A DNA stretch of 39,614 bases, taken from NCBI GenBank assembly GCA_031266025.1, contig JAISBV010000130.1:1-39614 (forward strand). Reading direction: 5' to 3'. The notes under the pieces are model-generated. The model was given only the letters and a program-made list of their open reading frames with translations. It was not told where the DNA came from and ran no database searches. Positions within the stretch are counted from its first letter, which is position 1. Every line of letters begins with the position of its first letter. Below, piece by piece: positions 1 through 39,614 of this stretch. The stretch comes from Eubacteriales Family XIII. Incertae Sedis bacterium. GTDB lineage: Bacteria; Bacillota; Clostridia; Peptostreptococcales; Anaerovoracaceae. The translations under genes and the position numbers were made by a program.

Positions 1-1
1 C

Positions 2-49
2 GCTCAGGCCAACATGATCCCGCAGGGCGTGCTCAGCTTGCTCCAGTAA
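2..49 (+). CDS. Flagellin, C-terminal end only (partial, truncated by window edge)
   Basis: Frame reads AQANMIPQGVLSLLQ*, closely resembling the conserved flagellin C-terminus (..AQANQ.PQ.VLSLL.). Confidence 0.75.
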   Translation, partial: AQANMIPQGVLSLLQ

Positions 50-92
50 ACGGTGTTTTCGGGAACACAATCATTTTAACAAAGGGAACACT

Positions 93-130
93 GCGAAGAC
101 CGCCGCGAGGCGGTCTTCGCGCTTTCTTCC
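93..130 (+). terminator. Intrinsic terminator after flagellin
   Basis: Perfect 12-bp stem gcgaagaccgcc-gcga-ggcggtcttcgc (93-120) followed by a pyrimidine-rich tract. Confidence 0.75.
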
Positions 131-144
131 GTTCTTCAGGCATA

Positions 145-186
145 TTTTTTCCCTACAGTCGGAAAAAATCCACTAAAGCGTTATAA
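145..186 (+). repeat. Repeat family A, copy A1
   Basis: ttttttccctacagtcggaaaaaatccactaaagcgttataa; near-identical to 230-271. Confidence 0.8.
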
Positions 187-206
187 CGAGACTAAAGATC
201 ACGTCT

Positions 207-271
207 CGTTGAAACGCAACAGAGGTAAGATTTTTTCCTACAGTCGGAAAAAATCCACTAAAGCGTTATAA
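207..271 (+). repeat. Repeat family A, copy A2
   Basis: cgttgaaacgcaacagaggtaagattttttcctacagtcggaaaaaatccactaaagcgttataa; stem gattttttcc/ggaaaaaatc. Confidence 0.8.
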
Positions 272-283
272 AGAGCTTGAAAA

Positions 284-311
284 TTGTCTCAAATTGTAGT
301 TTAATTATACT
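284..311 (+). promoter_or_regulatory. Candidate sigma-A promoter (TTGTCT-16-TATACT) upstream of the acyl-CoA dehydrogenase operon
   Basis: -35-like 284-289 and -10-like 306-311, 16-nt spacer. Confidence 0.4.
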
Positions 312-369
312 TAGCATCAGGCATGGCATAAATAAGACTTTTTCGTACGGGTTTTTTTCATAGGGCGTC

Positions 370-554
370 GCAGTTTATTTATATTGCTCCGACAATATTT
401 AACTGTCGGAACGATTAATAAACTGCCCCGCAGCAAGACTACGGGGTATTGGAGAGCCGGGCAGTTTGATACGATAGGAAATATTGGGAACGGGTTCAAT
501 ACCCTACGTATATGAATAAGGAAATGCAGCAAGCTACGGGGTATTGAACCCGTT
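370..554 (+). repeat. Cluster of palindromic hairpins in the leader of the acyl-CoA dehydrogenase operon, including 'ccccgcagcaag..cggggtattg' family E copies
   Basis: Inverted repeats 370-394/404-426, 420-428/459-467 and 489-505/536-554; the cgcagcaag..acggggtattg motif recurs at 426-451, 526-546 and 20404-20428. Confidence 0.65.
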
Positions 555-644
555 TGCGTAATAAATTTTATTTGCGTTGTGACGTCCGCGCGACATTTTG
601 CGCGCGGAACAAGTGGTATCGGTATTGGTAAGAGGAGGATTTGC

Positions 645-1790
645 ATGAACTTTCAACTTACGAAAGAGCAGGAATTTGTAAGGAAGATGGTGAGAAGCTT
701 CGCTGAAACCGAAGTGGATCCCATCGCTGCGGACATCGACAAAGAACACAGATTTCCCGAGGAGACGGTAAAGCAGATGGGCCGGTACGGCCTTTTGGGC
801 GTGCCTTTTCCAAAGGAGTATGAGGGTGCCGGCGGTGATCATATATCCTATGCGATCACCGTGGAGGAGTTGTCCCGGAAATGCGCGTCGACGGGCGTAA
901 TCTGTTCGGCTCACACGTCGCTTTGCGTTTGGCCCATCTTCGCGTGGGGCAGCGACGATCAGAAAAATAAATACCTGCCGGATCTTACGAGCGGCAGGAA
1001 ACTCGGCGCTTTCGGTCTGACCGAGTCAAACGCCGGCACGGACGCGGGCGGACAGCAGACGCGCGCCGAAGACAAGGGTGATCATTGGCTACTGAACGGC
1101 GCCAAGGTGTTTATCACGAACGGCGGCTATGCCGACACATTCGTCGTCATGGCCATGACGGACAAATCGAAAGGTACGCGCGGAGGCATCAGTTCCTTCA
1201 TCGTCGAAAAGGGCTTCGAGGGCTTTTCGATCGGAAAGACGGAAGATAAGATGGGTATCTGCGCTTCATCCACAACGGAACTTGTTTTCCAAAACTGCAA
1301 GGTTCCCAAGGAAAATATACTCGGCAATGTGGGCGACGGATTCAAGGTCGCTATGTCCACGCTCGACGGCGGGCGCATCGGCATTGCGTCGCAGGCCCTC
1401 GGCATCGCGCAGGGCGCTTTTGACGTAACCGTGGAATATATGAAATCCAGAAAGCAGTTCAACAAAAAGCTCTCGCAGATGGATGCACTGCGTTTTGAGA
1501 TCGCGGATATGAAGACGCGCATAGAGGCCGCGCGCCTGTTGATCTACAGGGCGGCCGATATGAAAGACAAGCACTTGCCTTACGGTCCCGCGTCCGCTAT
1601 GGCGAAGCTCTTCGCCTCCGAAACGGCTATGCATGTTACGACCAAAGCCGTGCAGCTTCACGGCGGTTACGGTTACATGAGGGATTATCCTCTTGAACGG
1701 ATGATGAGAGACGCCAAGATCACGGAGATATACGAAGGTACCTCCGAGGCGCAGAAGCTCGTTATATCAGCGGATGTATTCAAGAAATAA
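645..1790 (+). CDS. Acyl-CoA dehydrogenase (butyryl/caffeyl-CoA dehydrogenase type)
   Basis: MNFQLTKEQEFVRKMVRSFAETEVDPIA..., C-terminal LHGGYGYMRDYPLERMMRDAKITEIYEGTSEAQ; RBS agaggagg before ATG 645. Confidence 0.93.
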   Translation: MNFQLTKEQEFVRKMVRSFAETEVDPIAADIDKEHRFPEETVKQMGRYGLLGVPFPKEYEGAGGDHISYAITVEELSRKCASTGVICSAHTSLCVWPIFAWGSDDQKNKYLPDLTSGRKLGAFGLTESNAGTDAGGQQTRAEDKGDHWLLNGAKVFITNGGYADTFVVMAMTDKSKGTRGGISSFIVEKGFEGFSIGKTEDKMGICASSTTELVFQNCKVPKENILGNVGDGFKVAMSTLDGGRIGIASQALGIAQGAFDVTVEYMKSRKQFNKKLSQMDALRFEIADMKTRIEAARLLIYRAADMKDKHLPYGPASAMAKLFASETAMHVTTKAVQLHGGYGYMRDYPLERMMRDAKITEIYEGTSEAQKLVISADVFKK

Positions 1791-1805
1791 GGAGGGGCTT
1801 TAACA

Positions 1806-2609
1806 ATGGCTTTCAAGATAATAGTTTGCGCCAAACAGGTGCCCGATACAAATGAAATAAAGATCGATCCTGTGACGAAGACGCTCGTGCGCGAGGGTGT
1901 GCCGAGCATTTTGAATCACGACGACGCGAACGCGCTCGAAGAAGCGCTCAAAATCAAGGACGCATATCCCGACACGACGATAACGGTCGTGACGATGGGC
2001 CCGCCTCAGGCAAAGGATATGCTGATAGAATGTCTTGCCATGGGCGCGGACGACGGCGTGCTGCTTTCGGATCGCGCGCTCGGGGGCTCCGATACGTGGG
2101 CCACGTCCAACGCTATCGCGGCGGCAATAAATAAGATAGGAGACTATGATCTGATCTTTGCGGGCAGACAGGCCATAGACGGCGACACGGCGCAGGTCGG
2201 CCCGCAGATCGCCGAGAAACTCGGCTTGCCGCAGGTCACGTATGTGGCCGAGTTTTCTATGTCAGATGATAAAAAACATATTACGGTAAAACGGGCGCTT
2301 GAGGACGGTTATGAATTGATAAAGATAAATACCCCTTGTATGCTTACGGCCATCAAGGAGCTGAATACTCCGCGCTATATGTCCATAGGCGGCATCTTCG
2401 ACGCTGTGCGAAAGGACATCCCGACTTGGGGCGCAAAGGAGCTCGGCGTGAATACGGATAAGGAGGTCGGTCTCGAAGCCTCTCCGACGAATGTGTTCCG
2501 CTCGTTCACTCCCGCGCCCAAGGGTAAAGGTATGATTATAGAGGCCGACACGGAAAAAGAATTGGCGGATAAGCTGCTTATCAATTTGAAGTCGAAACAC
2601 ATAATATAG
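1806..2609 (+). CDS. etfB: Electron transfer flavoprotein subunit beta
   Basis: [48 protein letters not shown]; adjacent to ACAD and etfA. Confidence 0.95.
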
Positions 2610-2629
2610 TTGAGGGGGTAGAAAACAAA

Positions 2630-3913
2630 ATGGCAATTTGTGTAATAAATGAAAAATGCAAAGGCTGCAAGCTGTGTATAAAGGCCTGTCCCTTTGACGC
2701 CATCTACATGGAAGGCAAGTTGGCCGTTATCAACGAGAAGTGCACAGCCTGCAAACAGTGTATAGCCGCTTGCAAATTCGATGCGATAGAGGATACGGGC
2801 GAGGAAGAAGGCCCTGTGGATCTCTCCGCGTACAAGCACGTATGGGTCTACGCCGAACAGCGTGCCGGCAAGCTCATGAACGTCGCGCTTGAGCTGATCG
2901 GCGAGGGCAGGAGACTGGCCCGCGAGATAAGCGACGATACGAAGGTGTACGCCGTGCTGATCGGCGACGGCATAAGCGGACTTGCGAGCGAGTGCTTTGA
3001 ATTCGGCGCGGACGGCGTGTATCTTATAGAAAATCCCTTGCTTGCGAATTTTACGACGGACGGTTATACGAAGGTACTGTATGACGCCGTCAAGGCATAT
3101 AAACCCGAAATTGTGCTGTTCGGCGCGACGCATATAGGCAGAGACTTAGCGCCGAGGGTGGCGGCCAGATTGAGCACAGGTCTTACAGCTGACTGTACGC
3201 GGCTTGACGTCAAGGTCAGCAGCTACATCGATTACGCAAACAAGAACACGACGTTGGATACGTCCACGCTCGACCCCGCGTCCGACGACAAAGGGCTCAA
3301 GCAGACGAGACCCGCGTTCGGCGGCAACCTTATGGCTACTATAGTGTGCCCGAGAACAAGGCCGCAGATGTCGACGGTACGCCCGGGCGTTATGACGCGC
3401 CGCGAACGCGTACCGGGCGCGACGGGCGATATCGTAAACGTAAACGTCTCTTTGGCTGAAAACGATATAAGGACGAAGATCGTCGAGATAGTTAAGTCGG
3501 CGAAGGAGATCGTATCATTGACAGACGCGGACATCATCTGCTCCGGAGGGCGCGGACTCGGCGATCCGTCGGGCTTCGAGTTGATACGCAAGTTCGCCGC
3601 GAAGGTGGGAGGCGTCGTCGGATCAAGCCGCGCCGCCGTGGACGCGGGTTGGATCGATCACTCGCATCAGGTGGGACAGACCGGCACCACGGTCAAGCCC
3701 AAGATATATTTCGCCTGCGGCATTTCCGGGGCGATACAGCATTTGGCCGGAATGCAGACCTCGGACATCATAGTCGCGATCAACAAGGATCCCGAAGCCC
3801 CGATATTCGAGGTGGCTGACTATGGTATTGTCGGTGATCTGTACAAGGTGATACCGCAGATCATAGATGAGTGGGACGGCGCGGACGAACTCTATGAGGC
3901 GACCGTACACTAA
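2630..3913 (+). CDS. etfA: Electron transfer flavoprotein subunit alpha with N-terminal 2x[4Fe-4S] ferredoxin domain
   Basis: N-terminus [16 protein letters not shown]...[17 protein letters not shown]-terminal ETF alpha FAD domain [38 protein letters not shown]. Confidence 0.95.
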
Positions 3914-3937
3914 GGATCTGTCCGGATGAAAAATCCG

Positions 3938-3970
3938 AAACGCGGGCGACATTTGTTTCCCGCGTTTTTC
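3938..3970 (+). terminator. Intrinsic terminator after etfA
   Basis: aaacgcggg-cgacatttgttt-cccgcgttttt. Confidence 0.75.
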
Positions 3971-4018
3971 GTTGTGCGTTGGTTGCGCGCCCTTGCGCGG
4001 ACGGTCGAAAACCGTAGA

Positions 4019-4032
4019 CAAACATACGTTTG
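4019..4032. promoter_or_regulatory. Candidate LexA (DinR-type) operator upstream of ruvC
   Basis: CAAACATACGTTTG, a perfect 14-bp palindrome, one base off the Bacillus-type CGAACRNRYGTTYG box; 18 nt before the ruvC ATG. Confidence 0.6.
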
Positions 4033-4050
4033 TATGATAAACTGGTAGGC

Positions 4051-4551
4051 ATGAAGATATTGGGCATAGATCCGGGCTACGCGATTCTCGGATACGGGAT
4101 AGTAGAGATGAAAGGCGGCAGGTTTTCCCCGCGCGGTTACGGCGCGATTACAACAGCCGCCGATACGGCGCTCCCGGAGCGCTTGAAGATTCTTTACGCC
4201 GAGCTTATGGATGTTATAGAGCTGCATGATCCGGACGTAGCTTCCGTCGAGGAGCTGATTTTCAACAGCAATGTCAAGACAGCCCTGCTTGTGGGGCAGG
4301 CGAGAGGCGCCGCAGTGCTTGCCTGCGTCAATTCGGGACTCAGAATATACGAGTACACGCCGCTGCAGATCAAGCAGGGCCTGACAGGCTACGGCCGTGC
4401 CGACAAGGCGCAGATGCAGATGATGGTAAAGACGATACTGCATCTTGATGAAACTCCGAAACCCGACGACGCCGCCGACGCCTTGGCCGCCGCGATTTGC
4501 CACGGCCATTCCGCGGCGTATCGCAAGCGCATGGAGGAGGTCGCGAGATGA
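4051..4551 (+). CDS. ruvC: Crossover junction endodeoxyribonuclease RuvC
   Basis: MKILGIDPGYAILGYGIVE..., SVEELIFNSNVKTALLVGQARGAAV, DDAADALAAAICH. Confidence 0.95.
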   Translation: MKILGIDPGYAILGYGIVEMKGGRFSPRGYGAITTAADTALPERLKILYAELMDVIELHDPDVASVEELIFNSNVKTALLVGQARGAAVLACVNSGLRIYEYTPLQIKQGLTGYGRADKAQMQMMVKTILHLDETPKPDDAADALAAAICHGHSAAYRKRMEEVAR

Positions 4552-5162
4552 TTTGGTCCGTCAGCGGCGAGCTGACATATAAACTTGACGGCCGTGTGGT
4601 GATAGAGACCGGCGGCATAGGTTACGAGATATCCGTTCCGGAAAATTGCGACGTTTATCGGCACAAGGAAGGGGATCGCGTCATGGTGTACACAGCCATG
4701 ATCGTCAAAGAGGACGACGTGAGCCTCTTCGGTTTCTCGGACAGAACGTCGCTCTCACTGTTCCGCAAACTGCTCACAGTCGGCGGAGTGGGCGCAAAGG
4801 CGGCTATGTCCGTGCTGTCCGCAATGCCTGTGGCGGAGCTTACGAAGGCGATAATATTCGGAGACGCGCCTATGCTGACGCGCGCAAACGGCATAGGAAA
4901 GAAGTCTGCGGAACGTATTATATTGGAACTCAAGGATAAACTGGAGATGTACGCGGAACCCGGAATGGCTGCGGGCGCGCGCCTTTCCGGCGAAGCCGCG
5001 GCAGCGGGCGCGACCGCCGCGGACGACCCTCGCGCTCAGGCCGCAGATGCGCTCGTGGGTCTCGGCTATTCGCGCGCGGAAGCCTTTTCCGCCGTAGCCG
5101 GTGTTACTGACGACGATCTTAAGGTTGAAGAGTATATCAAACGGGCGCTTAAACGTATATAG
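4548..5162 (+). CDS. ruvA: Holliday junction branch migration protein RuvA
   Basis: MIWSVSGELTYK..., GGVGAKAAMSVLSAMPV, GIGKKSAERIILELKDK; ATGA overlap with ruvC. Confidence 0.95.
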   Translation: MIWSVSGELTYKLDGRVVIETGGIGYEISVPENCDVYRHKEGDRVMVYTAMIVKEDDVSLFGFSDRTSLSLFRKLLTVGGVGAKAAMSVLSAMPVAELTKAIIFGDAPMLTRANGIGKKSAERIILELKDKLEMYAEPGMAAGARLSGEAAAAGATAADDPRAQAADALVGLGYSRAEAFSAVAGVTDDDLKVEEYIKRALKRI

Positions 5163-5238
5163 GTAATAACCACACTTGAAGTGGTGTTTAAGCTGACTTA
5201 GTCTTAATTTAAGCTTTGAGTATACGGTGATTGACTGT

Positions 5239-6300
5239 ATGACAAATTACGACGACAGAATAATGACGGGCGAGCATCTTGACGAGGATGAGGCGTTTGC
5301 GGAATTGAGTCTCAGACCCAAGAAGCTCAGCGAATACATCGGCCAAAAGAACGTGACTGACAACCTCAAGGTGTTTATCGACGCCGCGCGTTTGCGGAAC
5401 GAGCCGCTTGATCACGTCCTTTTTTACGGCCCGCCGGGGCTCGGAAAGACGACGCTCGCGGGTATCATAGCAAACGAATTGGGCGTGGAACTGCGCATTA
5501 CGTCGGGCCCCGCCATAGAGCGGGCCGGAGACTTGGCCGCCCTGCTCACGAATCTTGGTGATCGCGACGTGCTGTTTATAGACGAGATACACAGACTCAA
5601 TCGTTCCGTCGAGGAGGTGCTGTACTCCGCAATGGAAGATTATGCCATAGATATTATCATAGGTAAGGGGCCTTCCGCTCGTTCCATAAGAATAGACCTC
5701 GGCAAATTTACGCTTATCGGCGCGACGACGAGGGCAGGATCGCTTTCGGCGCCGCTCCGCGACCGTTTCGGCGTGATAAGCAAGTTTGAGATGTACAGAC
5801 CGAGCGAGTTAATGAGCATTATCGCGCGTTCGGCCGAGCTTTTGCGCGTCGAGACAGACGAGGAATCCATGAGCGAATTGGCGCTGCGTTCACGCGGCAC
5901 GCCGAGGGTCGCGAACAGGCTGCTCAAGCGCGTCCGCGATTTCTGCCAAGTGAAGGGCAGCGGGCGCATAGACATGGAGATCACGCGCTATACGCTGAAT
6001 TCACTCGGTATTGATGAAAAAGGGCTCGAAGGGCTCGACAGGGATATACTGAGACTTATCATAGAACGCTTTGGCGGCGGGCCGGTCGGTATAGACACGA
6101 TAGCCGCAGCCATAGGCGAGGAGCGCGTCACCATTGAAGACGTATACGAGCCATATCTGATGCAGATGGGCTATCTGCACAGGACGCAGAAGGGTCGCGT
6201 GGTGTCGCGGGACGCGTATACGCATCTGGGGCTGAAAGCGCCCGACATGTCCGCCGATGCGCAAATTTCAATATTTGAGGAGGATTTTCCCGATGAATGA
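5239..6300 (+). CDS. ruvB: Holliday junction branch migration ATPase RuvB
   Basis: [23 protein letters not shown]..., [21 protein letters not shown], winged-helix C-terminus. Start could also be GTG 5227. Confidence 0.96.
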
Positions 6301-7711
6301 ACTGTCCTATGGGTTGCTGCTCAAAGGGTCGATCAAGACAGTGTGTATCGCCGCGCTGTGCCTTGCCGCCGTCGCGTGCACGGCGTCTTCCGCAGTGTTT
6401 GCCGCGGACGGCGGCGCTGTTATTCGCATAGGTCTGTCTTACGGCTCGGGCGCGCCCGCGTCATGTGAGATTTCGTCCGCGAACGGTTTTATCTTGGGCG
6501 TGTATGAAAAGGGCGGTTTCCGGGAAGGTATGCCGCTGCCCGCGTATACGACGCTGACCGTTTCCGCGAGCGGCGGACGCACGACGCTTCATGCCGGCGG
6601 CGTGCTCGTATCGGACGACGTGGGCGCGGGAAACTGCATTATGCCTTACGATTACGCGGCGGGCGCGCCTATAGTGTACAACGGCGTTCCGTACAGGGGA
6701 GGACTGTCGTTTCGTTCCAATTCCAATAACACGTTCAACGTGATAAACAGGCTTACTGTCGAGGAATATCTGTACGGCGTCATCAATTCGGAGATGGGTT
6801 ACAAGAATCCGGGCGAGGCTTTGAAGGCGCAGGCCGTGGCCGCCAGAAGCTACGCTATATTGAAGACGGACTCGCACGCGAGCGACGGCTTCGATATGTG
6901 CGCTGCGGCGCACTGTCAGGTATATAAGGGCTATGGCGACGAGCACGCCGAAACTTCGGCGGCGGTTGACGGCACGGCCGGCTTGGCGCTTTACAGCGGC
7001 GGCGTTCCTGTCAGCGGCAATTATTTCAAGAACAGCGGCGGCCACACTCAAAACGCCGAGGACGTCTGGAATTCCGCGGAAGCGCATCTGCGAGGCGTTT
7101 TGGACGAGTATTCTCCTCCGTATACATGGGGATGGCAGCTTTCATTCCGCGAACTGCGCACGCTGATAGCGTCGGCCGGCGATGATCCGGGCGATATATC
7201 CTCGATTTCCGTCAGCGAGAGAACCGTGAACGGGCATGTTTTGGCCGTCAGCATAACGGGCGAAAGAGGCGTTGTCACATTGGAGAAGAATCGTATTCGC
7301 ACGGTGCTTGGGGCGTCTAACGTAAAGTCTCTGAATTTTACGTTCGGCGGGGCGCCGCCTACGCCCGCTCGGCCGCAGTCCGTTCATGTCGCGGTCGGCG
7401 GCGGCGTTCAAGAACTCTCGGGCGGAATGTCCGTGCTTTCCGCAAACGGTTTTGCGGTAACCGTCAACATGGCGGACGCCGTCATACAAGGCGCGTCCGA
7501 ACGCGTAAAAGCGTCCGGTTCGGACGGGTCTTTGGCCGGCGCGTTCCCCCCTGAAGGCGAAACAGCTACGGGCGGCAGCGTCACGTTTACGGGCAGCGGC
7601 TATGGGCACGGCGTGGGTATGCCGCAGGACAGCGCTATAGAAATGGCGAATCAGGGCTTTGATTTCAGACAAATTTTGACAAAATATTTTACCGGGACGG
7701 AGATACGGTGA
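6293..7711 (+). CDS. SpoIID/LytB-domain exported protein
   Basis: Signal peptide; [75 protein letters not shown]; overlaps ruvB stop. Confidence 0.9.
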
Positions 7712-7715
7712 ACGG

Positions 7716-8780
7716 ATGCGTTTGAGTGAGTTTGACTACAGACTGCCGGCGGAGAGTATCGCGCGTTATCCGGCCAAGCGGCGCGACGACTCGCGGCTTA
7801 TGGTGATTCACCGTGATACCGGCCGTACCGAACATCGGCGTTTTTATGATGTGCTTTCATATTTGAACGCCGGCGATTGCCTTGTTATAAACGAATCCAA
7901 GGTATTGCCGGCGCGTCTTTTCGGCGTTCGAGAAAGGGCGGGCGCGCGCGGAGACGTCGTCTCTGTGGAATGTCTGCTCGTCAGATGCATTTCGGACAGC
8001 GTTTGGGAGATTATGGTTCGCCCCGGTAAGCGCTTGCGTAAGGGAGATACGGTGCGCTTCACGGAAAACGGCGATTTTTCGGCCGAGATAACGGATTTTA
8101 CCGGCGACGGTCTGCGCGCGGCGGTTTTTCGCTGCACGGGTGATTTTATGGACAGACTGTCGGAACTCGGCAAAATGCCTATTCCGCCGTACATCGGCAG
8201 GGAGGCGGAAGAATCGGACAAGACTCGTTATCAGACGGTGTATTCGCGCGTTCGGGGTTCTGTCGCCGCGCCTACCGCGGGTTTGCATTTTACCGATGAA
8301 CTGCTTCGCGAAGCGGCGGACGCCGGTGTGCGCGTAGCGAGACTGTGTCTGCACGTCGGCCCTGGTACGTTCAGACCAGTAAAAACGGACGATATCGAGA
8401 CGCATACGATGCACATTGAAGAATACGAGATCAGCGCGGAATGCGCCGCACTTATAGACGAAACGAAAGCTGAAAACGGGAGCGTGATCTGCGTCGGAAC
8501 GACGTCGGCGCGCGCGGTGGAAAGCGCGGCGCTTTACGATAAGGCGGCCGGCCGCGCGCGCGCGCGGCCGGGCCGCGGCAGTACGGATATCTTCATATAC
8601 CCCGGCTATGAGTTCAGGCTCACCGACGCGCTTATCACGAATTTCCATCTGCCGAAATCCACGCTGCTCATGCTCGTTTCTGCGTTCTGCGACAGAGAAC
8701 GCGTACTTCGCGCCTATGAGGAGGCTGCCTTGGAAGGTTACAGATTTCTTACTTACGGGGATGCGATGCTGATACTATGA
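7716..8780 (+). CDS. queA: tRNA preQ1(34) S-adenosylmethionine ribosyltransferase-isomerase QueA
   Basis: MRLSEFDYRLPAESIARYPAKRRDDSRLMV; VAAPTAGLHFTDELL; TDIFIYPGYEFRLTDALITNFHLPKSTLLMLVSAF. Confidence 0.97.
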   Translation: MRLSEFDYRLPAESIARYPAKRRDDSRLMVIHRDTGRTEHRRFYDVLSYLNAGDCLVINESKVLPARLFGVRERAGARGDVVSVECLLVRCISDSVWEIMVRPGKRLRKGDTVRFTENGDFSAEITDFTGDGLRAAVFRCTGDFMDRLSELGKMPIPPYIGREAEESDKTRYQTVYSRVRGSVAAPTAGLHFTDELLREAADAGVRVARLCLHVGPGTFRPVKTDDIETHTMHIEEYEISAECAALIDETKAENGSVICVGTTSARAVESAALYDKAAGRARARPGRGSTDIFIYPGYEFRLTDALITNFHLPKSTLLMLVSAFCDRERVLRAYEEAALEGYRFLTYGDAMLIL

Positions 8781-9682
8781 TGCGTTTAAAAGCCGACCTG
8801 TCGCTCCTGCTCGTTACATTGGGTTGGGGCGTGTCTTATATTTTGATAGATATTTGCCTTTCGGAATTGCCGCCGTTCACACTGAACGCGTGGCGGTTTT
8901 TGGGCGCGTTTTTCGTCGCTTTTCTGCTGTCCTCCAAGCGTTTGATTCGCATCGGGCGCGATACGTTAAAATACAGCGCGTATATAGGCGTTGCGCTGCT
9001 GTTCGTTTATTCCGGCGCCACATTCGGCGTCATGTACACCAGCCTGTCAAACGCGGGTTTTCTGTGCGGGCTTACGGTGATATTTACGCCGCTGCTCGGT
9101 CTGCTCGTGTTCCGCAAAAGGCCGGACGCGAAATTGGTCGCGGCCGTCGTTATGGCCTTGGCCGGAATAGGACTGCTGACGCTTAAGGATGATCTGCGCT
9201 TCGCTTCGGGTGATGTTTTCTGCATCATGGCCGCCCTATCATATGCCGTAGATCTTTTGGTCACGGAAAGGGCCGTGAAAAAACCGTCGGTGGACGCCTT
9301 CGGGCTGGGCGTGTATCAGCTTGGTTTCACGGGCCTTTTTATGCTGATAGCGGCGCTTATATTCGAGACGCCGCATCCGCCCGTCTATCCCGGAACATGG
9401 GGCGCACTGATATTTTTGACGGTATTTTGCACAGGGATAGCCTTCATTGTGCAAGCTGTGGCGCAGCAGTATACCGACGCGTCGCGCGTGGGCGTTATTT
9501 TCACGCTCGAGCCGGTCTTCGCGGGCGTCGCCGCACGCGTTTTCGCCGGCGAGGTTCTTTCGGGCAGGGCGACGCTTGGGGCCGTTTTGCTGCTTTGCAG
9601 TTTGTTTTTTATAGAGATTGATTTCAGGAAGCTTAGATCGGCGCTCAAGAAGGTAAGGCGCCGGGGTTCTCTTGACAAATGA
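8777..9682 (+). CDS. DMT/EamA-family transporter
   Basis: About 10 hydrophobic segments, two EamA-like halves (LLLVTLGWGVSYILIDICL...; FCTGIAFIVQAVAQQYTDASRVGVIFTLEPVFAGVAA). Confidence 0.9.
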   Translation: MMRLKADLSLLLVTLGWGVSYILIDICLSELPPFTLNAWRFLGAFFVAFLLSSKRLIRIGRDTLKYSAYIGVALLFVYSGATFGVMYTSLSNAGFLCGLTVIFTPLLGLLVFRKRPDAKLVAAVVMALAGIGLLTLKDDLRFASGDVFCIMAALSYAVDLLVTERAVKKPSVDAFGLGVYQLGFTGLFMLIAALIFETPHPPVYPGTWGALIFLTVFCTGIAFIVQAVAQQYTDASRVGVIFTLEPVFAGVAARVFAGEVLSGRATLGAVLLLCSLFFIEIDFRKLRSALKKVRRRGSLDK

Positions 9683-9700
9683 GGTTCTCGCCGATACAAT
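9672..9700 (+). promoter_or_regulatory. Predicted sigma-A promoter for tgt (TTGACA-17-TACAAT)
   Basis: TTGACA 9672-9677, 17-nt spacer, TACAAT 9695-9700; overlaps the stop codon of the EamA gene. Confidence 0.8.
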
Positions 9701-9742
9701 GATTTATGAACAATCTTCTTCTGTGTTATAGGATCAGGATAT

Positions 9743-10858
9743 ATGCAAGCTGTAAGCTTTGAACTGATAAAAAAAGCGGCGCGCGGCGGCGCGCGCCGCG
9801 GGCGGCTTCACACGCCGCACGGCGTCGTCGAAACGCCGGCTTTCATGCCCGTCGGCACTGCCGGCGCGGTGAAAGCCATGCTGCCCGAACAGGTGGCGGA
9901 GTGCGGCGCCGAGATTGTGCTCTCCAATACGTATCATATGTATTTGCGGCCGGGCGAGTTGATTGTCCGCGACGCGGGCGGTCTCCACGGTTTCATGAAC
10001 TGGAAGCGCGCGATACTGACTGACAGCGGCGGCTTTCAGGTATTCAGCTTGGGCGCGCTCCGCAAAATCACGGAGGAAGGCGTCGCGTTTCGCTCACATA
10101 TAGACGGCTCTCGTCATATGATGTCGCCGGAGAAGTCCATAGAGATACAAAACGCGCTCGGCGCCGATATCATCATGGCCTTCGACGAGTGCGCGCCGTA
10201 TCCCGCCGACCGCTCCTATATTGAAAACTCGCTCGCGCGCACGACGCGTTGGCTGAAGCGCTGCAAGGATTTTCACAAAAATACGGAAACGCAGAGTCTG
10301 TTCGGTATAATGCAGGGCGGCGTCTACGCGGATCTGCGAATGCGGAGCGCGAATGAGATCACGGAGACGGATCTTCCCGGCTACGCCATAGGCGGCCTGA
10401 GCGTCGGAGAGCCCAAGTCCTTAATGTACGAAATGCTCGAAGTATCCGTTCCGCTGCTGCCCGAGCAAAAACCAAGGTATCTGATGGGCGTGGGCAGCCC
10501 TGACTGCCTGTTTGAAGGTGTGGAGCGCGGGATAGACATGTTCGACTGCGTATTGCCCACAAGGGTGGCGCGCAACGGACGGGCGCTCACATCTCAGGGG
10601 AACATAAATATAAAAAACGCGCGGTTTGAGCGGGATTTTTCGGCGCTCGATCCCAATTGCGATTGCTATGTCTGCCGAAATTATTCCTTGGCTTATCTGC
10701 GGCATCTGTTCAAATCCGGGGAAATGCTCTCGTCGATGCTGCTTACGGCGCACAATCTTGCCTTCCTGCAGAAACTTATGCGGGGCATGCGTCTCGCTAT
10801 AGAAGAAGACAGGTTCGCGGAGTACAAAAATAAGTATTACGCGGGGCTTCAAGCATAA
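9743..10858 (+). CDS. tgt: tRNA-guanine transglycosylase
   Basis: [17 protein letters not shown]..., [22 protein letters not shown], Zn site [18 protein letters not shown]. Confidence 0.97.
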
Positions 10859-10887
10859 CTTCGCTATAAAAGGAGATTTTCAAAACT

Positions 10888-11829
10888 ATGCCTATTTTGG
10901 TACAAAAGGGTCTGCCCGCCTATGAGATATTAAGAGAAGAAAATGTCTTTGTGATGTACAAAGACAGGGCGGAAAAACAGGATATCCGTCCGCTCAGTAT
11001 CGCGATAGTGAACCTCATGCCCACAAAAGAGATCACGGAAACGCAGCTGATACGCATGTTGGCAAATACGCCGCTTCAGGTGGATCTGCATCTCTTGACG
11101 ATGGATTCTCACGAGTCCACGCATACAGACAGGCGTCACATGGACACATTCTACAAGACATACGAAGAAATCAAAAATCACCGTTTTGACGGCATGATCA
11201 TAACAGGCGCCCCCGTTGAATTCCTTCCGTTTGAAGAAGTGGATTATTGGAAAGAGCTCTCTGAGATCATGGAGTACACGAAGCGAAACGTATTCAGCGT
11301 CATGCACATATGCTGGGGCGCGCAGGCCGGATTGTATTATCATTTCGGAATCGACAAGCGCGTCACGCCCGCGAAGATATTCGGCGTATTCAAGCATACG
11401 GTGAACAATAAACGTTCCGAGTTGACGCGCGGCTTCGACGAGGAATTTTACGCGCCGCATTCGCGCAACACGCAGGTGTTGAAAGAGGATGTACTGCGCG
11501 TTCACGAACTCGAAATACTTGCGGAATCCGAGGACGCGGGCCTGCACATCATTGCTGCGGCAAACAATCGTCTTGTCTTCGTGCAGGGTCATAACGAATA
11601 TGACAGGAACACGCTGCGGCATGAATACGAGCGTGATATCGCGAAAGGCGCGCCGATCACGGTTCCCGTAAATTACTTTGAAGACGACGACCCCGAGGGG
11701 CGCGTCATCGTAAAATGGAGCTGTCACGGCAACCTGTTTTTTACGAATTGGCTGAATTTTGTATATCAGGAAACGCCGTATGACCTTGCGGATTTAGACG
11801 GAATGCGCACGGAGCGCGGCGCACTGTGA
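10888..11829 (+). CDS. metA: Homoserine O-acyltransferase MetA (predicted acetyl-CoA specific)
   Basis: MPILVQKGLPAYEILREENVFVMY...; VNLMPTKEITETQLIRML; TGAPVEFLPFEEVDYW; HICWGAQAGLYYHFGI. Confidence 0.95.
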   Translation: MPILVQKGLPAYEILREENVFVMYKDRAEKQDIRPLSIAIVNLMPTKEITETQLIRMLANTPLQVDLHLLTMDSHESTHTDRRHMDTFYKTYEEIKNHRFDGMIITGAPVEFLPFEEVDYWKELSEIMEYTKRNVFSVMHICWGAQAGLYYHFGIDKRVTPAKIFGVFKHTVNNKRSELTRGFDEEFYAPHSRNTQVLKEDVLRVHELEILAESEDAGLHIIAAANNRLVFVQGHNEYDRNTLRHEYERDIAKGAPITVPVNYFEDDDPEGRVIVKWSCHGNLFFTNWLNFVYQETPYDLADLDGMRTERGAL

Positions 11830-13025
11830 GTCCGCACGCCGGCGCCCGCGCGGGCGAGACGGTCTGCGGCGCGGACGTATTCTGCGTGCATGAGGCTTGC
11901 GGCGGATGTCGCTATAGGGATATCTCTTATGCTGAGCAGCTTGCGGTCAAGGGCGGCGCTTTTCGGCGCGCGCTCGAAGATAAGGGGATAGTTCCCGAAG
12001 AATTATTGGAAATCGCGGGCAGTCCGCGTCTCATCGCCTATAGGAACAAGATGGACTATACATTCGGCGACGAGTTCAAAGGAGGCCCGCTGACGCTCGG
12101 CATGCACAGGCGCAAGAGCTTTATGTCCGTGATAACGACGGATCGCTGCCGTCTCGTGGATCGGGATTTCAACCGCGTGCTCACGGGAACCCTGAGTTTT
12201 GCGGCTGATAGGGGCTATACCGCCTATAACAAAAAGAGCCATGTGGGTCTTTTGCGCAATCTTGTTGTTCGCAAGGGCGTGCGCACGGGTCAGCTTCTGA
12301 TCAACCTCGTCACATCGTCGCAGGGCGACGTCGACGGGCCGGCCTTTGCCCGGGAGGTGTGTTCACTTGTACAGGAAAGCCGCGTCGTCGGCGTTTTGCA
12401 CTGCGTCAACGATAATCCGGCCGACTTTGTCCGAGCGGAGGATCGCCGACTGCTCTGCGGAGACGACCATTATTTTGAGGAGATAATGGGGCTGACATTC
12501 AAGGTCAGCGCTTTTTCGTTTTTCCAGACAAACGTGGAAGCCTCCGAGCGGCTGTACGAAACGGCGCTGTCGTGGATTCCCGATCCGGCCGAGAAGACGG
12601 TGTTCGATCTCTACTGCGGCGCGGGAACCGTCACTCAGGCCGCTGCGGCGCGCGGCGCGGGTCTTGCCGTGGGCGTGGAGCTTGTTCCTGAGGCCGTGGC
12701 GGCCGCAACCGAGAACGCCGCGCTGAACGGACTTGCGAATTGCCGCTTCATCGAGGGCGACGTGCTCACGGTTCTTGATCGGCTCGTCGAGAAACCTGAC
12801 GTGATCATTCTCGACCCGCCGAGAGCGGGCGTTCACCCAAAGGCCTTGCGAAAGATCGTCGATTGCCGCGCGAAGACTGTCGTATATATCTCATGCAATC
12901 CGAACAGCTTGGCGGATAATCTCGCTTTTATGCGGGATAGCTACAGTGTAAAACGCGTTCGCGCCTTCGATAATTTCCCGTTTACGGCTCACACGGAAGC
13001 CGTGGCGCTTTTGGAGTCTGTGTAG
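11826..13025 (+). CDS. 23S rRNA (uracil-5-)-methyltransferase, RumA/TrmA family
   Basis: C..CGGCRYRDISYAEQL Fe-S motif; FFQTNVEASERLYETAL; FDLYCGAGTVTQAAA; ILDPPRAGVHPKALRKI; VYISCNPNSLADNL. GTG start overlapping metA. Confidence 0.93.
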   Translation: MSPHAGARAGETVCGADVFCVHEACGGCRYRDISYAEQLAVKGGAFRRALEDKGIVPEELLEIAGSPRLIAYRNKMDYTFGDEFKGGPLTLGMHRRKSFMSVITTDRCRLVDRDFNRVLTGTLSFAADRGYTAYNKKSHVGLLRNLVVRKGVRTGQLLINLVTSSQGDVDGPAFAREVCSLVQESRVVGVLHCVNDNPADFVRAEDRRLLCGDDHYFEEIMGLTFKVSAFSFFQTNVEASERLYETALSWIPDPAEKTVFDLYCGAGTVTQAAAARGAGLAVGVELVPEAVAAATENAALNGLANCRFIEGDVLTVLDRLVEKPDVIILDPPRAGVHPKALRKIVDCRAKTVVYISCNPNSLADNLAFMRDSYSVKRVRAFDNFPFTAHTEAVALLESV

Positions 13026-13026
13026 G

Positions 13027-13788
13027 ATGAGTTACCCAAGTAAATTTAATAAGCGCGCGGCCTACGGCGGAGGGCGTTTGGCCATTTTGGACGAGCTGCG
13101 CGGTTTCGCGATCATCAATATGGCAGCTTACCACGTCTGCTACGACCTCGTCTTTATACACGGTTTCGATTGGCCGTGGTTTCGCGGCGCGCGGGCGGAT
13201 CTGTGGCAGGAGTTTATCTGCCTGTCGTTTATATTCATAGCGGGCGTCTGCACCCGTTTTTCGGGTCGTCCGTTTGTAAGAGCTTTCAAGGTTTGCGTTT
13301 GTGCGCTTTTGATAACGGCGGTCACGCTTTACGCGTATCCCGATCAGTTAATTGTATTCGGCATATTGCATTGTCTCGGCGCGTCCATGCTTATATACGC
13401 CGTGCTTGCCCCGCTGTTTCGCGGATTTCCGGCGCCGGTCGGATTTGTCTTGGCCATACTGCTCGCTTTGGCGACATGGAATGTAGTGAACGGCGTGTTC
13501 GGCATAGGGAGCTTTTCTGTCCGGCTGCCGTCCTTCCTGTATGGTACGGGCTTTCTCTTTCCGTTCGGCTTAAAGAACGCCGGTTTCTTCTCTGCGGATT
13601 ATTTTCCGCTGCTTCCGTATCTGTTCGTGTTCCTTGCGGGCAGCGCGGCGAGCCCGCTCGCGAGACTCATTCCGCCTGTTCTCGGCCGCGTTCACGCGCG
13701 GCCTTTGGCTTACCTCGGCCGGCACAGCATGTTGATATACCTGCTGCATCAGCCGATTGCGATCACACTGCTCGGCCTGTTGCTGTGA
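13027..13788 (+). CDS. DUF1624 / heparan-alpha-glucosaminide N-acetyltransferase-like membrane protein
   Basis: RLAILDELRGFAIINMAAYHVCYDLVFIHGFDWPWF...FIFIAGVCTRFS; polytopic. Confidence 0.8.
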   Translation: MSYPSKFNKRAAYGGGRLAILDELRGFAIINMAAYHVCYDLVFIHGFDWPWFRGARADLWQEFICLSFIFIAGVCTRFSGRPFVRAFKVCVCALLITAVTLYAYPDQLIVFGILHCLGASMLIYAVLAPLFRGFPAPVGFVLAILLALATWNVVNGVFGIGSFSVRLPSFLYGTGFLFPFGLKNAGFFSADYFPLLPYLFVFLAGSAASPLARLIPPVLGRVHARPLAYLGRHSMLIYLLHQPIAITLLGLLL

Positions 13789-13847
13789 GACTTTGTTCAA
13801 AACTTGCGTATACAAAACAGTAGTTATTTTAAAAGGTTCAGTCAAGA

Positions 13848-13987
13848 CTACTCAAACGCCGCGTCAGTTTTTCTCAGATCGGGTTCTGAGACGAATTTTG
13901 CCCTCGGAACGTACACAGTAGTACGTGAGAAGGCCAAAATTCGAATCAGGTTCCGAAATGGGTAAAAATCACGTGGGGTTTGAGTAG
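13848..13987. repeat. Repeat family B, copy B1: long imperfect hairpin element with terminal inverted repeats
   Basis: Ends ctactcaaacgccgcgtcag.../...aaaaatcacgtggggtttgagtag; inner arms gggttctgagacgaattttg/caaaattcgaatcaggttcc; core ggaacgtac-acagta-gtacgtgag. Second copy at 37943-38201. Confidence 0.85.
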
Positions 13988-14007
13988 TTACAAAAGGAGA
14001 ACCGTAG

Positions 14008-14931
14008 ATGAAAAAACCTATCTTGGTCATTATGGCCGCGGGAATGGGCAGCCGTTACGGCGGTCTGAAGCAGATAGAACCCATGGGGCCGGGCGGAGAG
14101 ATTATCATGGATTACTCCGTATACGATGCCGTAAGGGCGGGGTTTGAACGGCTCGTGTGCATTATAAAGCGTGAAAATCGAGACGACTTTGACAGACTCC
14201 TCGGCGCCGGGGCGCGCGGACGCATCGACACGGCGTACGCGTTCCAGTCCGTCCGGCAGTTGTCGGGCGGTTTCAGCGTTCCCGAGGGCAGGGAAAAACC
14301 GTGGGGCACGGCGCAGGCGGTGCTGTCCGCCCGTGAGCTCATTGGGGAAAACCCCTTCCTCGTCATAAACGCCGACGACTACTACGGGCCTACAGCGTTC
14401 AAAACGGCCTTTGATTGGCTTAGCGCGCCGAGAAGCGGGGGCGGGAAGCATGAATACGGCATGGTCGGTTATCTCACAAAAAACACGCTGACGGATCACG
14501 GCGCTGTGACGCGCGGCGTTTGCGAAACCGACGCGCGCGGAAAACTGTCGCGCATAAAAGAGCGAACCGGGATAGAAAAGAGCCTCGGCGGGGCGCGTTT
14601 CCCGTCGGACGACGGCGCTTGGACGGAGATAAGCGGGGATACGCTCGTTTCTATGAATTTTTGGTGTTTGACGCCGGCCTTTTTGGACTTGGCGGCGCGT
14701 GACTTCCCGCACTTTCTTTCGGAGAACCTGCTCATAAATCCCCAAAAATGTGAATACCTTCTTCCTGCTGTAATCGACGCTCAGATTCGCAGGGGCGAGG
14801 CGGAGGTCTCGGTGCTGAAGAGCGAGGACAAATGGTACGGCGTCACATACAAAGAGGATAGGGAAAGCGTGAGCGATGCCATGCGCGAAAAACACAGGGT
14901 GGGGCTTTATCCGTCGCCCTTGTGGAACTGA
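14008..14931 (+). CDS. Nucleotidyltransferase-fold protein (NDP-sugar pyrophosphorylase-like)
   Basis: MKKPILVIMAAGMGSRYGGLKQIEPMGPGGEIIMDYSVYDA; VINADDYYG; RBS aaaggag. Confidence 0.85.
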   Translation: MKKPILVIMAAGMGSRYGGLKQIEPMGPGGEIIMDYSVYDAVRAGFERLVCIIKRENRDDFDRLLGAGARGRIDTAYAFQSVRQLSGGFSVPEGREKPWGTAQAVLSARELIGENPFLVINADDYYGPTAFKTAFDWLSAPRSGGGKHEYGMVGYLTKNTLTDHGAVTRGVCETDARGKLSRIKERTGIEKSLGGARFPSDDGAWTEISGDTLVSMNFWCLTPAFLDLAARDFPHFLSENLLINPQKCEYLLPAVIDAQIRRGEAEVSVLKSEDKWYGVTYKEDRESVSDAMREKHRVGLYPSPLWN

Positions 14932-14952
14932 GACCGGTAAAGGGGGCCGCGC

Positions 14953-15522
14953 GTGAAAAAAATACATATGTTCTTGACGGGTGAACGGGGTGTGGGCAAA
15001 TCCACTGCGATCAGGAAGTTCACGAACCGCCTCGTCTTGCTTCGCGCCGACGTCGGCGGCTTCAAAACAGTAGCCGGCCCGGAGGACGAACGAGGGCGTG
15101 ACGCCGTATATATCATGCCTTACGGAGAAAACGCGGAGTGTTCGCTCGCCTTTTCGAAAGATCGCATGGTTGCGATCAGGGACAGACGCGCGTTCCGATA
15201 CGAGAGCTATGCCGATGTGTTCGACGGTCTCGGCGCGGAGCTTTTACGGCGAGCCGCGCACTGTGATCTGATAATAATGGATGAGCTCGGCTTTATGGAG
15301 ACCGATGCGCTCGGATTCCAAAAGACGGTTTTTTCCCTTCTTGACGGCGCGGCGCCGGTATTGGGCGTGGTCAAGCCGCCGTCCGCGTCTAAGAGCCTTC
15401 CATTCCTCTCCGGCGTACGCTCTCACGAAAAAGTGCGCGTATTCACGGTAACGCCGGAAAACAGGGATGAAACGCCCGATATGCTGTTTGATTTCTTCAG
15501 TTACAGTTCAGAGGTATGTTGA
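14953..15522 (+). CDS. THEP1-like nucleoside-triphosphatase
   Basis: IHMFLTGERGVGKSTAIRKF (P-loop), LIIMDELGFMETDALGFQ. Confidence 0.8.
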   Translation: MKKIHMFLTGERGVGKSTAIRKFTNRLVLLRADVGGFKTVAGPEDERGRDAVYIMPYGENAECSLAFSKDRMVAIRDRRAFRYESYADVFDGLGAELLRRAAHCDLIIMDELGFMETDALGFQKTVFSLLDGAAPVLGVVKPPSASKSLPFLSGVRSHEKVRVFTVTPENRDETPDMLFDFFSYSSEVC

Positions 15523-15579
15523 CGGGATACATGAATGAGGAATTATTCATTCATTTTGTTGCGCGCCTATCCTCGTTTG

Positions 15580-15672
15580 CTTGTTTTACGCGGCTTCAGC
15601 CGCAGTGTAAAACAGGACAGCGTAGCGAACGCAGTGAGCGGAGAAGTGAGCGTAGCGAACGGTGCGCCTTAT
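15580..15672. repeat. Repeat family D: structured 'gcgtagcgaacgcagtgagcgg' element
   Basis: Hairpin gttttac-gcggct-tc-agccgc-agt-gtaaaac followed by ggacagcgtagcgaacgcagtgagcggagaagtgagcgtagcgaac; an analogous module lies inside B2. Confidence 0.7.
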
Positions 15673-15731
15673 GCAAACGATTGGAAGGCGCCATTCGAGA
15701 ACTCCCCGGCTTCAGCCGGTAGGAGTTTACC

Positions 15732-15758
15732 GTCATTCCGGGACAAGCCCGGAATGAC
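15732..15758. repeat. Repeat family C copy: palindromic gtcattccgggacaagcccggaatgac
   Basis: Palindromic sequence; related to 37274-37341. Confidence 0.85.
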
Positions 15759-15856
15759 ATCCTTTTGGATTATAAAGGTGTAATACCTTATTTCGCAGCT
15801 AACCTCTGAACTGTAACATTTTTCAAATTTTTTAATAAATCTTAAACCATTGCACG

Positions 15857-15885
15857 TTGACGCTATTTCTTATATATGCTAAAAT
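15857..15885 (+). promoter_or_regulatory. Predicted sigma-A promoter (TTGACG-17-TAAAAT with extended -10 TGC)
   Basis: TTGACG 15857-15862; TGCTAAAAT ending at 15885. Confidence 0.75.
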
Positions 15886-15981
15886 TTTCATGAGAAGTTC
15901 AATCAATCCCGTCAATTAAAATCGACCGGCAGGAAATGCGCGATCAAAACCGGTCGACAGGTGTCTTTCGGAGGAACGCCT

Positions 15982-16089
15982 ATGTATACCGTACTGATCG
16001 ACAAAGAAAAAGTGAGCGCCCTCGCCCCGCTTCTTGATAGCGGAGAGAACGCAAGAAATGATTTTCTATTCTTTACCCGGCGTGAGTAA
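15982..16089 (+). CDS. Candidate 35-aa small ORF MYTVLIDKEKVSALAPLLDSGENARNDFLFFTRRE
   Basis: Strong RBS (cggaggaacgcct ATG), upstream promoter at 15857-15885, ends inside the 3' end of convergent yerC. Could be a truncated gene. Confidence 0.45.
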   Translation: MYTVLIDKEKVSALAPLLDSGENARNDFLFFTRRE

Positions 16090-16383
16090 TCGGTCTGAGA
16101 GGTGTTTGATAGCTGTAACATAGCCTTCCGCGCCGTAACGATAGCACTTGTTTATGCGGCTTATCGTCGCAGTGCTGGCCTTTGTCAGCCTCTCGATTTC
16201 CTGATAGGTTTTGCCCTCGGACAAAAGCTTCGCGATGAAAAAGCGCTGTGAAAGAGCGCGCAATTCATTGACGGTGCTGACGTCCTCAAAGAAACGATAG
16301 CATTCCTCGGCGTTTTGCAAGGAAAGGACGGCCTCAAAAAAAGTATCTGTTTCGGGGCTTCGGAATTTCGATTTGTAAGCCAC
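16066..16383 (-). CDS. yerC: YerC/YecD family TrpR-related protein
   Basis: LSLQNAEECYRFFEDVSTVNELRALSQRFFIAKLLSEGKTYQEIERLTKASTATISRINKCYRYGAEGY. Confidence 0.93.
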   Translation of the reverse strand: MAYKSKFRSPETDTFFEAVLSLQNAEECYRFFEDVSTVNELRALSQRFFIAKLLSEGKTYQEIERLTKASTATISRINKCYRYGAEGYVTAIKHLSDRLLTPGKE

Positions 16384-16426
16384 TGCGACAAATCCTCCTC
16401 AATCGCACATAAAGTAAAGGCGCGCC

Positions 16427-17059
16427 ATGTTTGATGAAAAAAAATTGTTGCTTTATCTTTGTACCGACCGCGCCCTCGCGCGGGAACGTTCGCTTGATCA
16501 AGTAACGGAGATCGCGATCAAAGGCGGCGTCACTATGGTGCAGCTTCGCGAGAAAGAGCTTAACACGCGTGATTTTTTAAAAGCGGCGTTTTCTATGCGG
16601 TCGCTGACAAGGCGTCTCGGCGTGCCGCTCGTGATAAACGACCGTGCGGACATAGCGTTGGCCGTCGGCGCGGACGGTGTTCATCTCGGCGCTTCGGACA
16701 TGCCCGTCGAAACGGCGCGTAAGATAGTCGGAACCGGTATTTTCATAGGCGCCACAGCCCGAAGCGTTGAAGCGGCGCTCACGGCAAAACGGGCCGGCGC
16801 CGATTATCTGGGCGTCGGCGCCATGTTCCCCACGGGAACGAAGTCGGACACGGTGACAATAGGCGCGGATGCGCTCCGAGATATCAAAGCGGCGACCGGG
16901 TTGCCCATCGTCGGCATAGGCGGCGTGAACGCGCATAACGCGGAATCCGTGATGCTCGCCGGCGCGAGCGGCATAGCCGTCGTCTCGGCTATATTGTCGG
17001 CGGAAGACGTATATGCGGCGGCGCGCGCGCTCAGGTTGGCGGCGGAGCGATCATTATAA
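16427..17059 (+). CDS. thiE: Thiamine phosphate synthase
   Basis: GGVTMVQLREKELNTRDFL; VINDRADIALAVGADGVHLG; GVGAMFPTGTKSD; GIGGVNAHNAESVMLAGASGIAVVSAI. Confidence 0.95.
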   Translation: MFDEKKLLLYLCTDRALARERSLDQVTEIAIKGGVTMVQLREKELNTRDFLKAAFSMRSLTRRLGVPLVINDRADIALAVGADGVHLGASDMPVETARKIVGTGIFIGATARSVEAALTAKRAGADYLGVGAMFPTGTKSDTVTIGADALRDIKAATGLPIVGIGGVNAHNAESVMLAGASGIAVVSAILSAEDVYAAARALRLAAERSL

Positions 17060-17063
17060 CGCA

Positions 17064-17687
17064 TTATTCGTCCAGCAAATAATCCCTTATTATATCGGTA
17101 GCAACGCCGTAAATATTTATAAAGGGTGAATCCCTGTCCACAAGCATACCCGATATCGCTTCGCCGAGCCGTTTGTCGTCGTACATATAATCAAGCTTGG
17201 CGAAATAGACGGACGTCATAGCTATATACGCGCCCATATTGGAATTCGGATGCTCGTCGTGATAGGCGGCGACTATGACGCCGTCGTCGCATTTTGCCGT
17301 CACGGTCGTGCAATGAGCGTCGCGCCAAATGAAAAAAGGCGTTTCCGTCTTGCCGTGCAGCAATTGCTTATAACGACTCGACGCCTCTATATTTTTTTCA
17401 AGCAGCGATATCAGCGTATTCAGATCGTCGGGACTGTACTGCGGAACGTCGGGGCTGAACGGCGTGAAATTCACCATACAAAGCGTATCCGCATGATCGT
17501 TATGATCTATTTTGCTCATGATGAACAAGCTGCGCCCGTAACCGTGCAACTCGTTGAACAGCTCAAACGCTATTTCGCCCGTCACATTGTTTACACGGTT
17601 CAGATCTATGATCTGCGAATCCTCTCTCCTGCCGGAAAAAGAAACATTGATTAAGCCGTTGTTTTGCTTCTGTACATGTATCGCCAT
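17064..17687 (-). CDS. Uncharacterised 207-aa protein
   Basis: Full ORF with RBS (aggagctccac ATG); no family recognised by eye. Confidence 0.75.
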   Translation of the reverse strand: MAIHVQKQNNGLINVSFSGRREDSQIIDLNRVNNVTGEIAFELFNELHGYGRSLFIMSKIDHNDHADTLCMVNFTPFSPDVPQYSPDDLNTLISLLEKNIEASSRYKQLLHGKTETPFFIWRDAHCTTVTAKCDDGVIVAAYHDEHPNSNMGAYIAMTSVYFAKLDYMYDDKRLGEAISGMLVDRDSPFINIYGVATDIIRDYLLDE

Positions 17688-17707
17688 GTGGAGCTCCTAT
17701 CTTTGAT

Positions 17708-17772
17708 GTTATAACGCATCAGCAGAAAAATTTCGAATGTAGAAATTTTTCTTACACCTGTGCGTTTCAACG
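17708..17772 (-). repeat. Repeat family A, copy A3 (reverse orientation, directly upstream of the 207-aa ORF)
   Basis: Minus strand: cgttgaaacgcacaggtgtaagaaaaatttctacattcgaaatttttctgctgatgcgttataac. Confidence 0.7.
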
Positions 17773-17867
17773 AAGCGGGGGAGATGCCCACCGCTTGTTG
17801 CGGGAAGCGGAGCCCGCCGCCGTAACTTCGCCTGAAGCGGGGACATTGGCAGCGAAGTTATGATTCC

Positions 17868-17901
17868 ATTATACCCGACTTTTTGCTAAAAAAAAAGTCA
17901 A
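17868..17901 (-). promoter_or_regulatory. Possible minus-strand promoter with atypical 22-nt spacer containing a T9 tract; also overlaps a weak hairpin after proA
   Basis: Minus strand TTGACT (17901-17896), T-run, TATAAT (17873-17868); also gacttttt/aaaaagtc inverted repeat. Confidence 0.3.
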
Positions 17902-17924
17902 TACTGTTTTTTGTTTATTCCGCT

Positions 17925-19241
17925 CTATAAATCCTTGAAATGAAATTCACGCCGGCCCTCCGCATAATCGCCTACAGTCTGACCCGAGCCGCGCAGCTCG
18001 TATTTGTATGTTACAAGGCCCGAAAGTCCTACGGGGCCGCGCGCGTGAAGCTTACCCGTGCTAATGCCCACCTCGGCGCCGAAGCCGTAGCGAAAGCCGT
18101 CCGCAAAACGCGTGGAGCAGTTGTGATATACGCCCGCCGAATCTACAAGCAGCATAAAACGCTCGGCTGCGGCCGAGTCTTCCGTCAGTATGGCGTCCGT
18201 ATGGTGAGAGCCGTATTTGTTAATGTGATCTATGGCCTCATCGAGACTTTCGACGATCTTGACGGAGATGATATAATCAAGATACTCCGTCGCGAAGTCG
18301 TCTTCCTCGGCCGGCGACAGTTCGGGAACGAGCCTCAGTGTTTCGCCGCAGCCTTTTACTTCTACGCCGTGCGCGCGAAGATCGGCGCAGACCGCAGGAA
18401 GCAGCTTGGCGGCCGCCTTGCGGTGAACGAGCAGGGTTTCTGCCGCGTTGCAGGCGGCGACATATTGTGTCTTCGCGTCGCGTATAACAGGTATGGCTTT
18501 TGGGACGTCGACGGATTTATCCGCGTATATATGGCAGATGCCGTCGGAATGCCCCATCACAGGGATGCTCGAATGCTCCATGATATATCTGACGAACGCG
18601 TTCGAGCCCCTCGGTATAAGCAGGTCTATAAACTCGTGACAGCCGAGCAGCTCGTCTACATCGGCGCGCGTTTCAGCCAAAGTTAAAAATCCTTCGGGAA
18701 GCTTTGCTTCGGCGCCGGCCTTGAATATGACGTCGAACAGCGCTTTGTTCGTGCGCGCGGCCTCGCTGCCGCCTTTGAGGATCGTGCAGTTGCCGCTCTT
18801 AAGGCACAGCGACGCTATCTGTATCAGCGCGTCCGGCCGCGATTCGAATATGACGCCTATTACACCTATGGGGCAGCTGACTTGCCGAAGAGCAAGTCCT
18901 TCGTCAAGTTCTCGATGCAAGAGTGTACGAAACAGCGGGTCGGGCAGCGATATGAGATCTTGTATGCCCGCGACGGCGTCACGCAGCTTGTGCCCGTCAA
19001 AGCGCAGCCGCGTCATGACGGGCTCCGGCAGTCCGCTTTGCGCCCCGGCGGCGATATCCTCTTCGTTCGCGGCAAATATCTCGGCTTTATGCGTTTCGAG
19101 AGCTTCCGCTATCGCGCGCAGAGCGCCGTTGCGCGCGTCGCTCGAAAGAGAAGCCATGCGAAAACTGTCCGCTTTTACCCTGCGCGCAAGCTCGGCCGCG
19201 CCTATATCGGGATACTTATTCATATGTCCGTCTTTATTCAT
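17925..19241 (-). CDS. proA: Gamma-glutamyl phosphate reductase
   Basis: MNKYPDIGAAELARRVKADSF..., RQVSCPIGVIGVIFESRPDALIQIASLCLKSGN, RGSNAFVRYIM; the upstream ORF extension appears non-native. Confidence 0.95.
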   Translation of the reverse strand: MNKDGHMNKYPDIGAAELARRVKADSFRMASLSSDARNGALRAIAEALETHKAEIFAANEEDIAAGAQSGLPEPVMTRLRFDGHKLRDAVAGIQDLISLPDPLFRTLLHRELDEGLALRQVSCPIGVIGVIFESRPDALIQIASLCLKSGNCTILKGGSEAARTNKALFDVIFKAGAEAKLPEGFLTLAETRADVDELLGCHEFIDLLIPRGSNAFVRYIMEHSSIPVMGHSDGICHIYADKSVDVPKAIPVIRDAKTQYVAACNAAETLLVHRKAAAKLLPAVCADLRAHGVEVKGCGETLRLVPELSPAEEDDFATEYLDYIISVKIVESLDEAIDHINKYGSHHTDAILTEDSAAAERFMLLVDSAGVYHNCSTRFADGFRYGFGAEVGISTGKLHARGPVGLSGLVTYKYELRGSGQTVGDYAEGRREFHFKDL

Positions 19242-19300
19242 ACTGTCCGTCCTTTCCGGGCTGTTCACACGCGGGTTGGCCGGCTTGAGACCCGATTTCG

Positions 19301-20218
19301 CTATTTGTTGAAATTGTAATAACTCGTGTTTGAACAGAAGTTTATTATGGATTCCGGGCCTTTCACTATATTGCGTTTTATGTACAGGCTGCCGTCCCTC
19401 TTGCTGTGCATGCGCCATGAAACGAGATATATCTTGCCGTATGTGATCTCAAGGCAGTGTATGCCCCTCGGCTGTATGCAGCAACCGCAGTTGAAATACG
19501 CGGGCTCTCCGGGCGAAGGGAATTTGGGCCTGTGCGTATGCCCGCAGATGATGCTGATCCCGTTCGTGAGATTCCATTTACGAAAATGCTTTTCGAGCCG
19601 GTGCCGTTTCTCCCTGTTTCGCGCGGGGCTCGACATGTAATGTATGCCCGCAAAATGCAGGTAGCGCCAAAAGTAGCGCACGAGGGCGCATGACACGCGC
19701 CATAGCTGGTCGTTCAGCAAATCGCCCTGATGCCCGTGTACAACAAATATCTCCTGCTCCGTATCCCTGTGCTTCAAGACCAAGGCTTCGTGTACGTGCA
19801 TATCCGAGAATAGCGCCTCTTCCGTTTCAAGGTAATCGTCATAAACGACGTACAGATTATTATCGACGTAGGATTGTTTTTTCAGCTGCATGTTGTGATT
19901 GCCGTACAGCATGTACAAGCGGCGCGAGGCGTGAAATTTTTTCAATAATTCAAAAATGAGCGAATGCGAATTGTAGATGCGCTGAAACTGTCGATTCTCC
20001 CATAACTCATCGCCGTCGCCCACTTCTACGTATGTGAAATCGTTTTGATAATAATAATTCAACGCGCGATAATAGATATGCCTGTTCCTTGCGAATTCAT
20101 CCGACAGGCTGTCGTCGCCGCGATGCACGTCGCTGAAAAACACAAATTTAGAGCGGTCGTCGAACGGAACAGGAAAAGCGCTCATAAACGCCTTGTCGAG
20201 CCTTGAGCGTATTCTCAT
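19301..20218 (-). CDS. Calcineurin-like metallophosphoesterase
   Basis: FFSDVHRGDD..., EVGDGDELWE, YMLYGNHNMQLK, VVHGHQGD, IICGHTHRPKF. Confidence 0.9.
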   Translation of the reverse strand: MRIRSRLDKAFMSAFPVPFDDRSKFVFFSDVHRGDDSLSDEFARNRHIYYRALNYYYQNDFTYVEVGDGDELWENRQFQRIYNSHSLIFELLKKFHASRRLYMLYGNHNMQLKKQSYVDNNLYVVYDDYLETEEALFSDMHVHEALVLKHRDTEQEIFVVHGHQGDLLNDQLWRVSCALVRYFWRYLHFAGIHYMSSPARNREKRHRLEKHFRKWNLTNGISIICGHTHRPKFPSPGEPAYFNCGCCIQPRGIHCLEITYGKIYLVSWRMHSKRDGSLYIKRNIVKGPESIINFCSNTSYYNFNK

Positions 20219-20403
20219 ACGGTCATACTTCCTTTTATGTTATAAAACGAGACGAAATACGTTCCCGTGTAAATCTCGCAGTGATGTTTTTTGCAATAGT
20301 TTCGATAATATTGTATCACGCCGCGCCGAATAATAAAAGCACAATTCGTGGGAATTCCCATTTTGCCGACGCCGGTCAAGCCTGTCTGCCGCGAAGAATA
20401 AAC

Positions 20404-20428
20404 GACCCCGCAGCAAGCTGCGGGGTAT
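20404..20428 (-). repeat. Repeat family E hairpin downstream of the YprB-like gene; terminator-like on the minus strand
   Basis: ccccgcag-caag-ctgcgggg + tattg; minus-strand sequence after the stem is tcgtttattctt. Confidence 0.65.
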
Positions 20429-20443
20429 TGCAGCAGAAGCTTC

Positions 20444-21472
20444 CTACGCGCCGAAACGCGCAAGCGCCGTTCTTGTTATGCGCTTGATCAACCTGTTCAT
20501 AGGCCCGTAGTTTATCTCGTTCCCTTGGCGAAGCGCCAAATAACCGCTGCCGTAAGCCGGATAGGCGGCAAATTCGCCGTCGTCCGCGCCGAGCTCCGCA
20601 ATATCCGCGAACACGACCCCTTTTTCGTACAGGCACGGAATGCGTATGCTGAAGCTTTCGGTCTCGTTTTGGAACGACGCCTGCCACGGTTCGTCGAAGA
20701 TCACATAATCGAAAGGCAGCGCCTTGTATCTGCCCGAAAACTCAACGGCATGCCGGTCTATCTTGATTCCGTTGACAAACGCCAAGGATTCGCCGCATTT
20801 CACGGGAAAGCCCGTATGGGCGGCGACCTCGTGCATATCCAGTTTGGCGAACAGGCGCAAGATACGCGCGAGTTGCCGCAGATCGTCGCTGTTGTGCAGC
20901 AATATGCGGCGCAGCAGTTCGGGCGACCCGTTGGCCGTATATTCGTAATACAGTCGGACGCTGTCCGCGCCCGAAATGTCGTCTTTGCGTTCACGCCACA
21001 GACCCAAATAGTCTTCTACGGTCTTTTGCTTCAAATTCGGAAGCATGCCGCTGAGCATCGAATGTCCGCGAACCACGCGGTACATGTCAATATTCAGGCA
21101 AGCGTCGAACGCCGGTGCGAGATGCCGCCGCTCAAGCCGCGCGTTCACGAACGGAACGTCGAAACGATCACCGTTGTAGCTGAACAGCACGTCCGCGCCG
21201 CCTATGGCGTCCGTATACAGCGTAAGAAGATCGACTTCTTCATGTGATCCTTCCGAAAAGAATTGTCTGACGCGGACGCCGCCGGCGCATGGCGTCAGCA
21301 GACCGCCGAGGACGATCTTGGCGCTGTTCGCGCCGAGCCCCGTGGTTTCGATATCGAATACGCCGAGACGGGCGTCGCCGAAATAGAAGTCGAATATTTC
21401 GGAAGAATAGAACGGTTCCTCATAAACCGTATCCACAAAATGCACGTCGCTTCCTCCTGCGCCTGCGGTCAA
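20444..21472 (-). CDS. YprB-like ribonuclease H-like exonuclease domain protein
   Basis: LGVFDIETTGLGANSAKIVLGGLL..., DVLFSYNGDRFDVPFVNARLERRHL, NLKQKTVEDYLGLWRERKDDISG, HNSDDLRQLARI. Confidence 0.88.
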   Translation of the reverse strand: MTAGAGGSDVHFVDTVYEEPFYSSEIFDFYFGDARLGVFDIETTGLGANSAKIVLGGLLTPCAGGVRVRQFFSEGSHEEVDLLTLYTDAIGGADVLFSYNGDRFDVPFVNARLERRHLAPAFDACLNIDMYRVVRGHSMLSGMLPNLKQKTVEDYLGLWRERKDDISGADSVRLYYEYTANGSPELLRRILLHNSDDLRQLARILRLFAKLDMHEVAAHTGFPVKCGESLAFVNGIKIDRHAVEFSGRYKALPFDYVIFDEPWQASFQNETESFSIRIPCLYEKGVVFADIAELGADDGEFAAYPAYGSGYLALRQGNEINYGPMNRLIKRITRTALARFGA

Positions 21473-21494
21473 AAGCCTTTAAAATGCCCATATA

Positions 21495-21530
21495 AACAAG
21501 ATAAGCTGCAGGGGTGCAGCTTATCTTGTT
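21495..21530 (-). terminator. Strong 16-bp hairpin between the transglutaminase-like gene and the YprB-like gene
   Basis: aacaagataagctgca-gggg-tgcagcttatcttgtt, perfect stem; minus-strand downstream sequence is only moderately T-rich. Confidence 0.55.
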
Positions 21531-21694
21531 CAAAAGGGGTATTGGGATTAGAGATTAATGAGGTTATTAGGGGGATAACCACGTTCTCTATTATATATAC
21601 CTCTGAATCAAAAATCAAGTATTGATTGAAAATTTCCACAATAAAAATTAAAAAATTTGTTGCTTGCTCAAAGATTCCGCCAAAAATGCTCAAA

Positions 21695-22513
21695 TTATGG
21701 GCGACGCGCGAGCCGTGCGGGCGGTTCTCGCGGCGGAGGAGGCACGGTCGGGAGCTCTGAATTTTCCTTCCACGCCCTCGGCGTCCTCTCTTTTGAGATG
21801 TAAAGCATTGTCCAACGCTCCGCGTACTTTGCCGCGTCCATATCGAAATATGAGTCGCCGTCCGATATTGAATCGAATGTGGGATCGGCGGACATCCATC
21901 GTCCGAGCGACTCGACCCATATCGACAGTCTCGCGTGAAGATCCGATATTTTGACCCATCTGCCGTTCAGATATCGGTGAGGTGTTTCACCTTTACCCGA
22001 AGAAACGCGCTTTTTGCCGTTAGCGTCGAAATAAATTTCGCCTTTGCGCGCCGCTCTGTCGATCTTGCCTATTTCTATCTTCACGGGTATGCCGAGCGCC
22101 CGCAGACTGCCCGCTATGCCGTACGTGTAGCCGCCGCACAGGCTCTTTGGTTTTGACGTGCTCTTCCCCGTCAGGTATTCCGCGACGAGCGTCAAAACGG
22201 ACAGATAGTCGTATCTTTGTATGCGCGTCGCGCGTTCGCCGGCGGGCAGATCACGCACTGCGACAAGCGCGTCGCGGTCATATTCCATATTGTTCGTGTA
22301 TACGCCGTAAACCGCGCGTATCATCTCGGCGTCCGTCTTCGCTCCGGCGCTCATCACCATGTACTCCGCCCAAGCCTTGCCTGTCGCGTCGTCCGACTGC
22401 ACCATCTCGCTCGCGGCCGTAAAATCCGAAGCGCTCAAAACTGTGAGCGGACAAAGCATCATAAACGCAAGGGCGCAGACAAAAGCTTTTGTATTTAATT
22501 TTATCGTCATCAT
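21695..22513 (-). CDS. Secreted transglutaminase-like domain protein with Pro-rich tail
   Basis: Signal peptide MMTIKLNTKAFVCALAFMMLCPLTVLSA; CGGYTYGIAGSLRALGIPVKIEIG (Cys), WVKISDLHARLSIWVESLGRWMSADPTFDS; C-terminus PTVPPPPREPPARLARRP. Confidence 0.75.
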   Translation of the reverse strand: MMTIKLNTKAFVCALAFMMLCPLTVLSASDFTAASEMVQSDDATGKAWAEYMVMSAGAKTDAEMIRAVYGVYTNNMEYDRDALVAVRDLPAGERATRIQRYDYLSVLTLVAEYLTGKSTSKPKSLCGGYTYGIAGSLRALGIPVKIEIGKIDRAARKGEIYFDANGKKRVSSGKGETPHRYLNGRWVKISDLHARLSIWVESLGRWMSADPTFDSISDGDSYFDMDAAKYAERWTMLYISKERTPRAWKENSELPTVPPPPREPPARLARRP

Positions 22514-22623
22514 AGCATCAATCCTGTCAAAACATACAGGCGCCGAGTCTTACTCATTTGACGACGAAAACGCGCGTTATGCTCCGACCCGAATAGACGC
22601 TTTTCATTTTTATTTATGTATGG

Positions 22624-22629
22624 TACAAT
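22624..22629 (+). promoter_or_regulatory. Candidate extended -10 (TGGTACAAT) upstream of thioredoxin
   Basis: tatggTACAAT; -35 poor. Confidence 0.4.
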
Positions 22630-22756
22630 AATGTGGATGTGACGGGCGTCGCAAAAGACGGTTCTGAACGGTTACCGCTCAAAGGTTCAATCAAGACTGC
22701 GAACGAAGCGTTAATCGGCCGGCGACGCGCGGCTTTAATAGCGAACGGAGGTTAAA

Positions 22757-23083
22757 ATGAACGGGAATATTATAATGCTGACGGAAGAAAATTACGAAGG
22801 TGAAGTCCTTAGTAAGCAGGGACTCATTGTGATTGATTTCTATGCCGATTCGTGTATGCCCTGCAAGCTTATGGCGCCCGCGTTCGCCGAGGTCGCTCTC
22901 GAATACGAGGGCCGGGCGCGTTTCGCGAAGATAAATGTCTACGATTCGAAGAAATTGGCCCTAAAGAACAAAGTGTTGGGCATGCCCACCCTGTTGTTTT
23001 TTAAGGACGGCGAAGAGGCGGATCGCGTATCGGGCCCGCTTGACGCGGTTCAGCTGAAAGGAAGGGTAGACGCTCTGATTTGA
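22757..23083 (+). CDS. Thioredoxin with CMPC active site
   Basis: LIVIDFYADSCMPCKLMAPAFAEVALEYEGRARFAKINVYDSKKLALKNKVLGMPTLLFFKDGE. Confidence 0.93.
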   Translation: MNGNIIMLTEENYEGEVLSKQGLIVIDFYADSCMPCKLMAPAFAEVALEYEGRARFAKINVYDSKKLALKNKVLGMPTLLFFKDGEEADRVSGPLDAVQLKGRVDALI

Positions 23084-23137
23084 TGCGCGGCCGGGCAAAA
23101 CCCGACGCCGGCCGATCGGCGCCTATGGCGTTAATTT

Positions 23138-24601
23138 ATGATTGAAATTTGGTTTCCTGCGTTTTCCGGTCTTTTGACCGTTCTGTTCGTTATTAATTTT
23201 ATTATCGCGTTGACGATCATATTTTTGGAAAGAAAAGACCCTTCGGCGACACTGGCGTGGATTATGATTCTGTTTCTCATACCCGCTGTGGGGATTCTTT
23301 TCTATTTCATGTTCTCTCAGAATATATCGAGACAACGGATATTCAGACTTTCTCGCTATGAGGAGCTTGTAGTTAACAATCCTCTGCGCGAACAGATCGC
23401 GCAGGTTCAATCCGACAGTTTCAAATACGTGAACCCCGAGGAAAAGAAATGGCAGAGTCTGATTCAGATGAATCAGACTTATGCCGGCTCGTTCCTGACT
23501 CAGGACAACCGTGTATCAATCATCACGGACGGCGTTCATATGTTGGATTCCTTGTTGAGCGACATAAAAGAAGCGAAAAACGCCATAAACGTCGAATATT
23601 ACATTATAAAGAACGATGAGGCGGGCCGGTCGCTTATTTCCGCGCTTACTTTGAAAGCGCGAGAAGGTCTTGAAGTGCGGCTTTTGATAGACGCGATGGG
23701 CGGACGGCAATTCAATGAAAAAAACCATCTTGCGGAGTTCAAGTCGGCGGGAGGACTTTTTGCTTTTTTCTTTCCGCCCAAGTTCAAGATATTCAGCATG
23801 AAGCTGAATTACCGCAACCACAGGAAGCTCGTCGTGATAGACGGTAAGATAGGCTATCTGGGCGGATTCAATATCGGTAACGAATACCTCGGCAGGGTCA
23901 AGAAATTCGGGTATTGGCGCGACACGCATCTTCGGATAGTGGGCAGCGCCGTTCACGACATGAACGCGCGATTCATACTCGATTGGCGCGTTGCTTCCAA
24001 GGAAAGTCTGCTCATAGACCGTGCATACTATGGGGACGCGGTCGGTCTCGGACGCACGGCTGTACAGATAGTAACGTCGGGCCCCGATTCTTCGCGCGAA
24101 GAGGTAAAGCACAGCTATCTCAAAATGATATCGGCGGCAAGGAAGAACATATACATACAGACGCCATACTTCGTACCCGACGTGAGTATACTCGAATCCC
24201 TGAAGACCGCCGCGCTGTCAGGCGTAGACGTGCGCATTATGATTCCGCGCATGCCGGATCACATGTTCGTGTACTGGGCTACATATTATTACGCGGGCGT
24301 ACTGATAGACGCGGGCGCGCGCGTCTATATATACGACAACGGATTCTTGCACGCCAAGACCATGGCAGTGGACGGCGAGGTCGCGTCCATAGGTTCCGCC
24401 AATTTTGACAACAGGAGCTTCAGGCTCAATTTCGAGGGCAACGCCTTTATATATGACGCGGCGGAGACATACAAAATAGAAACGATATTCGAAACCGACG
24501 CGGTTCAAAGCCATGAGTTGACAAAGGCGCTTTACCGCAAAAGGTCGATAGTCATTAAATTCAAAGAAGGGGTCTCTCGGCTTCTGTCGGGCCTGCTGTA
24601 G
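23138..24601 (+). CDS. cls: Cardiolipin synthase (PLD superfamily)
   Basis: Two HKD motifs (NYRNHRKLVVIDGKIGYLGGFNIG; FLHAKTMAVDGEVASIGSANFDNRSF); two N-terminal TM segments. Confidence 0.96.
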   Translation: MIEIWFPAFSGLLTVLFVINFIIALTIIFLERKDPSATLAWIMILFLIPAVGILFYFMFSQNISRQRIFRLSRYEELVVNNPLREQIAQVQSDSFKYVNPEEKKWQSLIQMNQTYAGSFLTQDNRVSIITDGVHMLDSLLSDIKEAKNAINVEYYIIKNDEAGRSLISALTLKAREGLEVRLLIDAMGGRQFNEKNHLAEFKSAGGLFAFFFPPKFKIFSMKLNYRNHRKLVVIDGKIGYLGGFNIGNEYLGRVKKFGYWRDTHLRIVGSAVHDMNARFILDWRVASKESLLIDRAYYGDAVGLGRTAVQIVTSGPDSSREEVKHSYLKMISAARKNIYIQTPYFVPDVSILESLKTAALSGVDVRIMIPRMPDHMFVYWATYYYAGVLIDAGARVYIYDNGFLHAKTMAVDGEVASIGSANFDNRSFRLNFEGNAFIYDAAETYKIETIFETDAVQSHELTKALYRKRSIVIKFKEGVSRLLSGLL

Positions 24602-24645
24602 GGCACTGTGAAAAAATAACAAGCAGGTTATTTTTTCACAGTGCC
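24602..24645 (+). terminator. Strong hairpin after cls
   Basis: Perfect 19-bp inverted repeat ggcactgtgaaaaaataac-aagcag-gttattttttcacagtgcc. Confidence 0.75.
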
Positions 24646-24686
24646 TAAGGCCGATACGATTATTCCGTCAACTGTATTGGAGGATT

Positions 24687-25313
24687 ATGGCTCAGCTATA
24701 CTACAGATACAGCTCCATGAACGCGGGAAAGTCGCTCGAACTCATTCGCGTGGCGTACAATTATGAAGAAAGAGGTATGCGCGTCCTCGTTCTTACGCCC
24801 GCCGTCGATAACAGGGGCGGCGGGGGCTCTGTCTTGTCGCGAACGGGCATCAGGCGCGAAGCCTTGTCGATTTTCGATGAAACGAATGTGCTGACGCTGT
24901 TTATGACCGAAAATAAAAAGGAGAGCATCGCCTGTGTACTCATAGACGAAGGGCAATTTTTGAAAAAACACCATATTCAAGAATTGACAGAGATTGTGGA
25001 CAGTTGCGATACGCCTGTAATGGTATACGGTCTCAAGAACGACTTCAAGAACGAATTGTTCGAGGGTTCGTACTATCTGTTGGTCTACGCGGACAAAATA
25101 GAGGAGATAAAGACCATCTGTTGGTGCGGCAGGAAGGCCACCATGGTGGCGCGCGTCATAGACGGCAAATTCGTTAAGAGCGGGGAGCAGGTCGTTATAG
25201 GCGGTCACGATATGTATGTGTCCCTTTGCCGTAAACACTATAACGACGGACGCCTTGGCGACGAAGGTACGCGGCCTACGGAAAAACCGGCAAAACCGGC
25301 GGCAATTCCTTGA
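24687..25313 (+). CDS. tdk: Thymidine kinase
   Basis: LYYRYSSMNAGKSLELIRVAYNYEERGMRVLVLTPAVD; VLIDEGQFL; VMVYGLKNDFKNELFEGS. Confidence 0.95.
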   Translation: MAQLYYRYSSMNAGKSLELIRVAYNYEERGMRVLVLTPAVDNRGGGGSVLSRTGIRREALSIFDETNVLTLFMTENKKESIACVLIDEGQFLKKHHIQELTEIVDSCDTPVMVYGLKNDFKNELFEGSYYLLVYADKIEEIKTICWCGRKATMVARVIDGKFVKSGEQVVIGGHDMYVSLCRKHYNDGRLGDEGTRPTEKPAKPAAIP

Positions 25314-25338
25314 TTGTCACGCGCGTATATAGTATAAT
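25310..25338 (+). promoter_or_regulatory. Predicted sigma-A promoter (TTGATT-17-TATAAT) overlapping the tdk stop codon
   Basis: TTGATT 25310-25315, TATAAT 25333-25338; queH ATG at 25346. Confidence 0.75.
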
Positions 25339-25345
25339 AAACTGC

Positions 25346-26035
25346 ATGGATGATGAGAAACGCGCCTGCGGCGTCGAAAATACAATTAATGCCGGCAATG
25401 TTCGCACAGGCGGTGTCTTTGAACGATTCGCGGGAGGCGAAGAGGCTGTAGCGAAACAAAGGTTGCTGCTTCACAGTTGCTGCGGGCCGTGCAGCACGGC
25501 CGTTGTCGAGCGCTTGGCCCAAGGACGCCGCATCGCTGTATTTTTTTACAATCCCAATATCACAGACAAAGAAGAATACGAGCGGCGCAAGGGAGCGCAG
25601 CTTGATTTTATAGAACAGTATAACAGATTTAAGAGCGCTGAGGATACGTTGGACTTCATAGAAGGCGCATATGAACCCTTGCTGTTCGAAGAGGCGGTTC
25701 GCGGCTTTGAGGACGCGCCCGAAGGCGGGCCGCGGTGCCTTGTCTGTTTTCGTTTGCGACTCGAAAAGGCGGCGGAAACAGCTGCGATAGGGAGTTTCGA
25801 TTCCTTTGCCACGACGCTGACGGTGAGCCCTCACAAAGACTGCGAAGCGATAACGCGTATAGGCATGAGACTCGGAATGCGCTATCATGTTGCCTATCAC
25901 GCGGAAGATTTCAAGAAAAAAAACGGCTATCGGCGCTCCGTCGAGCTTTCGAAGAAATACGGCTTATATCGTCAAAACAGTTGCGGCTGTTGTTTCGCCG
26001 GGAAAAAGAGCGCATTCGACGATGAAATACGTTGA
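25346..26035 (+). CDS. queH: Epoxyqueuosine reductase QueH
   Basis: LLLHSCCGPCSTAVVERL, FYNPNITDKEEYERRK, CLVCFRLRLEKAAETA, YRQNSCGCCFA. Confidence 0.92.
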   Translation: MDDEKRACGVENTINAGNVRTGGVFERFAGGEEAVAKQRLLLHSCCGPCSTAVVERLAQGRRIAVFFYNPNITDKEEYERRKGAQLDFIEQYNRFKSAEDTLDFIEGAYEPLLFEEAVRGFEDAPEGGPRCLVCFRLRLEKAAETAAIGSFDSFATTLTVSPHKDCEAITRIGMRLGMRYHVAYHAEDFKKKNGYRRSVELSKKYGLYRQNSCGCCFAGKKSAFDDEIR

Positions 26036-28037
26036 CCTAATCATAGACAATGACGCCGAACGCACGGATTCGCTTTATACATACGGTTGCGCATTCGACG
26101 ACGTATCGGTCGGTATGAGAGTGTTCGCTCCGTTTACGGCCGGCAACCGCGAAAAGGCTGCTTTTGTCGCGGCCGTCAAGGATGAAATAGGCGAGAATAT
26201 AAAAGGACTCAAGTATGTGAGCCGCATCGACGGTGAGATAGCGCTTGACGCGAATACGATAGATATCTGTGTATGGATGCGGAAGCGGTATTTTTGCCGC
26301 TATATTGAGGCTGTACACTGCTTCTTGCCGGCCGGCAGCCCGTCAAAGAGAGGCAAGAGCAGAAGACCCGAATTTGATGAAATACCCGATGACATCCGCG
26401 TTTCGCTCACGGACGAGCAGGATGCGGCGCTGAAGCGCATATTGCCGCGCATAGACGGCGGCAGATACAGGACATTCCTTATTCACGGCGTTACGGGCAG
26501 CGGCAAAACAGAGGTATATCTGCGAGCCGCGGAAAGAACTCTTGAAAAAGGCAAGGACGTGATAGTTCTCGTACCCGAGATATCGCTGACGCCCCAGACC
26601 ATAGGACGCTTTGTCGCCCGTTTCGGAAAAGAACGCGTCGCGGCTTTGCACAGCAAACTGTCCGCCGGAGAACGCTATGATGAATGGAGACGCATAAAGG
26701 ACGGCGCCGCACAAATCGTTATAGGCGCGCGTTCCGCCGTATTCGCTCCTGTCGGCGACATAGGGCTTATCGTCGTGGACGAGGAACATGAAGGCAGCTA
26801 TAAATCGGACATGTCGCCAAAGTACGATACCGCAGAAGTGGCTATAAAACGCGCCGGTCAGAACGGCGCGGTCGTCATACTCGGCAGTGCGACGCCTTCG
26901 CTCGTTTCGAATTATCGCGCCGGCCGGCGGCTTTACGAGAGATTGCGTCTGAAAAGGCGATCCACCGGAACCCCGCTTCCGAATGTGAGCATCGTGGATA
27001 TGCGCGACGAATTGAAGAACGGCAATAAGACTATTTTCAGTCTTGAGCTCTACCGCGCCATGGATGAATCTTTGGCGGCGGGCAAGCAGATCATACTGTT
27101 TCTGAATCGCAGGGGCCATTCGACGTTCGTTTCATGCCGAAGTTGCGGATATGTGATGCAATGCGATGATTGCGGCATAGCCCTGACATATCACAGGGCC
27201 GAAGATGAGGCACAGTGCCATTTCTGTGGTAAGCGCCGCGAGATTCCACCGCTTTGTCCCTGTTGCGGCGGTAAATATATGCGTTTTTTCGGCGCCGGCA
27301 CGGAGAAGGTAGAGGAGCTTGCACGCGAGTTGTTCCCGTATGCTGCGACAGAGCGTCTTGATCTTGATACGACGCGGAAGAAAGGCAGCGCGTCCGGATT
27401 GCTCACGCGTTTCCGTAAAGGCAAGACGCGGATTTTGGTTGGCACGCAGCTTGTGGCAAAAGGGCTTGACTTCAGCAATGTGGGGCTTGTCGGCATAGTT
27501 TCCGCCGACGTGAGCCTGAATATACCCGATTTTCGTTCCGCCGAGCGTTCGTTTCAACTGATTACTCAAGCCGCCGGGCGGGCGGGACGCGGCGATGAAA
27601 CAGGCAGGGTTATAATACAGTCGTACAAGCCGGAGCATTATGCGATTTGCTTAGCGGCGGAAAATGATTATGACGCTTTTTACAGCGCGGAACTTTCGTT
27701 GCGAAAAGCTATGGAATACCCGCCGTTCTGTGACCTTGTGCAGATCACGGTCAGTTCTCGTGACGAGACGGCGGCGACGGCCGGCGCGGATGAGTTTGCG
27801 GAGCTCTTGCGCGCGCGCGAAGGCGCGGCTTCCCGAAAACGCGTACTCGGACCGAATCGTGCGCGGATATATAAGTCGAGCGAACTCTTTCGCCGCCTTA
27901 TATATGTGAAGACGCCGCCTTCCGACAGGGAAGACATTGAGCTGTTCCTATCGGAAAAAAAGCGAAACTTCGCAATGAGCAAGGACAGTAAAAAATACAG
28001 CATATCCATAGATGTGAACCCGTACAATTGTACGTGA
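26022..28037 (+). CDS. priA: Primosomal protein N' (PriA helicase)
   Basis: FLIHGVTGSGKTEVYLRAAE; VVDEEHEGSYKSDMSPKYDTAEVA; Zn-binding CRSCGYVMQCDDCGIAL...CHFCGKRREIPPLCPCCGG; QAAGRAGRGDETGRVIIQSY. Confidence 0.97.
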   Translation: MKYVDLIIDNDAERTDSLYTYGCAFDDVSVGMRVFAPFTAGNREKAAFVAAVKDEIGENIKGLKYVSRIDGEIALDANTIDICVWMRKRYFCRYIEAVHCFLPAGSPSKRGKSRRPEFDEIPDDIRVSLTDEQDAALKRILPRIDGGRYRTFLIHGVTGSGKTEVYLRAAERTLEKGKDVIVLVPEISLTPQTIGRFVARFGKERVAALHSKLSAGERYDEWRRIKDGAAQIVIGARSAVFAPVGDIGLIVVDEEHEGSYKSDMSPKYDTAEVAIKRAGQNGAVVILGSATPSLVSNYRAGRRLYERLRLKRRSTGTPLPNVSIVDMRDELKNGNKTIFSLELYRAMDESLAAGKQIILFLNRRGHSTFVSCRSCGYVMQCDDCGIALTYHRAEDEAQCHFCGKRREIPPLCPCCGGKYMRFFGAGTEKVEELARELFPYAATERLDLDTTRKKGSASGLLTRFRKGKTRILVGTQLVAKGLDFSNVGLVGIVSADVSLNIPDFRSAERSFQLITQAAGRAGRGDETGRVIIQSYKPEHYAICLAAENDYDAFYSAELSLRKAMEYPPFCDLVQITVSSRDETAATAGADEFAELLRAREGAASRKRVLGPNRARIYKSSELFRRLIYVKTPPSDREDIELFLSEKKRNFAMSKDSKKYSISIDVNPYNCT

Positions 28038-28077
28038 ACGCGACGAAACGCGCCGCGATCGGGATGAAAGGATAATC

Positions 28078-28557
28078 ATGGCACTCAGACAGATAGTGTT
28101 GGAGGGCGACGAGATTCTCAGGAAAAAATCCAGAGAAGTCGCGGAAGTCAACGAGAGGATAGTAACGCTTCTTGACGACATGTGGGAAACCCTTGAAGAA
28201 AATAACGGAATCGGTTTGGCGGCGCCTCAAGTAGGCGTAATGCGGCGAATCGCGGTCATAGATACGAGTAAGGACGAAGAAGACGCCGACGGCGTCAAGG
28301 TTGAAATGATAAACCCGCGTCTCTTGGAATCGGAGGGCGAGGCGGAAGAGGAAGAGGGTTGTCTCAGCATTCCGGGCTTTGTGGGAGCGGTTCGGCGACC
28401 TACGCGCGTGAAGGTGGAGGCCGTCGACAGACGCGGTGAAATGTTTACGATAGAGGGGGAGGGTTTGCTTGCCAAAGCCCTTTGTCATGAGATAGATCAT
28501 CTTGACGGGATATTGTTCGTGGACAAGGCGTCTTTCGTCAGATCTGCGGACGGCTGA
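28078..28557 (+). CDS. def: Peptide deformylase
   Basis: NNGIGLAAPQVGV, EEGCLSIPGF, LCHEIDHLDGILFVDK. Confidence 0.97.
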   Translation: MALRQIVLEGDEILRKKSREVAEVNERIVTLLDDMWETLEENNGIGLAAPQVGVMRRIAVIDTSKDEEDADGVKVEMINPRLLESEGEAEEEEGCLSIPGFVGAVRRPTRVKVEAVDRRGEMFTIEGEGLLAKALCHEIDHLDGILFVDKASFVRSADG

Positions 28558-28639
28558 CAGCGATTCGCGCGGACAGGTGTTTGCGATCAAAAATCCGCCG
28601 GCCTTCGTTCGTTTTTCTCGGCGCTAAGGAGCATACCGG

Positions 28640-29569
28640 ATGAGAATAGTATATATGGGAACCCCGGAATTTGCCGTTCCCCCGCTGAGAGCCCTGTGCG
28701 AGTGCGGACGCGCGCCCGTTATGACGGTAACACAGCCCGATAGGCGCAGAGACAGAGGAAAAAGGTTGCAAAGCCCTCCGGTGAAGGATATGTCCGGCGA
28801 ATACGCTATCCCTGTGATCCAGCCCTTAAGTCTCACGAACAATACGGAATTTCGGGAATTGCTCACGGACGCCGCGCCGGATTTGATAGTAGTCGCGGCC
28901 TACGGCAGAATTTTACCTGCTGATGTACTGAGCCTGCCGAGACTCGGTTGTATTAATATACACGCCTCGATACTTCCGGCTTACAGAGGCGCCGCTCCCA
29001 TACAGAGGGCTGTTATGAACGGTGAACGCGAGACCGGCGTCACGCTTATGCATATGGCGGAGACAATGGACACGGGTGATATCATAGCAGTAAGAAAAAC
29101 AAATATAGAAAATAAGACGGCGGGCGAGCTTTTCGACGAGCTTTCCCGTATGGGAGCGAGACTGCTCACGGACACGCTCCCTTGCATAGAAACGGGTCGG
29201 GCGCCGCGCCGGCCGCAGGATGAAAGCAAAGCCTGTTACGCGCCCATGATACGCAAGGAGGATGCACACGTGGATTTTTCAAAGAGTTCCGATGCGGTAT
29301 GCAGCTTGATACGGGGTATGAATCCTCACCCGATCGCTTTTGCGCGTATGGGTGACGCGATGCTGAAACTGTGGGAAGCGTTCCCCATACCCGTGACGCG
29401 CCCCGGGCCGGCCGGAACTGCGGTTTCGATCTCGGACGACGGTATATCGGTCGCTGCGGGCGACGGGGCCGTGCTCATTACCGTCATACAATCTCCGGGC
29501 AAGCGTCCCATGCGGGTCGCCGAATATCTAAGAGGTAATAAAATACATACAGGCGCAATTTTTACATGA
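28640..29569 (+). CDS. fmt: Methionyl-tRNA formyltransferase
   Basis: MRIVYMGTPEFAVPPLRAL, VTQPDRRRDRGKRLQSPPVK, NIHASILPAYRGAAPIQRAVMNGERETGVTLMHM. Confidence 0.97.
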   Translation: MRIVYMGTPEFAVPPLRALCECGRAPVMTVTQPDRRRDRGKRLQSPPVKDMSGEYAIPVIQPLSLTNNTEFRELLTDAAPDLIVVAAYGRILPADVLSLPRLGCINIHASILPAYRGAAPIQRAVMNGERETGVTLMHMAETMDTGDIIAVRKTNIENKTAGELFDELSRMGARLLTDTLPCIETGRAPRRPQDESKACYAPMIRKEDAHVDFSKSSDAVCSLIRGMNPHPIAFARMGDAMLKLWEAFPIPVTRPGPAGTAVSISDDGISVAAGDGAVLITVIQSPGKRPMRVAEYLRGNKIHTGAIFT

Positions 29570-29590
29570 AGAGGTTAATACTTTTATAAT
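29561..29590 (+). promoter_or_regulatory. Predicted sigma-A promoter (TTTACA-18-TATAAT) for rsmB onward
   Basis: TTTACA 29561-29566, TATAAT 29585-29590; overlaps the fmt 3' end. Confidence 0.7.
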
Positions 29591-29626
29591 ATTTGTGGCG
29601 GCCTGCCGGCTGCAATGGAGGCAAAT

Positions 29627-30922
29627 ATGGACATCAACAGAAAATCGGCCTACTACACGCTGCTCGATATAGAAAACGATATGGCTTATTCCAATATCGC
29701 GCTGAAAAGCCATATAAGACGCGGCCGTCCAAACGCGCCCGGTTTTGTGCGTGAGTTGACATACGGAGTTTTGAAGAATAAAATATATATTGACTATGTT
29801 CTCGGGAATTTTATACGGATGCCTCTCGGCAAGCTGAAGCCTTGCGATCTTGTCATCCTGCGCATGGGGATATATCAGCTTGTGTTTATGAACTCGGTTC
29901 CCGATTATGCCGCCGTCGATGAAAGCGTGAATCTGGCAAAGCGTTTTTCACCCGGCCATGAGGGCTTTATAAACGGCGTACTGCGCCAGTACATACGTGA
30001 TAGGGAATACGTGACGCTGCCGTCTCGCGAAGAGGATGAGGTCAAATATCTTTCCGTCAAGTATTCATATGCCGATTGGATCGTGAAGCTGTGGCTCGAC
30101 AGCTACGGATCCGAGGGTGCGGAGGCGCTTTTGGCGGCCGGGAACGAAACGCCTGATTTTGCCATTCGCATCAATAAGCTCAAGGCGCGGCGTGAGGACA
30201 TACTGACGCGTCTCAGCTCTAAGGGCTATGATGTAAGGGTGAGCGAGAGAGCGCCGCAATGTTTGCTCGTGACGGGCGCAAATCTTCTGGGAGGCCGTAT
30301 GTACAAGAGCGGGCTGTTTTCCGTTCAGGAGGAAAGCTCGCAGATAGCCGCAGAACTTGTGGATCCTCATCCCGGCGACGTCATTATCGACGTATGCGCG
30401 GCGCCGGGAGGCAAAGCCTTCGCTATGGCGGAGCGTATGGGGGACAGGGGCAAGATATATGCTTGGGATATATACAAAAGAAAGCTGTCACAGATAGAAC
30501 ATGACGCGAAGCGTCTCGGAATCAGAATTGTCGAAACCGATACTTGGGATGCGACGCGCGTTCGTTCCGAATTGGTGGGCAAAGCGGATCGTGTGCTTGC
30601 GGACGTTCCTTGCATGGGACTCGGCGTCGTCAGACGCAAGCCGGAGATAAAATATAAGGAAAACAGCGATGAGCTCGAAACCATATCGAAGAAGCAAGCG
30701 GAGATATTGGATGTTTCATCTAACTATGTTAAGCCCGGCGGATTCCTTATATATGCCACCTGCTCCATTTCAAAACAGGAAAACCAAGTTGTGATAGCCC
30801 GGTTTTTAAAAAAGCACAAAGATTTTAAACGCGTGGACATGTTGGAGCTCATGCCTCATGTCGACAAAACGGACGGTTTTTTCGTATGCAAGATGCAAAG
30901 GAACGATTATCTTCCGGAATAA
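29627..30922 (+). CDS. rsmB: 16S rRNA (cytosine(967)-C(5))-methyltransferase
   Basis: NusB-like N-terminus (RKSAYYTLLDIE...FVRELTYGVLKNKIYIDYVL), VCAAPGGKAFAMAERM, DVPCMGLGVVRRKPEIKY, YATCSISKQENQVV. ATG 29615 also possible. Confidence 0.95.
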   Translation: MDINRKSAYYTLLDIENDMAYSNIALKSHIRRGRPNAPGFVRELTYGVLKNKIYIDYVLGNFIRMPLGKLKPCDLVILRMGIYQLVFMNSVPDYAAVDESVNLAKRFSPGHEGFINGVLRQYIRDREYVTLPSREEDEVKYLSVKYSYADWIVKLWLDSYGSEGAEALLAAGNETPDFAIRINKLKARREDILTRLSSKGYDVRVSERAPQCLLVTGANLLGGRMYKSGLFSVQEESSQIAAELVDPHPGDVIIDVCAAPGGKAFAMAERMGDRGKIYAWDIYKRKLSQIEHDAKRLGIRIVETDTWDATRVRSELVGKADRVLADVPCMGLGVVRRKPEIKYKENSDELETISKKQAEILDVSSNYVKPGGFLIYATCSISKQENQVVIARFLKKHKDFKRVDMLELMPHVDKTDGFFVCKMQRNDYLPE

Positions 30923-30975
30923 TGCGCGTACGGATCAAAAACCCTTTTGGTTACGTCTTTTTAATGTGGTGAAAT

Positions 30976-31716
30976 ATGTCAAAGATAGGATTCAGGACGA
31001 ATACAGGCAAGCAGCGCGCCGAAAACGAAGACGCTCTGCTCGTGTTGCCGCGCTACGATATATATTTGGTGGCGGACGGCGTCGGGGGGCACAATTCGGG
31101 GGAATTGGCCAGCAGAAGAGCTGTCGTCGGTGTGGAAGGCTTTCTTGCGAGGAACCCCATCGATGCGGTTCACAGTGCGGAATGCCCGGAAACGGCGCTT
31201 ATGGAATACTTCCTGCGATGTTTTCGCGGAATCAACGACGATATACGCGCCATATCAAGAGACGAACCCATGAACAGGGGTATGGCGACGACCGCAGTGT
31301 TAGCGCATATATTGCACGGCAAGCTATTCGCGGTCAATATCGGCGACAGCAGAGCTTATATGATAAGATCGGGGGGCATAAGCCGCATTACAAATGATCA
31401 CAGCGTTGTGAGCGATATGGTTGCAAACGGGGAATTGACGGAGGAGGAAGCTCGAGTCCATCCAAAGAGGAACGAGATAACGCGCGCTTTGGGCGCCGAG
31501 ACCGACGTATCGCCGGATTTCTTCATGACGGACGTATTGCAGGGGGATCGTATACTGCTGTGCACGGACGGTCTTCACGGAGAGATTAACGACGACGATA
31601 TACGCCGAATTGTTTCGACCGGCGCGGGTCTGAACGAAACATGCAAAATGCTTGTGGACGCAGCCAACGCGAACGGCGGATATGACAATATAACAGTAGT
31701 TTGCGTTGAAATTTGA
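30976..31716 (+). CDS. prpC: PP2C-family protein phosphatase (PrpC/Stp)
   Basis: RTNTGKQRAENEDALLV, VADGVGGHNSGELAS, AVNIGDSRAYMI, LLCTDGLHGEI, GGYDNITVVCVEI. Confidence 0.95.
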   Translation: MSKIGFRTNTGKQRAENEDALLVLPRYDIYLVADGVGGHNSGELASRRAVVGVEGFLARNPIDAVHSAECPETALMEYFLRCFRGINDDIRAISRDEPMNRGMATTAVLAHILHGKLFAVNIGDSRAYMIRSGGISRITNDHSVVSDMVANGELTEEEARVHPKRNEITRALGAETDVSPDFFMTDVLQGDRILLCTDGLHGEINDDDIRRIVSTGAGLNETCKMLVDAANANGGYDNITVVCVEI

Positions 31717-31764
31717 TGTAAGATTTTTACCGTCGTTCGGAAAAATCTACGAAAGTGTTGTAAC
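31715..31764 (+). repeat. Repeat family A, diverged copy A4 between prpC and prkC
   Basis: tgtaagatttttaccgtcgttcggaaaaatctacgaaagtgttgtaac; hairpin agattttt-a-ccg/cgg-aaaaatct. Confidence 0.6.
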
Positions 31765-31785
31765 CGAAAGAGGTAATGTTATCAC

Positions 31786-33813
31786 ATGAGCGAACGAGCG
31801 CTTGGCGGCAGATATGAAATTGTAGAGAAGATAGGCGACGGCGGCATGGCGGTGGTTTATAGGGGTCGTGATCGTTTGCTGAACCGTTTTGTCGCCATCA
31901 AGGTATTGCGTCCCGAATACACGAAGGACTTTGCCTTCGTGGATAATTTTCGCAAGGAATCGCAGGCGGCCGCACGATTGAATCATCCGAATATCGTCAG
32001 CGTGTACGATGTGGGAAAGGAAGAAAACATCCACTACATCGTCATGGAATTAGTCGAAGGCCGAACATTGAGCGATTTAATAGCGGCAGAGGCGCCTCTT
32101 GATTATAAGCGGGCGATAAGCATAGCAAAACAGGTGGCTTCCGCGCTGACGATGGCTCACAAAAACAACATCATACACAGGGACGTCAAGCCGCACAATA
32201 TCCTCATAATGCCGGACGGGAACGTAAAAATCACAGATTTCGGTATCGCGCGGGCTGTTTCCGACGCCACAATAGTAAAGAACGCCGGCGAGGGCGTGAT
32301 GGGCTCGGTTCATTATTTCTCTCCGGAGCAGGCTCGCGGCGGCTATGTGGACGAGAAGTCCGATATATACTCCCTTGGCATTGTTCTTTATGAGATGCTT
32401 GTGGGCAAGGTGCCGTTTGACGCGGAGAATCCGGTCGCCGTAGCCGTAATGCATATGAATGATAAGCCAACGCCGCCGTCACAGCTCGTTTCGGGCGTAC
32501 CGCCGGGTCTCGAACAGATAGTGATGAAGGCCGTTGAAAAATATCAGATCAACAGATTCAAAAGCGCCGAAGACGTATACGAAGCCCTTGACAATGTCAA
32601 TTTCGTGACCGGAATTATAGAAAATCCCGAAGTGGCTGAAAAGCTGCGTCAAAACGCCGCAAGCGGCGAGGAAACCGGCGGTGCGGATGATGAGGGCCGC
32701 GTTGCGAATTATACAGGAGAGGACGGCTCGGAGAAAAAGAAAAAAAAGATGAAAACAGGCAAAGGGAAAATCAAAATACTGATCGGAAAGCATATTAAGC
32801 TGAGGGTATTGGCCGTGTTGCTCGCCTTAGTCTGCGCTATACCGGTCAGCATGTTCATATACTCGGGCATGCAGCAGCTCAAGGCGCCGTCGGAGCTTGA
32901 GCTTCCGAGTGTTCTTGGCATGACTGAGGATGACGCCAAGGAATTGCTTGAAAGCATGAAGTTGGAGTTGATCGTCGCTGACAGCGCGTACAGCTCCGAA
33001 TATGCGGAAGGTTTGATTTCATCGCAAGAGCGTCCCGAAGGAAGCATTGTCAAAGAGGGTTTTAAACTGCGCGTGAATTTGAGTCGGGGAGAAGCGCCGG
33101 ATACGGACTCGCCGCCCACAATGTCGGCGCAGGAAGAGGAAATTACCGTTCCGAATGTAAGCGGTATAAGTCTCTCGGACGCGATATATATATTGGAAAG
33201 CTATGGATACGGACAGGGCGATGTCAGCCGTGAAAACAGCACCTTGCCTGTTGATTACGTCGTGCGGCAGTCGCCCGACGCGAGGACGGAGGGTACGCCG
33301 GGCATGAAAATCAATCTCGTGCTCAGCGACGGACCGGAAACGATATCAAATGTCGCGATGCCCTCTCTGATCGGTCTCAGCGAGAACGAGGCAAAAACCG
33401 CGCTTACGGATAAAGGGCTTGACGTCGGCGTTGTTACGCGTGAAGCCAGCGCATCATACGCGGAGGGACTCGTCATAAAACAGCAGCACGCGACCGATAC
33501 GGAGCTTCCGACCGGCGCCAAGGTCAATATCACAGTCAGCGCGGGCCCACCGTCCGACGAACCGCGCAGCGTTTCGCTCAACATAGATTTTTCGGCCGCG
33601 CCGAGTGAGGTGTTCAACCTTTCGGTCATTTTATCCGATTCTTCGGGACGCACTTCCAATATCGTAAATGAGGCTGTTCGTTACAAGAGCGCGGGGAGCG
33701 AAAGCGTTTCGGTAACAGGGCAGGGTACAGCTACGGTATATGTGATGTTCAGCGGTGATCCGGTCATGGTCTACACGATCGACTTCACTACCGGAAATGC
33801 GACCCTTCAATAA
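31786..33813 (+). CDS. prkC: Serine/threonine protein kinase with three PASTA domains
   Basis: LGGRYEIVEKIGDGGMAVVYRGRDRLLNRFVAIKVL; HRDVKPHNIL; DFGIARA; TM 'IKLRVLAVLLALVCAIPVSMFIY'; three PASTA repeats. Confidence 0.97.
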   Translation: MSERALGGRYEIVEKIGDGGMAVVYRGRDRLLNRFVAIKVLRPEYTKDFAFVDNFRKESQAAARLNHPNIVSVYDVGKEENIHYIVMELVEGRTLSDLIAAEAPLDYKRAISIAKQVASALTMAHKNNIIHRDVKPHNILIMPDGNVKITDFGIARAVSDATIVKNAGEGVMGSVHYFSPEQARGGYVDEKSDIYSLGIVLYEMLVGKVPFDAENPVAVAVMHMNDKPTPPSQLVSGVPPGLEQIVMKAVEKYQINRFKSAEDVYEALDNVNFVTGIIENPEVAEKLRQNAASGEETGGADDEGRVANYTGEDGSEKKKKKMKTGKGKIKILIGKHIKLRVLAVLLALVCAIPVSMFIYSGMQQLKAPSELELPSVLGMTEDDAKELLESMKLELIVADSAYSSEYAEGLISSQERPEGSIVKEGFKLRVNLSRGEAPDTDSPPTMSAQEEEITVPNVSGISLSDAIYILESYGYGQGDVSRENSTLPVDYVVRQSPDARTEGTPGMKINLVLSDGPETISNVAMPSLIGLSENEAKTALTDKGLDVGVVTREASASYAEGLVIKQQHATDTELPTGAKVNITVSAGPPSDEPRSVSLNIDFSAAPSEVFNLSVILSDSSGRTSNIVNEAVRYKSAGSESVSVTGQGTATVYVMFSGDPVMVYTIDFTTGNATLQ

Positions 33814-34691
33814 TGCGCGGATTGATTTTTAAAGGCGTCGGCGGTTTTTACAGCGTTCGTCCCGAGGGGGCGGAAAGAGGCGTTTCATACCTGTGCAGGG
33901 CCAGAGGCATATTCAAAAAGTACGGGCTTACGCCCACTGTCGGCGATCTTGTGGATTTTGACGCGCTCGACGACGAAGAGGGCGTGGTCAATGATATATT
34001 GCCAAGGCGCAATCTGTTTGTACGCCCGCCGATAGCCAATGTGGATATCTTCGTCGTTATGATAGCGGCCGCGAATCCCGCGCCCAACCTCAGTGTCGTC
34101 GACAAGCTGCTCGTTTCGGCGGAGATGGCCGGAACCGAGGCGATGATCTGCATAAATAAAACCGATTTGCTGAGTCAGGATAAGCTCAGACGCGTCACTG
34201 ATATATACGCCGAGCTGTATCCCTTGGCCGAGATATGCTGCGCCGGCGGCGCGGGCATTGAGAATCTGTCCGCTATGCTCGCCGGCAAGCGGAGCGCGCT
34301 CGCGGGGCCTTCGGGCGTTGGAAAATCCACGCTGATCAACTGTCTGCTTGGGGGAACGGAGCTCGAAACCGGAACGGTCAGCGGCAGGACGAGACGCGGA
34401 AGACACACGACGCGGCATGTGGAGATATTCGATACAGATATGGGCGGTATGATCTTCGATACGCCGGGTTTCACGTCCTTTGCCGTGGCGGGCGGGGATG
34501 TCTCGGACTTGGCGTTCCTTTTTCCTGAGATGAGGGAATATCTCGGGGATTGCCGCTTCGACGACTGCCGCCATCTCAAGGAGCCCGGCTGCGCCGTTCT
34601 TGAAGCGCTCGCTCTCGGAAGGATATCGGTCTCGCGCTACGCGTCTTATGTGACGATGCAACGGGAGATCGAAGAAAAAAGCGCGTATTGA
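33813..34691 (+). CDS. rsgA: Ribosome small subunit-dependent GTPase RsgA
   Basis: Circularly permuted GTPase: CINKTDLLS, ALAGPSGVGKSTLINCLL, DTPGF, Zn motif DCRFDDCRHLKEPGCAV. Confidence 0.96.
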   Translation: MRGLIFKGVGGFYSVRPEGAERGVSYLCRARGIFKKYGLTPTVGDLVDFDALDDEEGVVNDILPRRNLFVRPPIANVDIFVVMIAAANPAPNLSVVDKLLVSAEMAGTEAMICINKTDLLSQDKLRRVTDIYAELYPLAEICCAGGAGIENLSAMLAGKRSALAGPSGVGKSTLINCLLGGTELETGTVSGRTRRGRHTTRHVEIFDTDMGGMIFDTPGFTSFAVAGGDVSDLAFLFPEMREYLGDCRFDDCRHLKEPGCAVLEALALGRISVSRYASYVTMQREIEEKSAY

Positions 34692-34756
34692 TTGGGGGAA
34701 CTGTTTCAATGTCGGACGAGCGCATATCGGCTCTCGTCGAACGAATGGAGGTTGAA

Positions 34757-36502
34757 ATGAAAAGCATCCGCGTATTACCCGTATGGATTTTGATCTTCGT
34801 TCTGCTGTTTGCGACCGTTCCAACCCGTCTGTCCGCAGCCGGCGCGGCTGTCACGCCCACGCCCCCTTCGTGGTGCACGCCGGAGGACTATGCGATATTC
34901 GAAGGCAGCGCCGTCTACGAACCGGAGAATTGGGCCGCCGTCCTGCGCGCGCGCTCTCTGGCGGAGGAAGAGGGTATGCAGGCCTTCTATAAGATCAAGG
35001 AGATAGCCGACAGCCTTGGGTACAGTATACTTGACGGCGGCGACGGCGGCGTATATTTTGAATTCGTGCTGATTTATTGCAAGTTGGTAAGCACGTTGGA
35101 TTTCAGCGACGAGTCGATTTTTTATTCCGCTCCGGTACGCGATATGGAAGGCCCTGTACCGCACGGAGGTTTTGAGCTTGAAGAGATGTTGAAAATTTCC
35201 GGAGAATGGGGAAGTCACGACGCGTTGCCCGTAATGAAATGGTGCGCCCGTTCCATAGCGTTCCGCTCACAGATCAAAGGCATATTGCCATATATGTCCG
35301 TATACGATGATTTTGATAGAAAAGCCTTTCTCGACGAGCCTTGGTTTGATGTCTCGAGAGCTCGCTTCCCCGACGCGTTCGCCGAGAATTATGACAACCT
35401 CCTGCTGTTGTTGGACGGCGTGTTTTTGAGCATCGTTCCCGTTCTTGTCAATGGACGCGCGATGATTCCGATTCGCTCCGTCGCGGAGCATATCGGCGGA
35501 CGCGTCGATTGGGAGGCCGCGACGAAGACCGCTACGATCACGCGCGCGGAGAAAGAAGTGCGCCTGCGCATCGGTGATAAGACCGCTTATATAAACGGCG
35601 AACCGATGACGCTCGACGCGGCGCCGTACATCGATTCTGAGGGTCTTACGTTCCTGCCCTTGCGCTTCGTATCCGAAGCCCTGTCGCAGAAGGTGACGTA
35701 TGTCGACAAAAATCGCTGTATAGATATCCGCGAAGATATGTCGTTTGAAAAGGACAGCAACCTGAAAGCGTGGATTCTCGGATGCAGTTCCATCATCGCG
35801 TTTCAGAACAGCTATGCGGACCCGTATACGCTCGGCATGTACAGACGGTCGGCGGATCATGCGGAAATCTCACGAGGAATTCTTTCGAGTTCATGGGGTA
35901 GCGACAGCCGGGAGGATCTGATCGCGACGATATACGCGATGACGGATGACGGGCACAACGCGTCCTTTGAGACGGACGCCGCCTTGGCAAAATCCTTTAC
36001 GGCGCAGGAAATGAGGGAGATTCTCGCGGAAGCGAGCGATGTGGATCGCTACATGTGGCCGTATGTGATCGCCTTGGATAAAAAATGGGGCGAAAAGGGC
36101 ATAAAAGCATGGGATTGGTTCCGCATGATGCACCTCATCAGTTGGGGCTATATGGCCGGCTACTTGGAATTGGATGAATGCTATCTTTTGGCGGAACCCA
36201 TCGCGCAGCGCCTGCGTTCCACCTTTGGATCTTGGGACGAAGCCACCGAGAACTATCTGGACGGTTACGCGTACTGGTCGCGCACGGACGTCACACAGGA
36301 AGATACCATGTACAGGGAACGCGCCGCAATCTACGAATATCTGAAGAGTGCGGAAAACGTGGGCAGAGGCGGTCGTACAATTGCGGTGGAAACCATTGAA
36401 AAAGCCAAGAAAAGGGATGCTCGGCATCTGACGGAATACGTGCCGAACAACACGACGCTCTATGATCCGACCGTATGGACGGAACCGGTGCGGGGCATCT
36501 GA
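34757..36502 (+). CDS. Exported protein with copper-amine-oxidase-like N1 domain and C-terminal DUF1266-like region
   Basis: Signal peptide MKSIRVLPVWILIFVLLFATVPTRLSAAG; VLVNGRAMIPIRSVAEHIGGRVDWEAATKTATI...TFLPLRFVSEAL; IKAWDWFRMMHLISWGYMAGYLELDECYLLAEPIAQRL; RBS tggagg. Confidence 0.75.
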   Translation: MKSIRVLPVWILIFVLLFATVPTRLSAAGAAVTPTPPSWCTPEDYAIFEGSAVYEPENWAAVLRARSLAEEEGMQAFYKIKEIADSLGYSILDGGDGGVYFEFVLIYCKLVSTLDFSDESIFYSAPVRDMEGPVPHGGFELEEMLKISGEWGSHDALPVMKWCARSIAFRSQIKGILPYMSVYDDFDRKAFLDEPWFDVSRARFPDAFAENYDNLLLLLDGVFLSIVPVLVNGRAMIPIRSVAEHIGGRVDWEAATKTATITRAEKEVRLRIGDKTAYINGEPMTLDAAPYIDSEGLTFLPLRFVSEALSQKVTYVDKNRCIDIREDMSFEKDSNLKAWILGCSSIIAFQNSYADPYTLGMYRRSADHAEISRGILSSSWGSDSREDLIATIYAMTDDGHNASFETDAALAKSFTAQEMREILAEASDVDRYMWPYVIALDKKWGEKGIKAWDWFRMMHLISWGYMAGYLELDECYLLAEPIAQRLRSTFGSWDEATENYLDGYAYWSRTDVTQEDTMYRERAAIYEYLKSAENVGRGGRTIAVETIEKAKKRDARHLTEYVPNNTTLYDPTVWTEPVRGI

Positions 36503-36563
36503 GGAACGGCCGATATCTTTAATCTCGTTATATCTGATTTGATTGAAAGGAACGGGTTTCGCT

Positions 36564-37217
36564 ATGATCAGATTGGCGCCGTCCATACTTTCGGCCGACT
36601 TCTCTGCCCTCGCGGCCGACGCGGCGCGCGTGGAGCGCGCGGGCGTACAGCTTCTGCATATGGACATTATGGACGGGCATTTCGTGCCGAACATCAGCTT
36701 CGGCCCCGCCGTTATGAAGAGTCTTCTCGGTAAGACGGAGCTGCCCTTCGACGTGCATTTGATGATCGAGAACGCCGATTCGATCATACCGGAATTCGTC
36801 ACGGAGCGCACGGAATACATCGTCGTTCACCAAGAGACTTGCGTTCAGCTCGGCAGGACGCTGGATTTGATAAGGGATTTCGGCGTAAAGCCGGGCGTGG
36901 CGCTGAATCCCGCCACGCCTGTCTCGGCTCTGGACTGCGTGCTCGCGGAGGTCGAGCTTGTTTTGATCATGACCGTTAATCCCGGCTACAGCGGGCAGAA
37001 ATTCAGGCCCGCAGGCATAGAGAAAGTAAGGCGACTCGCCGAAATACGAAAAGAGCGGGAACTGTCGTTTCAAATCGAGGTCGACGGAGGCGTGAGTCTT
37101 GGCAACGCGCGCGTGCTCGCGGAGGCAGGAACGGATATATTCGTAACGGGTTCTTCGCTCTTCGGCGCGCCTGACGCGGCGGAGTGGGTAAGGGCGTTTT
37201 ATAAAGCCGTATCGTAA
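36564..37217 (+). CDS. rpe: Ribulose-phosphate 3-epimerase
   Basis: MIRLAPSILSADFSAL, LHMDIMDGHFVPNISFGP, DVHLMIENAD, MTVNPGYSGQKF, EVDGGVSLGNARVLAEAGTDIFVTGSSLF. Confidence 0.97.
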   Translation: MIRLAPSILSADFSALAADAARVERAGVQLLHMDIMDGHFVPNISFGPAVMKSLLGKTELPFDVHLMIENADSIIPEFVTERTEYIVVHQETCVQLGRTLDLIRDFGVKPGVALNPATPVSALDCVLAEVELVLIMTVNPGYSGQKFRPAGIEKVRRLAEIRKERELSFQIEVDGGVSLGNARVLAEAGTDIFVTGSSLFGAPDAAEWVRAFYKAVS

Positions 37218-37273
37218 GTAAGTAGGCTTATTTTCGGTTACTGCTCAAGATACGTTTAGCTGAGCATACATTC

Positions 37274-37341
37274 GTCATTCCGGGCTTGTCCCGGAATCCA
37301 TATAATATTTTGGATTCCGGGACAGTTCTTCCCGGAATGAC
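37274..37341. repeat. Repeat family C, nested palindrome (gtcattccgggcttgtcccggaatcc...ggattccgggacagttcttcccggaatgac)
   Basis: Long inverted repeat; related 27-bp palindrome at 15732-15758. Confidence 0.85.
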
Positions 37342-37349
37342 GTGCTTTT

Positions 37350-37790
37350 TTAAAAGCGTACCCAGCGCAGACAAGACTTCCTCTTCTTACCTCCGGGGCC
37401 CATCCTTGCGGGATCCGCCGTCAGCACCAACACGGTATCGCTTTCCCTGTTGATATATCGTTTCTGTCTGCTGCCTATCCAGTTCGGGATCAGGCTGAAT
37501 TGCAGATTGTGATATACAACGCCGTTCTCCTCGTCGACATCAAAGGGGCCCGCATACGCGAACAGGCTGCGCGCGGCCGCCAAGGTTTGTTCCTCCGTGC
37601 CGCCGCCCACATCGGGTATGTCGTAGCGAGGTCTGTCCGCTCCCGTAATCTGAACTGACATCCATCCGTCGCTCGAATAGCAGATGAATCCGGTCGCGCC
37701 GGGCCCCATTATATCGACCGTCACGCCGTCTTCGTCCGTACCTGTAAACGACGCCAATTTCCAAGTGCCCTTTAACCATTCCGCAAACAT
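37350..37790 (-). CDS. Lipocalin-like domain protein
   Basis: LKGTWKLASFTGTDEDGVTVDIMGPGATGFICYSSDGWMSVQI; RBS gaggaggcagt upstream. Confidence 0.75.
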   Translation of the reverse strand: MFAEWLKGTWKLASFTGTDEDGVTVDIMGPGATGFICYSSDGWMSVQITGADRPRYDIPDVGGGTEEQTLAAARSLFAYAGPFDVDEENGVVYHNLQFSLIPNWIGSRQKRYINRESDTVLVLTADPARMGPGGKKRKSCLRWVRF

Positions 37791-37942
37791 AACTGCCTCC
37801 TCACTACTGTTCGTAGATTAGCATACACTGTTCCTGTAATACAAAAACAATTTTATCCTTGGGTTCAGTATAAAGGAAAATCAAAACCGAATCAACCTTG
37901 CCCGTGAAAAAAAGTGGTTACCACTCAAATATTAAATCAAGA

Positions 37943-38201
37943 CTACTCAAACGCCGCGTCAGTTTTCGTTCAGATCGGGTTCTGCCGGCGGTTTTGCCTT
38001 TTTGCCCCGAAGCTTTGCTTCGGCAGGCAAAACGGACAGCGTAGCACACGCAGTGTGCGGAGAAATGCGGCGAAGCTGCATGTTGGCCCCCGGAACGTAC
38101 TCGAAGCTACGTGAGGAGGACAATAACCGACGGCAGGTTCCGAGCCGGACACTTGTGCCCGGAGCTTGCGAACGGGTAAAAATCATGTGGGGTTTGAGTA
38201 G
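37943..38201. repeat. Repeat family B, copy B2 (259 bp, with an internal D-like module)
   Basis: Same termini as B1 (ctactcaaacgccgcgtcag / gtaaaaatcatgtggggtttgagtag) with extra internal hairpins. Confidence 0.85.
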
Positions 38202-38247
38202 TTACAAAAAGTGAAAAAAAGAAATTTAAAAAAGGGGAAAAAAGCGC

Positions 38248-38276
38248 TTGACAGTCAAGATATCGTATGGTATTCT
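38248..38276 (+). promoter_or_regulatory. rrn promoter P1 (TTGACA-17-TATTCT), preceded by an A-rich UP-element-like tract
   Basis: TTGACA 38248-38253, TATTCT 38271-38276; A-rich 38205-38246. Confidence 0.85.
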
Positions 38277-38351
38277 AAGCAAGTTGCGCAAGATGTGCCG
38301 AAAAGGGGGGCGCGTCCGAACATAAAAAAGCGGGCGCCGGGCAAAAAAGAA

Positions 38352-38381
38352 TTGACAAAGGGCACACAAACGGCGTATACT
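38352..38381 (+). promoter_or_regulatory. rrn promoter P2 (TTGACA-18-TATACT)
   Basis: TTGACA 38352-38357, TATACT 38376-38381. Confidence 0.85.
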
Positions 38382-38479
38382 TAAAAAGCTCCGCCCAAAA
38401 GAGCGGAGAGTCCTTCGAAGATGTTCGAAAGAGCGTTTTGAGAGGGGCAAGAACCTTGAAAACTGCATAGTGCAGAGAT

Positions 38480-38526
38480 TTAGTCTAAAAGGAACCCCGA
38501 GAGGGGTTTTGTTAAGACTGAAGTAC
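38480..38526 (+). other. rRNA leader hairpin (terminator-like) in the 16S leader
   Basis: tagtct...aacccc-gaga-ggggtttt...agact; sits between the rrn promoters and 16S. Confidence 0.5.
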
Positions 38527-38758
38527 GAAAAAGCCGTCCGAAGAGATTCGGCGGCTGAAGATGCTGTTTTGCGTGAGAACGCGAAACGGGTCGCGTACAA
38601 TTTCTTAAAACACAATAATTCAAAAGCAATAAAAAGAACGCAAAGCGTTCGGACAGGCAATGCCTGTCCCGAGCTTGATTCAACGCGCTGAATGTCGGCG
38701 AAGCACGAGACCCGAAAGGGGCTTGCGCGAGGCGAAGGGAAGCGATTTGGATACAATC

Positions 38759-39614
<856 letters not shown>

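Follow-up and report, generated by a model that had tools for sequence, protein, structure and literature searches.

A family of small hairpin-forming transposons with a modular interior in Anaerovoracaceae, including a copy beside an rRNA operon

An element upstream of the rRNA promoters

The window considered here, the whole analysed stretch of 39,614 bp, belongs to an Anaerovoracaceae draft assembly of 162 contigs totalling 2,609,239 bases. Near its right end are the promoters of an rRNA operon, preceded by an A-rich tract and by a repetitive element, B2; a shorter relative, B1, lies elsewhere in the window (Table 1). B2 is a complete member of a newly recognised MITE family, small non-autonomous transposons that encode no protein and fold into a long hairpin. 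All of the palindromes that an earlier note had quoted from 37943-38201 are present there. The element does occupy that interval, but the true mobile unit is wider and has a AAAAAGTG duplication on each side. B2 consists of a 143-bp core and two added modules, a hairpin of 27 bp and a longer piece of 89 bp; the latter, defined by comparison with a 171-bp copy (L032), reads CCTTTTTGCCCCGAAGCTTTGCTTCGGCAGGCAAAACGGACAGCG...GCTGCATGTTG.

Table 1. Features of the B2 locus and position of B1 (window coordinates)
Feature	Position	Strand	Remark
B1, core-length family copy, 142 bp between arms	13847..13988	+	
Left 8-bp target-site duplication AAAAAGTG	37909..37916	.	Identical to the 8 bp beyond the right end
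B2, complete transposable unit, 289 bp	37917..38205	+	Ends GTTACCACTCAAAT ... GTTTGAGTAGTTAC, same in other copies
Left terminal extension GTTACCACTCAAATATTAAATCAAG	37917..37941	+	Extra end-motif copy; conserved among family copies
Left inverted repeat ACTACTCAAAC	37942..37952	+	
Left arm, outer and inner stem, CC-type inner-stem lineage	37953..37996	+	
89-bp D-type hairpin module	37997..38085	+	Not in 143- and 171-bp copies; elsewhere in genome
GGA/GA internal loop, invariant	38092-38094 and 38113-38114	+	
Central hairpin ACGTA...TACGT	38095..38112	+	Adjoins the invariant GGA/GA internal loop; alignments A1, A3
Right inner arm AATAACCGACGGCAGGTTCCGAG	38122..38144	+	Left-arm partner in consensus structure
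27-bp hairpin module, right arm	about 38149..38175	+	Not in 143-bp copies; reverse-complemented on left arm elsewhere
Right end GTTTGAGTAGTTAC	38192..38205	+	162 genome matches
Right 8-bp target-site duplication AAAAAGTG	38206..38213	.	Exact partner of the left one
A-rich tract upstream of P1	38206-38247	+	Tract and promoter recognisable upstream of rRNA in G003
rRNA promoter P1 (TTGACA, 17 bp, TATTCT), intact	38248..38276	+	Read from sequence
rRNA promoter P2 (TTGACA, 18 bp, TATACT), intact by reading	38352..38381	+	Read from sequence

Family copies and their ends

The repeat is abundant far above chance. Used as a BLAST query, B2 matches 129 pieces of its own genome, and its 14-base right end has 162 matches with two or fewer mismatches, compared with 32 for a reversed control. 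Left and right ends could be paired at 65 extracted sites, so that two-ended copies occupy at least 65 dispersed places; lone right ends and lone left ends are also present. The family ends are GTTACyrCTCAAA on the left and TTTGAGTAGTTAC on the right, with the terminal inverted repeat GTWACTACTCAAA at each end, as in a MITE. They are unequal: the end motif is doubled on the left, its two copies usually separated by 22 bp, and single on the right. The second motif sits on the left extension, typically 22 bp ahead of the left arm, and in relatives with a CTCAC-type arm, CTCAC is often found in the left extension as well. Most copies have 142-145 bp between the arms, and others have 169-171, 193, 221, 261 (B2) or 309 bp; very short two-ended copies, with 27-76 bp, also occur. 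MITEs are generally shorter than 300 bp, lack protein-coding genes and exist as many dispersed copies, and this family, at 27-309 bp between arms, is of that kind. Comparison among copies confirms that the outer arms are conserved and supports the view of B2 as an expanded member of the family of B1. No published account of the family was found; the literature returned general MITE and BOX papers.

In the left flanks of three copies (L010, L026 and L056), a lone right end lies immediately ahead of the full copy, and the sequence that follows it recurs after that copy, as if the element had inserted beside the remnant of another. On the right flanks of L006, L013, L025, L059 and others, simple ORF calls show a convergent gene whose stop codon is no more than a few bases from the right end, where the TTA in TTAC reads as TAA; this suggests that many copies inserted at the extreme ends of genes.

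A covariance model detects the family in nine of 61 genomes, all of the same taxonomic family, in numbers from one to at least 52: at least 52 copies each in the B2 genome and G010, 44 in G004, 33 in G003, 16 in G002, seven in G024, six in G001, two in G016 and one in G033. BLAST adds two further carriers, G042 and G058. The nearest named relatives include metagenome-assembled genomes labelled Clostridiales Family XIII, which taxonomically are Anaerovoracaceae; their isolate names are presumably termite gut sample codes. Searches for the family in plasmids and phages gave no matches.

Evidence for mobility

Target duplications were counted by taking GTTAC as the left and TTAC as the right terminus and comparing the eight outer bases in the 65 copies; earlier candidate duplications of 7-13 bp were replaced by 8 bp once these ends had been placed. 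Exact 8-bp duplications flank seven of the 65 copies, B2 among them, against 0.09 expected from shuffled flanks, and with up to one mismatch the count rises to 11 of 65, against 0.22. An exact duplication is present at a 76-bp copy that lacks the core and, in a relative, at one copy (L105, CGCTCCGC). The family thus has the target-site duplication of a bacterial MITE, 8 bp long. Most copies lack a recognisable duplication, for which age is the likely cause.

Empty orthologous sites, also expected of a bacterial MITE, are seen as well. At the position of B1, the two flanking genes in G002, G003 and G004 are about 16-26 bp apart, with no element between them. In a named relative (L188), a family member lies between ribulose-phosphate epimerase and lipocalin-like genes, and none is present there in L181, L182 or L183. 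Together, the 8-bp duplications of dispersed copies and the empty orthologous sites are marks of transposition.

IS66-type insertion sequences have 5'-GTAA ends and make an 8-bp duplication. The right end of B2, read inwards, is GTAACTACTC, and the duplication length is the same; the right end fits GTAA, while the left is GTTA. None of the nine carrier genomes tested (that of B2 and eight others) contains an IS66 transposase (PF03050). The IS256 transposase (Transposase_mut, PF00872) is likewise absent from all nine, and both groups were rejected as helpers. No DDE_Tnp_1 locus in the carriers is bounded by the family ends. An autonomous partner sharing these ends was not found in the genomes; these are fragmented drafts, 69-86% complete, and may lack it.

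A modular interior

The family shows the module-wise growth of a bacterial hairpin repeat. Four modules were scored over the copies in a module table, in which three inner-stem lineages combine with the 27-bp module (on the left arm, the right arm or neither) and with D-type modules. Each inner-stem lineage is seen without modules, with the 27-bp hairpin on the right and with it on the left; among the tabulated copies, it was never scored on both arms at once. D-type modules occur on the left arm in B2 and L031 and, as the reverse complement, on the right arm in L031, L118 and L130. The 89-bp D module is also found outside the family, at C20, C49, C114 and other places, and at C20 and C49 it lies inside other inverted repeats.

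The growth by hairpin insertion that had been proposed for B2 is therefore a family-wide pattern, and the suggested collection of copies into a module graph bears it out. The internal segment is not an unrelated, one-off insertion, since it recurs in L031 and outside the family, and its likeness to the D element of the window holds, with 39 bp of the insert matching that element (15609-15648) at 88%. To call such growth unusual was too strong, because BOX elements of Streptococcus pneumoniae grow modularly (PMC3049150) and the larger Correia element has a 50-bp internal segment (PMC2229807).

A conserved fold

Across 36 core copies from the B2 genome, the paired fraction of cells is 97.4%, and compensatory changes are seen at 20 of the 50 base pairs, a number reached in none of 500 shuffles. 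A second alignment draws on other species, with 21 copies from five genera. Here 96.5% of cells pair and 23 of the 50 pairs show compensatory changes (none of 500 shuffles), in an alignment that leans towards the structure because it was fitted to the covariance model; with the structure slid by one to three columns as a control, four to ten pairs have such changes. The unpaired letters GGA, GA, A, U/U and G do not vary across the 57 aligned copies.

Of the two strands, it is apparently the + strand that folds. Its fold is the more stable one in all 36 copies (means of -78.3 kcal/mol for the + strand and -64.7 kcal/mol for the - strand), and G.U cells far exceed A.C cells, by 191 to 28 in the own copies and by 131 to 6 in the relatives. 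These ratios are tallies over copies and not over independent events, with a few fixed positions supplying many of the G.U cells, and predicting the structure on the + strand tilts the count somewhat towards G.U. Because arm-to-arm copying would lose wobbles and mismatches, we infer selection on a folded + strand, either RNA or single-stranded DNA. Compensatory changes between genera, invariant loops and strand asymmetry together are unusually clean evidence that the interior of a MITE is constrained as a folded strand, and they make the old question of why bacterial MITEs fold so strongly testable in a single family. It is the preserved fold that is the notable feature of B2; its position by the rRNA operon is ordinary.

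Interpretation and alternatives

B2 is best read, with a probability of about 0.87, as a MITE with unequal ends that landed in the A-rich tract upstream of P1. A DDE-type transposase supplied in trans would cut at the GTTAC/TTAC ends and insert copies into intergenic DNA. B2 would have entered the A-rich tract, leaving the promoter intact, at a site that would previously have read ...GTGAAAAAAAGTGAAAAAAAG... with a single AAAAAGTG. Its interior would have gained the 27-bp hairpin and the 89-bp D-type hairpin at joints between stems, a placement by which the main fold is spared. The fold of the + strand may be kept as that of a single strand, either read-through RNA or single-stranded DNA, that aids survival or spread. 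A conserved strand-specific fold is not something that a plain DDE MITE requires; this counts against the MITE reading, as do the missing autonomous partner and the many copies without a recognisable duplication.

The location itself could point to a role in regulating the rRNA operon, with B2 as an insulator or as an activator upstream of it, tuned by its modules. B2 has the direction of the operon and ends 42 bp before the -35 of P1 (from 38205 to the TTGACA at 38248-38253; about 45 bp had been estimated). Such an element should be found upstream of the rRNA operons of the lineage, yet in the sister species G003 the two rRNA leaders that could be recognised, which have a homologous tract and promoter, carry no copy; this agrees in part with what the earlier note had named as a refutation, the lack of the element at other rrn operons. 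B2 is the only copy among those examined seen at an rRNA operon (the draft has one rRNA leader), and none of at least 64 other two-ended copies was seen at one, their neighbours varying and their orientation showing no bias; by simple and approximate ORF calls, the gene to the right runs in the same direction in 25 cases and the opposite direction in 22. B2 is also flanked by a clean 8-bp duplication. A regulatory role is thus highly improbable, and the special tie to rRNA proposed earlier does not hold; an rRNA-specific function was rejected on the sister leaders and the distribution of copies, and the absent orientation bias also ruled out an orientation-specific 5' leader or riboswitch. The presence of B2 beside the operon is concluded to be a chance insertion, neutral or nearly so, and is a warning that a striking hairpin next to an rRNA promoter can be just that.

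The fold invites other explanations. A functional regulatory or small RNA riding on the mobile repeat would account for the strand-specific covariation, invariant internal loops and G.U pairs fixed across genera. It is nevertheless unlikely, given the unbiased orientation to neighbouring genes, the absence of the family from most relatives and the existence of copies without a core, including the 76-bp copy with an exact duplication. Rfam also offers no relative: at gathering score, B2 has no match and the window gives only 16S rRNA, other matches being weak and at chance level. A route like that of REP/REPIN elements, in which an HUH (Y1) transposase moves the element as a folded single strand, would suit the conserved + strand fold, its fixed mismatched bases and the lone left and right ends, and known Y1 target tetranucleotides resemble the TTAC ends. 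A fixed 8-bp target duplication and inverted ends are unexpected from Y1 transposases, however, and this route is very unlikely. Stem covariation might instead come from template switching between the arms during replication, with no selection on the fold. This predicts what is seen for the 27-bp and D-type modules, which occur on opposite arms as reverse complements, and template switching is the simplest candidate for how modules cross between arms and may be the source of these swaps. As an explanation of the covariation it is quite unlikely, because it should erase wobbles and mismatches, whereas all 57 copies keep the GGA/GA loop and a number of G.U and U.U positions unchanged, with G.U far above A.C in the relatives.

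For the MITE reading, a stronger proposal is that the + strand must adopt its specific structure, with the fixed GGA/GA loop and wobble pairs, for the element to spread or persist. This is speculative and rather doubtful. If true, a transposon that is cut as DNA and duplicates 8 bp would also need a folded RNA or single strand for its propagation, and its interior would be a platform for hairpin modules grafted from other repeats onto either arm.

Comparison with known repeats

BOX elements of S. pneumoniae lie between genes in many copies, have a transcript that folds and may carry internal modules such as boxB (PMC3049150). The B2 family shares the high intergenic copy number, the folding and the optional modules, a likeness of architecture, but its modules are hairpins that either arm can carry, and D-type modules exist outside the family as well. 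Correia (NEMIS) elements of Neisseria are about 107 or 155 bp, and an internal segment of about 50 bp makes the difference between the two size classes (PMC2229807). Inverted ends, a long hairpin and size classes arising from an internal segment are common to both families; the Correia termini are 5'-TA-3', in contrast to the GTTAC/TTAC ends and 8-bp duplication of the B2 family. RUP, another intergenic high-copy MITE, is about 107 bp in S. pneumoniae and is mobilised in trans by IS630-Spn1, on indirect evidence (PMC2229807). It differs from the B2 family, with its 8-bp duplication, in having a TA target and a proposed helper.

Other repeats in the window

The D element (15500-15817) is a second MITE-like element with several internal hairpins. 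It has 15-bp inverted ends (GTTACAGTTCAGAGG and CCTCTGAACTGTAAC), its GTTAC ends are similar to those of the B family, and its flanks, TTTCTTCA and ATTTTTCA, are alike at six of eight positions. At L152 (374-571), where the contig ends, a B copy has a D-family element (GTTACAGTTCACAGG...) inserted directly behind its left arm. A hairpin at 37276-37342, containing CATTCCGGGCTTGTCCCGGAATCC, is part of another repeat that is found inside the D element and at loci including L075, L080 and L152. Finally, two 54-bp direct repeats, 85 bp apart and 89% alike, are located at 146-284.
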